DNA of 64,000 nucleotides, taken from assembly GCA_900696525.1 (NCBI GenBank), contig CAADGL010000012.1:124001-188000 (forward strand). Reading direction: 5' to 3'. Under the pieces are notes generated by a model. The model did not search any database, was not told where the DNA came from, and worked only from the letters and a program-made list of their open reading frames with translations. The stretch comes from an uncultured Planctomycetota bacterium (GTDB lineage: Bacteria > Planctomycetota > Phycisphaerae > UBA1845 > Fen-1342). Positions 1-64,000 of the stretch are shown here, piece by piece (the first letter of the stretch is position 1; every line of letters begins with the position of its first letter). Both the position numbers and the translations under genes were made by a program.

Positions 1-4
1 AGCG

Positions 5-1345
5 ATGCGTGAGGCCGAGGAAGAGGCGCAGTCGGTCCGCGACCGCCTGGCGGTCGTGCAGAAGAGCCTGGAAGGTGAGCAGAAGCTGTACGAAGCAGCG
101 CGCAATCGCGTGGCGAACGCGCAGCAGACGGAGCGCTCCCTGTACGAGGAAGAGCGGGCGAAGATCGAGGCCAACGTGCCGCGGGTCGAGCTGCGCGAAC
201 TGCGGGCGAAGATCGCCGAGGCCCGGCAGCGCTTCCAGGACGCACAGAAGGAGGTGCTGGAGCGCGCCGACCGCATCGACCGCCTCCAGGACGAAATCGC
301 GGCGCTGCAACGAGAGCTGCTCACCGCCGCCGACGTCGCCGAGCAAAGGCGGCGCGAGGCCGAAGCGGCCCGCCGGGACGTCGAGCACCTTCAGAATCCG
401 TGGACGATCACCAACGTTCTGAACTGGATCATCGCCCGCGGGCCGCGGATCGTCGGCATCGTCCTGGGCGTGATCGTGCTGCTCTGGGTGGTCCGGCTGG
501 TGGAGAGCCGTTTCGTGAAGCTGCTGGCGGGCCGGGCCGATCACGGCTCCTACGCCGACCGTCAGAACCGCGCCCGCACGCTCGTGGGGGTCTTCAACAG
601 CGCCGCGAACGTCACGATCTACGGCGGCGGCGCGATGATGCTCCTGACCGAGTTCGGGCTGAACGTCGTGCCGCTGATGGGAGGCGCCGCCGTCCTGGGC
701 CTGGCGGTGGCCTTCGGCGCGCAGAACCTCATCCGCGACTACTTCTATGGCTTCATGATCCTGCTCGAGAACCAGTACGCGGTGAACGACGTCATCCGCA
801 TCGGCGAGGTGTCGGGCCAGGTCGAGAAGATCACGCTGCGGATCACGATGCTGCGCGGGCTCGATGGCAGCGTGCACTTCATCCCCAACGGCGAGATCAA
901 GCGCGTCAGCAACATGACGCACGGCTGGTCGCGGGCCCTGTTCGACATCCCGGTGGCCTACAAGGAGGACGTCGACCGCGTCATGGAAGTCCTGATGGAC
1001 CTGGCCAAGGAGCTGCGCCGCGACCCCAACTACCGCAGCCTGATCCTCGAAATGCCCGAGATGCTCGGCGTCAACCAGTTCGCCGATTCCGCCGTCGTCA
1101 TCCGCTTCTTCATGAAGACCCGCCCCTTGCAGCAGTGGGCCGTGCAGCGCGAGCTGCTGCGCAGGATCAAGAACCGATTCGACGAGCTGGGAATCGAGAT
1201 CCCCTTCCCGCACCGAACCGTGTTCCATCGCAACGGCGGCCCGCCGGGACAGATGGCGCTGGCCGCGGACGATGCGACCGAAACACCGGACGACCAGCGC
1301 GCAGACGAGCCGCGCGTCCCGCGCGAGCGCCAGCGCATGACCTGA
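5..1345 (+). CDS. MscS-family mechanosensitive channel, 5'-truncated by window edge
   Basis: Small-conductance mechanosensitive channel of the inner membrane, which releases solutes under hypo-osmotic stress. The visible 446 residues begin with about 125 residues of charged coiled coil rich in Glu, Arg and Ala. Membrane segments follow near 148-166, 196-217 and 221-240. The last is the pore helix type, with GGAAVLGLAVAFGAQN followed by the beta-domain entry LLENQYAVNDVIRIG. The soluble MscS domain runs to about residue 405, ending in an acidic tail. The start at base 5 lies inside the coiled coil, so the real gene very probably begins upstream of the window, as in large MscS proteins with periplasmic coiled-coil domains. 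The MscS core is clear; the true length is unknown. Confidence 0.88.
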   Translation: MREAEEEAQSVRDRLAVVQKSLEGEQKLYEAARNRVANAQQTERSLYEEERAKIEANVPRVELRELRAKIAEARQRFQDAQKEVLERADRIDRLQDEIAALQRELLTAADVAEQRRREAEAARRDVEHLQNPWTITNVLNWIIARGPRIVGIVLGVIVLLWVVRLVESRFVKLLAGRADHGSYADRQNRARTLVGVFNSAANVTIYGGGAMMLLTEFGLNVVPLMGGAAVLGLAVAFGAQNLIRDYFYGFMILLENQYAVNDVIRIGEVSGQVEKITLRITMLRGLDGSVHFIPNGEIKRVSNMTHGWSRALFDIPVAYKEDVDRVMEVLMDLAKELRRDPNYRSLILEMPEMLGVNQFADSAVVIRFFMKTRPLQQWAVQRELLRRIKNRFDELGIEIPFPHRTVFHRNGGPPGQMALAADDATETPDDQRADEPRVPRERQRMT

Positions 1346-1358
1346 CCGCGGCCGTCGA

Positions 1359-1396
1359 CCGATCCGAGCCGGCCCATCCGAGCCGGCCGATCCGGG
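1359..1396 (-). repeat. Short degenerate copy of the GGCTCGGATCGG intergenic repeat
   Basis: Read on the minus strand, this stretch holds two GGCTCGGAT units separated by GGGCC, flanked by CCGGATCGG. The same core is found in the intergenic repeats near 5530, 19230, 33660, 41270 and 56320. It lies in the 57-base gap between the convergent channel and rtcB genes and lacks the AACCGCTTCC lead-in seen in fuller copies. Confidence 0.5.
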
Positions 1397-1402
1397 TCCC
1401 CC

Positions 1403-2801
1403 TCAATCCTCCGGCTTTTCGCCCTCCGGCGCCATCTTCACCAGCCGCGGCTGGAACCGCGCCACCGGCCGCACCAGCCCCGCCTGCGCCCGCATCACCG
1501 CGTCGATGTCCTTGTACGCGTGCGGCGATTCGTCCAGCCCCGCCGAGATCAGCCGCACGCCCCGCTCCGCCAGGTACGCCCGCAGGTGGCTCCAGCGCGT
1601 CGTCTCGCGCGCCTTGACGCGTGACATGCGCCGGCCCGCGCCGTGCGAGGCGGAATCGAGCGAGGCCGGATCACCCAGCCCCTCGACCAGGTACCCCGGC
1701 GCCGTCATCGAACCGGGGATGTAGCCGAGCACGCCGCGCCCCGCGGGCGTCGCGCCCTTGCGATGCACGATCAGCTCGCGCCCACCGTGCGTCTCCTTCC
1801 AGGCGAAGTTGTGGTGATTCTCGATCTGGAAGAGCACGTCGGCGCCGACGGAGCGCACGAGCTTGCGGTGAATGACGTCGTGGTTGGCCGAGGCGTACTT
1901 GCCCATCAGCTCCATCGCCGCCCAGTACTCGGCCCCCACGCCGTCCAGCGGCAGCCACGCCAGGTAGCTCAGCTCCTTCGGCAGGTGCGGGTGCAGCTCA
2001 CGGGCCACGCGGCTGTAGTAGTCGCACGTGCGCGCCCCGGAGCCGCGCGAGCCGCTGTGCGACACCACCCCGAGATAGCGCCGCGCCTCCAGGCCCAGCG
2101 GATTGCCCGCGCGCAGCTCCAGCTCGCCGAACTCCACGAAGTGATTGCCCGACCCGCTCGTGCCAAGCTGCGACCACGCCAGGTCCTTCAGCCCCGCGGT
2201 GAACGGCGTGACGCCCCAGTCTTCGTCCATGACCGCGTGCGCCGGCCGCTGGCCGCGCCATGCACCGCCGACCCCGAACAGCGTGTCGCGCTCCAGGATG
2301 CTCTCGAAACGCGCCGGCCTGCGCTCCAGCTCCTCGGGCGGCAGATCGAACACCGTCAGCTTCACGCGGCACGCGATGTCCACGCCGACCGCGTACGGAA
2401 TCACCGCGTTGTCCGTCGCCAGAACGCCGCCGATCGGCAGCCCGTAGCCGACGTGCGCATCGGGCATGAGGGCCGCGGCGACGGTGACCGGCAGGCGGCA
2501 GGCGTTGCGCATCTGCTGGTGCGCCGGCTCGTCGATGTCCTCGCCCCAGACGGCGTAGCCCAGCCCGCTCCGAAGCCGCGTAGGCCGTCTCATCAGGCGG
2601 CGGCGCGACGATCCCCTGCGCCAGCGCGCCGAACACCGGGTCGCCCACGAAGCGCGCCGGATCGGCCGCCAGCGCCCGCAGCGCCTCGCGAATCCGGGTC
2701 TTGCCGTAGCCGGCGGCGGCGGCCTTCTCGCAGGCGACCTTCGCGGCCTCGATGACGCGCCCGGGCGGCAGACCGAGTTTCAGCAGTTCACGCTTGTGCA
2801 T
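1403..2801 (-). pseudogene. rtcB: RtcB-type RNA-splicing ligase, frame broken by a 25-bp insertion
   Basis: RtcB joins RNA 2',3'-cyclic phosphate and 5'-OH ends in a Mn/GTP-dependent reaction during tRNA splicing or RNA repair. The intact C-terminal frame (1403-2593) carries LMPDAHVGYGLPIGG, the metal-binding VGVDIACR, GSGNHFVEF, VSHSGSRGSG and the guanylylated-His motif SHGAGR. The N-terminal family segment, starting MHKRELLKLGLPPG, lies in another frame from 2801 down to about 2580. Both frames meet at 2553-2583, where the hexamer GCGTAG is repeated 25 bases apart. Deleting 25 bases restores DETAYAVWGEDID and an uninterrupted 457-residue protein. The ligase is therefore either recently inactivated, expressed as an N-terminally shortened protein from 2593, or hit by an assembly error. 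Confidence 0.85.
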
Positions 2802-3026
2802 GGCACCAGGCCCCCCGAGATTATTGTCACCCGCGGGGGTTTCGTCGAAAGCCCCGGCCCTGCCGCACGGGCGTCCAAGAACAGCCGCAGCGTGCACCGA
2901 AACGCGCGGCAGAATGGGTGCGCGTGAGTCAGCCACCGGCAGTCGCGCCGGTCCGTGCACAACCAGGCGCATCGCGATAGCATTCACACGCGCCGGCCAC
3001 GGCGCTGGCGACCGCGGAGCCTCGCG

Positions 3027-3557
3027 ATGGCGGCAGACACGCTCAGTATCCGGCGCGCGACACCGGCCGACGCCGAACTCATCGCCGCCTTCAACCAGGC
3101 GATGGCCGCCGAGACCGAGGGGCGCCGGCTGGATGGCGCGACGCTCGCCGCCGGCGTGCGGGCCGTGCTGCGCGAACCGGCCCGCGGCGTGTACTACCTG
3201 GCTGAGCGCAGCGAGGGTCTTTCGGCGCGCGGCGGCGCTGTCGTCGGTCAACTGCTGCTCACCTACGAATGGAGCGACTGGCGCAACGGCTGGTTCTGGT
3301 GGATTCAGAGCGTCTACGTCGCGCCCGCGGCGCGCGGCGGCGGCGTCTATCGCAAGCTGCACGAGCACGTCGCAGCGCTCGCGCGGGCCGCCGGAGACGT
3401 CTGCGGTGTGCGGCTGTACGTCGACGCGGGCAACGCGGCGGCGCAGGCGGTGTACCGGCGGCTGGGAATGACGGTGACGAACTACCGGCTGTTTGAGACG
3501 GACTGGAGCGGCGCGGCGCACAACAGTCACGCGGCCCCGGACGGAACAGCGCGATGA
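3027..3557 (+). CDS. GNAT-family N-acetyltransferase
   Basis: A 176-residue single-domain GNAT acetyltransferase that moves acetyl from acetyl-CoA to an unknown amine. The N-terminus LSIRRATPADAELIAAFN is a typical GNAT strand 1/helix 1. The acetyl-CoA binding segment is SVYVAPAARGGGVYRKL in mid-protein, and the end has the usual AAAQAVYRRLGM pattern. I chose the ATG at 3027 because the GNAT fold begins right after it; an upstream in-frame start at 2955 would add residues unlike the family. The TGA stop overlaps the ATG of the downstream ABC ATPase (ATGA), so the genes are translationally coupled. The substrate is unknown. Confidence 0.8.
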   Translation: MAADTLSIRRATPADAELIAAFNQAMAAETEGRRLDGATLAAGVRAVLREPARGVYYLAERSEGLSARGGAVVGQLLLTYEWSDWRNGWFWWIQSVYVAPAARGGGVYRKLHEHVAALARAAGDVCGVRLYVDAGNAAAQAVYRRLGMTVTNYRLFETDWSGAAHNSHAAPDGTAR

Positions 3558-4489
3558 AAGACGCGGTCATCGACATACGCAACGTCCGCAAGGACTTCGG
3601 ACGCAAGGTGCACGCCCTGCGCGGCGTGAGCCTGCGCGTCGGCGCGGGAGAGGTGTTCGGGCTGCTGGGGCCGAACGGCGCCGGCAAGAGCACGCTGGTC
3701 AAGATCCTGCTGACGATCGTGCGGCCGACGCAGGCGGAGGGAACGCTGCTGGGCCAGCCGCTTGGGCGGCGCGGCCCGCTGGCGCAGGTCGGCTACCTGC
3801 CCGAGAACCTGCGCTTCCCCGCTCACTTGCGCGGCCGGCAGGTGCTCGAGCACTACGCCGCGCTGGCGAAGGTGCCGCGGGCCGTGCGGCGGCGGCGGGC
3901 GGCGGAGCTGCTGGAGCGCGTCGGCATGTCGTCCTGGGGCGACACGCCCGCGAGCCGCTACTCAAAGGGCATGCTTCAGCGGCTGGGGATCGCCCAGGCG
4001 CTGATGAACGATCCGAAGCTGGTGTTCCTCGACGAGCCGACCGACGGGCTCGACCCGCTCGGCCGCCGCGACGTGCGGCACATGCTGGCCGACCTGACGA
4101 AGCGCGGCAAGACGGTTTTCCTCAACTCGCACATCCTCAGCGAGCTGGAGATGATCTGCGACCGCGTCTCGATCCTCGTGCAGGGCCAGGTGGCGCGCGA
4201 GGGCACCATCGCCCAGCTCACGGAGCACAGCGTCACCTACCGCATCACGGTCGCCGGCGGGCTCGACGGCGTCGCCGCCGAAGTCCGCAAGCGCGGCGGA
4301 GTCATCGACGGCAACGCGATCTCGGTGGCCGGGCGCGACGCGGCGGCGGTCAACCAGCTCATCGACGTTCTGCGCGGCGCTGGGGTGCTGATCGAGTCGG
4401 TGACGCCGCAGCGCTTTTCGCTCGAAGACGTCTTCGTCGAGGCGGTTCACGGTCGCGGCGTGGGTGCCGCCCTGGAAGCGGAGAGGTAG
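3554..4489 (+). CDS. ABC transporter ATP-binding protein (ABC-2/NosF-like)
   Basis: Cytoplasmic ATPase of an export-type ABC transporter, 311 residues. It shows Walker A GPNGAGKST at about 39-47, signature SKGMLQRLG at about 137-145, Walker B VFLDEPTDG from about 157, and the switch histidine in NSHILSEL. About 80 further residues after the ATPase core form the regulatory tail common in NosF, drug and Gld-type ATPases. The next gene, three bases downstream, is its membrane partner. The signature is GM rather than GG, as is common in the ABC-2 family. The cargo cannot be read from sequence. Confidence 0.9.
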   Translation: MKDAVIDIRNVRKDFGRKVHALRGVSLRVGAGEVFGLLGPNGAGKSTLVKILLTIVRPTQAEGTLLGQPLGRRGPLAQVGYLPENLRFPAHLRGRQVLEHYAALAKVPRAVRRRRAAELLERVGMSSWGDTPASRYSKGMLQRLGIAQALMNDPKLVFLDEPTDGLDPLGRRDVRHMLADLTKRGKTVFLNSHILSELEMICDRVSILVQGQVAREGTIAQLTEHSVTYRITVAGGLDGVAAEVRKRGGVIDGNAISVAGRDAAAVNQLIDVLRGAGVLIESVTPQRFSLEDVFVEAVHGRGVGAALEAER

Positions 4490-4492
4490 CGC

Positions 4493-5431
4493 ATGGGCAC
4501 GCAGCTCTGGGCGATCCTGCGCGACGGCTTTCGCGAGTCGCTCGACCGCAAGATGTTCTGGGTGGTCGCGACCATGACGCTGCTGATCGCCGCGGTGATG
4601 GCCTGCATCAGCTTCGAGCCCGACAAGATCGTCCTGCTGTTCGGCATGTGGCGCATCCCGGCGGAGGGCTTCGACGCCACGACCGAGATGGGCAAGTCGC
4701 AGGTGCTGTCGGTGATGATCCAGTTCGTCATGAGCACGCTGCTCGGCTGGATCGGCATGATGCTGATGATCATCGCGACGGCGGACTTCTATCCGTCGAT
4801 GATGGAGCGCGGCGCGATCGACGTCGTGCTCTCGAAGCCGATCCCGCGCTGGGTTCTGTTCCTGTTCAAGTACCTGGGGAGCCTGGCGTTCGTGCTGCTT
4901 CAGGCCACGCTCTTCGTCGGGCTGACGTTCCTCGTCATGGGACTGCGCTGGAACATCTGGGCCCCGGGCTACCTGATGGCCATCCCGCTCATGGTGCTGC
5001 TCTTCAGCTACATCTACTGCATTTCGGTCTACGTCGGCGTCATGACCCGCAGCACCGTCGCCGCCATCCTCATCTCCATCTGCGCCTGGGCGGCCTACGT
5101 CGTTCCGCCCGCCGCCCTCGAGGTGGTCGAGTCCGAGCCCAGCCTTCGTGCCAACCAGGCCCTGGTCCGCGCCATCGGGTTCGCCGCGGCCATCCCGCCC
5201 AAGACCGCCGACATCGACTACATCGCCTCGCGCTGGGCCAAGGCGGGCACCTCGCTTGACCTCATGCCGCAGCAGCAGATGACGCTGCCGCCTGAGGAAA
5301 TGGAGCGGCTTCGCGAGCGGGAGCGCAGCAAGATCGCCGCGAACCCGGCGTACTCGATCGGCTCGTCGCTGCTGTTCGAGGCGCTGGTCGTCGGCCTGGC
5401 CATGTGGCGCTTCTGTCGCCGCGACTTCTGA
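4493..5431 (+). CDS. ABC-2 type transporter permease
   Basis: Integral membrane partner of the ATPase just upstream; 312 residues with about six hydrophobic segments. The first is MFWVVATMTLLIAAVMACISF near the N-terminus and the last, FEALVVGLAMWRF, is at the C-terminus. The pattern of an N-terminal helix, a large outside loop, a helix cluster in the middle and a second loop before the final helix fits NosY or ABC-2 permeases. The segment FYPSMMERGAIDVVLSKPIPRW is a conserved cytoplasmic loop found in such permeases. It is the last gene of the GNAT/ATPase/permease unit. Downstream lies repeat-filled intergenic DNA. Confidence 0.85.
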   Translation: MGTQLWAILRDGFRESLDRKMFWVVATMTLLIAAVMACISFEPDKIVLLFGMWRIPAEGFDATTEMGKSQVLSVMIQFVMSTLLGWIGMMLMIIATADFYPSMMERGAIDVVLSKPIPRWVLFLFKYLGSLAFVLLQATLFVGLTFLVMGLRWNIWAPGYLMAIPLMVLLFSYIYCISVYVGVMTRSTVAAILISICAWAAYVVPPAALEVVESEPSLRANQALVRAIGFAAAIPPKTADIDYIASRWAKAGTSLDLMPQQQMTLPPEEMERLRERERSKIAANPAYSIGSSLLFEALVVGLAMWRFCRRDF

Positions 5432-5524
5432 TCGCGGAGCGCACCTCAGAAACTCATAATCGCGGACTTTCCGGATCAGAACCCGGGAGGAATCGGCCCC
5501 TGGCACAACGCGAGATCGTCCGGG

Positions 5525-5625
5525 GCAACCGCTTCCTCGCGGGCGCGGCTCGGATCGGGAAACCTCTCGCGGGCGCGGCTCGGATATCGGGCAACCTCGC
5601 ATGGGCGCGGCTCGGACCGGGCTCG
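5525..5625 (+). repeat. Intergenic repeat, GCGCGGCTCGGATCGG family (three units)
   Basis: The block opens with CAACCGCTTCCTCGCGGG and holds three iterations of GGGCGCGGCTCGGA. The second and third units are introduced by degenerate ACCTCTCGCGGG and ACCTCGCATGGG lead-ins. It fills the gap between the convergent ABC permease and prepilin-like genes, and shares lead-in plus core with the copies near 19230 and 41324. No coding capacity is evident. Confidence 0.75.
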
Positions 5626-5662
5626 GCGAGCCCGCGCGTCCGCCGGGCGCACCAAGCCCGCA

Positions 5663-6733
5663 TCAGAACTCGTGCAGCAGGTTGTCCTGGTAGCCCGCGC
5701 CCGGCCAGCCGCCGGTCGGCAGCCCCTGGACCGGGTAAGGCACGGTGCCCGTGTAGCCGCGGATGACCGAGCCAGGCGTCGGATAGACGTCGGTCTGCCA
5801 GGTCGAGCCGCGGCGCAGGTAGCGCGTGGCGCCGCCCGAGTCAGCCGGGTTGAAGTAGCCCATCTGTTCGAGCGTCGCCGAGTCCCACTGGGCCAGGACG
5901 CCGACGCGGGTAGACCGGCCGGAGCCGTCCACGTAGGCGACGTTCTCGGTCATGATCTGCTTGTGCGTGCCGCGCAGGGGCGAGAGGTCCGGGTTCAGGT
6001 TGGTCTGCGGGACGGTCATGATGTAGAAGAGCGGCTCCGAGTACAGCACGATGCGCCCCACCTGCGCCGTGATCTTAGAGGCCTTCGAGCCAAACGGGCC
6101 GGAGCTGAAGTGCCGCTGGACCACCTGCCCGCTGATCCAGATCGAGCCGATCGTGTTGTTGCGATAGCTGTTGCCCACGATGTCGAAGAAACGCTTCTCG
6201 TACAGCTCGCTCGTCACCGCCTGGTTGCCCGCGACGAAGTCGTTCGTCACCCACTTGTCGTTGTTCGGAAAACCGGTCTCCGACGGACAGGCGTACATGT
6301 CGAACGCCCGGCGGTCGGAGTCGTCGCCGTAGACATTCTTGAGCAGGTACCGGTTCAGCGGCCGGGTCTTGGCCGACCACGGGCCGTTCGGGTCCACCAG
6401 GATCGGCAGGTTCAGGATGTTCGCGATGCGGTGCGTCGGCGTCGCGCCGCCCCAGCTCGAAGGCGTCCCGACGCGCCACCACAGGTACTGCCCGTAGCTC
6501 CACTGGTTCTGGTACACGCCGGCGTGGGCCGGGATCAGCAGGTCCTTCTTGTCCTCCTGCGCATACTGGTGGCTTGCGGCGGTGATGTTGCGGAGGTTCG
6601 CCAAGCACTTGGCCCGGCGGCCCTGCTCGCGGGCCGAAGCGAGGTTGGGCAGCAGCACCGCCAGCAGCAGCGCAATGATGGCGACCACGACCAGGAGCTC
6701 GATGAGCGTGAATGCCTTCACACGGGTGCGCAT
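5663..6733 (-). CDS. Prepilin-type secreted protein with N-terminal methylation/cleavage motif
   Basis: A 356-residue pseudopilin-like protein. After a short basic leader (MRTRVKA) comes the type IV prepilin signal, with cleavage expected between Ala7 and Phe8 of AFTLIELL and a hydrophobic helix [15 protein letters not shown]. Then follow [19 protein letters not shown] and a large extracellular domain with little family signal. This arrangement is greatly expanded in planctomycetes; near the end, [14 protein letters not shown] resembles their H-x9-DG signature with longer spacing. I chose the ATG at 6733 because it gives a normal leader; an ATG at 6784 would give an unusually long one. Such proteins are presumably exported by a type II secretion/pilus system such as the ATPase at 32253. 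Confidence 0.85.
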
Positions 6734-6877
6734 GGGCGGCCTCCGACGTGGCTGACCAGATCGGACGTCAAACCGACTCGCCAATTCAGTTTAACGGGTC
6801 ACCGGGTGACGGGCCACCGAAAAGCGACCGATTCGGACGGGTCTTGGGCGGAGAAAGAGCCCCCGGGACGAGCCCCC

Positions 6878-8002
6878 CTACCAGCGCACGATGAACCCGG
6901 CCGACATCCACTTACTGGACTCTACCGAGTGCAGGACCGCCGTCTGGCCCGGGAGAAGCTCGCCCGAGCGGACCATGTCGTCCAGGTGCAGCAGGATCGA
7001 CGTGCCTCCGACGTAGCCCACGTCCGTCGCGCGAAACTTCAACCGCTCCGGACCAACGTTCAACCGCTCCTGGAATCGAGCCAGGTTGTCGCCGTAGAGC
7101 TGCATCGTCGGCACCGACCCGATGAAGTGATCGCAGCTCGCGGGGTCGACCTTCAGCGACTCCAGCATTCGACAAACGCCTTCGAGCAGCAGCGCCGCCG
7201 CGTCGCGGTTCACCGCCGCGAAGTCCTGGTCCAGGTGGTGCGCCCCCCGGCGGTGGACGCCGCAGATCGGGTCGGCGCCGGCCCCGACGTCGGCCACGCC
7301 CCCGCCCGCCGTCATTCCGGGCGGACGCTTCCCGCCGATCGACTCGACGTAGGCACCGAGGACCTCGTGCGGCGGTTGCGAGCCGGGCGGGGCATTCTCG
7401 AGGACGATGGCGGCGGATCCATCGGCGAGGATGTATCGGAGGGCGGCCTGGGTCTTGGTCATCTGGGCCTGGTTGAAATACTGGGCGCGGAGGTAGACGC
7501 TGGAGAGCTGCGAGTAGACGATCAGGGCCGTTCGATACCGCCCGAGCCGCAACGCGTCGTAGGCCACCTGAACCATCTTGCCGACGCCGGCGCAGTTCGA
7601 GTGGATCTCCATCTCGGCGCAGCGCTCGATCCCCAGCCTCTCCTGGAGCGCCGTGCTCGTCGGCGGCGTCGTCTGGTCGTAGCTGGGGCTGGAGAAAAGC
7701 AACAGGTCAACGTCTCGCGGCTCGCGGCCGGCCGCTTCGAGTGCCCGCCGGGCCGCGGGCTCCGCGAGCGTGGCCAGGTTGTGGGTCAGCTCGTGGGTCT
7801 CCGGATCGACCGCGAAGTGCCGCCGGCGCACGCCGCCATGATCGAGCATGCGCTTGCCGACCGACTCGATGAAGCCCAGGACGCGGGGCGGCGCGTCGGT
7901 GATGCGGCCGAGGACGTTGTCGATCTGGTCGTTGGTGACCGGAGCATTGGGCAGGAACGAGCCGGTGCCCGTGACGCCGACGCGGAGCAGGGTCTGGTTC
8001 AT
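6878..8002 (-). CDS. FabH-fold (ketoacyl-ACP synthase III-like) thiolase-family enzyme with incomplete catalytic triad
   Basis: A 374-residue thiolase-superfamily protein that aligns with 3-oxoacyl-ACP synthase III throughout. The nucleophile region EIHSNCAGVGKM supplies the cysteine (about residue 137). Where FabH has VPHQAN the sequence reads FIGSVPT, and where it has GNTSAAS it reads GGTSILL. By my manual alignment the catalytic His and Asn are therefore replaced, leaving only Cys. It may act as an acyltransferase or a divergent condensing enzyme rather than the housekeeping FabH. The ATG at 8002 follows a GAAGGG ribosome site; an in-frame start at 8050 adds an implausible basic extension. 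It stands alone. Confidence 0.78.
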   Translation of the reverse strand: MNQTLLRVGVTGTGSFLPNAPVTNDQIDNVLGRITDAPPRVLGFIESVGKRMLDHGGVRRRHFAVDPETHELTHNLATLAEPAARRALEAAGREPRDVDLLLFSSPSYDQTTPPTSTALQERLGIERCAEMEIHSNCAGVGKMVQVAYDALRLGRYRTALIVYSQLSSVYLRAQYFNQAQMTKTQAALRYILADGSAAIVLENAPPGSQPPHEVLGAYVESIGGKRPPGMTAGGGVADVGAGADPICGVHRRGAHHLDQDFAAVNRDAAALLLEGVCRMLESLKVDPASCDHFIGSVPTMQLYGDNLARFQERLNVGPERLKFRATDVGYVGGTSILLHLDDMVRSGELLPGQTAVLHSVESSKWMSAGFIVRW

Positions 8003-8098
8003 TCGCCCTTCTCGTGAGCTTGCGGCCTTGGCCGACCGTCCCCCAGCCAAGTCAGCCAGCGGCGTATTCTCCCGATGCCCCGCGGCCTGTCAAATCAG

Positions 8099-8143
8099 CG
8101 GCGGTCGGCGCCGGCCTTGCGAGGCGCTGGCGGCCGACCGCCG
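8099..8143. terminator. GC-rich inverted repeat, possible terminator of the 8176 gene
   Basis: Perfect 11-bp arms (8099-8109 and 8133-8143, core GGCGGTCGGC) enclose a 23-base loop. It lies about 30 bases past the stop of the large minus-strand gene and before the FabH-like gene. No T-run follows on either strand, so a rho-independent role is uncertain. Confidence 0.4.
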
Positions 8144-8175
8144 GGACGGTCGTGAGCAGAGCGGACGCGGCGGGT

Positions 8176-10362
8176 TCAGCGTGAGGCGGTGTCACCGGCG
8201 GCGAGCGCGGTCTCGTAGCGCTGCAAAGCGGCGAGCACTTCGCCGCGGCGTGGCGCGTTGCCGACGAGGTCGAGCGCCTTTCGCTCCAAGCGAATGGCTT
8301 CCTGCACGTCGCCGGCCTTGAAGCGGGCCAGCGCCAGCGTATCGACCAGCATCCAGGACTGGTAGCCCGTCAGCTCGTTGGAGCGGATCGAGAAGCGCAG
8401 CGCCAGGTCGTCGTACAGCCCGTCGAACTGCGGCTCGGTCAGCATCGCCCAGGCGAAGTTGTTGAGCCGCGCCGCATCGAGCTGAAGCTCCAGCATGAGC
8501 GCTTCGCCGCACGCCAGCGCCGCGGCGCGGTCCTGCTGGACGACCAGCGCCTGGAACTCCGCCCAGCGCGCCTCGGCCGGGTGGCGGTTGCGCGCCCGGA
8601 CCAGCTCGCCGCGCTCCTGAATCAGGCGCGACACGAGCGGGCCGACGCGCGGCAGGCCGTTGACCGCGCCGCGCACCCGCAGCGCGCTCGCCGACTGGCT
8701 CAGCGCCACGACGGCGGTTGTGTTCTGCATCGTCTCCAGGATCGGCTCAGCCCCGCTCATTGCCGCCGGCGGGGCATAGACACGTGCTATTTGCGCACAG
8801 CGCGCCACGCTGAGCATCGCGACCACGCTCGTGTGCGGATCGAGCGCGCCGACACCCTTCCCCAGGAGCGGGTCATCGCGGATGGTCTTCTTCGCGGCCC
8901 GCGCCGCCAGCGATCGCGCCACCGCGGACCGGCTCGGCGAGATCAGCAGCTCGCCGTCCGACGCCGCGAGATAGACCGTCACACCGTCGGCCAAGCGAAA
9001 CGTCCGCACCGACTCGCCCTCGATGGTGCGGCGGCTGCCCTCGATGGCGCCTGTGCCCATCGCGACGCTGGCGATTCCCAGCGCCTGGCTCCACAGCGCC
9101 TCCGACTTGGCCGGGTCCTTCACGGCCAGCACCAGCGCCGCATCCGGCACGCGCACGTTCCCGACGCGCTCGCCCTCGCCGTCCGGCGGCAGCACGAAGA
9201 GAGCGAGGGTCGTGAGATTGGCGAATACTTCGCGGCCGATGTCCAGCGCACTGATCGCCGGAGGAGCTTCGGCGGCGGGGCGCGGGGCGGCCCGGCCGGG
9301 CTCGTTGATCGCCAACGCCGCCAGCGCCGCAACGCCCGGCGGCACGCGGCGCAGCGCGGCCTCGTCGAGCGTGGGCAGACGCACGAAGTTGTAGACCAGG
9401 TTGCGATGCCCTTCGGCCAGGTGCACGGAGGCGTCAATGAACAGTCCGTCGTCCCTGACTCCGGCGCGGCCCACGACCGCCTCGAGGCTGTTGAGGTCGA
9501 GCAGCGCCTGCGCCAGGGCCAGCTCCCGGCTGTGCCCGCCGCCCATGGCCAGGGCCCCGTTGACGAGCGGCATGATCGGCTTGGCGTTCACGAAGAAGTA
9601 AACGAGGGCGTCGTCTCGCTGCCGCAGCAGCTCGGCGACGCGCGCGTTGTCGGCCAGCGACGCGGAGCCCCCGTCCCGGAGACGCTCGATCACGCCCTCG
9701 ATCTCGCTGCGCTGCGGGCTGGCGATCACCAGCCGGGCCGTCAGCGTGACGAAGACCTGGCCCTCGACGTCGTACGTCGCGAAGCCGCCGATCGCCTGCA
9801 CGGCGCGCCCGCCGATGGGCAGGGCCGTCTCCAGCAGCCCGCGAATCACCTCCACGTCACCGGGATGCAGGACGACGACCCCCGTCGGTCGCTGCGCCGC
9901 CGGGTCGAACCCCGTCACGGCCGCCGCCAGCGCGCGAACGCCGATCAACTCGCGCACGAGGGCCGGACTGATCGCGACGCGCCGCCCCAGCTCGCCGGAC
10001 GCCTGCCCGTCGGCCAGCAGGCCCAGCTGCTCCAGCAGCGCGATCGCCCGTTCGCCGGGGCGGTTGAGCTCAACGTACGCCAGCGTCTCCGCCGGCATCA
10101 GCCGCGACAGGTCCGCCGCTTGCAGCTCCTCGCTGCAACCCGCATGCCGCGCCTGGGCCGTGGCCCGCGTGGCGGCATCCGCGTTGCGGTCAGCGGCCAC
10201 CTCGGCGTAAAGGGCGTTTGCGGCGGCAAGGTCTCTTTTCTCGCGCTCCAGGAAGTACGCCTGGTGCAGCTTCTGTTCGGCGGTCTGGCCCAGCGCCGAT
10301 ACCGCCAGCAGCCAACCCATCACAAACAGCCCCGGACGCGTGCGCAGATTGCGTGTGGACAT
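8176..10362 (-). CDS. Secreted protein of unknown function, DUF3352-like
   Basis: A 728-residue protein with an N-terminal export signal (basic MSTRNLRTRPG, hydrophobic LFVMGWLLAVSALG, likely cut after AlaLeuGly). A short helical TPR-like stretch (HQAYFLEREKRDLAAANALYAEV) follows. The long central region contains LMPAETLAYVELNRPGERA and repeated beta/alpha segments resembling DUF3352-type planctomycete proteins; this assignment is from memory of the pattern, not a search. The last 100 residues again look helical and TPR-like (RLNNFAWAML, GYQSWMLVDTLALARFKAG). I chose the ATG at 10362 because the signal peptide begins there. No catalytic motif is seen. It is probably periplasmic. Confidence 0.65.
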   Translation of the reverse strand: MSTRNLRTRPGLFVMGWLLAVSALGQTAEQKLHQAYFLEREKRDLAAANALYAEVAADRNADAATRATAQARHAGCSEELQAADLSRLMPAETLAYVELNRPGERAIALLEQLGLLADGQASGELGRRVAISPALVRELIGVRALAAAVTGFDPAAQRPTGVVVLHPGDVEVIRGLLETALPIGGRAVQAIGGFATYDVEGQVFVTLTARLVIASPQRSEIEGVIERLRDGGSASLADNARVAELLRQRDDALVYFFVNAKPIMPLVNGALAMGGGHSRELALAQALLDLNSLEAVVGRAGVRDDGLFIDASVHLAEGHRNLVYNFVRLPTLDEAALRRVPPGVAALAALAINEPGRAAPRPAAEAPPAISALDIGREVFANLTTLALFVLPPDGEGERVGNVRVPDAALVLAVKDPAKSEALWSQALGIASVAMGTGAIEGSRRTIEGESVRTFRLADGVTVYLAASDGELLISPSRSAVARSLAARAAKKTIRDDPLLGKGVGALDPHTSVVAMLSVARCAQIARVYAPPAAMSGAEPILETMQNTTAVVALSQSASALRVRGAVNGLPRVGPLVSRLIQERGELVRARNRHPAEARWAEFQALVVQQDRAAALACGEALMLELQLDAARLNNFAWAMLTEPQFDGLYDDLALRFSIRSNELTGYQSWMLVDTLALARFKAGDVQEAIRLERKALDLVGNAPRRGEVLAALQRYETALAAGDTASR

Positions 10363-10683
10363 GGCAGTATCCCCGTTCAACGTGACACCCTGACGCGGCC
10401 GCGTAGCCGACGATGGCGGCGCTCGAGCGAGCGCCATCCAAAGCGGATTCGTCAGACGACGACGGTTATTTCCCGTGACGGCCGTTCAGGACACGGGCCG
10501 CGGGCGCAGGTTGGTGGATTCGCGGTACTTTTCGCGTCCACGGGCGGTTTCAGGGCCGCACCAGGATTCGTTCGATAGGAATGCGGGAACTTCGGCGCGG
10601 GGGGGGGGGGGGTCAGTTCAGCGCCGGACGGTTATTGTATGGCGGGACCGGGGGTCGGCCGGTTGGCGCCAGGGGGTGCGACG
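10363..10683. other. Divergent intergenic region with a 14-G homopolymer
   Basis: These 321 bases separate the minus-strand secreted protein from the plus-strand MaoC gene. The clear landmark is an uninterrupted run of 14 G at 10599-10612, followed by an AT-richer GGTTATTGTATGG near 10628-10641 that could hold a -10 element. I see no open frame of convincing quality and no copy of the dispersed repeats. Confidence 0.5.
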
Positions 10684-11118
10684 ATGAACCAGGCCTACCG
10701 CACGCGCGCCACGCTCCAGATCGGCGACGTCGGCACGTTCACGAAGACCATCAGCGAGGCGGACGTGTTCAAGTTCGCCGACGCGTCCGGCGACCACAAC
10801 CCGCTGCACATCGACGCCGAGTACGCGGGCAAGAGCGCCTTCGGCCAGCGCATCGCGCACGGCATCCTGATCGCGGGAATCATCTCGACGGTGCTGGGCA
10901 GCGACATCCCGGGCGTCGGGACCATCTTCGTCGAGCTGCACATCCGGTTTCTCAAGCCGGTCTTCATGGGCGACACGGTCACCGCCACGGCCACCGTGAT
11001 GGAGATCATCAACCCCAAGCGCGTGCGCATGTTCGTGGCGTGTGTGAACCAGGACGGCGTAGACGTGGCGCTGGGCAACGCGATCGTCATCCCTCCGCCC
11101 GAAACCAGGATCATCTGA
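10684..11118 (+). CDS. MaoC-family (R)-specific enoyl-CoA/acyl hydratase
   Basis: A 144-residue single hot-dog domain hydratase of the PhaJ/MaoC group, which reversibly hydrates trans-2-enoyl-CoA to (R)-3-hydroxyacyl-CoA. The hydratase-2 signature FADASGDHNPLHID supplies the catalytic Asp and His around residues 38-43. It is followed by FGQRIAHGILIAGIISTVLG and IRFLKPVFMGDTV, both typical. The ATG at 10684 gives the usual family length and removes a low-complexity extension from 10639. No other beta-oxidation or PHA genes are adjacent, so its pathway is open. A 14-G tract lies 70 bases upstream. Confidence 0.88.
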   Translation: MNQAYRTRATLQIGDVGTFTKTISEADVFKFADASGDHNPLHIDAEYAGKSAFGQRIAHGILIAGIISTVLGSDIPGVGTIFVELHIRFLKPVFMGDTVTATATVMEIINPKRVRMFVACVNQDGVDVALGNAIVIPPPETRII

Positions 11119-11134
11119 GAAGCACGCCCGGCGC

Positions 11135-12310
11135 TCAGAACGAATCCCGCATCCACGGCGCGGGCCCGCGAAACATTGCGGCCGCCACGCGCTGCTCGTC
11201 CTCGCCGGTATCGAGATAGCCGCAGGCCTGCGCCTGCGCCGGCGAGAAGTGACCGCTGTACAGCGCCGCCAGCCCGCGAACGTCGATGCGGAACGCGCCG
11301 CGCCCGCCCGGCCTGACCTCCCCGCAGCCGTCCGCAACGGCCAGCACGATGCGGCCGGCGTTCTGCGGCAGCACGTCGTCGCGCACCTCGAGGTGCAGCT
11401 CGCCGCGAAGCCCCAGCGGGTAGCCGCGGGCCGCAAGCGCCCGGCGCACGTCCACCAGCCGCAGCATCCACGCCGTGCGGGCCGTCATCTTCCACGCCTG
11501 CTCGGCCAGGTGCGCCAGCAGCGCGTCGGCAGGCCCGCTCGTGAACGTTCCCGTCTCGCACATCGAGCGATGCTCCGCCATGAAGGCCAGCAGCCGTCGG
11601 CCGGCCGCCGGCGTCACGGCCACCACGTCCTGGATGAACAGTGCATGCGGGAACGGCGCGCCGGCGCGCTCCACGCAGTACATGTATCCCTCGATCCGCT
11701 CCCCGTCGCACACGACGTAGCCGTCCATCCGCTCGCCGCGAAAGTCACGCACGCGATCCCAGATCATCGCGGAACGATCGAGATTGCCGTCGCGCGCCGC
11801 GGCCCAGCGCCGATAGAGCGACTCGACGCCCGCGCGGTCCGCCTCGCGCTCCGGCCGCAACGACAGCTCGTGGTCGCGCACGTCGATCTGCCGCAGCGCC
11901 AGGCTCACCTCGAACTGCGAACCGGCGATCTCGTACCCCGCGCGGCGGTAGACCGGCTGCGTGGCCGGGTAGAGCGCCGAGAGCGCAACGCCGCCGGCGT
12001 GCAGCTCGGTCAGCGCGGCGCGCATCAGGGCGCTGGCCGCCCCCCGGGCGCGCGCCGCCGGCTCGATCGCCACCGCCGCCACGCCGGTCATCGGCACGCT
12101 GCGCCCGCCGAAGTACTGGCCCATCGGCAGCAGCGCCAGCCCTCCTGCGAACTCTTCGTCCAGGCGCACGCCGCGCAGGTTCTCGCGGCCAATCGCGGCG
12201 AGGTAGAGGTCACTGCGTTCGCGCGGCGAGTGAAAGGTCCTGGACAGCAGGGCGGCGTAGCGCTGCCGATCGGGCTCGATCTCCAGGCGAAAGACGACGG
12301 GAGCGCTCAT
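11135..12310 (-). CDS. Eis-like GNAT acetyltransferase with sterol-carrier-type C-terminus
   Basis: A 391-residue protein of the Eis/YitI layout: N-terminal GNAT domain, a second degenerate GNAT domain, and a C-terminal SCP2-like domain. The acetyl-CoA loop is VAAVAIEPAARARGAASALM around residues 80-98, followed by LYPATQPVYRRAGYEIAGSQ, a hallmark of the Eis family. The last 110 residues (PLGLRGELHLEVRDDVLP... and DVRGLAALYSGHFSPAQA) match the sterol-carrier-like end. I chose the ATG at 12310; the longer frame to 12580 has no family similarity. It is convergent with the MaoC gene, 16 bases away, and divergent from the phosphatase at 12579. Its substrate, perhaps amines or aminoglycosides, is inferred only from the family. 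Confidence 0.85.
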   Translation of the reverse strand: MSAPVVFRLEIEPDRQRYAALLSRTFHSPRERSDLYLAAIGRENLRGVRLDEEFAGGLALLPMGQYFGGRSVPMTGVAAVAIEPAARARGAASALMRAALTELHAGGVALSALYPATQPVYRRAGYEIAGSQFEVSLALRQIDVRDHELSLRPEREADRAGVESLYRRWAAARDGNLDRSAMIWDRVRDFRGERMDGYVVCDGERIEGYMYCVERAGAPFPHALFIQDVVAVTPAAGRRLLAFMAEHRSMCETGTFTSGPADALLAHLAEQAWKMTARTAWMLRLVDVRRALAARGYPLGLRGELHLEVRDDVLPQNAGRIVLAVADGCGEVRPGGRGAFRIDVRGLAALYSGHFSPAQAQACGYLDTGEDEQRVAAAMFRGPAPWMRDSF

Positions 12311-12489
12311 TGGCGAAGGGCCTTTCGGTTGAGGCGGGCCGGCCCGGCGTTGCGCGCGGCCGGCGCCGCCCGGCACATGAGAACATCGTCCCGAACCCGT
12401 GCATGCTACCGCGCTTTTCCGGCACAGGCGTCCCGGTGCCGTCCAGGGTCGCCGCCATCGCGGGCGCCGCCTGACTCCTCTGGCCCCGC

Positions 12490-12495
12490 TACAAT
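12490..12495 (+). promoter_or_regulatory. Possible -10 element upstream of the SpoIIE-type phosphatase
   Basis: TACAAT, a five-of-six match to TATAAT, sits 84 bases before the phosphatase start in an otherwise GC-rich gap. No good -35 hexamer lies 16-18 bases upstream, so this is only a candidate. Confidence 0.3.
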
Positions 12496-12578
12496 ACGCC
12501 GGGTGTTGTGCAAACTCGGTCATGGGGCTTCGCGGCCGTGTTCGTCGCGGCGCCGGCCAGCAAAGGACGCCCGTGCAC

Positions 12579-13871
12579 ATGCAGTCCGAAATACCGGCGG
12601 ACCTGACGCCCGCGGTGCGGATTCACGAGTACATGCTGCTGATGCGGGAGCTGAGCCGCCAGACGGATCCGGAGCAGTTGCTGCGGTCCTACCGGGCGCG
12701 GGCGCAGTTCGTCGTCCCGGGCGATCATTTCATCTCGCTCAGCCGCAAGGATCTCAGCGACGGGCGGGTGAAGATCACGCGCACGACGCGCTGGGAAGAG
12801 CCCATCAACCCATGGAAGGAGCCCGAGCGCCTGCCGATCATCGACCGCGGCATCCTCTGCGACCTGATGCGCGTGGCGCACCCGGTTAAGATCGACAACC
12901 TGGAGCTGGCCGACGACGACCCCGCCCGCAGCTACTTCGACGGCATGCAGTCGGCGCTCGCCGCCCCGATCTTCCACGAGGGCGACCCGATGTACATGGT
13001 CGTCATGCTGCGCGCCCGGCCGGCGGCGTTCACCCTCGACGAGCTCGCCACCCTGCTGCTGACGGCCAACCTCATCGGCCGGGCCGCCTCCAACCTCGTC
13101 TTGGCCGACGAGCTGCGAAAAGCCTACGCCGCCCTCGACCGCGAGATGCACCAGGTCGGCGAAATCCAGCGCAGCCTGCTGCCCGCGGCCGCGCCCGACG
13201 TCCCCGGACTGCGCATCGCCACGTACTACGAGACCAGCACGCGCGCCGGCGGCGACTACTACGATTTTCTGCGCCTCGACGATACGCACTGGGGCTTCCT
13301 CATCGCCGACGTCAGCGGCCACGGACCTCCGGCCGCCGTCGTCATGGCCATGACCCAGGCGTTCATGCGCTCGCCGGCGCCCGCCGCGCCCGACGACCCC
13401 GCCCTGCCGAGCCGCTGGCTGGCGCGCGTCAACGGCGACCTGTTCCGCTCGCTGAGGCGCGGGCAGTTCGTGACGGCGTTCCTGGGCGTGCTCGATACGC
13501 GCTCGCGCGAGTTCTCGTTCGCCTCCGCCGGCCACCCGGCGCCGCGACTGGTGCGTCCGCGGCGGCACGAGGTCGTTCCGCTGAAGTCCGACGCCGGCCT
13601 GCCGCTGGGGATCGTCGAGCAGCACGAGTCGCGGGCGCAGAAGCTCGTCCTGAGCCCGGGCGAGCGCCTGCTGCTGTTCACCGACGGCATCACGGAGACG
13701 TTCAACGACCGGCACGAGATGTTCGGCACCGAGGGCGTGGACGAGGCGCTGCGCCGCTGCTCGATCACGCCCGACAGCATGATCCAGTGCGTCCTGACCG
13801 ACCTGCGCGCCCACCAGCCCGCCAGCCAGCTCCAGGACGATCGCACGCTCGTCGCACTGGCGTTCGACTGA
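12579..13871 (+). CDS. SpoIIE/RsbU-type PP2C serine phosphatase with GAF-like sensor
   Basis: A 430-residue cytoplasmic signalling phosphatase that probably dephosphorylates an anti-sigma-factor antagonist. Residues 10-180 form a GAF-like sensor (FVVPGDHFISLSRKDL, MQSALAAPIFHEGDPMYM). A short helix VGEIQRSLLP then leads into the PP2C domain. The metal-binding Asp residues lie in RAGGDYYDF, LIADVSGHG and LLLFTDGITE. The start is either ATG 12579 or GTG 12573; AAAGGA at 12562-12567 is five bases from the GTG and eleven from the ATG. No anti-sigma or antagonist gene is adjacent. The stop TGA overlaps the mutY start (TGATG), so the two may be co-transcribed. Confidence 0.88.
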   Translation: MQSEIPADLTPAVRIHEYMLLMRELSRQTDPEQLLRSYRARAQFVVPGDHFISLSRKDLSDGRVKITRTTRWEEPINPWKEPERLPIIDRGILCDLMRVAHPVKIDNLELADDDPARSYFDGMQSALAAPIFHEGDPMYMVVMLRARPAAFTLDELATLLLTANLIGRAASNLVLADELRKAYAALDREMHQVGEIQRSLLPAAAPDVPGLRIATYYETSTRAGGDYYDFLRLDDTHWGFLIADVSGHGPPAAVVMAMTQAFMRSPAPAAPDDPALPSRWLARVNGDLFRSLRRGQFVTAFLGVLDTRSREFSFASAGHPAPRLVRPRRHEVVPLKSDAGLPLGIVEQHESRAQKLVLSPGERLLLFTDGITETFNDRHEMFGTEGVDEALRRCSITPDSMIQCVLTDLRAHQPASQLQDDRTLVALAFD

Positions 13872-15043
13872 TGCCGCGACCCGCTCCACGCACGCCCGCG
13901 GCGCTTCTGGCCATCGCCCCAGTCGAACGGCGCCGCCTGCAATCGCGGCTGCTGCGCTGGTATCGCCGCTGTGCGCGAGACCTCCCCTGGCGCCGGACGC
14001 GCGACCCGTACCAGGTCTGGGTGTCCGAGGTCATGCTCCAGCAGACGCAGGTGCGCACCGTCGAACCGTACTTCCAGCGCTTTCTCGCCGCTTTTCCGAC
14101 CATCAGGCGCCTCGCCGCGGCCTCGATCGACCAGGTGCTCCTGGCCTGGCAAGGGCTCGGCTACTACTCCCGCGCCCGCAACCTGCACGAAGCCGCAACG
14201 ATCATCGGGCGCACGCGCCCCGTCCGCTGGCCCACCGACGCCGACGCCTGGCAGGCCCTCCCCGGCGTCGGCCGCTACACCGCCGCCGCCATCGCCAGCA
14301 TCGCCTTCGACCAGCCCGTCGCCGCCCTCGACGGCAACATCCGCCGCGTGCTGGCGCGGCTCGCGGCCGTGCGCGAGCCGGCTGACGCGCCGGCCGTGCA
14401 GGCGCGTCTCTGGCGGCTGGCCCAGAACCTGCTCGACCCGGCCGCTCCCGGAGACTTCAACCAGGCCCTGATGGAGCTCGGCGCCCGCGTCTGTACGCCG
14501 CGCGCCCCTGCTTGCCGCACCTGCCCCCTGCGCGCCCACTGCCGCGCCGCCCGCGCGGGGCTGCAACAGGCAATCCCTGTGCGGCGCCCGCGAAGGGCTG
14601 CACCGCAGGTCTCGGCGCTGGCGGCGGCCATTCGGCACGACGGCCGCTACCTGCTGCTCCGCCGCGGGCCGCGCGGGCTGCTGGCGGGGCTATGGGGGCT
14701 GCCGATGGTCGAGACGCCCGGTCCGTGCGACGCCACGGCCGCCGCGCTGCGCCGGGCCGTGCGGCCGCTGACGGGGTTGCGCGTCCGGTCGCCCAGAGCC
14801 CTCGGGACGGTGTCGCACGTCTTCACCCACCGCAAGCTTACGCTCACCGTGTTCGAGTGTGCGCTCGCTGACCGCCGCGCGGCGCTTTCTGCGCCAGCGC
14901 CGGAAGCGGCCTGGCTGGCGCCGGCAGAGTTCGCGACGCGCCCGCTGTCGGAGCTGGACCGCAAAGCGCTGGCCCTGCTCGGTGCAGAGGCGCGCCACGC
15001 GCTACAGCAACGGACGGCGCCCGCCGCCGCCGTGCTCGCGTAG
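13871..15043 (+). CDS. mutY: A/G-specific adenine DNA glycosylase MutY
   Basis: MutY removes adenine mispaired with 8-oxoguanine in the base-excision repair GO system. The 390 residues carry the catalytic Glu in VSEVMLQQTQV (about 53), helix-hairpin-helix LPGVGRYTAAA (about 130-140), catalytic Asp in LDGNIRRV (about 154), and the [4Fe-4S] loop C208-x6-C215-x2-C218-x5-C224. A NUDIX-like recognition domain of about 130 residues follows, with GLLAGLWGLP and VFTHRKLTL. The start ATG overlaps the stop of the preceding phosphatase by one base. Length and domain order are normal for the family. Confidence 0.96.
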   Translation: MPRPAPRTPAALLAIAPVERRRLQSRLLRWYRRCARDLPWRRTRDPYQVWVSEVMLQQTQVRTVEPYFQRFLAAFPTIRRLAAASIDQVLLAWQGLGYYSRARNLHEAATIIGRTRPVRWPTDADAWQALPGVGRYTAAAIASIAFDQPVAALDGNIRRVLARLAAVREPADAPAVQARLWRLAQNLLDPAAPGDFNQALMELGARVCTPRAPACRTCPLRAHCRAARAGLQQAIPVRRPRRAAPQVSALAAAIRHDGRYLLLRRGPRGLLAGLWGLPMVETPGPCDATAAALRRAVRPLTGLRVRSPRALGTVSHVFTHRKLTLTVFECALADRRAALSAPAPEAAWLAPAEFATRPLSELDRKALALLGAEARHALQQRTAPAAAVLA

Positions 15044-15136
15044 CCGCGGCGGTTGACGTAGCATGGCGCCCGGCGGCAGGCGCTCTCGCGGCGCGCGGGG
15101 GGCGCGCAACCGGCGCAACCGGGAGAACATGGCCTC

Positions 15137-15553
15137 ATGCTGGACCTGTGGATCGGGCTCGTCGTGACGCCCGTCTTCACCATCGTCAACGAACCGCTCC
15201 GCGTGGGCGCCGGCGTCGTCATCGTCGCGGCGCTGCTGCTGGTGCGCTTCCACGGCACGCCCATCGACGCGCCCCTGCGCTGGCTCCGCGGCGCCGTGTG
15301 GCATCTCATCCTGTTCGGCATGCTCGCCTGGTTTGCGACCTGGTGTGCGCTCGGCGGATTGCTGGCCCTCCAGCGCGCGCCCTTCACCGACTGGTTCGAG
15401 GCGGGCTGGACCGGCGTCGCCGCAGCCGTGGTGCTCGCCGCTGGCGCGGTGCTCTGGCTGGTCCTGACGCTGCGCACGGCCCGCCTGGCGCTGCGCTGTG
15501 CCCTGGCCCTGCTGCCGACGCGCCGCCGCCGGCGCCCGCTGGCCGCCGATTGA
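15137..15553 (+). CDS. Small membrane protein of unknown function
   Basis: A 138-residue protein with about three or four hydrophobic helices (WIGLVVTPVFTIV, VGAGVVIVAALLLV, LILFGMLAWFATWCALGGLL, VAAAVVLAAGAVLWLVL). It ends in a strongly basic tail, TRRRRRPLAAD, which suggests that the C-terminus is cytoplasmic. I recognise no family. It ends 19 bases before the GTG start of the FtsX-type permease and runs in the same direction, so it may belong to that export operon. Confidence 0.6.
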   Translation: MLDLWIGLVVTPVFTIVNEPLRVGAGVVIVAALLLVRFHGTPIDAPLRWLRGAVWHLILFGMLAWFATWCALGGLLALQRAPFTDWFEAGWTGVAAAVVLAAGAVLWLVLTLRTARLALRCALALLPTRRRRRPLAAD

Positions 15554-15572
15554 TCCGTGGGGTGCCGACCGC

Positions 15573-17231
15573 GTGTACAAGCTCTTCCTGACCTTTCGAT
15601 ACTTGCGCAAGCAGCTCATCGTGCACTTCGCGATCGCGGCGGTCACGCTGTGCGTGGCGCTGGTGCTCGTGCAGCGCAGCGTGATGGGCGGCTGGGTCGA
15701 GCAGGTGAAGCAGCGGGCCCGCGGGCTGCTCGGCGACGTCATCGTCGACAACCAGTCCTACGCCGGCTTCCCGCTTTACGAGGAGTTCATCGGGCGGATC
15801 AGTGCCTGGCCCGAGATCGAGCAGGCGACGCCCGTGCTGTACACCTACGGGCTCGTGCGCATCAGCTCGCCTGGGTTCGAAATGACGCGCCCGGTCAGCG
15901 TCGTCGGCATCCGCTACGGCGAGGTCATCAGGGTGAACGCCTTCGAGAAAGGGCTTTTCTACGAGGCCTACTACCCCGGCACGACCCACCTCGGCCCGCA
16001 GCGCCAACCCATGCTCGGACTCGATCCGAACGCCGCACCTGTCCCATCCCCCATGGGCGGCCTGGTTCGCCCGCCGGCCCTGCCCGAGCCCTATCAGTCC
16101 GCGCTCGAAACGGCCCGCCGCCGGCACCAGGAGCGCTTCGGTCGCCCGCTCGACGCGCCCAACGCCGTCGACGGGCCCGACAACACCTTCCTGCGCGAGC
16201 ACGGACTGGCGATCATCCCCGGCGAGTACGCCTTCAGCGAAACCGACGCGCCCGAGCTGGCGGGCGAGCCCTGGCCCGGGCTGATCTTCGGCCGCGACAT
16301 CGTCGCCACCCGCCAGAGCGACGGCCGCTACAAGCGCCGCTTCGTCCGCGGCCGCCTCGCCACCGTCACGCTCTGGGCCACCTCCATCGGCGGCGCCGTC
16401 GACCCCGTCCCCATCAAGCAGGCGTTTCGATACGCCGACGACTCGCGCACCGGCGTCTACGAGATCGACTCCGAGACCGTGTACTGCGACTTCGATCTGC
16501 TCCAGGGCCTCATGGGCATGGGCCCGGCGGACCGCATCGACCCCCAGACCGAGCAGGTCGTCGGCAGGACGCCGCCGCGCTGCTCGCAGATTCAGATCAA
16601 GCTGCGGCCGGGTCTCGACCGGGCGGCGGTCGCGGCGCTGACGGAGCGCCTGGCCAGGACGTATCATGGATTGCTGGACGACCCGAGCATCCGGCTCGAC
16701 CCGCGCGAACAGTCGCTGGTGGTCGGCGTCACCGCGGTCACCTGGGAGCAGTCGCAGGCGCACATCATCGGTCCGGTCGAGCGCGAGCGCATGATGGTGA
16801 CGATCCTCTTCGGCATCATGTCGCTCGTGGCGGTCGCGCTGATCCTCTGCATCCTGTACATGGTCGTGCTCCAGAAGACGCGCGACATCGGCATCGTCAA
16901 GGCCATCGGCGGCTCGTCGGCGGGCGTGGCGGCGATCTTCCTGCTGTACGGCGCCGCCGTCGGCGTCGTCGGCGGGGTGCTGGGCTGCGCGCTGGGCGTG
17001 CTGACGGTCGTGTCGCTCAACGACATCCAGGAGTTCCTGATCCGCCTGAGCCCGGCGCTGCGCGTCTGGGACCAGTCGGTCTATTCCTTCGACAGCATTC
17101 CCTCGGAGGTCAACCCGGTCGAGCTGCTCGTGATCCTCGCCTGCGCGGTCGCCACCTCGATGGCCGGCTCGCTCGGCGCGGCGCTGCGCGCCGGCATGAT
17201 GCAGCCCGTGGAGGCCATCCGCTATGAATGA
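15573..17231 (+). CDS. FtsX/LolC-type ABC transporter permease
   Basis: A 552-residue inner-membrane permease of the MacB/LolCE/FtsX class. One helix near the N-terminus (LIVHFAIAAVTLCVALVLV) precedes a large periplasmic domain of about 390 residues. Three C-terminal helices follow (TILFGIMSLVAVALILCILY, VAAIFLLYGAAVGVVGGVLG, LLVILACAVATSMAGSLGA). The linker LQKTRDIGIVKAIGGSSAG is the diagnostic FtsX cytoplasmic loop. I chose GTG 15573 because the basic YKLFLTFRYLRKQ leader starts there; the longer frame from 15498 overlaps the previous gene. The end overlaps the ATPase start, so the two are coupled. A role in lipoprotein or envelope export is inferred from the ATPase type. Confidence 0.88.
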   Translation: MYKLFLTFRYLRKQLIVHFAIAAVTLCVALVLVQRSVMGGWVEQVKQRARGLLGDVIVDNQSYAGFPLYEEFIGRISAWPEIEQATPVLYTYGLVRISSPGFEMTRPVSVVGIRYGEVIRVNAFEKGLFYEAYYPGTTHLGPQRQPMLGLDPNAAPVPSPMGGLVRPPALPEPYQSALETARRRHQERFGRPLDAPNAVDGPDNTFLREHGLAIIPGEYAFSETDAPELAGEPWPGLIFGRDIVATRQSDGRYKRRFVRGRLATVTLWATSIGGAVDPVPIKQAFRYADDSRTGVYEIDSETVYCDFDLLQGLMGMGPADRIDPQTEQVVGRTPPRCSQIQIKLRPGLDRAAVAALTERLARTYHGLLDDPSIRLDPREQSLVVGVTAVTWEQSQAHIIGPVERERMMVTILFGIMSLVAVALILCILYMVVLQKTRDIGIVKAIGGSSAGVAAIFLLYGAAVGVVGGVLGCALGVLTVVSLNDIQEFLIRLSPALRVWDQSVYSFDSIPSEVNPVELLVILACAVATSMAGSLGAALRAGMMQPVEAIRYE

Positions 17232-18021
17232 GCTCGAGGCCCGCGGTCTGGTCAAGCAGTACGAGATGGGACGCTCGAACCTGGTCGTGCTCCACGACTG
17301 CGACCTGCTCATCCCGCGCGGCTCGTTCACCGCCATCATGGGCAAGTCCGGCAGCGGCAAGAGCACGCTGCTGCACATCCTCGGCGCCCTCGACGTCCCG
17401 CAGGACGGCCAGGTCTTCTTCGACGGCCAGCCGATCTTCGCCCCGCCCGCCCAGCGCCGCCACACCACCGGAATCGGCGACGTTCTCTCGCCCGTCGAAC
17501 GCCGCCGCATTCGCCTGCGCCGCACCGCGTTCGGCTTCGTCTTCCAGTTCTACCACCTGCTGCCGGAGCTCAACGTCCTGGAGAACGTGCTGCTCGCGCG
17601 GATGATCGGCGCATCCGCCTGGCGCTGGCTGTCGGCCCGCGCCGAGGCCCGCCGAGACGCCCTCGCCATCCTCCAGCGCGTCGGCCTCGAGCAGCGCCTG
17701 CGGCATCGTCCGGCAGAGCTCTCCGGCGGCGAAAGGCAACGCGTCGCCATCGCCCGCGCCCTGGTTCACCGGCCGCGCGTGCTGTTCGCCGACGAGCCGA
17801 CGGGCAATCTCGACGCCGAGGCCGGCGCGAACATCATGCAGCTCCTTCACGCGCTGCATCGCGAGGGGCAGACCATCGTCATGGTGACGCACGACGCCCA
17901 GATCGCCCAGTACGCCGACCGCGTGCTGCGCCTCGAACACGGCCGGCTGATAGCGCCGCGCCGCGGCGAAGACGCCACCGCCCGGACCACGCTCGGCCCG
18001 ACCCCGCCGATCTCCACCTGA
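17224..18021 (+). CDS. LolD/MacB-type ABC transporter ATP-binding protein
   Basis: ATPase partner of the FtsX permease, 265 residues. It shows Walker A GKSGSGKST (about 40-48), the Q-loop region FGFVFQFYHLLPELNVLEN, signature LSGGERQRVAIARAL (from about 166), Walker B VLFADEPTGNLD (from about 186) and switch His in VMVTHDAQIAQ. The phrase FYHLLPELNVLENV is typical of LolD and MacB ATPases, which drive lipoprotein release or mechanotransmission rather than import. There is a modest insertion after the first beta-sheet (about residues 75-95, PPAQRRHTTGIGDVLSP). The ATG at 17224 overlaps the permease stop. Confidence 0.92.
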   Translation: MNELEARGLVKQYEMGRSNLVVLHDCDLLIPRGSFTAIMGKSGSGKSTLLHILGALDVPQDGQVFFDGQPIFAPPAQRRHTTGIGDVLSPVERRRIRLRRTAFGFVFQFYHLLPELNVLENVLLARMIGASAWRWLSARAEARRDALAILQRVGLEQRLRHRPAELSGGERQRVAIARALVHRPRVLFADEPTGNLDAEAGANIMQLLHALHREGQTIVMVTHDAQIAQYADRVLRLEHGRLIAPRRGEDATARTTLGPTPPIST

Positions 18022-18046
18022 ATCGCTGACTCGTCAAAGGGTGTAA

Positions 18047-18120
18047 AGGCGGCGGCGGGATTCGAACCCGCGAATGACGGTTTTGCAAACCGTTCCCTTG
18101 GACCACTTGGGTACGCCGCC
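18047..18120 (-). tRNA. tRNA-Cys (GCA)
   Basis: Read on the minus strand, the 74 bases fold as a complete cloverleaf. The acceptor stem pairs GGCGGCG with CGCCGCC, the T arm is GCGGG-TTCGAAT-CCCGC, and the anticodon loop TTGCAAA within GGTTTGCAAAACC gives anticodon GCA for cysteine. The discriminator base is T (U), as expected for tRNA-Cys, and CCA is not encoded. It lies between the LolD-like ATPase and nfo, transcribed opposite to the ATPase. Confidence 0.95.
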
Positions 18121-18156
18121 GGAACCCCCCACCCATTCATCCGGAGGGCGCCGCAA

Positions 18157-19149
18157 TCAAGCCATTATCGGCGGGGCCGGCGGCTCGGGCAAGCCACGCG
18201 GGCGCTTTTGCGTTCCATCGGGCTCGACGCCCTCCACTCGCCGTACAATCGCCCGCAGCCGCCGAAGGTTCACCGCGTCGTGCTCCCGCCCGCGCTCGTC
18301 CTGCCCCTTCGGCGTCTCCAGGATCATCGGCAGGCCGCGGAAACGGGCATCGGCCAACAGGTGGCGGAAGCCACGCAGGCCGATGCGGCCGCGGCCGATG
18401 TGCTCGTGCCGGTCGAGGCGTGAGCCCACGTCGCCCTTGCTGTCGTTCAGGTGCCAGCAGCGGATGCGCTCCAGCCCGACGCAGCGCTGGGCCTCGGCAA
18501 TCATCTCCGAATACGCCGATGCCTTGCGCAGATCGTATCCTGCCGCGAACACGTGGCACGTATCCACGCACACGCCGACCGGCTCCGCGCTGCGCAGCGA
18601 CGACAGAATCTCGCCCAGCTCCGCGAACGACCGGCCGAGCGTGCGGCCCTGGCCGGCGGTCGTCTCCAGCAGCAACATCACGTCCGGCGCCGGCCGCCCG
18701 CCCAGCACGCGATCCAGCGACGCCGCAACTCGCCGCAGCGCCGTTGACACCCGCTGCTCCCCCGCCGACCCCGGGTGCAGCACCAGGTAGCGCACACCCA
18801 GCGCCTGGCAGCGGCGCAGCTCGTCGTCGACGGCGGCGATGCTGCGGCGGCGAAGGGCGGCATCCTGCGAGGCCAGGTTCGCCAGGTAGCTGGCGTGGGC
18901 GACGATCGGCCCGAAGCCAGGGGCCGCGCGGCGCTCGTGCCAGAGCTGAAGCATCGCCGGGTCCAGCGGCGTTGCGCGCCACTGCCGCTGGTTCTTCACG
19001 AAGACCTGGACGGTGTCGAAGCCGAGCCGCAGCGCTGCGTCGATCGCGTGGTGCATCCCGCCCGCCACCGACAAGTGCGAGCCGAAGCAAGGCGCGGCGG
19101 GAGCAGGCGTCGACGCCGGGCGCGGCGAAAGCTCTTTGACGACGGACAT
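18157..19149 (-). CDS. nfo: Endonuclease IV (AP endonuclease, Nfo)
   Basis: Zn-dependent AP endonuclease of base-excision repair, which cleaves 5' to abasic sites. The 330-residue TIM barrel starts with GSHLSVAGGM, a standard first motif. It has AHASYLANLAS, LVLHPGSAG, LLLETTAGQG, VCVDTCHVFAAGYD, WHLNDSKGDVGSRLDRHEHIG and LPMILETPKG, which supply the metal-binding His, Glu and Asp residues in family order. About 20 N-terminal Pro/Ala-rich residues and 25 C-terminal residues exceed the usual length. It sits next to tRNA-Cys with no obvious operon partner, although mutY nearby works in the same repair route. Confidence 0.94.
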   Translation of the reverse strand: MSVVKELSPRPASTPAPAAPCFGSHLSVAGGMHHAIDAALRLGFDTVQVFVKNQRQWRATPLDPAMLQLWHERRAAPGFGPIVAHASYLANLASQDAALRRRSIAAVDDELRRCQALGVRYLVLHPGSAGEQRVSTALRRVAASLDRVLGGRPAPDVMLLLETTAGQGRTLGRSFAELGEILSSLRSAEPVGVCVDTCHVFAAGYDLRKASAYSEMIAEAQRCVGLERIRCWHLNDSKGDVGSRLDRHEHIGRGRIGLRGFRHLLADARFRGLPMILETPKGQDERGREHDAVNLRRLRAIVRRVEGVEPDGTQKRPRGLPEPPAPPIMA

Positions 19150-19227
19150 GCGGCTCCTTCTAATTCCGCGCAGCAGAGCGCGTCAAACCGCGCGGCGGCG
19201 AAGGAAGAGGGAACCGCAGGCTCCTTG

Positions 19228-19322
19228 GCGCAACCGCTTCCTGACGGGCGCGGCTCGCATCGGGCGCGGCTCGGATCGGGCGCGGCTCGGATCGGCGCCC
19301 GCCGGCGCGGCTCGGATCGGGC
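19228..19322 (+). repeat. Intergenic repeat, GCGCGGCTCGGATCGG family (four units)
   Basis: It begins with GCAACCGCTTCCTGACGGGC, then carries four tandem GCGCGGCTCGGATCGG-like units, the first with GCAT in place of GGAT. An extra GCGCCCGCCG separates units three and four. It lies between the divergent nfo and maf genes and ends 14 bases before the maf start, so maf's promoter must lie within or upstream of it. Confidence 0.78.
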
Positions 19323-19336
19323 AGGTTAGAGAAGTC

Positions 19337-19993
19337 ATGGCGCTTTCGCGACCGATCGTGCTCGCCTCCGCCAGCCCGCGCCGCCGGCGCCTGCTGCTCG
19401 AAGCCGGCATCGACTTCACCGTCTGCGAGCCGCCATACGCCGAGCCCACGCTCATGCCGGCAACGGTCACGCCGCGCCAATGGGCCGAGGCGCTGGCGTA
19501 TTTCAAGGCGCGCAGCGTCGCCGAGCGGGTCCGCGGCCATTGGGTGCTCGGCGCCGACACGCTCGTCTGCTGCGCCGGCCAGGTTCTCGGAAAGCCCCTC
19601 GACGAGGCTGACGCGCGGCGGATGCTCGCGCTTCAGGCGCGCCACCCCGGCGACGTGATCACCGGCGTCGCACTCGTGCGGGCGTCGGCTCCTGAGGAGG
19701 ACGAGCCCGCCTGTCGCCGCCGCATCCTCAGCGACGTCACTCGGGTATGGATGTACGATGCGCCGGAGTTGTGGGCGCGCTACCTGGCGAGCGGGCAGTG
19801 GCGCGGCAAGGCCGGCGCATACGGCATCCAGGAGATCGGCGTGGAGGCCGGCGTGGTGGACGAGTCGCGGCCTGCGTCGGAGCTGGCGCTGGTCGAGCGG
19901 ATCGAGGGCAGCTTCTCGAACGTGGTGGGGCTGCCGGTCGAGCGGTTGGGTGCGTTGCTGTCGTGGGCGCGGGGGCCGGGGGAAGCGCGGTAG
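19337..19993 (+). CDS. maf: Maf-family nucleoside triphosphate pyrophosphatase
   Basis: A 218-residue Maf/YhdE-type pyrophosphatase that hydrolyses dTTP/UTP or modified nucleotides to monophosphates. It opens with the defining IVLASASPRRRRLLLEAGI, followed by KARSVAERV, the catalytic-Asp segment VLGADTLVCCAGQVLGKP, DARRMLALQARHPGDVITGV, GKAGAYGIQEIG and EGSFSNVVGLPVE. The ATG at 19337 is placed just before the family start; a longer frame to 19013 is antisense to nfo and is rejected. The gene is monocistronic, with repeat DNA immediately upstream. Confidence 0.94.
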   Translation: MALSRPIVLASASPRRRRLLLEAGIDFTVCEPPYAEPTLMPATVTPRQWAEALAYFKARSVAERVRGHWVLGADTLVCCAGQVLGKPLDEADARRMLALQARHPGDVITGVALVRASAPEEDEPACRRRILSDVTRVWMYDAPELWARYLASGQWRGKAGAYGIQEIGVEAGVVDESRPASELALVERIEGSFSNVVGLPVERLGALLSWARGPGEAR

Positions 19994-20030
19994 CGAGGTC
20001 GGCCCGCGGGGCGAGATGCACGTGACCCGA

Positions 20031-20040
20031 TAACGCGTTA
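20031..20040. promoter_or_regulatory. 10-bp palindrome upstream of the sigma factor gene
   Basis: TAACGCGTTA is a perfect palindrome in the 194-base gap between maf and the sigma gene, about 150 bases before the start codon. It is AT-richer than its surroundings and could be an operator half of the sigma promoter. No canonical -35/-10 pair is obvious in this gap. Confidence 0.25.
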
Positions 20041-20187
20041 GAGTTGGGAGGCGTGGAGGGGTAAAGTCGGCAGGTGCTGGAGCGAGCGGGGCGCAGAGCC
20101 GATAGCGCATGCGGGCGTCGGCACCGCTGGAGTGACGGGTAGGGAAGGCGGCTCCGTGTACCAGGTTCACAGGCAGGACTGACGCGC

Positions 20188-21081
20188 ATGGCCACCAGGC
20201 TGGATTCGGCCCTCAGCGACTATCTGAAGCAGATAAAACAGTATCCGCTCCTGACCGCCGAGGAGGAGCGCGAGCTGGGCGGGCGCATCCGCGCGGCGTC
20301 GGAATCGGAGGAGCTGCTCGCCCGGGGCGAGATTTCGCTGGACGAGCACGAACAGCTTCAGCTCCGGGCCGCCGAGGCGCGCGACCGGATGATCCAGGCC
20401 AATCTGCGCCTGGTCATCAGCGTGGCCAAGAACTTCCGGAACCGCGGCCTGCCGATGGAAGACCTCGTCAACGAGGGCAACGTCGGCCTGGTCTACGCCG
20501 TCGACCGCTTCGACCCCGCGGTCGGCTCGCGTTTCAGCACCTACGCCAGCTACTGGATCGACCAGGCCATCCGCCGCGCCGTGCAGTCGGCCTCGCAGAT
20601 GATCCACATCCCCAGCTACCTGATGGAGCAGATCGGGCACATGCGCCTGGCGCTGCGCGAGCTGGAAGAGCAGTTGCACCGCCCGCCCACGATCAACGAG
20701 CTGGCGGCCCACATGAGCATCTCGGCCCGCAAGGCCGGCGCCATCACGCAGGCCATCCGCGCCTGCGCCTGCCCGACCCAGGCCATGACCAGCGACGACG
20801 GCACCTCGATCATCGAGAGCCTCCCCGACGTCGACGCCCCTACACCGCACGAGGCCGTCTTCAACGAGTCGGACGCCGACTTCGTCGGAAACCTGCTCTC
20901 GCGCATCACCGACCGCGAGGCCCAGGTGCTCAAGATGCGCTACGGCCTGAGCAACCGCACCGGAAAGCCGATGACGCTCAAGGAAATCGGCGCGGCGGTC
21001 GGCCTGACGCGCGAGCGCGTGCGCCAGATCGAGAAGGAAGCCAAGCGCAAGCTCGAAGAATACGTCAAGGAATACATCTGA
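20188..21081 (+). CDS. RNA polymerase sigma-70 factor (RpoD-related, group 2-like)
   Basis: A 297-residue sigma factor with regions 1.2 to 4.2 but no region 1.1. Region 1.2 is SDYLKQIKQYPLLTAEEERELG and region 2 is MIQANLRLVISVAKNFRNRG with GNVGLVYAVDRFDP. Regions 2.3/2.4 read FSTYASYWIDQAIRRAVQ, close to but distinct from the housekeeping YATWWIRQAI. Region 3 is PPTINELAAHM, and region 4.2 is MTLKEIGAAVGLTRERVRQIE. This fits an alternative or reduced housekeeping-type sigma, of which planctomycetes carry many. It stands alone between maf and lpxB. Confidence 0.88.
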   Translation: MATRLDSALSDYLKQIKQYPLLTAEEERELGGRIRAASESEELLARGEISLDEHEQLQLRAAEARDRMIQANLRLVISVAKNFRNRGLPMEDLVNEGNVGLVYAVDRFDPAVGSRFSTYASYWIDQAIRRAVQSASQMIHIPSYLMEQIGHMRLALRELEEQLHRPPTINELAAHMSISARKAGAITQAIRACACPTQAMTSDDGTSIIESLPDVDAPTPHEAVFNESDADFVGNLLSRITDREAQVLKMRYGLSNRTGKPMTLKEIGAAVGLTRERVRQIEKEAKRKLEEYVKEYI

Positions 21082-21176
21082 CGCGGAGCTCCCGCCGGTC
21101 CTCCGTCGTCCGTCCGCCCGAACGCGCCCCGCTCACCCGTGACGGCTCGCCCGCGCCTGGCTAATCTCTCGCTCGC

Positions 21177-22379
21177 ATGCAAGCTCCGGTCGATATCTTC
21201 ATCTCCGTCGCGGAAACCTCGGCCGATCAGCACGCCGCCGCCCTGCTGCGCACCGCCGCCCGGCGCCTCCCGCATTGCCGCTTCTACGGCCTGACCGGCC
21301 CGCGGATGCGCGACGCCGGCGCCGAGACCGTCTATGACCTGGCGCGCCACGCCGCCATGCTCACCGACGTGCTGAGCATCATCGGCAAGGCGCGGCGGGC
21401 GATCGGCGAGGTCGAGAGCGCCTGGCGCCGCCGGCCGCCGGCGCTGGTGATCCTGCTCGATTCACCCGAGCTGCACCTGCCGCTGGCCGAGCGGGCGCGG
21501 CGCCGCGGGCTGCCCGTGCTGTATTACATCGCGCCGCAAACGTGGGCTTCGCGCCCCTGGCGGAACCGGCGCATGGCGCGCTGCATCGACCGCCTGGCGT
21601 GCATCCTGCCCTTCGAGCAGGCTTACTTCCGCGCCGCGGGTCTCGCGGCCGATTTCGTCGGCCATCCGCTCTTCGAATCGCTCGCCACGCAGCAGCCGAA
21701 TCCGCAGCTCGGGCAGCGCCTTCGCGGCCCGGGCCCGCTCGTGGCCCTGCTGCCCGGCTCGCGGCGCGGCGTGGTCGGCGCCGTCCTGCCGCTGCAGCTC
21801 GACGTGCTCCGCCGGCTGCGGGCGACGGGTGCGCCCGTCTCCGCCGCCGTCTCGGCCGCGAATGCCGACCGCGCCCGCCAGATCAACGCCCTGCTGCGGC
21901 CGCTGGCCGCCGCCGAGCGTCCGGCAGTCGTCGTGGACGACAACGCCAGCCTGCTGAGCGCTGCGGACCTGGTGCTGGTGGCGAGCGGGACGGCGACGCT
22001 GCACGTGGCGCATTATCGCAAGCCGATGATCGTCTTGTATGACGCGGGCCCGCTGCTGGCGGCGTTGCACGGTCCGCTCGGCCGCTTCGTGGTGCACACG
22101 CCGCACCTGTCGCTGGTCAACATCCTGGCGGAGGCGCGGGTCGTGCCGGAGTTCATGCCGCGCGTTCCGGACCGGGAGGCGGTGGCGCGCGTCGCGCAGC
22201 AGTTGCTGGCGGACGGTGCCTGGCGGCGGCTGATGGTGTCGCAGATGGACGAGGTGCTGCGCGACCTGGAGCCGGCCCGCGCCAGCGAGCGCGTCTGCGA
22301 GATCATCGCCGAGATGCTGGCGGGGGCGCAGCCGCCTCCGCGCGCGTCAGAGCCGGGCTGTCACCAGCCCGGCCTCTAG
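21177..22379 (+). CDS. lpxB: Lipid-A-disaccharide synthase LpxB
   Basis: Peripheral membrane glycosyltransferase (GT19) that joins UDP-2,3-diacylglucosamine and lipid X in lipid A synthesis, implying a lipopolysaccharide outer membrane. The 400 residues show SVAETSADQHAA in place of the usual AGExSGD, FYGLTGPRMRDAG, VILLDSPELHLPLAERA, VLYYIAPQTWASRPWR, LPFEQAYF, FVGHPL, ALLPGSRRGVV and ASGTATLHVAHYRKPMIV. The last dozen residues (SEPGCHQPGL) are encoded by a copy of a hairpin repeat (22345-22373), so the natural C-terminus may once have been different. No other lpx genes are near. Confidence 0.93.
   Translation: MQAPVDIFISVAETSADQHAAALLRTAARRLPHCRFYGLTGPRMRDAGAETVYDLARHAAMLTDVLSIIGKARRAIGEVESAWRRRPPALVILLDSPELHLPLAERARRRGLPVLYYIAPQTWASRPWRNRRMARCIDRLACILPFEQAYFRAAGLAADFVGHPLFESLATQQPNPQLGQRLRGPGPLVALLPGSRRGVVGAVLPLQLDVLRRLRATGAPVSAAVSAANADRARQINALLRPLAAAERPAVVVDDNASLLSAADLVLVASGTATLHVAHYRKPMIVLYDAGPLLAALHGPLGRFVVHTPHLSLVNILAEARVVPEFMPRVPDREAVARVAQQLLADGAWRRLMVSQMDEVLRDLEPARASERVCEIIAEMLAGAQPPPRASEPGCHQPGL
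22345..22373 (+). repeat. CGTCAGAGCCGGGCTGT hairpin repeat, copy 1 (inside lpxB 3' end)
   Basis: The 17-mer CGTCAGAGCCGGGCTGT occurs here and at 63432-63448. It forms a hairpin with perfect 8-bp arms (22352-22359 and 22366-22373) and a six-base loop. This copy is translated as the lpxB C-terminus and may also serve as its terminator. Confidence 0.6.
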
Positions 22380-22399
22380 CCGGACACCTGAGCCGATTC

Positions 22400-23218
22400 T
22401 CAACCGCCGACCGGCGCGGCGGCGGGCCGGGGGGCCGGCGCCGGAAGCGGCATTCGCAGGATGCGGCGCGCGTTTCCGGACACGACGCGGCCGAACGCGT
22501 CGGCGGAAAGCTTCGCGGCGAGTTCGCTGAGGAAGCGCTGGATGCGCGGCGCGTGGTCGGCGCCGAAGCGCAGGGCATCGCTGCCGAAGACGATATGCTC
22601 GGCGCCAACAGCGGCGACCGTAGCGTGAACGTCGTCCGGGCTGGCCTGGCCGGTGGCGAGATAGAGCTGCGCGCCGTGCTGCTCACGCGAGCGTCGCATC
22701 ACCTCCAACGCCTCGTGCCAGTGCGTGTCGGTCGCGGCGTTGCACATCACGAACGGAATCCCCGGGTGTCGGCGGGCCGCGACATAGACCGGCTGCGGAC
22801 GGCCGGGAGGCTCGCGGCTGGTCAGGAAGAATGCCGGCCTGCCCGCGCGCTCCAGCGCCGTCAGGTACGGCTCCATGATCCGGTCGTCCGGAGATATGCC
22901 GCTGGTCCCGGGCGCAAAGACCGCGCCCGCGAAGGGCTCGAGCGCCAGGGCCCCGGCCAGCGCGTACGGGTGACTGTCGGAGCGCCCGACCCGGCACCAG
23001 TACAGCGGCACCAGGTGCGCGACGCCCCGGCAGCGCTCCAGCAACGCGTGGTTCGCGTCCGCCTCCTCGCAGTCCGGGCCGCCATTGCCCGCCGCATCCA
23101 GGTTGGAAACCAGCAGCCGCTCGACGCCGACGGCCTTCACGTACTCGGCCAGGTCCTCCCCCGTCGGGGCCGGACGGCCGGGCAACTCACCAATGTGTCC
23201 GTGCACGTCGATTCGCAT
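22400..23218 (-). CDS. Amidohydrolase-2-like TIM-barrel metal-dependent hydrolase
   Basis: A 272-residue TIM-barrel protein of the amidohydrolase-2 (TatD/ACMSD-like) group. The metal motif HxH appears as IDVHGHIGE at residues 3-11; later come LVSNLDAAGN, HLVPLYWCRV, FVMCNAATDTHWHEAL and the terminal metal Asp in IVFGSDALRFG, followed by SGNARRILRM. I chose the ATG at 23218 because the metal motif begins there. The reaction, perhaps a decarboxylation or amide hydrolysis, cannot be inferred. It ends 20 bases from the convergent lpxB stop. Confidence 0.78.
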   Translation of the reverse strand: MRIDVHGHIGELPGRPAPTGEDLAEYVKAVGVERLLVSNLDAAGNGGPDCEEADANHALLERCRGVAHLVPLYWCRVGRSDSHPYALAGALALEPFAGAVFAPGTSGISPDDRIMEPYLTALERAGRPAFFLTSREPPGRPQPVYVAARRHPGIPFVMCNAATDTHWHEALEVMRRSREQHGAQLYLATGQASPDDVHATVAAVGAEHIVFGSDALRFGADHAPRIQRFLSELAAKLSADAFGRVVSGNARRILRMPLPAPAPRPAAAPVGG

Positions 23219-23372
23219 GATGCTAGGGTGCGCGCGGCACTGCCCGCCGTGCGCCGTCCGGTATATCGGTCGCATGCCAGCCCGGGGCCCAGTCGCTCGA
23301 GCCAGGCGACGACCGGTAACTCGGCCGCATGGACAGTTGATGGCTTCCCGTGTAGATAAAGGGTGTGCTCCG

Positions 23373-24551
23373 ATGACGATAGCGATTTCAGACCGAATCG
23401 GGCGGCTCGCTCCCTCGGCAACTCTGGCCGTCGCCGACGCCGCACGCGCCCTGCGCGAGCGCGGCGTGCAGGTAATCTCGTTCGGCGCGGGCGAGCCCGA
23501 CTTCGACACGCCCGAGCACATCAAGAAAGCCGCCGTCGAGGCCCTGGCGGCGGGTGACACGAAGTATCCCCCGGTTGCCGGCACGCCGTCCCTGAAGGCG
23601 GCCATCACCGATTACCTGCGTCGCTACGGCGGCCTGAGCTACGAGCCGGCCGAGGTGTGCGTGACGGTGGGGGCGAAGGACGCGCTGCACCAGGCATTCG
23701 CCGTCCTGGTCAATCCCGGCGACGAAGTCGTGATCCCCTCGCCCCACTGGGTGAGCTATCCGGACCAGGTGCGTCTGGCGGGCGGCACGCCGGTCTTCGT
23801 CACCGGCCAGGAGCGCCTGGGCGGGAAGATCGGCCCGGCGGAGCTGCGCGCGGCGCTGACGCCGCGGACGCGCGTGATCGTGCTCAACAGCCCGTGTAAC
23901 CCGACCGGCGCGGTCTACTCGCGCGCCGAGCTCGAGGCGCTGGCGGCGGTGATCCGCGAGACGCAGGCCGTCGTTGTCAGCGACGAGATCTATCACCGGC
24001 TCGGCTTCGAGCAGCCCACGACCGCGTCGTTCGCCGCGCTCGACGGCATGCGCGAGCGCACCGTGACGGTCAACGGATTCAGCAAGTCATTCGCCATGAC
24101 CGGCTGGCGCCTGGGGTATGCCGCGGGACCGAGTGCCGTCATCTCCGCCATGGTCCGGCTGCAAGGCCAGACGACGAGCGGGCCGCCCAGCTTCGTGCAG
24201 ACGGCGGCGATCGCGGCGCTCACGGGCGACCAGGCCTGCATCGAAACGATGCGCACGGCCTATCGCGAGCGGGCGGCCTTGGCGTGCGCGGCGCTGAACC
24301 GCCTGCCCGGCGTGCGGTGCGTTCCGCCGGCGGGCGCCTTTTACTGCTTCCCGGACGTGTCCGGCGCCTTCGCCCGCCTTGGCGTCGCCGACGCCGATGA
24401 GTTCGCCCGAGTCGTGCTCGAACGGGCGCACGTCGCCGTGGTCTCCGGCGCGGCGTTCGGCTCCGAGCGTCACGTGCGCGTGAGCTGCGCCACGAGCGCG
24501 CCGCTCATCGAGGAAGGGCTGCGGCGGATGGCGGCGCTGCTGGCAAGCTGA
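23373..24551 (+). CDS. Class I pyridoxal-phosphate aminotransferase (aspartate aminotransferase type)
   Basis: A 392-residue PLP enzyme moving amino groups between aspartate or other amino acids and 2-oxoglutarate. Family landmarks are ISFGAGEPDFDTPEHIK, YPPVAGTPSLKAAI, VTVGAKDALHQAF, LNSPCNPTGAVYS, VSDEIYHRLGF, the Schiff-base Lys238 in NGFSKSFAMTGWRLGY, and the substrate Arg in HVRVSCATS. These match the thermophilic AspC/I-gamma subgroup. The ATG at 23373 gives the usual length; the longer frame from 23085 runs through the divergent promoter region. The downstream lipoate ligase homologue starts 15 bases away on the same strand. Confidence 0.93.
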   Translation: MTIAISDRIGRLAPSATLAVADAARALRERGVQVISFGAGEPDFDTPEHIKKAAVEALAAGDTKYPPVAGTPSLKAAITDYLRRYGGLSYEPAEVCVTVGAKDALHQAFAVLVNPGDEVVIPSPHWVSYPDQVRLAGGTPVFVTGQERLGGKIGPAELRAALTPRTRVIVLNSPCNPTGAVYSRAELEALAAVIRETQAVVVSDEIYHRLGFEQPTTASFAALDGMRERTVTVNGFSKSFAMTGWRLGYAAGPSAVISAMVRLQGQTTSGPPSFVQTAAIAALTGDQACIETMRTAYRERAALACAALNRLPGVRCVPPAGAFYCFPDVSGAFARLGVADADEFARVVLERAHVAVVSGAAFGSERHVRVSCATSAPLIEEGLRRMAALLAS

Positions 24552-24565
24552 GCGGGGCACGCCGC

Positions 24566-25312
24566 GTGGGTGGCCGCGTGTTGCACGTCTTCGTCGATGG
24601 ACCCTGCGACGGGCCGACGAACATGGCCCGCGACGAGCACCTGCTGACCTCGCTCGAGCTCTGCCCGGCGGCGCTGCGGCTGTACGGGTGGTCAACCGCG
24701 ACGATCAGCCTGGGATACTTTCAGCGCTACGACGAACTGTCGAAGCTCGACGAGCGGCTGCGGGCCCTGCCGGTGGTGCGCCGGCTGACGGGCGGCGGCG
24801 CGATCCTGCATGACCGCGAGCTGACCTATTGCCTGGTCGTCGACGGCAGCCTCCCGGTCGCTCACCAGGCGCCCGCGGCGCTCTACGCGCTCGCCCACGG
24901 CGTTTGGCGCGACGTGCTGGCGGGGGCGGGCATTCCAACCGAGCTCGCGCCCGACGAGCTGCCCTTCCCTTCGCCGCGCACCGGCCCGTTCTTCTGCTTC
25001 GAGCGCCCCGGACGCACCGACCTGCTGTTGAAAGGCGGCAAGGTGCTCGGCAGCGCCCAGCGCAGAACTGCCGGCCGCGTGCTCCAGCACGGCTCGCTCC
25101 TGCTCGGCCGGCGATACGACGCTCATCCCGGCGCGGACCTGGGCGATCCCGATGCGGCATCCGTCGCGCGGTGGCGTGACGCGTTCGCGGGGGGCATCGC
25201 ACGGGCGCTCGGGCTGGTCGAAACGCCGGCTCGCTGGACGAGCGCGGCCCTTGCCGACGTCGAGACCCGGCGCGCCGTCTACGCCGGCCACGCCTGGCTG
25301 CGCCGCCGGTGA
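24566..25312 (+). CDS. Lipoate-protein ligase A family protein
   Basis: A 248-residue BPL/LplA/LipB-fold protein that attaches or transfers lipoyl or octanoyl groups to 2-oxoacid dehydrogenase E2 and GcvH. The core contains NMARDEHLL, LRLYGWSTATISLGYFQ, the lipoyl-binding VVRRLTGGGAILHD and LTYCLVV, and the lysine region LLLKGGKVLGSAQRRT followed by LQHGSLLL. It lacks the separate C-terminal adenylation accessory domain of bacterial LplA, so it may be a LipM-like octanoyltransferase. The GTG at 24566 is the likely start (VLHVFVDG follows). It may be co-transcribed with the aminotransferase. Confidence 0.85.
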   Translation: MGGRVLHVFVDGPCDGPTNMARDEHLLTSLELCPAALRLYGWSTATISLGYFQRYDELSKLDERLRALPVVRRLTGGGAILHDRELTYCLVVDGSLPVAHQAPAALYALAHGVWRDVLAGAGIPTELAPDELPFPSPRTGPFFCFERPGRTDLLLKGGKVLGSAQRRTAGRVLQHGSLLLGRRYDAHPGADLGDPDAASVARWRDAFAGGIARALGLVETPARWTSAALADVETRRAVYAGHAWLRRR

Positions 25313-25368
25313 TCGTGCACGCCGGCCGCGATTTCCAACGGGCGCCTGGCCGCCCTATCATTCCGACC

Positions 25369-27123
25369 ATGGAGGTTCTCACAGGCTCGCGGCCGGCGCG
25401 CCCGCGGATGCTGCTGCTGCTTTGCGGGGGCGTGCTGGTCGCCATGCTGGCGCTGGCCGCCGCCCAGGTGCAGCAGGCCCGGGCCATCGGGCCGCGGATC
25501 CTGATCCCAGGCGTGCCGCTGAGCGTGCAACCCCCGCGCGGCTGGCGCCCCGACGTCGATGACCCGCGCGTGTTCCGGCCCACCGTCGGGCACCGCATCC
25601 GCGGCGGTGAGGGGTTCTTTCGCCAGGTCGTTTATTCGTACGAGCGCCGGCCGGCCTTCGTGTCGCCGCGCGAGTTGATGCGCGAGATCGACCTGCGCAC
25701 CCGGGCGGAATCGGCCCTGCGCCCCGCGCGTCTCGCCGGTTTCGAGGGTTTCGAGGCCGTCCGCGTGCGTGCGGGACCGTATGGTCACATTCAGACGCTG
25801 CATCGCCTGGCCGTGTCGCCACGCGGCGACGTGGTTTCGATCGAGTATCAACCGCTGGCCGATCTCGACGGCGGCGACCTGGCCCTGATGGAGAAACTGG
25901 CGGCGGCCATCCGCATCGACGACGCGACCTTGTCGCGCGGCGCCTCGCAGCTGCTCGACGAGTGCGGCGTCGAGCTCGAGGTTCCGAATGACTGGCGCCT
26001 GTGCGGGCCGGACCTCGCCGGCGTGCCGGGCTTCTACGTGCTCGGCGTGCAGGACAATCGGCCCGACTTCGCGCTGCTGGTCATGCGCACCTGGCTCGCG
26101 AGCGGCCGCACGCCGCTGGGGCTGCTTGGACAGTTTGCCGAGTCCGACTGGCGCGTCGAGCGCGACCGCGCGCAGTTTCTGCAAAGCCGGCGGCCCGACG
26201 GCGCCTCCGTCGTGCTGGCGCTGCACCCGGATGATCCGCGCGGCGCGCTGTATCCGCTGGTGCGACTGGTGAGCCTCTCGGCGGACAAGGCGCTGCTCAT
26301 CGCCGTGTCCGGCGCCTCTCCCGACGTGGGCCGCGGCAATGAAGCCGCCGAGTGGCTGGCGCAGCACGTCCGGTTCGCTCGCCGGTTTCCGGAGCTCGAG
26401 GCGGCGCAGGCGGCGGGCACGCGACTGGCGCAGGAGATCGCCACGACCGGTCTCGAGCACTGGTGGGGCCGCGCGCCGTCCGACCGCTTCGTCGCCGGTC
26501 CGGTCTTTCGCGGGCACGCCGTGCATCGCGAGCGGCGCGGCTTCATCGAGGACGCGCCCGAGCCCCAGTACGTCGGCCACGCCCTGACGGACGTGAGCCG
26601 CGCGCAGCGCGAAATCACCGAAGAAACCTGGGAAATCAGCGGCGACGGCCTGGAGTACACCTACACCTTCGCCCAACTGGCTTCCCGACGCGACGGCCGC
26701 ATCCGCGACCGCACCGAGCTCTCTCAACGCCGCGCCCGCGGCCCCGGCGTCGTGACCTTCACGCGGCGCGGCGGCGATGGGCGCCGCCCGGAGGTGGCGC
26801 AGATCGGCGACGCCTTCGTTGCGCCGCCGGTAGAGGCCCTGGCGGAGGCGATCGCGGCGCACGCGGACAGCGGCGACTGGCTGATCGAGGCGGCCAACTC
26901 GCTTAGCCCGGGCACGCACACGCGACTGCTGCGCGCCCGGGGCGCCGACGCGGATGGGCGGCGTTGTGTGCTGGTGCTGTCGGACTACTGGCCGGCCGGC
27001 GCGCTGATCTCGCGCGACAGCCGCGGGAGCCTCCTGCGCTACGAGCAGCCGCCCGTGCTGCTGTCCGAGATCGACGAGCATCAGGCGCGGCAGATGTCTT
27101 CATTGATCGAACGGTTGGACTAG
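25369..27123 (+). CDS. Membrane-anchored secreted protein of unknown function
   Basis: A 584-residue protein I do not recognise. The N-terminus has a basic segment (GSRPARPR) and a single hydrophobic helix, MLLLLCGGVLVAMLALAAA, that is either a signal peptide or an anchor. The body has alternating beta-rich segments with two internally similar parts: VPLSVQPPRGWRPDVDDPRV near residue 50 and VELEVPNDWRLCGPDLAG near 200 suggest a duplicated domain. No catalytic motif is evident. The ATG at 25369 sits right before the hydrophobic helix. Its stop is 44 bases from the convergent NHL-repeat gene. Confidence 0.65.
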   Translation: MEVLTGSRPARPRMLLLLCGGVLVAMLALAAAQVQQARAIGPRILIPGVPLSVQPPRGWRPDVDDPRVFRPTVGHRIRGGEGFFRQVVYSYERRPAFVSPRELMREIDLRTRAESALRPARLAGFEGFEAVRVRAGPYGHIQTLHRLAVSPRGDVVSIEYQPLADLDGGDLALMEKLAAAIRIDDATLSRGASQLLDECGVELEVPNDWRLCGPDLAGVPGFYVLGVQDNRPDFALLVMRTWLASGRTPLGLLGQFAESDWRVERDRAQFLQSRRPDGASVVLALHPDDPRGALYPLVRLVSLSADKALLIAVSGASPDVGRGNEAAEWLAQHVRFARRFPELEAAQAAGTRLAQEIATTGLEHWWGRAPSDRFVAGPVFRGHAVHRERRGFIEDAPEPQYVGHALTDVSRAQREITEETWEISGDGLEYTYTFAQLASRRDGRIRDRTELSQRRARGPGVVTFTRRGGDGRRPEVAQIGDAFVAPPVEALAEAIAAHADSGDWLIEAANSLSPGTHTRLLRARGADADGRRCVLVLSDYWPAGALISRDSRGSLLRYEQPPVLLSEIDEHQARQMSSLIERLD

Positions 27124-27167
27124 GAGCCTCTGAAAACGGGTGGCGCAGCCCCCAGGGGGCCGGGGCC

Positions 27168-28151
27168 TCAGTGCCAAGCGCGCGGGTCAAGCCCGGCAAA
27201 CACCTGCAAGCGGTTGTTGCCCGAATCGACGACAACCACCTGGTCGTTCGCGTCGACGCCCACGGCCCACGGATAGGCCAGCTCGCCGGCGCGCCTTCCC
27301 GGACCGCCCCAGGCGCCCAGGCTCGTCCCATCGCGGCTGAACCGCTGCACGCGGTTATTGCCGTACTCGCACACGACCAGCGTACGGTCCGACAGCACAC
27401 CGACGCCGTACGGAAACCGCAGCGCCCCGCGGCCATCGCCCAACGACCCGAAGGCGCCCAGGAAACGGCCCGCGCGATCGAAATGCACGAGCCGATGATT
27501 GCACGAGTCGGCCACCCACAACCCGCCGTCGTCCATGGCGATGCGCTGCGGGCGGCGCAGCGACGCCTCGCCCGCCCCCGGTCCGCCGAAGCTCAACACG
27601 AATTCCAACTGCGGCGAGAACTTGCTGATGCGGTCGTTGCCGCCGTACTCGGCGACGTACACGAAGCCATCCTCGTCGATGGCCACGTCGGTCGGCAGCA
27701 GGAACTGCCCGGGCCCGGCGCCGTTCTCGCCGAAGCGCTCCAGCAGCTCGCCCTCGGGCGAGTAGATCATCACCCGCGAATAATGCGTGTCGGCCACGAA
27801 CACCCGCCCGTCCGGCGCGACGCCCAGGCCGATCGGCCGGCCGGCGGCGATCTCCGGCACGCGCCACCCGCGCACGAACTCGCCCGCCGCCGACAGGCAC
27901 TGAATCCGTCCGCCCTTGTCGACGACCCACATCTGCCCGCGCCGCGCATCAATCGCGATCCCGCGCGGGTAGTTGAACTCGCGCGGGCCGACGCCCGTCT
28001 GGCCGATGATGCGCGCCTCGGAAGGCGTCGCCTCGCCGCAGCCGGCGCTGGTGGCGGCCAGCCAGGCGGCCAACGCTATCAGCCCGCCCACGCCACGCGA
28101 TTGACAAGGGGATAAACGGTAATGTGACCGGCGCCTCACGTCGATTCTCAA
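27168..28151 (-). CDS. NHL-repeat lipoprotein
   Basis: A 327-residue putative lipoprotein with a beta-propeller of NHL repeats. The N-terminus has a hydrophobic stretch and a lipobox-like AATSAGC (Cys near residue 38), although the preceding basic region is long. About six repeats follow, each with GPREFNYPRGIAID-type and VADSCNHRLVHF-type elements (INYPRG, FLLPTDVAID, LRRPQRIAMD, LRFPYGVGVL, LAYPWAVGVD). Such propellers bind protein or ligand partners outside the inner membrane. Its ATG overlaps the stop of the upstream thioredoxin-like gene by four bases, so the two are coupled. Confidence 0.85.
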   Translation of the reverse strand: MRIDVRRRSHYRLSPCQSRGVGGLIALAAWLAATSAGCGEATPSEARIIGQTGVGPREFNYPRGIAIDARRGQMWVVDKGGRIQCLSAAGEFVRGWRVPEIAAGRPIGLGVAPDGRVFVADTHYSRVMIYSPEGELLERFGENGAGPGQFLLPTDVAIDEDGFVYVAEYGGNDRISKFSPQLEFVLSFGGPGAGEASLRRPQRIAMDDGGLWVADSCNHRLVHFDRAGRFLGAFGSLGDGRGALRFPYGVGVLSDRTLVVCEYGNNRVQRFSRDGTSLGAWGGPGRRAGELAYPWAVGVDANDQVVVVDSGNNRLQVFAGLDPRAWH

Positions 28152-28594
28152 CCGGATCCGCCGTTGGCCCGCGCCTTCTCGGCGAACCGCTGCTTGGCGC
28201 GGTTCAGTGCCTCCAGCAACTGCGCCACCGTAATCTCGCCGAAGCCGTGCGCCAACAGTTCGTCATCCGGCCCGACGACCGCGTACGCCGGCGGGCGCTC
28301 CAGCCCCCAGCGCTCCGCCAGCCGCCAGTCCCAACTGAAATCCAGCGCGACCGGGTTGAAATCGCCCCCGTTCAGCACGCCACGCACCGCCGGATCGAGC
28401 AGCACCGCGTCCTCGAAGCGCGTGCACTCGACGAGGTAGGGGCTGCGCATGTAGACGAAGGTGAGCTTCTGCTCGCGGCGGCTGTTGGCATGAACGGAAT
28501 TGAACTCGAGCCCGCGCCAGTGCACGCCGGATGAGCAGCCGACGGCACAGCCGGCGGCCAGGACGAGCGCGACACGAACGCGGGCGAACGCCAT
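28148..28594 (-). CDS. Thioredoxin-fold lipoprotein without CxxC
   Basis: A 148-residue protein with a lipobox signal (VLAAGCAVGC). The mature part resembles thioredoxin-like domains: LTFVYMRSPYLVECTRFEDAVL where a thioredoxin would carry CxxC, then NPVALDFSWDWRLAERWGLERPPAYAVV, matching the strand, helix and cis-proline region. The redox CxxC is absent (SPYLVEC has one Cys), so it is probably not a disulfide oxidoreductase. It is encoded between the TlpA-like gene and the NHL lipoprotein on the same strand. The ATG at 28594 gives a proper signal peptide. Confidence 0.65.
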   Translation of the reverse strand: MAFARVRVALVLAAGCAVGCSSGVHWRGLEFNSVHANSRREQKLTFVYMRSPYLVECTRFEDAVLLDPAVRGVLNGGDFNPVALDFSWDWRLAERWGLERPPAYAVVGPDDELLAHGFGEITVAQLLEALNRAKQRFAEKARANGGSG

Positions 28595-28623
28595 CGGGAT
28601 GAGGCTTTCCAGCGACGTTGAGC

Positions 28624-28667
28624 GCGTGTCCGCCGGCGCCGCCGCGGAGGGGCGCCGACGGACACGC
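28624..28667. terminator. Long GC-rich hairpin between the TlpA-like and thioredoxin-fold genes
   Basis: Seventeen-base arms (28624-28640 and 28651-28667) pair with a single mismatch or wobble around a ten-base loop. It begins 23 bases past the stop of the minus-strand TlpA-like gene and lies before the next gene. No T-run follows, so it may be an mRNA-stabilising or attenuating structure rather than a full terminator. Confidence 0.5.
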
Positions 28668-28689
28668 ACTGGAGACACGCGCGAGGCGG

Positions 28690-29280
28690 TTACTTGTACT
28701 TCACGGAGCAGCCGTAGGACTTGGTCTCGGCCACCGGGACCGCCTTGCCGGCCAGCAGGGCGTCGAGACTCTCCGCGATGTAGTCGCGCGAGCCGTCCTT
28801 CTCGTAGTGCGCGCCGGCGTACACGAGCGTGCCCTTGTTGATGATGAAGATGTGCGGCGTGGTCTTCGCACCGTAGGCGCGGCCGACCTTGCCGTCGGTG
28901 TCCATCAGGATCGGGTACTGGACGCCGTGGTCCTCGCGGGCCTTGTGGACGCCCTCGGGCTTGTGCGCGGCGGTGCTGTCGACGCCGAGGAAAACGACTC
29001 CCTTGGAGCCGTACTTTTCGTTCAACTGCTTCATCTGCGGCATGGCCTTGACGCACCACGGACACTCGTTGTTCCACCATTCGAGAACGACGATCTTGTC
29101 CTTGTAGTCCGACAGCTTGACTGCCTTGCCGCAGCAGTCCTTCAGGTCGAACTCGGGCGCCGCCTTGCCGATCTCGGCCTTCTTCGCCGACGTGCCGCCG
29201 GCAGCTTCCTGGGCCATGGCCAGTCCGGCCAACGCCAGCGATAACAGGCCCGCCCCGGCCAGCATGCTCACGGTCTTCAT
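28690..29280 (-). CDS. Exported TlpA/AhpC-type thiol-disulfide oxidoreductase
   Basis: A 196-residue periplasmic thioredoxin-fold protein. The signal peptide is MKTVSMLAGAGLLSLALAGLAMA, probably cut after MAQ or AMA. The redox motif is CPWC within EWWNNECPWCVKAMP, followed by the TlpA-type VVFLGVDST and the cis-Pro segment AKTTPHIFIINKG. An extra CC pair (DLKDCCGKAV) precedes the active site. It probably reduces or redirects disulfides of cytochromes or envelope proteins. The ATG at 29280 is chosen for the signal peptide; GAGGTTCG, a plausible ribosome site, lies just upstream. Confidence 0.88.
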   Translation of the reverse strand: MKTVSMLAGAGLLSLALAGLAMAQEAAGGTSAKKAEIGKAAPEFDLKDCCGKAVKLSDYKDKIVVLEWWNNECPWCVKAMPQMKQLNEKYGSKGVVFLGVDSTAAHKPEGVHKAREDHGVQYPILMDTDGKVGRAYGAKTTPHIFIINKGTLVYAGAHYEKDGSRDYIAESLDALLAGKAVPVAETKSYGCSVKYK

Positions 29281-29393
29281 TTGCACGAACCTCCAGGTAG
29301 AAGTAGGGTGACCGTACCGTAGACACACGGCACCGGGCGCCCAAGGTCAGTTCAGTATGGTAGACGGCGGCTCGCGTGTCGCCAAGGCGGCGA

Positions 29394-30338
29394 ATGTCCC
29401 AACCAAGGGGCCGTATCGTGCGAGGTGCTCAACTCCTGTCGCCGCAAGAACTTCCGCGGGCCATGGCCCTGCTGCTGGCACCCGGCGACGGCGAGCAGGA
29501 AGCCGCGCCTCAACAGGTCGCGGGTTTCCTGGCGTCAGCCGCCGCCGGCGGCGGGGAACTGCGTGCCTACCGACTGCCGGCGGCAGGGGACGCCCTCCGG
29601 GCTCTGTTGGCCACGCTCGTGTTGCCGGGACGCGTGGCACTCGTTTTCGTTCCGGGCCGCATGCCGGGCTGCGACGCCGAAGCGATGCGGCGGTTGAGCG
29701 CTGCGGTGTTCGGGCTGCCGGAAATGGCAGGGCTTCATTACGTGCAGGCGCTGGTCGAGGAGCAGAACGGCGCGCGGATCGAGTGGTTGCGGGCGCTGGG
29801 CTTCACACGGCTGACCGAGCTGCTGTACCTGGAACGCGAGGTGACGTACCCGTGGGTCCCTGAGCCCGAGGCGGTCCTGGACTGGCTGCCGTACAGCGCG
29901 GCCGATCATCCTCGGTTTGCGTCGCTGATGGCGCGCACGTACGAGGAAAGCCGCGACTGTCCGGAGCTGACGGGTATTCGTCCGATGGACGACGTGATCG
30001 CATCCCACACGGCGGCGGGACCGTTTGAACCCGGCCTTTGGCAGATGGCGCTCCGCGATGGCACACCGGTAGGCTGCATCCTGCTGGGCCGGATCGGCCC
30101 GGCGTCGCTCGAAATCGTTTACATGGGGGTGGCCGCGCCCGAGCGCGGCAGCGGGCTCGGCCAGGCGCTGCTGCGACGCGGTTTTGATCTGGCGCGCCGC
30201 GCACGGGCGGAGTGGCTCACGCTGGCGGTGGATGTGCGGAACGACCGCGCGCGCCGTCTGTACGAGCGCTTCGGCTTCCGTCACGTCGCGGCGCGAAGCG
30301 CCTACCTCAAGCGGCCACCGCTGGTGGACAGGGAGTGA
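29394..30338 (+). CDS. Two-part GNAT acetyltransferase
   Basis: A protein of about 314 residues from the ATG at 29394; an in-frame ATG at 29376 would add six residues. The C-terminal half is a normal GNAT domain: IVYMGVAAPERGSGLGQALLRRG supplies the acetyl-CoA loop and VDVRNDRARRLYERFGFRHVA the final motif. The N-terminal half (SPQELPRAMALLLAPGDGE...LHYVQALVEEQNGARIEWLRALGF) looks like a second, degenerate GNAT fold lacking the loop. The acetyl acceptor is unknown. The promoter region shared with the divergent TlpA-like gene is about 110 bases long. Confidence 0.8.
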   Translation: MSQPRGRIVRGAQLLSPQELPRAMALLLAPGDGEQEAAPQQVAGFLASAAAGGGELRAYRLPAAGDALRALLATLVLPGRVALVFVPGRMPGCDAEAMRRLSAAVFGLPEMAGLHYVQALVEEQNGARIEWLRALGFTRLTELLYLEREVTYPWVPEPEAVLDWLPYSAADHPRFASLMARTYEESRDCPELTGIRPMDDVIASHTAAGPFEPGLWQMALRDGTPVGCILLGRIGPASLEIVYMGVAAPERGSGLGQALLRRGFDLARRARAEWLTLAVDVRNDRARRLYERFGFRHVAARSAYLKRPPLVDRE

Positions 30339-30383
30339 CTGGACTGTTCACGACGTGGGGATAGGCGGCGGAAAAGTGTCGCC

Positions 30384-30420
30384 GGAAAAAAAATTTCGTT
30401 GGGTGAATTCTTAACACAAC
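30384..30420. other. AT-rich island upstream of dnaA
   Basis: A stretch with eight consecutive A, then TTTCG, then TGAATTCTTAACACAACAAG, stands out in a GC-rich chromosome. It lies about 160 bases before dnaA and could be part of a replication origin unwinding element or an upstream promoter element. I found no good match to TTWTNCACA DnaA boxes here, so origin function is not supported. Confidence 0.35.
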
Positions 30421-30460
30421 AAGGTTTGCGCGAGCAGAGCGATTTGGTGTCGAAGTGCCG

Positions 30461-30490
30461 TTGACCACTGGCGGCGGTCGATGTTATCAT
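30461..30490 (+). promoter_or_regulatory. Candidate sigma-70 promoter of dnaA
   Basis: TTGACC at 30461-30466 and TATCAT at 30485-30490 are separated by 18 bases, giving five-of-six matches to each consensus hexamer. Transcription would begin near 30497, leaving a leader of about 80 bases before the dnaA TTG start. Confidence 0.6.
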
Positions 30491-30576
30491 CCGCCCCGCT
30501 TGGCAGTACGTTGTTCCAGCACTAATCGTGAATATTAAATAAGCGCGGTCATACCGTTGATCTCCAGAGGTGCGCC

Positions 30577-31944
30577 TTGGATGTGACGGTACCAGGGACG
30601 CTGTGTCAACTTCGCGACGCAGTGGCTCAACGAATCGGCGAGAACCGCTTCCAGACCTGGTTTGGCGAGACGGCGTGCTTCGATCTTGACGGCCAGCGTC
30701 TGGATGTCGCGGTCGCCAACGCCTTCGCCGCCAACTGGATCGCGTCGAACTACACCCGCGACATCGCCGCCGCCGCCTCGCACGTCCTTGGCAACGAGGT
30801 CGTCGTCAGCGTCCGCGTGCGCGATGACGATGGCCCCGAGCGCATTCAGCCGCGACACCCGCGGCCGCGCAGCGGCGACGCGGACGGCCCCGTCCTGCGC
30901 AACCGCCTCGACACGTTCGTCGTCGGACCGTCGAACCGCCTGGCTCACGCGGCGGCGGCGGAAGTGGCGCGGTCGGCGGCGCGCAACATCAAGCTCCTGA
31001 TCATCCACGGCGCCTGCGGCCTGGGCAAGACGCACCTGCTCCAGGGAATCTGCAACGGCTTCCGGCAGAATCACCCGGAGCTGAAATGGCGCTACCTCTC
31101 GGGCGAGGAATTCACCAACGAGTTTATCGGCGCGGTGAAGTCCGGACGGTCCGAGTCGTTCCGCATGCGCTTCCGCAACGCCGACCTGCTGGTCATCGAC
31201 GACATCCACTTCCTCGAGAACAAGCGCGCCACCCAGGATGAGTTCCTGCACACGTTCGACGCCATCGACTCCGCCGGCCGCGCCGTCGTGCTCTCGAGCG
31301 ATCGTCACCCGCGCATGCTCGCCACCCTGGGCGAGCCGCTCGTCAACCGCCTCATCTCCGGCGTGGTGATCGAGGTGCAGCAGCCCGACTACGGAACGCG
31401 CCTCGAGATCCTGCGCCGCCGCGCCGAGTCGATGTCCTGCGATATTCCCGACGAGGTCCTGGAGTTCGTCGCCCGCCATATCCGCCGCAACGTGCGCGAA
31501 ATCGAAGGCGCGCTGTACAAGCTGGCGGCGCTCTCGGTGCTGACGCGCGACGCGATCACGCTCGACCTGGCGCGGCTCGTGCTCGAGGAGCACGTCGTGC
31601 GCGGGCAGCGCTCGATCGACGCCACCGACATCGAACGCGTCGCCTGCGCCTATTTCGGCGTGACGCGTGACCAGTTGCACTCGCGCAGCCGCGATCGGAC
31701 GGTGACGCTGGCCCGCGGCGTCACGATGCACCTGATCCGCCGGCATACCTCGCTCAGTTTCCCCGAGATCGGCCGGCTGATGGGCAGCAAGAACCACTCG
31801 ACGGTGCTGATGGCCAACAAGCGCATCGAGGAGCTCGCGGCGCGCCAGGCCACCGTCTGCTGGCGCAACGGCAACGGACCGCACGAGGCCGCCATCGTCG
31901 ACGTGCTCGCCGCCCTGAGCAGCGAACTGCGCATGACGCACTGA
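30577..31944 (+). CDS. dnaA: Chromosomal replication initiator protein DnaA
   Basis: AAA+ initiator that binds DnaA boxes and opens the origin. Domain I covers residues 1-80 (GENRFQTWFGETACF), followed by a very short domain II. The AAA+ domain has Walker A HGACGLGKTHLLQ (about 144-155), with Ala-Cys where Gly-Val is usual, and Walker B LLVIDDIHF (about 204-212). The domain IV signature is SLSFPEIGRLMGSKNHSTVLMANKRIEE. A TTG start is chosen because AGAGG lies six bases upstream. The 455 residues are typical. It lacks the dnaN-recF neighbourhood found in many bacteria and is followed by a terminator. Confidence 0.95.
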   Translation: MDVTVPGTLCQLRDAVAQRIGENRFQTWFGETACFDLDGQRLDVAVANAFAANWIASNYTRDIAAAASHVLGNEVVVSVRVRDDDGPERIQPRHPRPRSGDADGPVLRNRLDTFVVGPSNRLAHAAAAEVARSAARNIKLLIIHGACGLGKTHLLQGICNGFRQNHPELKWRYLSGEEFTNEFIGAVKSGRSESFRMRFRNADLLVIDDIHFLENKRATQDEFLHTFDAIDSAGRAVVLSSDRHPRMLATLGEPLVNRLISGVVIEVQQPDYGTRLEILRRRAESMSCDIPDEVLEFVARHIRRNVREIEGALYKLAALSVLTRDAITLDLARLVLEEHVVRGQRSIDATDIERVACAYFGVTRDQLHSRSRDRTVTLARGVTMHLIRRHTSLSFPEIGRLMGSKNHSTVLMANKRIEELAARQATVCWRNGNGPHEAAIVDVLAALSSELRMTH

Positions 31945-31993
31945 GCGGCGGATCGCCGACTCGCGCGACCGCTGGTGCAAACACGAGTCCAGA

Positions 31994-32026
31994 GCGGTGG
32001 CACGGAGGCCGCCGCTTTTCTTTCTT
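31994..32026 (+). terminator. Rho-independent terminator after dnaA
   Basis: GCGGTGGC (31994-32001) pairs with GCCGCCGC (32008-32015), with one G-U wobble, across a six-base loop. The stem is followed directly by TTTTCTTTCTT. It lies 50 bases past the dnaA stop on the same strand. Confidence 0.8.
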
Positions 32027-32029
32027 GTT

Positions 32030-32252
32030 CCCCCGCGCCGGGGACTGGCCCGATACCCGCGGCCGCGCTGCGCTTATGGGGCCCGGCGTACACCCTCCGC
32101 AAGGGTGCGCGCGGCGGGATCGCGCCGCATCGCAGGCCTGGTACCGCCCCCTCGCCGCGCCCCGCGCTAGTCGGCCCTCCCCCGGATATCACCGATAGCC
32201 CAGCAGGAGCCCCGCGCCGTGCCGTGGGGCGCAAAGTTCACCAGGAGCATCC
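32030..32252. other. Intergenic leader of the GspE/PilB ATPase gene
   Basis: Together with the terminator, this completes the 308-base gap between dnaA and the ATPase gene. It is GC-rich, holds no convincing frame and no copy of the dispersed repeats. The only feature I can point to is AGGAG about eight bases before the ATG at 32253, which supports that start. Confidence 0.4.
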
Positions 32253-33569
32253 ATGTCGATCAGCCACGCGCTGCAAGACGAGCCGGCGTCCGTCGATCTC
32301 AGCCCGAGCGGTCTCGAGCCCTTGTTCTCGGTCATCGGCCAGGCGGTCGACGACGGGGCAACGGACGTGCACATCGACGCCGCCGCCGACCAGGCGGCGC
32401 TGCGGTTCCGGGTCGACGGCGTCATCCGGGCCAAGGAGCGGTTATCGTCCGCGCAGGCCCGTCGGCTCCTGAACCAGATCCGTGTCGCGGCGCGCTTTCC
32501 GATGGAGGCGGCGTTCGTGCCGCTGGAGGGGCAGTTCCGTTGGTGCAACGAGAAGACGGCCCGAGACGTCCGCGTCACGGTCGTGCCGACGTTCGGCCGG
32601 CAGGAAAGCGCCCATCTGCGGCTGCTGCTGCCGCTGGAGCACTGGCGCGACACGAGCCAGCTCGGCCTGCGGCCGCGCGACCTCGAGCGCATCGAGTCGG
32701 TCGTGCGCAAGCCGCACGGCCTGGCGCTCGTGGCCGGTCCCACCGGCTCGGGCAAGACCACGACGTTGTACGCCCTCGCCGGGCTCGACAACCTGCGCCG
32801 CAAAGTCTGCGCCTCGATCGAGGACCCGGTCGAGTTCGAGCTGCCCTTCGTGCGCCAGCTCGAAGTCAACGAACGTCGCGGCCTGACGATGGCGGAAGGG
32901 CTGCGCACGCTGCTGCGCACGGACGCCGACGTGCTGTTGATCGGCGAAATCCGCGACGCCGAGAGCGCCCGCACCGCGTCCCAGGCGGCGCTTGCCGGCC
33001 GCCTGGTCCTCGCCAGCATTCACGGCCGCGACGCCGCCGGCGCCATCCAGGCCATGAGCTACCTGTGCGTGCCATACCCGATCCTGGGCGGAGCGCTGCG
33101 ACTGGTCGTCGCCCAGGGCCTCGTGCGTAAGCTCTGCCGCGCATGCCGCCGCCCCTGGCGCCCGGATGACGCCCAGCAGCGCCTCTTCCAGCAGGCCGGA
33201 TACGCCTGGCCCGAAACCGTCTTTGAGCCGCACGGCTGTGCCGAGTGCGGCCACACCGGCTACGCCGGCCGCACCGGCGTGTTCGAGGTCGGCGTCGTCG
33301 ACGAGGACATGGGGCGCTGGCTCACCGCCGGCCCACACCAGCACGAGGTCCGCGCCCGTCTGCTGCAACAGGGCATGCAGCCGCTCACTGCGGACGCGTT
33401 GCAGAAGGCGACCGACGGCGTGACGTCGCTCGTCGAGATCGTCCGCTTCTTCGCCGATTTCGAGAGCGCCGCGGCTCCCTACCCGCTCGAAGCAGCGCAG
33501 GTTGGTGGAAATGGCGCAATGGAACGCCGGGCGGCCACGGCCGGCCTGCCGGGCGCTGCCGCGCCCTGA
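32253..33569 (+). CDS. GspE/PilB/PulE-family secretion ATPase
   Basis: A 438-residue cytoplasmic hexameric ATPase that powers type II secretion or type IV pilus assembly. It has an N2-like start (ATDVHIDAAADQAALRFRVDG), Walker A GPTGSGKTT (about 162-170), Asp box IEDPVEFEL (about 189-197), Walker B DVLLIGEIRDAESA (about 226-239) and the His box LASIHGRDA. The zinc site has four cysteines, LCRACRR (295, 298) and CAECGHTGYAGR (329, 332). The N1 domain of full-length PilB/GspE is missing. About 35 extra residues follow the core. No pilC, pilM or secretin is adjacent. Prepilin-like proteins such as 5663-6733 are plausible cargo. Confidence 0.9.
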   Translation: MSISHALQDEPASVDLSPSGLEPLFSVIGQAVDDGATDVHIDAAADQAALRFRVDGVIRAKERLSSAQARRLLNQIRVAARFPMEAAFVPLEGQFRWCNEKTARDVRVTVVPTFGRQESAHLRLLLPLEHWRDTSQLGLRPRDLERIESVVRKPHGLALVAGPTGSGKTTTLYALAGLDNLRRKVCASIEDPVEFELPFVRQLEVNERRGLTMAEGLRTLLRTDADVLLIGEIRDAESARTASQAALAGRLVLASIHGRDAAGAIQAMSYLCVPYPILGGALRLVVAQGLVRKLCRACRRPWRPDDAQQRLFQQAGYAWPETVFEPHGCAECGHTGYAGRTGVFEVGVVDEDMGRWLTAGPHQHEVRARLLQQGMQPLTADALQKATDGVTSLVEIVRFFADFESAAAPYPLEAAQVGGNGAMERRAATAGLPGAAAP

Positions 33570-33910
33570 GGCGCGGGGCAGGCTCATGGCGCCCTTGCGG
33601 CAGGGCGGAAACTCCGACGCGGTCCGAGAAACGCGGGGACCGGGTGGGTTGCGGCGCAACCGCTCCCTTACGGTCGCGGCTCGGATCGCACCTTCGCGGC
33701 TCGGATCGCGGTCGCGGCTCGGATCGGACTGTCGCGGCTCGGATCGCGCGGTCGCGGCTCGGATCTCAGCGCTCGAAATCATGTACTCGGACACAAAAGG
33801 GTCAACTTTTGCGCCGGCGACTTGCCGCGCGCGCCGGATGATTCGCAGGATAGGACCATCGGAGGGGTTCGCACGCACGTCCAATTGCGCGCCGACCTCG
33901 AGGGGCTCCC
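33570..33910. other. Intergenic region holding a repeat array
   Basis: This 341-base gap separates the secretion ATPase from the FHA gene. Its middle third is the repeat at 33656-33770. The remainder contains no frame I would call; the ATPase stop region is GC-rich, and the segment before the FHA GTG contains AGGATAGGACC without a clear promoter pair. Confidence 0.4.
33656..33770 (+). repeat. Diverged tandem array of TCGCGGCTCGGATC units
   Basis: After the lead-in GCAACCGCTCCCTTACGG, the unit TCGCGGCTCGGATC occurs five times with short variable spacers (GCACCT, GCGG, GGACTG, GCGCGG). It is the most expanded and most diverged member of the GCGCGGCTCGGATCGG family, with a T replacing the usual GC before CGCGGCTCGG. 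It lies between the ATPase and FHA genes. Confidence 0.75.
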
Positions 33911-35968
33911 GTGGTGTTGGCGAACAACGTCGGCGAGGCTCGCAGCGTTCCACCGCTTCAGGCGGAAACGCCCCGGCTGCGCATCGGGGCGCCCTCGTAC
34001 AACCCTGATTTCTTTGCCGAGACGGCCGAGCTCGTGACGCTGATCGGGAGCCGGCGCGACTGCCACCTGCCGGTGCCGCTCACCGACATCTCGAAGATCC
34101 ACTGCGCCATCTGCAACACGGGGCGCGACCTGCTGATCTGCGACCTGCGCAGCCGGACCGGCACCTTCGTCAATGAGCAGCAGACGCTCGCGACCGCGCT
34201 GAGCCCCGGCGATACGGTCCGCATCGCCAACGTGCCGATCGAGCTCGAGTTCGTGCGCCCGCCCGCGCCCGCGGCCTCCCCCGAGGCCGCCATGCGCCTC
34301 TCCCGCGCGCTGCGCATCGCCCTGCCCGGCCGCACCCTGACGCTCGAGACCCAGCCCATCGTCATCGGCAAACGCAGCAACTGCGACATCGTCGTGGATA
34401 CGCCCGACGTCTCCCTCGCTCATGCGCTGGTCTTCGCCGTCTGCGGCTGCCCGGTGATCTACGACCTGGGCAGCCGGTCCGGCACGCTGCTCAACGGAAA
34501 ACGCGTCACGCTGGCCTGGCTCAAGGATGGCGACCACCTCGGTATCGGCGGCGAATCCCTCGTCGTCGGTTGGGACGGTCCGACCTTCGAGCCGCCGCCC
34601 GTCGCGGCGGCCGTCGCAGTGCCCTCCCCGGCGGCGGCTTTTGACCTGGGCGGCGCGATACCCGAGATGCCGGCGTCGGCGGTCGGGCCGAGCGCGCTTG
34701 AGAACATGATCGCCTCGTTGCAGGGCCAACTCGCCGCGTTCCGGACCCGGCTGGAGAAACGCGCGGTCGAGCTGGATCAGCGCTCGGCGCAGGTCGACGC
34801 GCTGATGGCTGAGCTGACCCAGCAGCGCATGGGCCTCGAGGCCATGCGCACCCAGGTCGCAGCCCGGGCCGATCGCCTTGAGCACGACCGCCGGCAAATG
34901 CTGCGGCGGCGGTCGAAGCTGCGCAAGGCGCTGATCGCCTACCGCGAGCACAAGGAGCGGCTTGACCGCCAGCAGGCGGACCTGGCCGCCGCGCTGCATG
35001 AGCTGGAGCAGGAGCGGCAGCGCATCCTGGGGATCGAGCAGGACGTGGCGGCGCGCGAGGGGCGGCTCGGCACGGCGCAGCAGGAGCTCTCGCGCCGGCT
35101 CGAAGCGTGCGACGCCCAGGCCCAGGCGCTCGAAGCCCAGGGCCGCGAGCTGGCCGAGCAGCAGCAGATGGCGCGCCTTCGCGAGCAGGCCCTCGCCGAA
35201 CAGGAGGCCGGCCTGGTTCAGCGCGAGCAGGACCTCGCCCAGCGCCAGACCGCCCTCACCGCGTCCGAACAGGCCCTGGCGCAGCGCGACCGCGACCTGT
35301 CCGCGCGCAGCGCCGACCTCCTGGCGCGCGAACAGGAGCTCAACGAGCACCAGGAGACGCTCGCGGCGATGGAATCCGACCTGCTCGCCCGGCGACAGGC
35401 CATCGCCACCGCCGAGGCCACACTGCGGCAGCGCGAAACCGCCGTCCTCGAGAGCGAGAAGCGCATTCTGCAACTGAAGACGGCGCTGGAGCGCGCGGCG
35501 CAGGCGTTCTCCGGCATGGGTCTCGACTTGCCCGTCTCGCCGGGAGCGCCCGCACCCCCCGCACGGCTCGACGCCGCCGCCCCTTCGGACGAGCCCGCCC
35601 GGCGCGGTCCGGGACCGTCGGCGTACGAATCGGCAACCGCCGCGGCGCCGGCGCCGCCGCCCGTTCACGCCGTGAACGTGTCGGAAGCGCGCGTCTCGCT
35701 GCCGGCGGCGAGCGCCCTGGCGGGGAACGGCGCTCTGGCCGGCGCCGCGGGGCTGCCGGCCCCCATCGTCGACCAGCCGTTGTTCGCCGGCCTTCCGGCG
35801 GTGCAGCAGCTACCGGCGGAGATGCAGGAGCGGCTGCGCGTGCTGCGGCGCGTCTCGGACAAGAGCGACGAGGAGCTCGTGGCGCAAGTCCTGGCAGAGA
35901 TGGATGCGAAGCGCGGCGAGCCCGCCGTCCCGCCGAAGCGGAAGAAGAAGCGCGGCTGGCTCTCATGA
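33911..35968 (+). CDS. Double-FHA-domain coiled-coil protein
   Basis: A 685-residue cytoplasmic scaffold. Two FHA (phosphothreonine-binding) domains occupy about residues 35-115 and 125-205. The first has IGSRRDCHLPVPLTDISKIHCAI and RSRTGTFVNE; the second has IGKRSNCDIVV and GSRSGTLLNGKRV. In the second, the conserved S..H is SLAH. A continuous coiled coil of about 265 residues, rich in Glu, Gln, Arg and Ala with heptad repeats, is followed by a Pro/Ala-rich linker. It ends in a basic tail, PKRKKKRGWLS, that may touch membrane or nucleic acid. The GTG start at 33911 is inferred. Such proteins read Ser/Thr kinase signals; no kinase is in the window. Confidence 0.88.
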   Translation: MVLANNVGEARSVPPLQAETPRLRIGAPSYNPDFFAETAELVTLIGSRRDCHLPVPLTDISKIHCAICNTGRDLLICDLRSRTGTFVNEQQTLATALSPGDTVRIANVPIELEFVRPPAPAASPEAAMRLSRALRIALPGRTLTLETQPIVIGKRSNCDIVVDTPDVSLAHALVFAVCGCPVIYDLGSRSGTLLNGKRVTLAWLKDGDHLGIGGESLVVGWDGPTFEPPPVAAAVAVPSPAAAFDLGGAIPEMPASAVGPSALENMIASLQGQLAAFRTRLEKRAVELDQRSAQVDALMAELTQQRMGLEAMRTQVAARADRLEHDRRQMLRRRSKLRKALIAYREHKERLDRQQADLAAALHELEQERQRILGIEQDVAAREGRLGTAQQELSRRLEACDAQAQALEAQGRELAEQQQMARLREQALAEQEAGLVQREQDLAQRQTALTASEQALAQRDRDLSARSADLLAREQELNEHQETLAAMESDLLARRQAIATAEATLRQRETAVLESEKRILQLKTALERAAQAFSGMGLDLPVSPGAPAPPARLDAAAPSDEPARRGPGPSAYESATAAAPAPPPVHAVNVSEARVSLPAASALAGNGALAGAAGLPAPIVDQPLFAGLPAVQQLPAEMQERLRVLRRVSDKSDEELVAQVLAEMDAKRGEPAVPPKRKKKRGWLS

Positions 35969-36124
35969 GTGGCGCGCTGGGCCCCCTTTCAAAGTGAACC
36001 CTCACGCGTTAGCGGTCCGTTGAAAAGCGAAGAGCGCGCGGGCTGCCGCTAATCGCTGAGCGTCCGCGGCGCGGCACGCTGCGGCGCGGTGTTAACGGTC
36101 GTTGCGCCGCGCGCAAGCTCTTTT

Positions 36125-36153
36125 TTGACATGCGCGCGCGGTCCAACTAGAAT
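36125..36153 (+). promoter_or_regulatory. Near-consensus sigma-70 promoter
   Basis: TTGACA (36125-36130) and TAGAAT (36148-36153) are separated by exactly 17 bases, a perfect -35 and a five-of-six -10. It drives the receiver-like gene at 36211 and, through it, the diguanylate cyclase. A start near 36160 would leave a leader of about 50 bases. Confidence 0.85.
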
Positions 36154-36210
36154 TCGGTGCGACGACTGGAGCGGGGCGGTTTCACAACAGCAGACATGCA
36201 AGGGTGACGC

Positions 36211-36816
36211 GTGGCCGTTGACCGCCAGGCCGTTGTTGTCCGGACCGGTCAGCGCGAGCAGTCCGATCACATCTGCCGCGTCCTGCGCGACGCGGGCATC
36301 ACGCCGGTCGAGTGCCTCGATGCCCTCGAAGCCTGTCTGCACCTGCTGCGGAACCCGCAGCCCACGCCGGAGGCGGTCTTCATCGGCGTCGATTGGCTGA
36401 CGCGCGAGGATCACGTCCTGGTCGGCTACGTCCGCCAGACGTGGCCAAGCGTGCTCATCGTGCTGCACGGCGAGGGTGGTGACGCCGTTCCCGCTCCGGG
36501 CAGGCCGGCGATTCTCTGCCGCACGGCGGCCGAGTTGGGGCAGACGCTCGCGTCGGTCCCCGAGGGGCTGGCCGCGATCGGGCGCGAGCAGTTCGGCGGC
36601 GCGGCGCAGCGGCTGAGCGGGGGACACGCGCGGCGCGGACCAGCGATCGACGTGGCCGCGCCGGTCGAACGCGATCCGCCGGCGCGCGGGACGGCAGCGG
36701 CTGCGGCGGTGCAAGCCGTCGCGGCGGTCGAACCGCCCGGGCGGGGGCCCGAGCCACCACGAACGATCCTGACCCAAGAAGAGCTGGACGCCCTGCTGCG
36801 AGACAGTGGGGTCTGA
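36211..36816 (+). CDS. Receiver-like protein with FliM-type C-terminal peptide
   Basis: A 201-residue protein. Residues 1-125 have the alternating strand/helix pattern of a CheY-like receiver (QAVVVRTGQREQSDHICRVL, AVFIGVDWLTREDHVL, SVLIVLHGEGG). The acidic pair expected after the first strand is missing, so it is probably a pseudo-receiver. A low-complexity Ala/Pro/Arg linker (about 130-185) leads to ILTQEELDALLRDSGV at the very C-terminus. This closely resembles the CheY-binding N-terminal peptide of the flagellar switch protein FliM (xLSQxEIDALL). The GTG at 36211 is the start. The GGDEF gene begins 37 bases after its stop. Function is unknown; a CheY or phospho-receiver docking role is inferred. 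Confidence 0.6.
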   Translation: MAVDRQAVVVRTGQREQSDHICRVLRDAGITPVECLDALEACLHLLRNPQPTPEAVFIGVDWLTREDHVLVGYVRQTWPSVLIVLHGEGGDAVPAPGRPAILCRTAAELGQTLASVPEGLAAIGREQFGGAAQRLSGGHARRGPAIDVAAPVERDPPARGTAAAAAVQAVAAVEPPGRGPEPPRTILTQEELDALLRDSGV

Positions 36817-36852
36817 CGGGCTGGAAAGCGTAGAACCTGGGAGTCGGGCGCG

Positions 36853-38118
36853 ATGTCCTGCCTGCTGGTGATTGGCCCGCGTGCGATCGGCCACGAGGTG
36901 CAAACCGCGCTGCCGGGTTGGGACGTCCTGCTCGCGGATCACGCCCTGGAGGGTCTCTGGCAGGCCGGCAAGGGCGACTTCGACGGCATCCTGCTCGCGC
37001 TGCCACCTAGCGAACGCACCACGCGCACCGTTCGCGGCATCCGGCAGGTAACCCCCTCCACCCGGCTGCTCTACGCCTGCCCTGCGGCCGTCGAGCCGCG
37101 GGCACGTGAGCTGCTCGCGATCGGCGTCGACGACTACCTGCTCACGCCGCTTCGCCGCGACGACCTGTGCCGCGCACTGGGCGTGGCGGTCAGCGCCCCG
37201 GCGGAGCTTCCGCTCCCGGTGAGCCCGACGCCCGAAGAGCTGCTGCGATTCAGCGAGATCCTGCGCGACCTGGGCGCGGGCCCGCGCAAGACGCTGGCGC
37301 GCCTGGCCGAGCTGCACCGCTCGGTCTTCTCCGCCTCGGGCGTCCGCATCCAGGTCGACGACCTGACCGTGGAGGTGGGCGAGTTGCCCACGATCGTGCT
37401 CGAGGAGCCGATCGTGCGCGGCGAGCGCGTGGTCGGGCGCATCTCGCTCGCTCCGCGCACGGCCGGCTCGTACGGCGCGTCCGCCGCCGCCTGGCTAACC
37501 AAGTACGCCGTCCTCGTCGACGCCGCCGTCCAGAGCGCCCGCGGCCAGCAGCACTGGCAGCAACTGGCCTGGACCGACGACCTCAGCGAACTGGGAAACC
37601 GCCGCTACTTCGAGCGGCGGCTGGCGGAGCTGATCGAGCGGGCCGCCGCCCAGCACGAGCGGTTGACGCTTTTCCTGTTCGATATCGACGATTTCAAGAC
37701 CTACAACGACAATTTCGGCCACGACACCGGCGACGCGCTGATTCGCGAAGTCGCCGAGCTGCTGTCGCGCGCTACGCGCTCGGGCGACGTCGTGGCGCGG
37801 TACGGCGGTGACGAGTTCGCCGTCCTGTTCTGGGACGCCGAGCCCCCGCGCGTCGCCGGCTCGCACCATCCGGAGGAGCCAACCGCCCTTGCGGAGCGCT
37901 TCCGGCGCACGATCAGTGAACACGCCTTCCGCTGCCTGGGTCCCGGCGCGCCGGGGCCGGTCACGGTCAGTGGGGGGCTGGCCTGTTACCCGTGGGACGG
38001 CAAGCGGCCCGAGCAATTGCTGAAGGCCGCCGACGACTCGCTGCTGGCCGCGAAACGCGCCGGCAAGAACCGCATCCAGATCGCCGGCGGAATGCAGAAT
38101 GGCGGTCCGGCCGCCTGA
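36853..38118 (+). CDS. Diguanylate cyclase (GGDEF) with N-terminal receiver-like domain
   Basis: A 421-residue enzyme that makes the second messenger cyclic di-GMP from two GTP. Residues 1-110 form a receiver-like domain (LLVIGPRAIGHEVQTAL...GVDDYLLTPLRRDDL) without clear acidic phosphoacceptor residues. A middle region includes an amphipathic helix and a beta segment. The GGDEF domain begins near residue 238 with LAWTDDLSELGNRRYFERRL. It carries metal Asp residues in LFLFDIDDFKTYND, the active GGDEF at about 318-322, and an intact inhibitory RxxD (R309-D312) five residues before it. Both catalysis and product inhibition are therefore expected. It is transcribed with the receiver-like gene. 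Confidence 0.92.
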   Translation: MSCLLVIGPRAIGHEVQTALPGWDVLLADHALEGLWQAGKGDFDGILLALPPSERTTRTVRGIRQVTPSTRLLYACPAAVEPRARELLAIGVDDYLLTPLRRDDLCRALGVAVSAPAELPLPVSPTPEELLRFSEILRDLGAGPRKTLARLAELHRSVFSASGVRIQVDDLTVEVGELPTIVLEEPIVRGERVVGRISLAPRTAGSYGASAAAWLTKYAVLVDAAVQSARGQQHWQQLAWTDDLSELGNRRYFERRLAELIERAAAQHERLTLFLFDIDDFKTYNDNFGHDTGDALIREVAELLSRATRSGDVVARYGGDEFAVLFWDAEPPRVAGSHHPEEPTALAERFRRTISEHAFRCLGPGAPGPVTVSGGLACYPWDGKRPEQLLKAADDSLLAAKRAGKNRIQIAGGMQNGGPAA

Positions 38119-38218
38119 CGCGACTTGTGCGGCATTGCCGACCGGCGTAACCTGACGCGGCCGTCGACCGGCGTGAGCTCTGCTGCGCCGGCGGCGCGCA
38201 CAAGCGGCAATCGCTCTC

Positions 38219-38860
38219 ATGGACAAGCCCATCGGTCATCTGCGGCGCGATTACGCACTCCAGGTGCTGCTTGAGGCGGATGCGCACCCCGACCCGGTCC
38301 AGCAGTTCGACAAGTGGTTCGATGACGCCGTCCGGGCCGGGCTGGTCGAGCCCAACGGGATGACGCTGGCAACGGCGGACGCGGACGGTCGTCCGTCGGC
38401 GCGTGTCGTCCTGCTGAAGGGCTACGACGCGCGCGGGTTCGTCTTTTACACGAGCTATCGCAGCCGCAAGGCGCGCGATCTCGCGCAGAACCCGCGCGCG
38501 GCACTGTGCGCGTGGTGGCCCATCCTCGAACGGCAGGTGCGCATCGAGGGTCTCGTCGAGCAGACCTCCAGGCGAGAGTCACAGGACTACTTCGCGACGC
38601 GCCCGCGCGCCAGCCAGCTCGGCGCGTGGGTCTCCGACCAATCCTCGGTGATCGATGGCCGCGCGGGATTGGAAAAGAGGCTGGAAGAGCTGCGGGCCGC
38701 CTACCAGGGACGCCCCATCCCCTGCCCGCCGGAATGGGGCGGGTTCCGCCTCGTTCCGTCCGCGTTCGAGTTCTGGCAGGGGCGAGAGGGCCGGCTGCAC
38801 GACCGGCTGCGCTACCGCCGGGACCAGGGGCGCTGGGTCATCGAGCGGGTCTCACCGTAG
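38219..38860 (+). CDS. pdxH: Pyridoxamine/pyridoxine 5'-phosphate oxidase PdxH
   Basis: FMN-dependent oxidase that makes pyridoxal 5'-phosphate from pyridoxamine or pyridoxine phosphate. The 213 residues show DPVQQFDKWFDDAVRAG, PNGMTLATADADGRPSARVVLLKGYD (FMN and substrate site), FVFYTSYRSRKARDL, FATRPRASQLGAWVSDQS and the C-terminal PSAFEFWQGREGRLHDR with WVIERVSP, where the family usually ends WxxxRLxP. It is a single gene; the product serves PLP enzymes in this window such as SufS and the 23373 aminotransferase. Confidence 0.95.
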   Translation: MDKPIGHLRRDYALQVLLEADAHPDPVQQFDKWFDDAVRAGLVEPNGMTLATADADGRPSARVVLLKGYDARGFVFYTSYRSRKARDLAQNPRAALCAWWPILERQVRIEGLVEQTSRRESQDYFATRPRASQLGAWVSDQSSVIDGRAGLEKRLEELRAAYQGRPIPCPPEWGGFRLVPSAFEFWQGREGRLHDRLRYRRDQGRWVIERVSP

Positions 38861-38891
38861 GGTGGGAAGAATCCGCGCGGTCGGTGGCCGC

Positions 38892-38909
38892 AAGTTCCAC
38901 CGGGAACTT
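38892..38909. terminator. Short hairpin after pdxH
   Basis: AAGTTCC-ACCG-GGAACTT forms a perfect 7-bp stem with a four-base loop, 32 bases past the pdxH stop. It lacks a following T-run, so termination is only a suggestion. Confidence 0.4.
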
Positions 38910-39042
38910 CGTCCTATAACCGCTTCGCGATCCGCGATTCGCACGGTCCCGGGAAACGTGAGCTGCGCGCTTCTGGAGGGGCCGCTGACCGTGTTCGTGC
39001 GCGCTTTCGGACGCCCGGCGACACTTCGCCGACCGAATTCCA

Positions 39043-39071
39043 TTGACGAATGGCCCAGGTCTAGACAGAAT
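39043..39071 (+). promoter_or_regulatory. Candidate promoter of groES
   Basis: TTGACG (39043-39048) and CAGAAT (39066-39071) are separated by 17 bases. The -35 is good and the -10 moderate. It lies 36 bases before the groES start. No CIRCE inverted repeat is seen. Confidence 0.45.
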
Positions 39072-39107
39072 CCCTCGTGCGCTATCTTTCAAAGGAGGCG
39101 ATTCGGT

Positions 39108-39404
39108 ATGGCGAGGGCGTCGATCCGACCCTTGGGTGAAAAAGTGCTCGTCAAACGGCTCTCCGCCGATGAGAAAACGGTGGGCGGGATCGTCCTGCCG
39201 GACACCGCCCGGGAGAAGCCCAAGCGCGGCACCGTGCTCAGCGTCGGCTCAGGTCGCCTGTTGGATTCGGGAAAGCGGCAGCCGTTGCAGGTTCGAGAGG
39301 GTGACAGGGTTCTGTTTTCAAGCTACGCCGGCACGGAGGTCAAGGTCAACGGCGAGGAGATGATCATCATGGATGAGACAGATATCCTCGCGATCCTCGA
39401 ATAA
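39108..39404 (+). CDS. groES: Co-chaperonin GroES
   Basis: A 98-residue heptameric lid for GroEL. It starts SIRPLGEKVLVKRL and has the mobile loop ADEKTVGGIVLPDTAREKPKRGTVLSVG, where the GIVLP tripeptide region contacts GroEL. It ends VKVNGEEMIIMDETDILAIL. A strong AAAGGAGG site (39091-39098) lies nine bases before the ATG. No groEL follows; instead there is a 77-codon gene of unknown function. Planctomycetes often carry several groES and groEL genes apart, so this may be one of several paralogues. Confidence 0.95.
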   Translation: MARASIRPLGEKVLVKRLSADEKTVGGIVLPDTAREKPKRGTVLSVGSGRLLDSGKRQPLQVREGDRVLFSSYAGTEVKVNGEEMIIMDETDILAILE

Positions 39405-39415
39405 GAGGGTGAGCC

Positions 39416-39649
39416 ATGAGCAACCCACGCATCCAGCAGGCCGTTGCCGATGCCGTCAACCTCGTGAATCACCATCGCGGGGTCACCAGCGTCAGGCTCA
39501 TGTTCAACGACGATCCCACCGCCGTTGACATCGTCGCGAACTCGGCGCGCATCTTCGGCGACACCTTCGAGTTCGTGGCCGGGTTCGAGAGCTACGGCGG
39601 CTCGTTCAGCGAGCTGCGTGGGATCGAGGCGCACGTCATACAACACTGA
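39416..39649 (+). CDS. Small conserved-looking protein downstream of groES
   Basis: A 77-residue acidic protein (SNPRIQQAVADAVNLVNHHRG, SVRLMFNDDPTAVDIVANSA, FEFVAGFESYGGSFSEL) of unknown family. It begins 11 bases after the groES stop, with AGAGGGTGAG as ribosome site, so co-transcription with groES is likely. It has no signal peptide or membrane helix. I see no known fold signature; its interest lies in its position. Confidence 0.6.
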   Translation: MSNPRIQQAVADAVNLVNHHRGVTSVRLMFNDDPTAVDIVANSARIFGDTFEFVAGFESYGGSFSELRGIEAHVIQH

Positions 39650-39835
39650 AGCGACCGTCCGGCATCATCGAGCACGAGGTTCGGGCATCATTCTCACGGA
39701 GCCGCAGGTTATCAGTCGCGGGCTGTTCCCGCCGCTCCAGGTCGCTTTGCGCGCCCAGCGCACGCGGAAGGCCGCTGCGGCTCAGCAACAAATCCGTCGC
39801 CGCTGCGAATATGATCCGGCAGGCAAGGAGCCGGA

Positions 39836-41020
39836 ATGCTGATTCCAATCGGGACGGATGTTCGGACGCGCCGCGTGCCGATCGGTAACTGGCTGCTTGT
39901 CGCCATGAACGTCGGGATCTTCCTGGTGCTCGACGTGCTGCTCGGCAGCCCGGAGATCAAGCGCGAGTTCATGCTCAATGCCGCCACGCCGTCGCTCGGA
40001 CAGTACATCAGCTACCAGTTCCTGCACGGCGACTTCGTGCACCTCGCGGGCAACATGCTGTTCCTGTGGATCTTCGGGAACGCCGTCTGCGACCGGATGG
40101 GCTCGCTGCCCTACGTGCTGTTCTACCTGGCGGGCGGCGTATTCGCCGGAATGGTGTTCGCCAGCCGCAGCGAGAACCCGATGCTGGGGGCCTCGGGGTC
40201 GATCGCCGCGGTGACGACGGCGTTCCTCGTGCTCTATCCGCGCGTTCACATCACGGTGCTGCTCTGGATGATCATCGTCACGACCTTCCAGGTGCCGGCG
40301 ATGATCCTGATCGTCATCAAGATCATCCTGTGGGACAACGTGATCGCCCCGTCGCTCGACCGCACCGCCATGAGCCAGCAGATCGCCTTCTCCGCGCACC
40401 TGGGCGGCTACGCCTTCGGCTTCCTCGTCCCGCTGCTGCTGCTGCTGGTCGGGGCCCTGCCGCGAAACCAGTTCGACCTGCTGGCCGTCTACAAGCGCTG
40501 GCGGCAGCGCGCGAACTGGACCGATGATCTCCGGGGCGCGGCGCGTGACGCCGCGCGCCCCTGGCGCGGCGCGCCCGGCCCGCACGCCGACGACGAGCCG
40601 CCACTCTCGCCCCTGGCGCGCCAGCGGGAAAACGTGCTCGATCGCCTGGCGGAGCACGACCTGGTCGAGGCCAGCCGGCTGTACCTGCAACTTGCGGCGC
40701 TCGCCCCCGGCGCGACCCTGCCGCGCCAGCAGCAGCTCGACATCGCCAACTACCTCGCCCAGCAGGCGCGGCACCGCGAGGCGGCCCACGCCTACGAGGC
40801 CTACCTCGACGCCTACCCTGCCGCGCCCGACGCCGCCAAGGTCCACCTCATGCTCGGCCTGATCTACAACCGCTACCTGCACGCCCACGACAAGGCCGTG
40901 GCGCACCTCCGCGCCGCGCTCGACGGCATCGACTTCGAATCGCAGCGCAGCCTCGCCCTCGGCGAGCTCCGCGAAGCCATGGGCCACGTCGCCAACACCG
41001 GCGGCGGCCCGGCTTGCTAG
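39836..41020 (+). CDS. Rhomboid-family intramembrane serine protease with C-terminal TPR-like region
   Basis: A 394-residue rhomboid with about six or seven membrane helices in residues 1-220. The catalytic dyad is Ser120 in MLGASGSIAAV (GxSG) and His188 in FSAHLGGYAFGFLVP. The HLAGNMLFLWIFG motif with its conserved Asn is also present. The loop motif preceding it is GDFVHLAGN. After a Pro/Arg-rich linker come about 130 soluble residues with TPR-like helical repeats (HREAAHAYEAYLDAYPAAP, KVHLMLGLIYNRYLHAHDKAVAHL). The soluble part may recruit substrates or partners. ATG 39836 follows GGCAAGGAG. It is monocistronic. Confidence 0.9.
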   Translation: MLIPIGTDVRTRRVPIGNWLLVAMNVGIFLVLDVLLGSPEIKREFMLNAATPSLGQYISYQFLHGDFVHLAGNMLFLWIFGNAVCDRMGSLPYVLFYLAGGVFAGMVFASRSENPMLGASGSIAAVTTAFLVLYPRVHITVLLWMIIVTTFQVPAMILIVIKIILWDNVIAPSLDRTAMSQQIAFSAHLGGYAFGFLVPLLLLLVGALPRNQFDLLAVYKRWRQRANWTDDLRGAARDAARPWRGAPGPHADDEPPLSPLARQRENVLDRLAEHDLVEASRLYLQLAALAPGATLPRQQQLDIANYLAQQARHREAAHAYEAYLDAYPAAPDAAKVHLMLGLIYNRYLHAHDKAVAHLRAALDGIDFESQRSLALGELREAMGHVANTGGGPAC

Positions 41021-41087
41021 CTCGGCACAAGACCTGCGCGCGGTACTGAGGAAATGCACCGGCCTGACGTGCGATCTGGCTTGTCAC

Positions 41088-41160
<73 letters not shown>

Positions 41161-41273
41161 CGTCGCCCTCGGCCGCTCCTCCGGCGGCGAACCGCACATT
41201 TTAAAGGCGGTTCACGGCGTGTTCAAGCCACCGGGGCCGCTCCCGCCGATCAGGGTACTGGTTACAGTTTGAA

Positions 41274-41350
41274 CCGAGCCGCGCCCGTGAGGAAGCGGTT
41301 GCGCCAGCAGACATCCGCGTTTCAACCGCTTCCTCACGGGCGCGGCTCGG
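41274..41350. repeat. Perfect 27-bp inverted pair of the GCGCGGCTCGG repeat (REP/MITE-like)
   Basis: Bases 41274-41300 are an exact reverse complement of 41324-41350; the loop is 23 bases. Each arm consists of the lead-in AACCGCTTCCTCACGGGC plus GCGGCTCGG. The head-to-head form would make a stable cruciform or RNA hairpin and resembles REP-pair (BIME) or miniature inverted-repeat elements. It lies upstream of tRNA-Lys (read on the minus strand) and downstream of sufT. Confidence 0.85.
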
Positions 41351-41414
41351 CTCAGCAAGCAGACTGCACCAGCACCCCGATCAGGCACGGCCAGCTTTGG
41401 CCGTGCCGCGATCG

Positions 41415-41786
41415 TCAGCGCCGGCGCAGGGCGTCGGCGGAGACGAAAGGCTTCGGCCCGCGGGGCTCCTCGTCGAGGCCGAGTTGCAGCCGCGCGGCCT
41501 CCGACATGCGCTCGCGCGACCAGGGCGGATCCCACACGAGCTCGACATTCACCTGGCGCACACCGGCGACGCCGCGCAGCCTCGATTCGACCTGGCCCGG
41601 AATCGCTTCGGCCACGGGACAAGCGGGCGACGTCAGCGTCATGCGGACGCGCACGTCACCGGCGTCATCGACGTGCAGGTCGTAGATCAGCCCGAGATCG
41701 TAGACGTTGATCGGAATCTCGGGGTCGAACACGGTTCGAAGCGCTTCGATCAGGCGGGGCTTCAGCTCTGCGGGCGCCGCGGACAC
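41415..41786 (-). CDS. sufT: SufT/MIP18-family iron-sulfur assembly protein (DUF59)
   Basis: A 123-residue DUF59 protein that helps load iron-sulfur clusters onto targets. The signature is FDPEIPINVYDLGLIYDLHVDDAG (residues about 20-45), and the reactive Cys lies in MTLTSPACPVAEAIP. It is followed by VNVELVWDPPWSRERMSEAA, typical of SufT/PaaD. It is the last gene of the suf operon, 41 bases after sufU. About 25 C-terminal residues beyond the domain are unconserved. Confidence 0.92.
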   Translation of the reverse strand: MSAAPAELKPRLIEALRTVFDPEIPINVYDLGLIYDLHVDDAGDVRVRMTLTSPACPVAEAIPGQVESRLRGVAGVRQVNVELVWDPPWSRERMSEAARLQLGLDEEPRGPKPFVSADALRRR

Positions 41787-41826
41787 ATGCGTCTCCCAGT
41801 CTCTGGACGCGGCGCGGTGCCGCCGC

Positions 41827-42303
41827 CTACTCGGTGCTCACCACGTCTTCGGGCCGACGGTCATCCCGCAGGGCGGCGTCGAGCGTGTGCCAGGCGAGCG
41901 TGGCGCACTTGACGCGCGCCGGGTAGTGGCAGATGCCCGAGAAGACCTCGAGCTTGCCCAGCCCGTGCGGCTCGCTGGTCTCGCGCGGCTCGCCCGTGAC
42001 CAGCCCGTGAAACCGTTTGAAGATCGCCTTGGCCTCGTCGAGCGTCTTGCCCCGGAGCACCTCGGTCATCAGCGATGCCGACGCCGTCGAGATCGCGCAG
42101 CCCCCGCCCTGAAACGTCACCTCGCGAACCACGCCGCTCTCGACCTTCAGAAAGATCGTCACGTGATCGCCACACAGCGGGTTGTTGCCCTCCGCGCGGC
42201 GGTCAGCATCGGCCAATTCCCGCCGGTTTCGCGGCCGCCGGTAATGATCCAGGATCACGTCCTGGTACAGGTCGTCCAGCTTCACGTCCGGGTCGGGCTT
42301 CAT
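41827..42303 (-). CDS. sufU: SufU-type iron-sulfur/sulfur-transfer scaffold
   Basis: A 158-residue IscU-fold protein that accepts sulfur from SufS. It begins LDDLYQDVILDHYRRPRN, characteristic of SufU, with ligand cysteines in NPLCGDHV, FQGGGCAISTASASL and GICHYPARVKCATLAW. The 18-20 residue insertion between the second and third Cys, typical of SufU over IscU, is present (LDEAKAIFKRFHGLVTGEPR). The ATG at 42303 overlaps the sufS stop by four bases; an in-frame start at 42321 is less likely. It supports a SufSU-type sulfur relay rather than SufE. Confidence 0.93.
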   Translation of the reverse strand: MKPDPDVKLDDLYQDVILDHYRRPRNRRELADADRRAEGNNPLCGDHVTIFLKVESGVVREVTFQGGGCAISTASASLMTEVLRGKTLDEAKAIFKRFHGLVTGEPRETSEPHGLGKLEVFSGICHYPARVKCATLAWHTLDAALRDDRRPEDVVSTE

Positions 42304-43586
42304 ACGCCGAAGACCTCGCACACCTTCCGCACACCGGCGGCCAGGACATCCAGCTCCTCGGTCGTATTATAAAACGCCAGCGACGCGCGGCACGTCGCCG
42401 GGACGCCGAAATGCTGCATCACCGGCTGGGCGCAATGGTGTCCGGTGCGGATGGCGATGCCGAGCTGGTCAAGCACGGTGCCCGCGTCATGGGCGTGCAC
42501 GCCGTCGATCACGAACGACAGGACCGACGCCTTGTGCGCCGCCGTGCCGATCAGCCGCACCTGCGGGATTTCGCCAAGCACGCGCGTGCCGTGCTCGAGC
42601 AGCGCGGCCTCGTGCGCTGCGATCGCGTCGTAGCCGATCTGCGACAGGTACGCCACCGCCGCCCCCAGCCCGATGCCGCCGGCAATGTGCGGCGTGCCGG
42701 CTTCGAGGCGCGCGGGCAGGGCGGCGTAGACGGTCTTCTCGAACGTTACGGACAGGATCATCTCGCCGCCGCCCTGGTAGGGCGGCAGGGCTTCGAGCAG
42801 CTCCCTGCGGCCGTAGAGCACGCCGACGCCGGTCGGGCCGAACATCTTGTGGCCGGAGAAGACGTAGAAATCGCAGCCGAGCTGGCGCACGTCGACGGCC
42901 TGGTGCGGCGTGGCCTGGGCGCCGTCGACGAGGACCACGGCGCCGGCGCGGTGGGCCAGGCCGGCCAGCTCGCGGACCGGATTGACGGTTCCGAGCGCGT
43001 TGGAGACGTGGGCGAAGGCGGCGATCTTTGTCCGCTCGGAGAGCAGGCGTTCGAACTCGTCGAGCCGCAGCTCGCCGCGGTCGTTGATGGGCGCGACGCG
43101 CAGCCCCGCACCGGTCTGCTCGCACAGGAGCTGCCAGGGGACGATGTTGCTGTGGTGCTCCATCTCCGTAATCAGGATCTCGTCGCCGGGACGAAGGCGC
43201 GGCCGGCCGTAGCTCTGGGCCACGAGGTTTACGCCCTCGGTCGCGCCGCGCACGAAGATCACCTGCTCCGGCGCTTCGGCGTTGATCAGCGCCTGGATGC
43301 GCCGCCGGGCGGCTTCGTAGGCCTCCGTCGCCCGGATGCTGAGCGCGTGAACGCCACGATGAATGTTGGCGTTGTCCGACTCGTAGTACGCGCTGATGGC
43401 GTCGATGACCGCCCGCGGTTTCTGGGCGGTCGCGGCGTTATCGAGATAGACGAGCGGCTTGCCGCGCACCTGCGTGGCCAGGATCGGGAAGTCGCGGCGG
43501 ATGCGCTCGACGTCCAGGCGCGGGCCGGGCGCCGCGCCGCCGCGCCGCGACGATGGTCTGGGGGGCGTGCGATCAACCAGGGCCAC
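42300..43586 (-). CDS. sufS: Cysteine desulfurase SufS
   Basis: PLP-dependent group II desulfurase that turns cysteine into alanine and a protein persulfide. The 428 residues show FPILATQVRGKPLVYLDNAAT, IHRGVHALS, EMEHHSNIVPW, VDGAQATPHQAVD, the PLP Lys in FSGHKMFGPTGVG, and catalytic Cys about 399 in ATCRASLAFYNT. The N-terminal 25 residues are an Arg/Pro/Gly extension. The start overlaps the sufD 3' end by 14 bases. Confidence 0.95.
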   Translation of the reverse strand: MALVDRTPPRPSSRRGGAAPGPRLDVERIRRDFPILATQVRGKPLVYLDNAATAQKPRAVIDAISAYYESDNANIHRGVHALSIRATEAYEAARRRIQALINAEAPEQVIFVRGATEGVNLVAQSYGRPRLRPGDEILITEMEHHSNIVPWQLLCEQTGAGLRVAPINDRGELRLDEFERLLSERTKIAAFAHVSNALGTVNPVRELAGLAHRAGAVVLVDGAQATPHQAVDVRQLGCDFYVFSGHKMFGPTGVGVLYGRRELLEALPPYQGGGEMILSVTFEKTVYAALPARLEAGTPHIAGGIGLGAAVAYLSQIGYDAIAAHEAALLEHGTRVLGEIPQVRLIGTAAHKASVLSFVIDGVHAHDAGTVLDQLGIAIRTGHHCAQPVMQHFGVPATCRASLAFYNTTEELDVLAAGVRKVCEVFGV

Positions 43587-44931
43587 TGTCCGTCAGCTCC
43601 TTGAACAGCTCGCCCTGCGGCAACCGGTCGAGCAGCATGGCGAGCATCTGGCGGCGCAGCGGCGCCACCCGGATCGCGTCGAGGCTCTCGGCGGCGAAGG
43701 CATAGACGAGCAGGCTGCGGGCGGCGGCCTCGGCAATGCCGCGCGAGCGGAGGTAGAAGACGGCGTCGGCGTCGAGCTGGCCGATGGTGGCGCCGTGGGT
43801 GCACTTGACGTCGTCGGCAAAGATCTCGAGCTGCGGCTTGGTGTCGATGCGCGCCTCGCGCGACAGCAGCAGGTTCTTATTGGTCTGCTTGGCGTCGGTC
43901 TTCTGCGCACCGGGGTGCACGTAGATGCGCCCGGTGAACACGCCGCTGCTGCGCTCGTCGAGAATGCCCTTGTAGTATTCCCAACTGTGGCAGCGCGGGG
44001 CGGCATGCTCGACGCGCAGGTGGCTGTCGACGTGCTGTTGCCCGCGCGTCACGAACAGGCCGTTCAGCGTGCAGTCGCCGCCCTCGCCCTCGAGCGTCGC
44101 GTGCGCGTCGTTGCGCACCAGCCTTCCGCCGAAGGTGAACGTGCCGGAGCGGACGTTGGCCGAGCGGCCGGTCTGCACGCGATTCAGCGAGTAGTGAAAG
44201 GCGTGCCCGGGCTCGGCCTGGATGCGGTAGTGATCGACGACCGCCCCGTCGCCGGCGATCAGCTCGGTGACCGTGCTCGTGAACGTCGCCACTTCGCCCA
44301 GGCCGACGTAACGCTCGACGATCGTCGCCTGGGCGCCTTCCTCGGCGATGACCAGGTTGCGCGGGAAACAGGCGGACGGGCCGCCGTCGCCGGTGCTGAC
44401 GAAAACCAGCTCGATCGGCCGCTCGAGGACGCGTCCGCGCCCGACGTGGACGAACGCGCCGTCGCGGAAGAGCGCGGTGTTCAGGGCCGCCGGCGAGCGG
44501 TCTTCGTAATCCACGAGGCGCCCCAGCCGGGGCTCGACCAGGCCCGCGTGCCGCTCGATCGCCTCCGCCAGGCTTAACACGACGGCGCCGGCGGGCGCTG
44601 CCGCGGCCGCGGAAAGCTCGGGCGCCAGAAAGCCGTTGACGAACACCAGGCGGCAGGCGGCGCCCTCGCCGCACAGCAGGTGCGGGCGCAGCAGGTTGCC
44701 GGGCGCGGTGCCCGGCCGCTCCGCGACGTCGAAGGCGGTCTCGACGAGCGGCGCCAGGCTGGTGAAACGCCACTCCTCGTCGGCGATGGTCGGGAAGCCC
44801 ATGTCGGCGAAGCAGGCGATGGCGGCCTTGCGAATGGGCGCCAGCCAGGGCGCGCGGTCTCGGGCGGCGCTCTCGAGTCGCTCAAAGGCCGCGATGTACG
44901 CGTCGGTTCTGCGATCCGTCGTTGTCGTCAT
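43573..44931 (-). CDS. sufD: SUF assembly complex subunit SufD
   Basis: A 452-residue beta-helix protein forming the SufBCD scaffold with SufB and the SufC ATPase. Family markers are WRFTSLAPL near the N-terminus, VDHYRIQAEPGHAFHYS, HATLEGEGGDCTLNGLFVTRGQQHVD, HAAPRCHSWEYYKGILDERSSGVFTGRIYV and the C-terminal IFADDVKCTHGATIGQLD, which carries the conserved Cys and His, followed by FYLRSRGI. It follows sufC after 98 bases, which contain no other gene. Confidence 0.95.
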   Translation of the reverse strand: MTTTTDRRTDAYIAAFERLESAARDRAPWLAPIRKAAIACFADMGFPTIADEEWRFTSLAPLVETAFDVAERPGTAPGNLLRPHLLCGEGAACRLVFVNGFLAPELSAAAAAPAGAVVLSLAEAIERHAGLVEPRLGRLVDYEDRSPAALNTALFRDGAFVHVGRGRVLERPIELVFVSTGDGGPSACFPRNLVIAEEGAQATIVERYVGLGEVATFTSTVTELIAGDGAVVDHYRIQAEPGHAFHYSLNRVQTGRSANVRSGTFTFGGRLVRNDAHATLEGEGGDCTLNGLFVTRGQQHVDSHLRVEHAAPRCHSWEYYKGILDERSSGVFTGRIYVHPGAQKTDAKQTNKNLLLSREARIDTKPQLEIFADDVKCTHGATIGQLDADAVFYLRSRGIAEAAARSLLVYAFAAESLDAIRVAPLRRQMLAMLLDRLPQGELFKELTDSGPG

Positions 44932-45029
44932 GCGATATCCGTTGTGATCCGGTGGCCTGGTGATCTCGTGATTGAAGAGGCTCTACACCCGCCGCAACGG
45001 CGAAGACGCCAGATCACCCGGTCGGTTTC

Positions 45030-45800
45030 TCATGCAATGGCCGCGACCCCGGTTTCCTTCTCGATCCAGCCATAGCCCTTCTGCTCCAGCTCAAGCGCCA
45101 GCTCCTTGCCGCCGCTCTTGACGATGCGTCCGCCCATCAGCACGTGGACGTAATCGGGCACGATGTAGTTGAGCAGGCGCTGGTAGTGCGTGACGACCAG
45201 GATGGCGCGGTCCTTGCCGCGCAGGGCGTTCACGCCGTCGGCGACGATCTTCAGCGCGTCGATGTCGAGGCCGGAGTCGGTCTCGTCGAGGACGCAGAAC
45301 CGCGGCTCGAGCACGGCCATCTGGAAGATCTCGTTGCGTTTCTTCTCCCCGCCTGAGAAGCCCTCGTTGATGGCGCGGTTGAGCAGGCGCTCGTCGAGTT
45401 TGACGAGCTTGGCTTTTTGCCTGACCAAAGACAGGAAGTCGATGGCGTCGAGCTCGGGCTCGCCGCGCGACTTGCGGATGCTGTTGAGTGCGGAGCGCAG
45501 GAAGTAGCTGGTCGTGACGCCGGGGATTTCGACGGGGTACTGGAAGGCCATGAAGACGCCCGCCTGGGCGCGCTCATCGGGCTCCATTTCCAGCAGGTCT
45601 TCGCCGTCAAACGTCACCGAGCCCTCGGTGACTTCGTAGGTCTCACGCCCGGCCAGGACCTGAGCCAACGTGCTCTTTCCCGAGCCGTTGGGGCCCATGA
45701 TCGAGTGGACTTCGCCAGCGCTGATCGTCAGATCAATGCCCTTGAGTATTTCGTGATCCTCGACCTTCGCGTGCAGGTTCTTGATCTCAAGCAATGCCAT
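45030..45800 (-). CDS. sufC: SUF complex ATPase SufC
   Basis: A 256-residue ABC-type ATPase that drives conformational change in SufBCD. Walker A is GPNGSGKST (about 36-44), the signature is FSGGEKKRNEIFQM, which is diagnostic of SufC, and Walker B is CVLDETDSGLDIDALK. The conserved VVTHYQRLLNYI ends the core, as in SufC proteins generally. It lies between sufB and sufD. Confidence 0.97.
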   Translation of the reverse strand: MALLEIKNLHAKVEDHEILKGIDLTISAGEVHSIMGPNGSGKSTLAQVLAGRETYEVTEGSVTFDGEDLLEMEPDERAQAGVFMAFQYPVEIPGVTTSYFLRSALNSIRKSRGEPELDAIDFLSLVRQKAKLVKLDERLLNRAINEGFSGGEKKRNEIFQMAVLEPRFCVLDETDSGLDIDALKIVADGVNALRGKDRAILVVTHYQRLLNYIVPDYVHVLMGGRIVKSGGKELALELEQKGYGWIEKETGVAAIA

Positions 45801-45905
45801 TTTCGCTCGTCGCTCCCTCGAACTGACCCTCGCTTGCGCTACGGGCCTGATCGCGTTTCGCCATCCCGCATTGGGGACTCGCTAGTCTGAATTCGCTGTT
45901 CCCGG

Positions 45906-47357
<1,452 letters not shown>

Positions 47358-47420
47358 CACTTGCTCCGGCCGGCGATCGCCACTCTCTCGATCACCCAAT
47401 CACCAATTCACCAGGTCCCG

Positions 47421-48050
47421 TCACTTCCTGACCGTGAACTCGCAGCACCGATGCCCGTCCAGCATGCACTGCCCGTGCTGCACAGCCGTCCCGAGCACTT
47501 CGCTGATCACCTGCTGGTCCAGCTCGCAGATCTCCCGGTGCTTCTCGGCCAGCCCCGGGTACGGGCACGAAAACACGTTCAGCGTCAGACTGCGCCCACT
47601 CGCCGCCCCCTCCACCACGCCCCCTTGCCGCCGGATGATCCCCACCAGGGCCTTCAGCCGCTCCTCGGTCGAGGCCGGCTGAGCCGCACCACGCCACTCG
47701 CGCGCCATCCGCTTGGCCACGCCCCGCAGTATCCGCCGCGCCTGCGCCGCCCCGACACTCGCAAACAGCTCCTCGATCAGCGACTGCGACAGGCCGGCGA
47801 ACTCGTCGGCGAGCAGTTGCCGGGCCCGGTCCGACACCGCGTAGACGCTCGCCGGCCGCCCAGGCCCGCCGCGCCGCTGCGTCCGCGCCAACCAGCCCTC
47901 CGCCAGCAGCGTGCTCACCTGCACGGTGACCGCGGTGGTCGTCACGCCAAGAGCTTCGACCAGCTCGGCGACGGTCATCGGCCCGCGGCGCAGCAGGGTG
48001 CTGACGATGCGTTCGGCCGGCGAGCCGGGTTGAAGCCGCCTGTTGTGCAC
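47421..48050 (-). CDS. sufR: SufR-type iron-sulfur-sensing transcriptional repressor
   Basis: A 209-residue winged-helix regulator immediately upstream of sufB. The DNA-binding helix-turn-helix is LLRRGPMTVAELVEALGVTTTAVTVQV (residues about 19-45, two parts), with a GGPGRPASVYAVSD wing. The C-terminal half holds Cys162, Cys175, Cys195, Cys202 and Cys203 in the spacing of cyanobacterial SufR, where three of them ligate a [4Fe-4S] cluster. It most likely represses the suf operon when clusters are abundant. Whether it also controls itself cannot be seen. Confidence 0.88.
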   Translation of the reverse strand: MHNRRLQPGSPAERIVSTLLRRGPMTVAELVEALGVTTTAVTVQVSTLLAEGWLARTQRRGGPGRPASVYAVSDRARQLLADEFAGLSQSLIEELFASVGAAQARRILRGVAKRMAREWRGAAQPASTEERLKALVGIIRRQGGVVEGAASGRSLTLNVFSCPYPGLAEKHREICELDQQVISEVLGTAVQHGQCMLDGHRCCEFTVRK

Positions 48051-48172
48051 GGATCGCGCCCTCGCTCAAGAGACTACCGGCTGGCCGAATTTTGGCAAGT
48101 GTGATTGTCGAAATTGCTGAAAACGGCGCAACGAGCGGTGAAAGGCCGCAGCCGCGTCGGGCCGGCCCAGGG

Positions 48173-48838
48173 TCAACGCGCCACGGGCAAAGGCGTTTCC
48201 AGGTCGGTCTCGAAGAAGGGCACCGTGATGCGCCAGGCCAGATCCTTGGCCAGCTTCGACAACGCCAGGTCGACATCCGGCGGCCCCGCGGCCATCTGCG
48301 CCTGGCGGGTGGCCGTCTCCCGCCGGCCTTCGCCCTCGGACGGCCAAAGCCGCGCCATTTCGGGCAGCGCGTGCACGCCGACGACCGAGCTGCGGACCGA
48401 GACGCTGGGCTCGACCACGGGCAGATCGGGGGATTCGCGCGTGCGCAGCTCGTCGATGCGGATGTAGAGCACCTGCTCGGCGTTCAACTCGCGCCCGATG
48501 CGCTGGACGCTGAGCGAGGCGAAGTCTGGACGGGACTTTCGCAGGGCGTACACATCGCCCAGCGGCACGAACTCCGTCGCCGATTTCTTCACGCGCGAGA
48601 TCTCGACGATCTGGTTGTACAGCGACTCGGCAAAGACGGGCGACTCCGGCACGCCGCGGCCGCTCTCGATCAGCACCGCCACACGGCCGCTCTCGCTGAG
48701 CTTGAACTCGGGCTTCTGAATCTGCGGCGGGCGCAGGTAATAGGCGATGGGGCCGACAAGGTTGCAGCCGGACAACACGCCCGCCATGGCCAACGACCCT
48801 GCACACAGGGCTCTGCGCACGAGTCCACTCGCCTGCAT
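48173..48838 (-). CDS. Lipoprotein of unknown function (first of a pair)
   Basis: A 221-residue lipoprotein: signal peptide MQASGLVRRALCAGSLAMAG, then lipobox LSGCN with the acylated Cys at about residue 25. The mature part starts near PPQIQKPEFKLSESGRVAVLIESGRGVPES and continues with ELNAEQVLYIRIDELRTRES. Its strand-helix order recalls periplasmic sensors related to TolB-N or CsgG, but similarity is weak. It begins three bases past the stop of the gene at 48841 and follows it on the same strand, so the two form an operon. Confidence 0.7.
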   Translation of the reverse strand: MQASGLVRRALCAGSLAMAGVLSGCNLVGPIAYYLRPPQIQKPEFKLSESGRVAVLIESGRGVPESPVFAESLYNQIVEISRVKKSATEFVPLGDVYALRKSRPDFASLSVQRIGRELNAEQVLYIRIDELRTRESPDLPVVEPSVSVRSSVVGVHALPEMARLWPSEGEGRRETATRQAQMAAGPPDVDLALSKLAKDLAWRITVPFFETDLETPLPVAR

Positions 48839-48840
48839 GC

Positions 48841-49485
48841 CTACCTGGCCTTCACCTTGCGATCGTAGAACTTGCCCGCGACCTCTTCGGCGAACAGCTC
48901 CATCGTCGCCCGGCGGAACGCGTCGTCCGAACCCCAGGCGCCGGGGCCGTCCGGCGGATAGACCACCGAGACGGTCATGCTCTTGGTCTCGCCGGCGTCG
49001 GGCTGCGAAGCGTCGTAGACCTTGACGTTGGCCGAGATGTAGCCGCGGAACAGGTGCGGGCTGTCGGGCTCGCGCGTGGTGTACTGCGTCAGCTCGATGA
49101 GCACCGCCCGGTCGGCCCCCACCCTCGCCGCCAGCCTCGCCGGGGGCGTGCGGTCCCAGTCCGGGTCGCGATTCTGGAGGTCCACGACCTGCCGCGGCGG
49201 GACAACCCGCACGCCCGGCACGGACTGCATCGCCTGCTCGACGAACGAAGAGACTTCGAGCTGCACGTGGGGGTATTCGAAGCGCGTGTTCATGTCCGCC
49301 CAGACGAGGATGGCGACGGTCTTGCCGCCCAGGTGAGGGTACTCCGCCGGCTTGTCCTGCTTCGGCTCCTCGCCCCACATCAGCCACGGCAGCGCCGCCA
49401 GCCGGCAACCGCAAACGGCCAGCGCAAGACAGGAAATGGCCAGACCCATCGCGCGCATGAACCACCTCTGCATCGTGCGAGCCAT
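48841..49485 (-). CDS. Lipoprotein of unknown function (second of a pair)
   Basis: A protein of about 214 residues (ATG 49485; ATG 49473 is an alternative), with a signal helix MGLAISCLALAVCGC ending in a lipobox-like VCGC. The body has KTVAILVWADMNTRFEYPHVQLEVSSF, VPGVRVVPPRQVVDLQN and ARVGADRAVLIELTQYTTR. This order is like CsgG/TolB-N/FlgT-type proteins, in which a family-conserved strand is followed by a lipoprotein-anchored sensor. It is transcribed with the downstream gene at 48173. Divergent to it is the zinc-ribbon gene at 49597, 111 bases away. Confidence 0.7.
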   Translation of the reverse strand: MARTMQRWFMRAMGLAISCLALAVCGCRLAALPWLMWGEEPKQDKPAEYPHLGGKTVAILVWADMNTRFEYPHVQLEVSSFVEQAMQSVPGVRVVPPRQVVDLQNRDPDWDRTPPARLAARVGADRAVLIELTQYTTREPDSPHLFRGYISANVKVYDASQPDAGETKSMTVSVVYPPDGPGAWGSDDAFRRATMELFAEEVAGKFYDRKVKAR

Positions 49486-49596
49486 CTCACGCCCGGAGGG
49501 CAGTTTACCGGGTATCATCCCCGGTGTACAACGCCGCCACCCGCCCGTGCCGCACGTCGGCGCTCGGCGGATGCCGTTCGAACCCGGGGCCTGGTC

Positions 49597-50349
49597 ATGG
49601 CCGAGCCGCGCGCCGCCGACCGCTTTCTCTTACTCTGCCTGCGCTGCGAGCGGCGCGTGCTGGCGCGCGACGAGTGGATCGGCCGCGAGGTCCAGTGCCC
49701 GCACTGCGGCGCCGTGCTGCTCGTCCCGCCGCGCGCCCCGGACGACCGCCCGGTGATGGCCGCCGCGCCGTCGGTCGCGCCGCGGCGGAACTTCACGTTT
49801 TCGTGCCAGCGCTGCGGCTGCCTGCTGGAGGCCCACACCGGGCTGAGCGGCCAGGCGGGCAGTTGCCCGACGTGCGCCGTGCGCTTCTACGTCCCGCACA
49901 TCAACCCCGACACCGGCATGCCCTTCCCGACCCGGTTGTTAGACACCGAGCAGGCCGACCCGACGCCCATGCACGCCTACGCCGCCAGCGGACACCAGGC
50001 GCCGCAGCTTCGCCGCCGGCCGGACGGCGAGATGGAGATCGAGTGTCCGCGCTGCCATGCGCGCTGCCCGGTCGACGCCCACACCTGCAAGGCCTGCGGG
50101 ACGCCCTTCACCATGGACGCGGCGCCGACCATGGACAAGATCCGCACGGACAGCCGCGCGACCGCCGCCCTCATCCTGGGCATCCTTTCCGTGCCGTTCT
50201 TCTTCACGGTCGTCACGCCCGTGCTGGCGGTGATCTTCGGCCTGATCAGCGTTTTCTCGCCGGGCGGCGAAGTATCGCCGCGCGCCATCGTCGGCCTCGT
50301 GCTTGGCGCGATCGCGCTGGCGATGACCGTGTTTCTGTTCCTGCCCTGA
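49597..50349 (+). CDS. Zinc-ribbon membrane protein
   Basis: A 250-residue protein with three zinc-ribbon-type pairs: CLRCERR and CPHCGAV near residues 14-35, CQRCGC and CPTCAV near 70-90, and CPRCHARCPVDAHTCKACG around 150-168. Two C-terminal helices follow (AALILGILSVPFFFTVVTPVLAVIFGLI, IVGLVLGAIALAMTVFLF), a DUF4190-like end. Such proteins are widespread in planctomycetes, with function unknown. The ATG at 49597 gives a natural start just before the first ribbon. Confidence 0.78.
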   Translation: MAEPRAADRFLLLCLRCERRVLARDEWIGREVQCPHCGAVLLVPPRAPDDRPVMAAAPSVAPRRNFTFSCQRCGCLLEAHTGLSGQAGSCPTCAVRFYVPHINPDTGMPFPTRLLDTEQADPTPMHAYAASGHQAPQLRRRPDGEMEIECPRCHARCPVDAHTCKACGTPFTMDAAPTMDKIRTDSRATAALILGILSVPFFFTVVTPVLAVIFGLISVFSPGGEVSPRAIVGLVLGAIALAMTVFLFLP

Positions 50350-50395
50350 CGCTGCGTTGTGATCGCGAGGCGCCCGCGTCCGCGAGCGCGCCTCA

Positions 50396-51433
50396 TCAGA
50401 CCACCGGCGGCGGCGGAATCGCGGAAGGAATGATCGGCGTGCCGCACTCCGGACAGACGCCCGAGACGTTCATCCGCAGGTCATACCCACACACGGAACA
50501 CAAGGGTGGTTCGTCCTGCCGGACGAAGAACGTCCACCGCGGGCCGAACTGCTCCATGAAGCACAACCCGTAGCAGCGCATGAACACGGCGATCGGCAGC
50601 AGAAAGACCGAGCTGACATAGGGCAGCGCCGCCAGGCAGCACGTGGCGCAGATCACCGCCATGCCGACCATGCCCGCGCCGATGCTCAGCACGATCTGCA
50701 TGAGCAGAAAGAGGACCACGGCGCCGACGTGGCCGCGCAGAATCTCGTGGCGCACCGCGTCCCACGCGTCGCGCACCCCCCCGCGCCGCAGGTACATCGC
50801 CGGGAGCACGAACGTGTCCAGCAGCCACGACGCCAGGCCCAGCGCCAGCGCCACGACCAGCATCAGCGAGATGCCCACCACCAGCGCCGCGATGCTCCCG
50901 CCGCGGAACTGCCCGTCCATCAGGTCGGCCCAGGCCAGGGCCAGCGCCACGCCGGCGGCCAGCAGTGCCGCCGCGCCGCCCAGCAGCGTGAGCAGCAGCT
51001 TGGCAACGAAGAAGTGGTTGGCCTCGGTGCGCTGCTCGCGCCAGGGCTCGGCGATCGCCCCGCGGTTGCGCACGATGCCGTCGAGCAGCATGAAGCGGCC
51101 GCGGGCGCTCAGCCAGGTGAGCAGCGCCACGATGGCGATCACCGCGGCGAGCGCCAGCGCCGCGACGGGCACGACCCACGTCCAGTTGCCCTGTAGCCAC
51201 GCCACCGCCTGGGCGAAGGGAGTGGCGGGAGGCGCGCCGGGCGGTCCCGGCGGTCCGGGCGCCCCCGGTCCTCCGCCCGGAAACTGAAAGCTGCTGGCGC
51301 CGCCTTCGCCGAGCTGGGCCAGGAAGTCGCAGAAGCCGAGCAGGCACCACTTCCCCAGGTCGAACGGCTGAAAGAGGATCTGCTTGGTGCGCTCGAAGGC
51401 CTGGCTGATCGGCTCGGTGACTGACGGGTTCAT
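50396..51433 (-). CDS. Multi-pass membrane protein with C-terminal zinc ribbon
   Basis: A 345-residue protein with about six membrane helices (VVPVAALALAAVIAIVALLTW, LLLTLLGGAAALLAAGVALA, IAALVVGISLMLVVALALG, VVLFLLMQIVLSIGAGMVGM, VICATCCLAALPYVSSVFLL). A Gly/Pro-rich loop (FPGGGPGAPGPPGPPG) follows the first amphipathic segment. The C-terminus carries a zinc ribbon, LCSVCGYDLRMNVSGVCPECG, a common planctomycete tag. The general shape is like DUF7544 proteins; I am not certain of the family. It starts eight bases past the end of fumC on the same strand. Confidence 0.75.
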   Translation of the reverse strand: MNPSVTEPISQAFERTKQILFQPFDLGKWCLLGFCDFLAQLGEGGASSFQFPGGGPGAPGPPGPPGAPPATPFAQAVAWLQGNWTWVVPVAALALAAVIAIVALLTWLSARGRFMLLDGIVRNRGAIAEPWREQRTEANHFFVAKLLLTLLGGAAALLAAGVALALAWADLMDGQFRGGSIAALVVGISLMLVVALALGLASWLLDTFVLPAMYLRRGGVRDAWDAVRHEILRGHVGAVVLFLLMQIVLSIGAGMVGMAVICATCCLAALPYVSSVFLLPIAVFMRCYGLCFMEQFGPRWTFFVRQDEPPLCSVCGYDLRMNVSGVCPECGTPIIPSAIPPPPVV

Positions 51434-51440
51434 GGCGAAA

Positions 51441-52871
51441 TCAGGCTGAGACTGGGAGCACCTTGTCGCTCGGCTCGGTCATGCGGCGCGGGTCCAGGGC
51501 CTCGTTGAGCTGTGCCTCCGTCAGCTTGAGCTTGCCGGCGCGGATCAACTCCTGGGCGATCTGCCGCACGTTCTTGCCGCCGGCGTGAGCCTGCTTGGCG
51601 ATGTCCGCCGCGGCGTCGTACCCGATCAGCGGCGCCAGCGAGGTGCACATCGCCAGCGACTGCTCGATGAGTGCTTCGCAGCGGGCGGTATTGGCCTCCA
51701 GGCCGTCGATGCACTTCTCGGCGAAGACGTGGCACACGTTGGCCAGCACGCGCGTGGCCTCCAGGAAATGGTGCGCCATCACCGGCATTCCCACGTGCAG
51801 CTCGAACGTCCCCAGCAGCCCGCCGGCATAGGTGATCGCGGCGTCGGCGCCGACGACGTGGGCACAGACCTGGAGCACCGATTCGCAGATCACCGGGTTG
51901 ACCTTGCCTGGCATGATCGAGCTGCCCGGCTGCGTGGCCGGCAGGATCAGCTCGCCGATGCCGGTGCGCGGGCCGCTGCCCAGCCAGCGGACGTCGTTGG
52001 CGATCTTCGTCAGCGCCACCGCCACGGTCTTGAGCGTGCCCATCGCATTGACGATCGCGTCCTTGGCGGCCTGGGCCTCGAAGTGGTTGTGCGCCTCGTG
52101 GAACTGCTCGCGCAGCTCGTGGTTCAACGCGTCGCACACGCGCTTCCCGAACTCCGGATGCGTGTTGATCCCCGTCCCCACCGCCGTCCCCCCGATCGGC
52201 AGCTCACGCAGGATGATGAGCTTCTGGGCGATGCGGCGGTCGGCGTGGGCGATCTGCGAGGCGTAGCCGCTGAAGACCTGGCCGAGGCGGATCGGGGTGG
52301 CGTCCATGAGGTGCGTGCGGCCGATCTTGACGATGGCGTCGAACTGCTCGGCCTTGGCGCGCAAGGCCTCGCGCAGGCGGTGCAGCGCCGGCATGAGCTG
52401 CCGGTGCAGGGCCTCGACCGCGGCGACGTGGATCGCGGTCGGAATGACGTCGTTGGAGGACTGGCCCATGTTCACGTGGTCGTTGGGGTGGATCAGCTTG
52501 CTGCCGCGCTCGCCGCCGGCGAGCTCGATCGCCCGGTTGGCGATGACCTCGTTGGCGTTCATGTTGGTGCTGGTGCCCGAGCCGGTCTGGAAGATGTCGA
52601 GTACGAACTGGTCGTCGAGCTTGCCGTCAAAGACCTCGCGCGCGGCCTTCTGTATCCAGCCGGCCAGCTTGCGGTCCAGCTTGCCGAGGCTGGCGTTGGC
52701 CTCGGCGCAGGCATGCTTGATGGCGCCCATGGCCCGGATGAACTCGCGCCCGAAGCGGTAGCCGCTCACCGGGAAATTCAGCACAGCCCGCTGTGTCGAA
52801 GCCCCGTAGTACGCGCCCGCCGGAACCTGCATCTCTCCCATCGAGTCGCGCTCGATCCGAAATTCGCCCAT
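51441..52871 (-). CDS. fumC: Fumarate hydratase class II
   Basis: Class II fumarase of the TCA cycle, which interconverts fumarate and L-malate without an iron-sulfur cluster. The 476 residues show IERDSMGEMQVPAGAYYGAST, QTGSGTSTNMNANEVIANRA, HPNDHVNMGQSSNDVIPTA, GRTHLMDATPIRLGQ, LPIGGTAVGTGINTHP and the signature GSSIMPGKVNPVICES with the catalytic Ser. The ATG at 52871 is placed before the fumarase start. The gene to its right (nadK) runs the same way but is 116 bases away. Confidence 0.96.
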   Translation of the reverse strand: MGEFRIERDSMGEMQVPAGAYYGASTQRAVLNFPVSGYRFGREFIRAMGAIKHACAEANASLGKLDRKLAGWIQKAAREVFDGKLDDQFVLDIFQTGSGTSTNMNANEVIANRAIELAGGERGSKLIHPNDHVNMGQSSNDVIPTAIHVAAVEALHRQLMPALHRLREALRAKAEQFDAIVKIGRTHLMDATPIRLGQVFSGYASQIAHADRRIAQKLIILRELPIGGTAVGTGINTHPEFGKRVCDALNHELREQFHEAHNHFEAQAAKDAIVNAMGTLKTVAVALTKIANDVRWLGSGPRTGIGELILPATQPGSSIMPGKVNPVICESVLQVCAHVVGADAAITYAGGLLGTFELHVGMPVMAHHFLEATRVLANVCHVFAEKCIDGLEANTARCEALIEQSLAMCTSLAPLIGYDAAADIAKQAHAGGKNVRQIAQELIRAGKLKLTEAQLNEALDPRRMTEPSDKVLPVSA

Positions 52872-52987
52872 GAGGCGGCCCCTTCCTGCCTGGTGTCGCG
52901 TACCGGTTTGATGATCGCGCCGCAATCCTAAGCCATCGGCCGGACCCAGGCCAGTTCCGCCGCGACGCGCACCGCGGGCCGGCCCGG

Positions 52988-53830
52988 TCAGAGGATGTTG
53001 CGCGGGTTCTCGCCCCACATCAGCTTGCGACGCAGCGCGTACCACGCCGAGCGGTTCGGGTTGCGGATCAGCAGAAAGTCCGCCCGGTAGCGCCGGATCA
53101 CCAGCCGATCCCCCGGCCGGAACCGCCGGTGCTCCTGCCCGTCAACCGCGACGGTCGTCCCCTCGTTCACGCGCGTCCCGCGCACCACCACCATCCGCCG
53201 CGCATCCATCGCCAGCGGGCGGAACGTCAACGCGTGCGGACAGATCGGCGTGAGCAGGAAAGCCTCGGCGGTGGGCTCGAGGATCGGCCCGCCGGCCGAG
53301 AGGTTGTGGGCGGTCGAGCCCGAGGCGGTGGCGATAATCAGGCCGTCGCCGCGGATTTCGGCCACGTCCTCGCCGTCCGCCTCGACGCGCATCTCGATCA
53401 TGCGAAAGGGCGGGCCCGAGAGCAGCACGCAGTCGTTCACGGCGAGCGTCTCGAAGACGCCGCCGTCGGCCTGCTCCAGGCGCACGTCGAGCATGACGCG
53501 GCGCGTGACGGGCGGGGCAGCCTCGAAGAGGAACTGGCCGTTGCCCTCGAGCTGTTCGACGGTGAACTCGGCCAGGAAACCAAGCTTCCCGAGGTTCACG
53601 CCGACGATCGGAAGCTGCCGCTCGCGCAGGTTGTGCACGGCGGCGATGAGCGTGCCGTCGCCCCCGAGAACGACGAGCAGGTCCGGGCGCTTGGCGAGCG
53701 CCCGGCTGCTGTCGTACGTCAGCTCCGAGAAGACGACTTCGGCGCGCTCGGCCAGCCAGCGGCAGGCGCGCTCCATCGTCTGCGGAACGCTTTCCTTCTC
53801 GGGTGAGCCGATCACGGCGACGCGCGTCAT
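52988..53830 (-). CDS. nadK: NAD kinase
   Basis: ATP- or polyphosphate-dependent kinase making NADP from NAD. The 280 residues show the diagnostic LLVVLGGDGTLIAAVHN (GGDGT at 56-60), GVNLGKLGFLAEF, LAVNDCVLL, the motif GDGLIIATASGSTAHNLSAGGPIL, and CPHALTFRPLAM. Length and order are normal. The protein is soluble. It shares an upstream region of 118 bases with the divergent HAD gene. Confidence 0.95.
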   Translation of the reverse strand: MTRVAVIGSPEKESVPQTMERACRWLAERAEVVFSELTYDSSRALAKRPDLLVVLGGDGTLIAAVHNLRERQLPIVGVNLGKLGFLAEFTVEQLEGNGQFLFEAAPPVTRRVMLDVRLEQADGGVFETLAVNDCVLLSGPPFRMIEMRVEADGEDVAEIRGDGLIIATASGSTAHNLSAGGPILEPTAEAFLLTPICPHALTFRPLAMDARRMVVVRGTRVNEGTTVAVDGQEHRRFRPGDRLVIRRYRADFLLIRNPNRSAWYALRRKLMWGENPRNIL

Positions 53831-53905
53831 CCGACCCTCAGCCTCCAGCCGGCCACTCCCCGGCCTCGCACCCTCGTCTGCAACACAGCCGCGCCCGCGG
53901 CCCAG

Positions 53906-53911
53906 TATACT
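53906..53911 (+). promoter_or_regulatory. Candidate -10 element of the HAD/psd/pssA operon
   Basis: TATACT (five of six to TATAAT) lies 37 bases before the GTG start of the HAD phosphatase. No clear -35 is placed 17 bases upstream. It would drive the HAD-psd-pssA gene group. Confidence 0.4.
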
Positions 53912-53948
53912 CGCTGGCGGCTATTGCAAGCCTGGGAGATCCGCTCCG

Positions 53949-54797
53949 GTGTCCGAAAGACAGTATGACCTGCTGGCGGTCGATCTCGACGGAACACTGC
54001 TGACGCCGGACGGATCGCTCTCGTCGGCGACGCGCCGGGCCCTGCACCGCGCCCACGAGTCCGGGATGAGGATCGTGCTGTGCACCGGACGGAGCTTCAC
54101 CGAGACGCGCGACGTGATCGGCCGCATCGGCCTCGAGCTCGACGCCACCGTCACCGTCGGCGGCGCCCTGCTGACCGACGTGGCCACTGGCTGCACGATC
54201 GAGCGCACCGAGATCCCGATCGAGACCGCCCACGCCGCCAGCCGCTGGTTGCAGCAGCGCGGCTACCCGGTGCTGTGGCTGCTCGACGCCCACGAGGCGG
54301 GCTTCGACGGCTTCGTCGTCGGCTCGGCGCCGCGTCACCCGGCGATCGAGCGCTGGCTCAGGCTCGCGCCCGTCAGCATGCGCGACTGCGCCGACCTGCC
54401 GCAGCGCCAGGCCCCGATCCGCCTCACCATTGTCGACGAGACCGATGCGCTCGAGAACGTCTCCGCCGAGCTGCGCCGCGTCTTCGACCGCCGGCTCAAC
54501 CACAACATCATCGCCGTCCGAAGCTACGGCTTTACCGTCATCGAGTCCTTCGCGCACCCCGTGGACAAGTGGTTCGGAATCCTCAAGCTCTGCCGGCGCT
54601 GGAACATCGACCCGGCCCGCACCGTGGCGATCGGCGACGACGTCAACGACCTGCCCATGATCCGCAGCGCCGGCCTCGGCGTCGCCGTCGCCAACGCCAT
54701 CCCGCAGGCCCTCGCCGCCGCCGCGCGCGTCGTGCCTGACAACGCCCACGACGGCGTGGCGGTGCTGATCGACTCGCTGCTGTCGCAGACCCGGTGA
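53949..54797 (+). CDS. Cof-type HAD-superfamily phosphatase
   Basis: A 282-residue HAD IIB (Cof) hydrolase acting on sugar phosphates or nucleotides. Motif I is VDLDGTLL (nucleophile Asp12), motif II LCTGRSF, and motifs III/IV are the Lys in PVDKWFGI and GDDVNDLPM. The cap is the alpha/beta Cof type. GTG 53949 is chosen because the fold starts at once. The stop overlaps the psd start (GTGA). A lipid-related substrate is possible but not shown. Confidence 0.9.
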   Translation: MSERQYDLLAVDLDGTLLTPDGSLSSATRRALHRAHESGMRIVLCTGRSFTETRDVIGRIGLELDATVTVGGALLTDVATGCTIERTEIPIETAHAASRWLQQRGYPVLWLLDAHEAGFDGFVVGSAPRHPAIERWLRLAPVSMRDCADLPQRQAPIRLTIVDETDALENVSAELRRVFDRRLNHNIIAVRSYGFTVIESFAHPVDKWFGILKLCRRWNIDPARTVAIGDDVNDLPMIRSAGLGVAVANAIPQALAAAARVVPDNAHDGVAVLIDSLLSQTR

Positions 54798-55450
54798 CCG
54801 CCATGGCCCCCTACGCGCGTCTCGAAGTGAACCTGATCCTCTTCGGCGGCGCAGTCCTGGTCGTCGTGACCGCAGCGCTGGTCGGCTGGTGGGCCATGCT
54901 GCCCGCCATTTGCACCCTCGTGCTCGTCTCGTTCTACCGCGACCCCCCGCGAAGGCCGATGCGCAGACCCAACGTGCTGGTCGCGCCAGCGGACGGGCGC
55001 GTCGTCGTCCTGCGCCGCGAGCCCGCCGCCGAGCCGCGCGAAACCACGCTGCGCATCGACATCTTCCTCAGCGTGTTCGACGTCCACGTCAATCGGGCGC
55101 CCTGCGGCGGGCGCGTGATCGACGTTCAGCATCGTCCCGGGCGCTTCATCAGCGCGCTGCGCCCCGCCGCCGCCGAGCTCAACGAGTCCAACACGCTGAC
55201 GATCGCCCCGCCGGCGCCGCTGCCCGGCCCGATCGTCGTGCGGCAGATCGCCGGCCGCCTGGCCCGCCGCATCGTCTGCGCCGTGGCCCCGCCGCAGCGC
55301 GTCCGCATCGGCCAGCGCATCGGCATGATCAAGCTGGGTTCGCGCGTGGAGCTGCGTGCGCCGCAGGCCGACCGCTGGCAGGTGCACGTGCGGCCGGGGC
55401 AGCACGTGCGCGCCGGCGAGACGGTGCTGGCCGAGTTGGATCCGCGGTGA
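54794..55450 (+). CDS. psd: Phosphatidylserine decarboxylase (short form)
   Basis: Membrane-associated enzyme converting phosphatidylserine to phosphatidylethanolamine. The 218 residues begin with a hydrophobic helix (LILFGGAVLVVVTAALVGWWAM), then FYRDPPR, VLVAPADGRVV, DIFLSVFDVHVNRAP with the conserved His, and FISALRPAAAELNESN. The self-cleavage site is GMIKLGSRVEL, with the pyruvoyl Ser at about 183. This is the short (type A, archaeal/Bacillus-like) class of Psd. The GTG start overlaps the HAD stop by four bases; pssA follows with one-base overlap. Confidence 0.93.
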   Translation: MTAMAPYARLEVNLILFGGAVLVVVTAALVGWWAMLPAICTLVLVSFYRDPPRRPMRRPNVLVAPADGRVVVLRREPAAEPRETTLRIDIFLSVFDVHVNRAPCGGRVIDVQHRPGRFISALRPAAAELNESNTLTIAPPAPLPGPIVVRQIAGRLARRIVCAVAPPQRVRIGQRIGMIKLGSRVELRAPQADRWQVHVRPGQHVRAGETVLAELDPR

Positions 55451-56262
55451 TGATCGGCGACGCGCGCCATCGTGATGCCGGTGCGCCGGGCGACGACGCC
55501 CGCGGCGCCCCCGCGGCGCCGGCGAGGAACCCGGCCCCGGTCGAGCTCGCCCCCGCGCTCGCGACGCTGGGGAACCTGGCCTGCGGCATGCTCGCGGCGC
55601 TGTGCTGCCTGGCGGCGAGCCACCCGCTCGCCGGCCCTTCCTACGTCGCCGTCGGATGCTGGCTGGTCGCGCTCGCGATCGTGCTGGATGGGCTGGACGG
55701 CCGCCTGGCGCGCCGCACGGCCCGCCCGACACGCTTCGGCGCCAGGCTCGACTCGCTCGCTGACGTCGTGTCCTTCGGCGTGGCGCCGGCCCTGCTGCTG
55801 GTGACTGCGACGCTCGACACGCACGCGCCTCACGCCCTGCGGCTCGCGCTCGGCACGGTCGCCGTCGCCTATGTCGCCTGCGCCGCGCTGCGCCTGGCGC
55901 GGCAGCATGCGCATCGCGGCGATCGGCCGCGGCCGCACTTCGTGGGGCTGCCTACGCCCGGGGCGGCAGCCGCGCTGGTCTCGGCGATTCTCGTGCGCGA
56001 GCAGGGACTGACGCCGTCCACCGCGCTCACAGACTGGGTCATGGTCGGCTGGGCGGCGGCGCTGGCCGGGCTGGCCGTAAGCCACGCACCGTATCCGCAC
56101 CTTCTGCGACGACGGATGCGCGCGTGCGGTCGGTGGGAGCTGCTGGCCGCCGCGCCGTGCGTCGCGGTGCTGGCGTGGATCGATCCGGCGCTGGCGCTGC
56201 TGGCCTTGGCGTGGGCCTATGTCGCCTGGCCGGTCTGGACGGCGCTGAGACGCGACTACTAG
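55450..56262 (+). CDS. pssA: CDP-diacylglycerol-serine O-phosphatidyltransferase
   Basis: A 270-residue integral membrane enzyme producing phosphatidylserine, the substrate of Psd next door. The CDP-alcohol phosphotransferase signature is visible from D83-G84 through A87-R88, G97, D101 and D105 (LDGRLARRT, FGARLDSLADVVSFG). About six to eight hydrophobic helices follow. The N-terminal 30 residues are Ala/Pro/Asp-rich. ATG 55450 (or GTG 55447) overlaps the psd stop. Together with psd this completes phosphatidylethanolamine synthesis. Confidence 0.93.
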   Translation: MIGDARHRDAGAPGDDARGAPAAPARNPAPVELAPALATLGNLACGMLAALCCLAASHPLAGPSYVAVGCWLVALAIVLDGLDGRLARRTARPTRFGARLDSLADVVSFGVAPALLLVTATLDTHAPHALRLALGTVAVAYVACAALRLARQHAHRGDRPRPHFVGLPTPGAAAALVSAILVREQGLTPSTALTDWVMVGWAAALAGLAVSHAPYPHLLRRRMRACGRWELLAAAPCVAVLAWIDPALALLALAWAYVAWPVWTALRRDY

Positions 56263-56318
56263 GCCGATCCGTGCAGTTGCGAGGCGCGCGACGCCGCGCT
56301 CGTCGGGCGTTCTCTGGC

Positions 56319-56404
56319 CAACCGCTCCCCCGCGGTCGCGCCTCGGATCAAGCGCGGCTCGGATCAAGCGCGGCGGATCAAGCGCGGCCCGGGTCAAGCC
56401 CGGC
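56319..56404 (+). repeat. Intergenic repeat, GCGCGGCTCGGATCGG family (diverged)
   Basis: Lead-in CAACCGCTCCCCCGCGGTCG is followed by four AGCGCGGCTCGGATCA-type units. Two units have lost bases (CGGCGGATCA, CGGCCCGGGTCA), so this copy is among the most decayed. It lies between the convergent pssA and the minus-strand gene at 56417, and the last unit reaches to within 13 bases of that gene's stop. Confidence 0.7.
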
Positions 56405-56416
56405 GCGGACGCGGCG

Positions 56417-57652
56417 TCACTCGTCGTCGTCCTTTGGCTCGCCGTCCTTCGGCGGCGGCGCCGCCGGTCCGGCCTTGGGCTTCGCGCCGGCGGGCTTCTT
56501 GTCGGCCTTCTCCGCCGCGGCGCGCTGGGCGCGGGTGGGCAGGCGGTCGAGCCGCGGCTTGAGCTGCTGCTCGAAGATGCGGTCCAGCGGGTCGAGCAGC
56601 TTCTTGCGCTGCTCCGCGAGCTTGGCGGCCTGCGCGGCCTTGGCCTTGTCCTGCGACTTGGCCAGGCCGGCGATGTCCTGGTCGATCTTGTCGATCTGGT
56701 CCTGCCGCGTCTGCATGTAGCGCTCGCCCTGCGTCACGCAGTCCTTCAGGTACGTCATCGCCTTCTGCGACTGACCCTCGTCCAGCTCGTAGCGCGCGAT
56801 GAAGCTCCGTACATACTGCTCCCACTTGCCCGCGAAGTCCTTGTCCGACACTGGACGCGCCGGCTCACCGCGACTCCGCGGCGGCTGAGGCTGCGGCGTC
56901 GGCGGGCGGGCGACGGGCGGCGGCGCCGGAGGCTGCGGCCGCGGCTGGACGACGGGCGGCTGCTGGCCCGGCGGAACGGCCACCGCTCCGCCGACTTCCT
57001 CCGCCTGGCCCGGGCGGGCCGGCGGGGGCTGCTGCGGAACAGTCGCAGGCGCGCGGACATGCGGCGTGGGCTCGCCGGCGACGACCTGTGGCGCCGCGGG
57101 CGCGGGGCGCGCCGGGCGCGTCAGGCGCATCGGGTTGCGGAACTCCTCGATCGTCATTTCGCCGGAAACGATGCGATCGAGCTGGTAGCCGGTGCTTTCG
57201 AAGCTCTCGGCCATGAGTGCGAGGTCTTTGTCGTGAATGCGGCGCTGCTCTTCGTTGAGGATCTGGCGCCACTGGTCGTTGCTCTCGACGATCACGTGCT
57301 TGGCTTCTTCGAACAGCGGCGAAACCCGACGCCCCCAGTTCATCAGGTCTTCCTGCGTCAGGTTGGTGCCCGCTCGCGCCGAGAACAACTGGTCCATCAG
57401 CTCGCGCACTTCCGACTCATGCCGGTTGAAGAACTCCTTCGTCCGGGCGCGCAGCAACTGCTTGGTGTACTCGGTCTGCCGGTCGTCCAGGTCGTACTTG
57501 CGGACCAGCAGCATCGCATAGTTGTCGATCAGCCCGTCCAGATTCCCGAGGATCGCATCCGCCGGACCGCCGCGCTCCTGCGCCGGCGCGACGCTGGCGC
57601 CGATCGCGCCAAGCAGGACCGCGGCTGCAACCGTCACCCGCCTGATAAGCAT
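56417..57652 (-). CDS. Exported proline-rich protein of unknown function
   Basis: A 411-residue protein with signal peptide MLIRRVTVAAAVLLGAIGASVAPA. The N-terminal helical domain (AMLLVRKYDLDDRQTEYTKQLL, RHESEVRELMDQLFSARAG) resembles Spy/periplasmic metal-sensor chaperone helices with EF-like spacing. A long Pro/Gln/Arg-rich linker (about 190-265) leads to a second helical domain of similar pattern (ARYELDEGQSQKAMTYLKDC), suggesting internal duplication. The end is Lys/Pro/Asp-rich (KPAGAKPKAGPAAPPPKDGE). The ATG at 57652 is chosen for the signal; the longer frame to 58138 is antisense to the neighbouring HAD gene. Confidence 0.72.
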   Translation of the reverse strand: MLIRRVTVAAAVLLGAIGASVAPAQERGGPADAILGNLDGLIDNYAMLLVRKYDLDDRQTEYTKQLLRARTKEFFNRHESEVRELMDQLFSARAGTNLTQEDLMNWGRRVSPLFEEAKHVIVESNDQWRQILNEEQRRIHDKDLALMAESFESTGYQLDRIVSGEMTIEEFRNPMRLTRPARPAPAAPQVVAGEPTPHVRAPATVPQQPPPARPGQAEEVGGAVAVPPGQQPPVVQPRPQPPAPPPVARPPTPQPQPPRSRGEPARPVSDKDFAGKWEQYVRSFIARYELDEGQSQKAMTYLKDCVTQGERYMQTRQDQIDKIDQDIAGLAKSQDKAKAAQAAKLAEQRKKLLDPLDRIFEQQLKPRLDRLPTRAQRAAAEKADKKPAGAKPKAGPAAPPPKDGEPKDDDE

Positions 57653-57783
57653 TGGGTTTCTCCGTGCGCCCAGGCCCGAAGCCGGGGCACCGCTGGTGCC
57701 CGGCCTCGCGCCTCCCGTATTATACCGTATGCGGCGAGGCCGATTGCGACACGACGACGCTCCGCAACCGATTTCGGACCCAC

Positions 57784-58449
57784 GTGGACCGCCCACGACT
57801 CCTGATCCTCGACCTCGACGGAACCCTCGTCGATTCCCTCCGGGACATCGCCGAGGCCACCAATGAGTGCCTCGACCTCCTGGCGCTGCCCACCCGCCCC
57901 CTTTCGGACTTCCGCTTCCTCGTTGGCGAGGGCTTTCCGGCGCTCGGCCGCCGCGCCGTCGACGAAAGCCACCAACACCTTGTGCCCCGGCTCGTTGACC
58001 TGGCTCGCGCCCGCTACCGCACGCGGTTCCTGCGACACACCGTGCCCTTCCCGGGTGTTCGGGAAATGGTGGCGTCGCTTCGAACCGCGGGAATCCGTCT
58101 GGGCGTCGTCTCCAACAAGCCCCACGACCTGACCACACGCATCGTGAACGCCTTCTGGCCCGGTGCGGTATTCGACGCCGTTCAGGGCTACCTCCGCGAG
58201 GAATGGCGCAAACCCAACCCGCACCATGCCCTTGAAATGTGCCGCACGCTCGACGTGCCGCCCCCGGATTCCTGGTTCATCGGGGACACGGCGACGGACA
58301 TCCTCACCGGGCTGCGGGCCGGAATGCGGGCGGTGGGCGTGTCGTGGGGCTTCCGGCCACGAAGCGAGTTGGAGCAGGCCGGGGCCCACACCGTCGTCGA
58401 CACGCCCGCAGCGTTGGCCGCCCTGGCCGGCTGCCGAGCGGCCCGCTGA
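57784..58449 (+). CDS. HAD phosphatase, phosphoglycolate phosphatase-like
   Basis: A 221-residue HAD subfamily IA hydrolase, similar to Gph, which removes 2-phosphoglycolate. Motif I is ILDLDGTLVDS (nucleophile about Asp10), motif II VVSNKPHD, motif III EEWRKPNP with the Lys, and motif IV FIGDTATDI. The alpha-helical C1 cap follows motif I. The start is GTG 57784. It is divergent to the gene at 56417, with a shared upstream region of about 130 bases. Confidence 0.88.
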   Translation: MDRPRLLILDLDGTLVDSLRDIAEATNECLDLLALPTRPLSDFRFLVGEGFPALGRRAVDESHQHLVPRLVDLARARYRTRFLRHTVPFPGVREMVASLRTAGIRLGVVSNKPHDLTTRIVNAFWPGAVFDAVQGYLREEWRKPNPHHALEMCRTLDVPPPDSWFIGDTATDILTGLRAGMRAVGVSWGFRPRSELEQAGAHTVVDTPAALAALAGCRAAR

Positions 58450-58592
58450 GCCCGCGGCCCGGCCGGCGCTTCAAGCAACCGCTCGGCGACCTCCGATAAG
58501 CGCCAATAACGGTTGAGAGGTGTGAGATTGGAGTCTCGCGCCAGCCGGGGTGGGAATCTCGCACCCGCACGCCCGCGCCAGCGCCGGCGGAG

Positions 58593-59618
58593 GTGGCCGT
58601 GATATCAGTCATCGTTCCCACCTGCCGGCCGACCAGCGTGCTGACGCGCTGCCTCGTGTCGCTGGCGCAGCAGCAGCTTCCATCCAGCGAGCTCGAAGTG
58701 TGCGTCGTGTTCAACGGCGGCGTCGCCGCGCGCCTCGAGGGCGGGCCGTGGCCGTTCCGGCTCCGCGTGACGCAGATCGGCGGAGCGAGCGCCGCCGCGG
58801 CGCGCAACCGCGGGCTGGCGATCACGAAGGGCGAGCTGGTGGTGTTTCTGAATGATGACGTGGTGCTGGAGCCGGGTTGCCTGGCGGCGCACGCGGAGGC
58901 GCACGCGCGCCTGGAGCGGCCCGGGCTCGTGCTGGGCAGCGCGACCTGGCCGCTCTACGCCGACTCGACCGTGCTCGACCGTCTGATCGCCGAAACCTCG
59001 CTCGTGATGTTCTACGACCAGATGCGGCCGTACGAGTGGTACGGCTTTCGACACGCCTGGACGCTGAACCTGTCGGTGAAGCGCGACTACGCCGAGCGCG
59101 AGCGCTTCGACGAGCGGCTGAGCCCGGTGAACTTCGAGGACCTGGAGTGGGCGTTCCGCCTGGAGCGGCGCTGCGGCCTGAACGTCTGGTATGCCCCGGA
59201 GTGCGCGGCGGTCCACGACCATCGCTACACCTGGGAAGCCCTGCTGGCACGTGAGCGGCTGGTCGGCCGCATGGCCGCGAAGCTGTGGCAGGCCAACGCC
59301 GAGTGCTTCCGCGCGGTTTACGAAACCGACCTGGACGAGCGCTATCTCGACTTCTGCCGCCGGGCCGTCGAGGCCGAACGGCGCCGCGCGCCGCGGCTGC
59401 TCGAGCTGCTCGGGCGCTACGCGCAGCTCCGGGCCACGGAGCTCGACAACGCCCCGGGTGGCCGGGGCGCGTTCATGAGCCTGCTGCATGGGGCGATCCA
59501 GCCGATGAAGCGGATGGAGTTCCGGCGCGGCCTGCTGGAGGAATGCGCCGCCGGCGCGCCGCGTGCGGCGGCGCCGACGATGGCGACGACGACGGCCGGC
59601 CTCGCCCGGTCCCGCTGA
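58593..59618 (+). CDS. Family 2 glycosyltransferase
   Basis: A 341-residue GT-A fold glycosyltransferase. It begins ISVIVPTCRPTSVLTRCLVSL, has AAAARNRGLAITKGELVVFLNDDVVLEPG (the DxD equivalent NDD around residue 88), and FEDLEWAFRLERRCGLNVWYAPECAAVHD, the acceptor-side ED..EW...H region. The helical C-terminal 110 residues are unassigned. The GTG at 58593 is inferred. It probably modifies LPS or a surface polysaccharide; the second GT follows 22 bases later, and both may form an operon. Confidence 0.88.
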   Translation: MAVISVIVPTCRPTSVLTRCLVSLAQQQLPSSELEVCVVFNGGVAARLEGGPWPFRLRVTQIGGASAAAARNRGLAITKGELVVFLNDDVVLEPGCLAAHAEAHARLERPGLVLGSATWPLYADSTVLDRLIAETSLVMFYDQMRPYEWYGFRHAWTLNLSVKRDYAERERFDERLSPVNFEDLEWAFRLERRCGLNVWYAPECAAVHDHRYTWEALLARERLVGRMAAKLWQANAECFRAVYETDLDERYLDFCRRAVEAERRRAPRLLELLGRYAQLRATELDNAPGGRGAFMSLLHGAIQPMKRMEFRRGLLEECAAGAPRAAAPTMATTTAGLARSR

Positions 59619-59640
59619 ACCCCGAACGACAGGAGCAACC

Positions 59641-61209
59641 TTGCGATTCAGCATCGTGATGCCGACGCGGAACCGGGCCAACCTGCTGGCGCGCTCGCTG
59701 AAGACGGCCCTGGCCCAGGCCGGCGACGACTACGAGGTCGTCGTCTCGAACAACTGCTGCGAGGACCACACCGACCGCGTGGTGCAGGACCTGGCGCATC
59801 CGCGGCTGCGCTGCGTCCGCACCGAGCGCGTCCTCCCCATGCACGAGCATTGGGATTTCGCGCTGCGTCAGGCGCGCGGCGAGTACGTCACGTTCCTCTG
59901 CGACGACGACGGACTGCACCCCCGCGCGCTGGAGATCGCCCGCCAGGTCATCGACCGCCGCCGCCCCGACCTGCTGGCGTGGAACTTCGCCATCTACATT
60001 CACCCGCACTGGCCCGACGCCCTGCGCCGCAACACGCTCAAGGCCGGCCTCTACGCCAACCAGGTGCGGCGCGTCGCCGCCGCCCGCGCCCTGCGCAGCG
60101 CCTTCGACCTGCGCTTCCCCAGCCCCTTCACGCTGCCGCTGATGCTCAACTCCCTGTGCCGACGATCGGTGCTGGAACGCATCACGGCCGCCGCCGGCAC
60201 GCTCTTTCCGCCCACGTCGCCCGACTTCTCGTCGATGGCCCTGATGCTGTCGGCGGTGGACGAGTATCTCTGGCTCGACGCGCCGCTGATGCTCTCCGGC
60301 ACGGCGCCCGAGGGCATTGGCGCTACCGAACCCGCTAACGGCCAGGCGTTTCGCACCTACATCGACGAGCTCGGCGGCGCGCCGGCCTGGGCCCGCCACG
60401 TGCCTCTGCGCCAGCAGACCAGCCTCAACAACATCGCCGACTCCCTGCTGCGCGCCCGGCAGCTCGCCCCCGCGCTCGCCGGCTACGACCTGAACTGGCC
60501 CGCCTACTTCGCCCAGTGCCGCGGCATGCTCGAACAACGCGACCGCCACGACGGCGACACCGCCGCCGACTGGCAGGAGTACCACGCCGCCGTCCGCAGC
60601 CGCGGCCCCGGCTTCGAGACGCAGATCGCCGCCGCGCTGTGCGACCTGCGCAGCGTGCCCGCGCCGACCGAGCACCCGGCGATCGAGCCGGTGTTCGACG
60701 GGCTGGCGGCCCCGCTGTTCGTCCCGCCCGCGCGCGGCGAGCAGGCCGGCTTCCGCAATCTCGCGGATTGTGCGGCGCTGCTGGAGGACTGGCTGCCCGC
60801 GCGCAGTCTCGATCCGCAGCGTTTCATCGACGCCGTGCGCGACGCGCTCTCCCAGCGCCCCCAGGTGCGCCGCGTCGTCCTGTATGGCCTCGGCCGCTTC
60901 GGCGGACACGTCTGGCATGCGCTCGAACCGTGGCTGACGCCGCGCGGCGTGAGCCTGCGCTACGTCGATGACCAGGTCTCGAACCCGGACGACCCGCGGG
61001 CCGGCGTGCTTCCGCCGCGCTCCGAATGGGAGCAGTGTCTCATCGTCGTGACGCCGTGGGAGGACGACGCGATCCGCCGACGGCTCGAAAGCCTGCGCGG
61101 CGAGCGCGGGCGGCATTACCTCACGTGGCGCGACGTTGCGACTGGACGGGCGAACGGTGCCGGGCGGCGCTCGTCACCCTCGACCGCCGCGGCTCACCGG
61201 CGGACGTAG
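59641..61209 (+). CDS. Family 2 glycosyltransferase with C-terminal Rossmann-like domain
   Basis: A 522-residue protein. Residues 1-245 are a GT-A domain: RFSIVMPTRNRANLLARSL, LRQARGEYVTFLCDDDGLHPRALE (DxD type) and LTFPSPFTLPL-type acceptor segments. After an uncharacterised middle, residues about 410-510 contain VRRVVLYGLGRFGGHVWHALEPWL and LRYVDDQVSN. This is a GxGxxG Rossmann-like nucleotide-binding pattern of the kind used by sugar-modifying N-terminal domains. TTG 59641 is chosen because AGGAG lies six bases upstream and the GT fold starts at once. Its 3' end overlaps the convergent dehydrogenase by 16 bases. Confidence 0.82.
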   Translation: MRFSIVMPTRNRANLLARSLKTALAQAGDDYEVVVSNNCCEDHTDRVVQDLAHPRLRCVRTERVLPMHEHWDFALRQARGEYVTFLCDDDGLHPRALEIARQVIDRRRPDLLAWNFAIYIHPHWPDALRRNTLKAGLYANQVRRVAAARALRSAFDLRFPSPFTLPLMLNSLCRRSVLERITAAAGTLFPPTSPDFSSMALMLSAVDEYLWLDAPLMLSGTAPEGIGATEPANGQAFRTYIDELGGAPAWARHVPLRQQTSLNNIADSLLRARQLAPALAGYDLNWPAYFAQCRGMLEQRDRHDGDTAADWQEYHAAVRSRGPGFETQIAAALCDLRSVPAPTEHPAIEPVFDGLAAPLFVPPARGEQAGFRNLADCAALLEDWLPARSLDPQRFIDAVRDALSQRPQVRRVVLYGLGRFGGHVWHALEPWLTPRGVSLRYVDDQVSNPDDPRAGVLPPRSEWEQCLIVVTPWEDDAIRRRLESLRGERGRHYLTWRDVATGRANGAGRRSSPSTAAAHRRT

Positions 61210-61892
61210 AGGGTCTCGCCGCTGGCCGGCGCGAGGCGCGGATCGCAGAGCGTTTCGATCACGCCGGCCACGTCGTCGGGCGCGAGCGTCTGCTCGGCGG
61301 GGAGCGCCGGGAAGTGCTCGCGCAGCATCGTGGTCTCGACGGCGCCCGGCGCGACCGCGTAGGCCCGGATGCCGTGCGGCTTGCCCTCGGCGGCGATGGC
61401 GCGCGTGAACAGGCTTACCCAGGCCTTCGACGCGCCATACACCGCAAAGCCCGGAAACGGATCGATGGCCGCCAGCGACGAGACGCTGACGACGACCCCG
61501 CCCCGGCGGCTTCGAAAGATCGGCCAGGCCGCCTGCGTCGCGTGAAAAACACCGGCGACGTTCACCCGCATCACCTCGTCGAACTCGGCGGCGGTCATCT
61601 GCTCCAGCGGCGCGAGCGGGGCGACTCCGGCGTTGTTCACAAGCACGTCGAGCCGGCCGGCTGCCGCGTGCGCCTCGGCGATCATGCCGCGAGCCTGGGC
61701 GTTGTCGCCGACGTCGGCCACGATCGCGTCGCATTCGACCCCGGCCTCGCGCAGTTGGTGCAGGGCGCCCTCGATCCCCTGCCGGCGACGGGCGGTGATG
61801 AAGACGCGGTAGCCGGCGCGCCCAAGCCGCAGGGCGGTCGCCAGGCCGATGCCGCGGCTGCCGCCGGTGATCAGACACGCGCGCTTGCTCAT
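61194..61892 (-). CDS. Short-chain dehydrogenase/reductase
   Basis: A 232-residue NAD(P)-dependent oxidoreductase. The nucleotide site is TGGSRGIG (about 9-16), NNAG is at about 86-89, and the catalytic Ser139, Tyr152 and Lys156 lie in SVSSL and VYGASKAW. It is a normal classical SDR of about family length. The substrate is unknown. Its 3' end overlaps the convergent glycosyltransferase by 16 bases. Upstream of it lies a TauE/SafE transporter gene, nine bases away on the same strand, so they may be co-transcribed. Confidence 0.92.
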   Translation of the reverse strand: MSKRACLITGGSRGIGLATALRLGRAGYRVFITARRRQGIEGALHQLREAGVECDAIVADVGDNAQARGMIAEAHAAAGRLDVLVNNAGVAPLAPLEQMTAAEFDEVMRVNVAGVFHATQAAWPIFRSRRGGVVVSVSSLAAIDPFPGFAVYGASKAWVSLFTRAIAAEGKPHGIRAYAVAPGAVETTMLREHFPALPAEQTLAPDDVAGVIETLCDPRLAPASGETLYVRR

Positions 61893-61901
61893 GCTCCATC
61901 C

Positions 61902-62738
61902 TCAGCCGAGCGCCAGCCGCAGCCCGGTCACGACCAGCACGCCGTAGAAAAGATACCGCAACCACGCGACAGGCAGGCGGTGAGAAAGCACGGCGCCCCA
62001 CCAGCCGCCGACGACGGCCCCCGGCGCGAGCCACAGCCCCAGCCACAGCCCGTCGACCGGATCAAGGCCAAGCCCGGCCACCGCGAGGCTCTGAAAGCCA
62101 ACCGCCGCGCCAGCCACGCCGATGATCATGGCGGTCGAGTTGGCGATCGCGTAGCGCACGCGCACGCCAAAGATATGCGATTGGGCCGGCACGGCCCACA
62201 CGCCGCCCGCGACACCCAGCAGCCCGGCAATGACGCCCGCGGGCAAACCGACAATCAGCCCGAACCGCAGCCAGCGCGCCGCCGTCGGACAGCTCGATAC
62301 GCGGCCGCCGTCACCGTTGGCCGACGGCGCCATGGTAGCCTGCAACGCGACGGCGGCGATCATGAACACGCCGAAAAGGCGCGCCAGCCAGTGCGTGTTC
62401 TCCTTGCTGAACAGGCCGGCCAGGACGACCCCCGCGGCCACGCCGGCGATTCCGAGCGGGATGATCCCGCGCAGCATCGGCGCGACGATGGCCCGCGCCC
62501 GCGCCTGGCGCATCGTCGCCGGAATCGACACGACGACCGAACTGGCCAGCGAGGCCAGCTTGTAAAGGTGCAGCGAGTCGGGACCATAGCGCGGGCCAAG
62601 AATCAGCAGCAGCGCCGGAATCATGACCAGCCCGCCGCCGATCCCGAACATCCCGCCCAGCAGGCCCGCGAGCGCCCCAACCAATGGCAGCACCAGCAGC
62701 GGTGCCAGGTCCGGAATCGAGATGGCCAGTGGTTCCAT
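61902..62738 (-). CDS. TauE/SafE-family membrane transporter
   Basis: A 278-residue integral membrane protein with about eight helices, in two repeats: LVLPLVGALAGLLGGMFGIGGGLVMIPALLLI, then GVLAGLPAGVIAGLLGVAGGVWAVPAQS. The duplicated GGxxGIGGG pattern is the TauE/SafE hallmark. These transporters move sulfite or sulfonate-related anions. It precedes the SDR gene on the same strand. Confidence 0.9.
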   Translation of the reverse strand: MEPLAISIPDLAPLLVLPLVGALAGLLGGMFGIGGGLVMIPALLLILGPRYGPDSLHLYKLASLASSVVVSIPATMRQARARAIVAPMLRGIIPLGIAGVAAGVVLAGLFSKENTHWLARLFGVFMIAAVALQATMAPSANGDGGRVSSCPTAARWLRFGLIVGLPAGVIAGLLGVAGGVWAVPAQSHIFGVRVRYAIANSTAMIIGVAGAAVGFQSLAVAGLGLDPVDGLWLGLWLAPGAVVGGWWGAVLSHRLPVAWLRYLFYGVLVVTGLRLALG

Positions 62739-62848
62739 CGTTCTCGCCGGGCGAATAGGATAGGCGGACCGGCGCGGCCAGGCCGCTACGACGCAAGAGG
62801 CGGATGATAGCCTGCCATCCAGGATCGCGTGTGCGGGGTTCCGGCGAG

Positions 62849-63415
62849 ATGGGAAACGACGTCAACCGACGACGGCTGGTGCTGATCCTGCTGGCGGCCG
62901 CAAGCGTCGGTATCGGCGCCGGAGCGTGGGCATGGCGTTCGGCGGCGTATCCCAAGCGCTTCGCCGAGGTCGTGCCCGGCCGGCTTTATCGCAGCGGCGA
63001 ACTGGCCCCGCAGCAGCTTGAGCGCGTTGCCCGGGAGCACGGCGTGCGCACGGTGCTGTCGCTGCTCGATCCGAATGCTCCGCAGAGCGTGGCCGAGCGG
63101 GCGGCTGCGGAGCGCCTTGGATTGCGCTGGATCAACGTCCCGCTGCGGGGCGACGGCAGCAGCACGGACGCCGACCGCGACGTGATCCGCGACGTGATCC
63201 TTGATCCGGACTGTGGTCCGCTGCTGGTGCATTGCGCCGCGGGCGCGAACCGCACCGGGCTGGCGATCGCCATGTACCGCATCAACGCCGAGGGCTGGAC
63301 GGTCGAGCAGGCGCTGGCCGAGATGCGCCGCTTCGGATTCGACGACCTGCCGAAGCACCAGAACCTGCGCGACGCGCTGGCGGCAGAGGCCCAGCGCGCC
63401 GGCGCGGGGCCATAA
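62849..63415 (+). CDS. Membrane-anchored tyrosine/dual-specificity phosphatase
   Basis: A 188-residue protein with a basic N-terminus (GNDVNRRR), one membrane helix (LVLILLAAASVGIGAGAWAW) and a DSP-type phosphatase domain outside. The signature is HCAAGANRTG with Cys129 and Arg135, and the general-acid region is the D-rich PLRGDGSSTDADRD loop. The domain looks like the DUF442/SH-DSP group of planctomycetes. Its role may be in polysaccharide export, since glycosyltransferases are near, but this is speculation. The start is ATG 62849. Confidence 0.85.
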   Translation: MGNDVNRRRLVLILLAAASVGIGAGAWAWRSAAYPKRFAEVVPGRLYRSGELAPQQLERVAREHGVRTVLSLLDPNAPQSVAERAAAERLGLRWINVPLRGDGSSTDADRDVIRDVILDPDCGPLLVHCAAGANRTGLAIAMYRINAEGWTVEQALAEMRRFGFDDLPKHQNLRDALAAEAQRAGAGP

Positions 63416-63431
63416 CCCGAAGCAAGCGCCA

Positions 63432-63460
63432 CGTCAGAGCCGGGCTGTCCCCGGCCCGGC
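63432..63460 (+). repeat. CGTCAGAGCCGGGCTGT hairpin repeat, copy 2
   Basis: The same 17-mer as at 22345-22361, again followed by a GC-rich partner arm: GCCGGGC (63439-63445) pairs with GCCCGGC (63454-63460) across an eight-base loop. It lies 17 bases after the phosphatase stop and 28 bases before the convergent sigma gene stop, where it may serve as a terminator for either. Confidence 0.6.
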
Positions 63461-63488
63461 ACGGTCGGAGGCGAGCCCTTACCCGTGC

Positions 63489-64000
63489 TCAGGCCACCAT
63501 GTCGCAGGTGGTCGTGGCGAAGCGGTTGCGCAGGTGCTCGACGATCTCGGCGTGGCGCTGGCAGACGCGGGACTCGCTCACGCCGAGCACGGCGCCGATC
63601 TCCGACATCGTCAGTCGCTCGTAGTAGTAGAGGGTGATGATCAGACGGTCCTGTTCTTTCAATCCGCGCGTCAGGTAGTCGCGGATCAGTTCCCGTTCGG
63701 TGTGCTGGACCGGGCTCGGCCCGGGGTCGGGCGGCGCGGGCCAGCCGCCGCGGGCCTCGTCGTTGCGGTCCCCGTACGGCTCCAGCGGGACGCTGTGAGC
63801 GGCCAGGACGGTGCTGCGCATGCGGATGAACTTGTTGTAGGACAGCCCCATCTGCTGCGCCAGCTCGTGCGAGTTCGGCTGGCAGCCGCGCTCGGCCTGG
63901 TAGCGCTCTTCGGCGGCGTTGAGCGCCCGCTCGAATTTGCGACCGGAGCGGCCGAGCGGGTCGATCTCGCGCTGCCAGTCGCGGATCGCACCCACGATTC
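63489..64000 (-). CDS. FliA-like sigma factor, 5'-truncated by window edge
   Basis: The visible 170 residues match regions 3 and 4 of FliA/WhiG (sigma-28) factors. Region 3 is AIRDWQREIDPLGRSGRKFERALNAAEE with the QAERGCQPNSHELAQQMGLS segment, and region 4.2 is LTMSEIGAVLGVSESRVCQRHAEIVEHL. That VSESRVxQ...H helix is typical of FliA. The visible start GAIRDW is internal to the family, so the N-terminus and region 2 lie past the right edge. Sigma-28 drives flagellar and chemotaxis genes, so this suggests a motile stage. Confidence 0.85.
   Translation of the reverse strand, partial: IVGAIRDWQREIDPLGRSGRKFERALNAAEERYQAERGCQPNSHELAQQMGLSYNKFIRMRSTVLAAHSVPLEPYGDRNDEARGGWPAPPDPGPSPVQHTERELIRDYLTRGLKEQDRLIITLYYYERLTMSEIGAVLGVSESRVCQRHAEIVEHLRNRFATTTCDMVA

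Follow-up and report, generated by a model that had tools for sequence, protein, structure and literature searches.

The locus described here lies in a window of 64,000 nucleotides (the whole stretch of DNA that was analysed) from an uncultured Planctomycetota bacterium, and comprises two adjacent genes on the forward strand. The first of them (36211..36816, +) has a GTG start and encodes a protein of 201 aa ending in ILTQEELDALLRDSGV, for which we use the name PRcv and which is built of a pseudo-receiver, a linker and a tail helix. Pfam and NCBIfam searches with PRcv gave no match, and a protein search of the genome_contigs database with PRcv as the query revealed no relatives. The second gene (36853..38118, +) encodes a receiver-like/middle-domain/GGDEF protein, as seen from its Pfam GGDEF match (E 9e-41), its orthologues and the structural model. 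A sigma-70-type promoter of this two-gene unit, TTGACA-N17-TAGAAT, was located at 36125..36153 (+) and agrees with the consensus in 11 of 12 positions (0.1 such sites are expected from shuffles); in family orthologues possessing a near-consensus promoter, the site mostly lies approx. 64–94 nt upstream. The preliminary description of this DNA had listed a near-consensus promoter, a receiver-like protein devoid of the acidic pair, a flexible Ala/Pro/Arg linker and an adjoining diguanylate cyclase with a receiver-like domain of its own, and all of these elements were recovered in our analysis.

Residues 1–132 of PRcv (36211..36606, +) were predicted by AlphaFold2, in a model built on 23 orthologues, to adopt a receiver fold with pLDDT mostly of about 90. 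Structural comparison gave VIA Z values of up to 14.2 to a CheY-like receiver and a Foldseek probability of 1.0 to receivers; helix alpha-4 is unformed in the window copy. The full set of residues of a phosphorylatable receiver (acidic pair, phospho-Asp, Thr/Ser and Lys) is not found in PRcv, the acidic pair being absent. Asp61, within FIGVDW, is positioned at or next to the phospho-acceptor site and is the putative counterpart of CheY Asp57. The designation ‘pseudo-receiver’ is therefore right, yet the loss of active-site positions is incomplete, as D61 is retained in 35 of 44 homologues. The receiver domain is followed by an Ala/Pro/Arg-rich linker (residues 133–185; 36607..36765, +), which is predicted to be disordered from the low pLDDT over most of its length, and neither the length nor the sequence of which is conserved in the alignment of homologues.

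The most conserved segment of PRcv is its tail. The C-terminal helix ILTQEELDALLR (residues 186–197; 36766..36801, +) was delineated from the homologue alignment and a motif profile, and in the AlphaFold2 model of PRcv alone helicity is predicted at residues 189–200 with pLDDT of 76–85. Among 44 divergent homologues, the mean relative entropy was 2.38 bits for the tail vs 1.43 for the receiver and 1.21 for the linker. Glu6 and Leu10 of the motif, the consensus of which is [L/I]L[T/S]xEELxALL, are invariant in these 44 aligned sequences, with the mean column identity of the alignment being 18%. As far as sequence comparison goes, the conservation of the tail is far beyond chance. The FliM-like peptide noticed earlier at this C-terminus is thus real and is retained by most homologues, since the motif occurs within the last 60 residues of 57 out of 61 complete ones. 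The four without a proper motif all come from the window's own family: two lack it (L037 and L039) and two have degenerate ends (L043 and L054). One further homologue (L176:2764-3849, −) ends in what appear to be two tandem tail motifs (LLTPEELQALM...SLTMDETDALLSDEE).

The motif is also nearly private to this gene. Application of the motif profile to 50 genomes resulted in 52 matches at E<=0.05, 47 of which were the PRcv gene, one per genome; elsewhere in the own genome, the pattern was found only in internal segments of two other proteins, which we take to be MutL-like and RarA-like. The possibility that the motif is a general amphipathic tail of unrelated proteins was accordingly rejected. 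The same profile against PDB sequences retrieved chance helices only, and neither FliM nor CheZ, so homology cannot be claimed on the basis of so short a motif alone.

Within the same family, 23 of the 26 relatives sampled had a match to PRcv (E<=0.01). A family profile of PRcv had matches in 65 of 397 genomes and a class-level profile in 216 of 397, many of the latter being weak. The homologues are spread over many families of the window's bacterial class. No homologues with the motif were found elsewhere in the phylum, where most matches lay in the receiver part; none of the 29 out-of-class loci read had the motif. As the preliminary description had suggested checking, the pairing with a GGDEF gene holds at almost all loci read. 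Wherever the contig of a family locus extends far enough, PRcv is directly followed by the GGDEF gene on the same strand, mostly with a gap of 35–62 nt. At the class level, a receiver-like/middle-domain/GGDEF gene comes next after PRcv in nearly all loci, the exceptions being L167 and L199, with no clear partner, and L203, which is cut by a contig end. The two genes often overlap by 4 nt there, which suggests translational coupling. Other neighbours in the window (an FHA protein, a T2SS/pilus-type ATPase, and pdxH-like and rhomboid-like proteins; those without a Pfam or NCBIfam match are named as what we take them to be from their sequences) are not constant beside the pair in relatives, and the conserved unit therefore consists of two genes. 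In the FHA protein, encoded upstream at 33911-35968 (+), two FHA matches precede a long region resembling a coiled coil; the gene is not conserved at this position.

The partner cyclase begins with a pseudo-receiver (36853..37182, +), in which the acidic pair and the phospho-Asp are absent and the beta-5 Lys is replaced. Response_reg matched this N-terminal domain in 15 of 21 orthologues, and a receiver fold is seen there in the model. Across the orthologues, the acidic pair, phospho-Asp, Thr/Ser and Lys positions are all unconserved; the alpha4-beta5 segment EPxAR...GxDDYxxxP is strongly conserved (E81 and P99 in 52/52, G91 and Y95 in 51/52). A scan with the cyclase N-terminus as the query returned a single archaeal match, which was irrelevant. 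The pseudo-receiver is followed by a middle alpha/beta domain (37231..37569, +) ending in a long helix and GAF-like by its predicted layout, with Pfam GAF_2 matching in only 1 of 21 orthologues, and by the GGDEF domain (37567..38073, +), in which, according to Pfam and the alignment, the GGDEF signature is intact and an inhibitory RxxD site (RSGD) is present. The active site of the partner is usually intact across loci, but it should be noted that the GGDEF signature is missing or altered in the partners of L165, L168, L172 and L178 (f18), L177 and L189 (f9), L187, L196 and L201 (f13), as well as L047 and L043. These lineages retain the gene pair and, except for L043, the tail motif; conversion of their partners from an enzyme into a receptor or scaffold is possible.

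The preliminary description had raised the possibility that PRcv, through its FliM-like tail, serves as a receptor or decoy for phospho-CheY and couples chemotaxis to cyclic-di-GMP, and at first sight the resemblance to FliM is strong. As in the N-terminal peptide of FliM, the tail is a predicted N-capped amphipathic helix and a likely terminal peptide ligand, with L2, E6, I/L7, A9, L10 and L11 in common. The window tail, ILTQEELDALL, is in line with the consensus of FliM, LSQxEIDxLL (PMC5677366), apart from L in place of I in LTQEELDALL. A comparable CheY-binding peptide occurs at the C-terminus of CheZ, according to the statement in PMC3774744 that cites Guhaniyogi 2008. FliM is, furthermore, widespread in the class, occurring in the own genome and the majority of relatives. 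However, the PRcv motif is C-terminal and attached to a pseudo-receiver, and it is constrained differently. The FliM N-terminus within the same family reads V-L-D-Q-x-E-I-D-A-L-L, with Gln4 in 13 of 15 and Asp8 in 14 of 15 sequences, whereas in 51 PRcv tails position 3 is T/S instead of D, position 4 is variable and Asp8 occurs in only 5, so that the FliM consensus, with its Gln4 and the Ile-Asp pair at 7–8, is not followed across the set. In the FliM of Caulobacter, replacing the Ile-Asp pair abolishes the docking of CheY-like proteins (PMC5677366). The window copy is unusually FliM-like because Q4 and D8, absent in most homologues, happen to be present in it; its strong likeness is thus partly accidental, and the two motifs, to judge from these alignments, look alike but are differently constrained in related cells.

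The distribution of chemotaxis genes also speaks against phospho-CheY as the ligand. In Pfam searches of 24 module-bearing genomes, all of them incomplete drafts, the own genome and a further 10 gave no CheW domain match. Six of these are more than 90% complete (the own genome, 93%; G041, 97%; G082, 98%; G068, 94%; G123, 92%; G140, 95%) and five are less so; G082, G068, G123 and G140 were without detectable FliM as well, and the tail motif is kept in all of them. Missing contigs might conceal these genes in a single case, but hardly in every one of these genomes. As PRcv is also kept where no chemotaxis machinery is detectable in the genome, the receptor of its tail is probably other than CheY, and we consider a receptor or decoy for phospho-CheY quite unlikely. 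The FliM of the own genome (G000:C12:262810-263385, L081) has a conserved CheY-binding-like N-terminus, VLDQREIDALL, in a genome with no detectable CheW domain, and G014, from the window's family, has two distinct FliM genes (G014:C29:1026-1604 and G014:C17:8292-8867).

Since it is the cyclase, and not chemotaxis, that constantly accompanies the tail, we favour, at about even odds, the interpretation that PRcv and the cyclase make up a dedicated cyclic-di-GMP module, with PRcv bearing a docking helix that is independent of chemotaxis. PRcv would be a dedicated partner controlling or positioning the cyclase, and its tail helix may act as a peptide ligand, in the manner of the FliM N-terminus or the CheZ C-terminus, for a protein outside chemotaxis. 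As both PRcv and the cyclase are without a complete phosphorylation site, the input to such a module is probably a binding event (of a partner, a ligand or a location) and not direct phosphotransfer. The likeliest receptor of the tail would be the cyclase itself, through its pseudo-receiver with the conserved alpha4-beta5 segment, and the next possible one a third, class-wide protein. The alpha4-beta5-alpha5 face of CheY binds the FliM and CheZ peptides (PMC3774744), and this, together with the conservation of alpha4-beta5, makes the cyclase receiver plausible in that role. However, the segment is intact, or nearly so, in the cyclases of the motif-less orthologues, hence the tail alone does not account for its conservation, which is in part a general receiver signature.

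Modelling did not support docking of the tail on the cyclase. When the TGA between the two genes was read through as a modelling device, the tail pLDDT in the AlphaFold model of the resulting fusion, made with a shallow alignment, fell to 56–59, compared with 76–85 for PRcv alone. Another possible explanation, with which this difference and the missing helix alpha-4 of the window copy are consistent, is packing of the tail helix against PRcv's own receiver in cis, for autoinhibition or structural completion. We find this very unlikely, as class-level homologues keep the motif and yet seem, from their sequences, to have a normal alpha-4 segment, and the length of the linker varies widely.

Counting against control of the cyclase by PRcv is the fact that some lineages keep both module and motif despite a degenerate GGDEF in the partner. 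Such retention would fit binding of the tail to another receiver or a third conserved protein, e.g. from polarity, surface or envelope machinery, with PRcv serving to localise the cyclase as a scaffold similar to RomR, the polarity response regulator of Myxococcus. The architecture is shared indeed: RomR consists of a receiver, an unstructured Pro-rich linker and a conserved helical C-terminus that by itself suffices for targeting to the pole (PMC3441718), and the 36 receiver matches in the own genome may offer potential receptors. On the other hand, no candidate receptor was found, and the other neighbours in the window are not constant beside the pair. Furthermore, the C-terminal part of RomR is longer, Glu-rich and has invariant Trp and Pro (PMC3441718), in contrast to the PRcv tail, a 12-residue helix which by eye has no invariant Trp, and RomR is linked to MglA/MglB and not to an adjacent GGDEF gene. 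We regard such a scaffold as rather unlikely, and retain the dedicated cyclic-di-GMP module as the preferred reading.

Several other known systems bear comparison with this module. CheZ, like PRcv, has a folded portion and, at its extreme C-terminus, a helix. The likeness is one of layout; PRcv has a receiver fold and no CheZ domain or helical bundle, and it persists without detectable chemotaxis genes; the role of the CheZ peptide is taken from what PMC3774744 states of it. With PleD (receiver-receiver-GGDEF) the pair shares a total of two receiver-fold domains and a GGDEF domain, and PleD was the top full-length Foldseek match of the fused-pair model, by domain order only (TM 0.25). Unlike PleD, the pair is split over two proteins, both of its receivers are degenerate, and a middle domain and a docking helix are additional. 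The class-wide module might represent a PleD-like two-receiver cyclase split in two and joined or switched by a FliM/CheZ-like terminal peptide, which would dock on a pseudo-receiver without phosphorylation. This more specific and previously undescribed arrangement is possible, albeit doubtful. Should the tail dock on the cyclase pseudo-receiver, the receiver/peptide contact of chemotaxis would have been put to use in second-messenger control without involving phosphorylation. Whatever the case, the analysis brings to light a partner protein that lacks annotation and goes with one cyclase lineage throughout a bacterial class, and pinpoints 12 residues of it; no description of the PRcv/GGDEF pair was found in our literature library, which is itself partial.

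By analogy, a cyclase with a proposed dedicated binding partner is reminiscent of SiaC–SiaD; to our knowledge, SiaC is not a receiver-linker-peptide protein. In that system, a diguanylate cyclase is bound and activated by a dedicated partner that belongs to its own signalling network (PMC8457831). The Cle proteins of Caulobacter, which are CheY-like and bind c-di-GMP, likewise carry an extension C-terminal to a CheY-like fold and belong to c-di-GMP signalling, but it is their receivers that bind the FliM peptide, whereas PRcv itself bears the FliM-like peptide. Pseudo-receivers can also bind c-di-GMP, as is the case for ShkA (PMC7010744).
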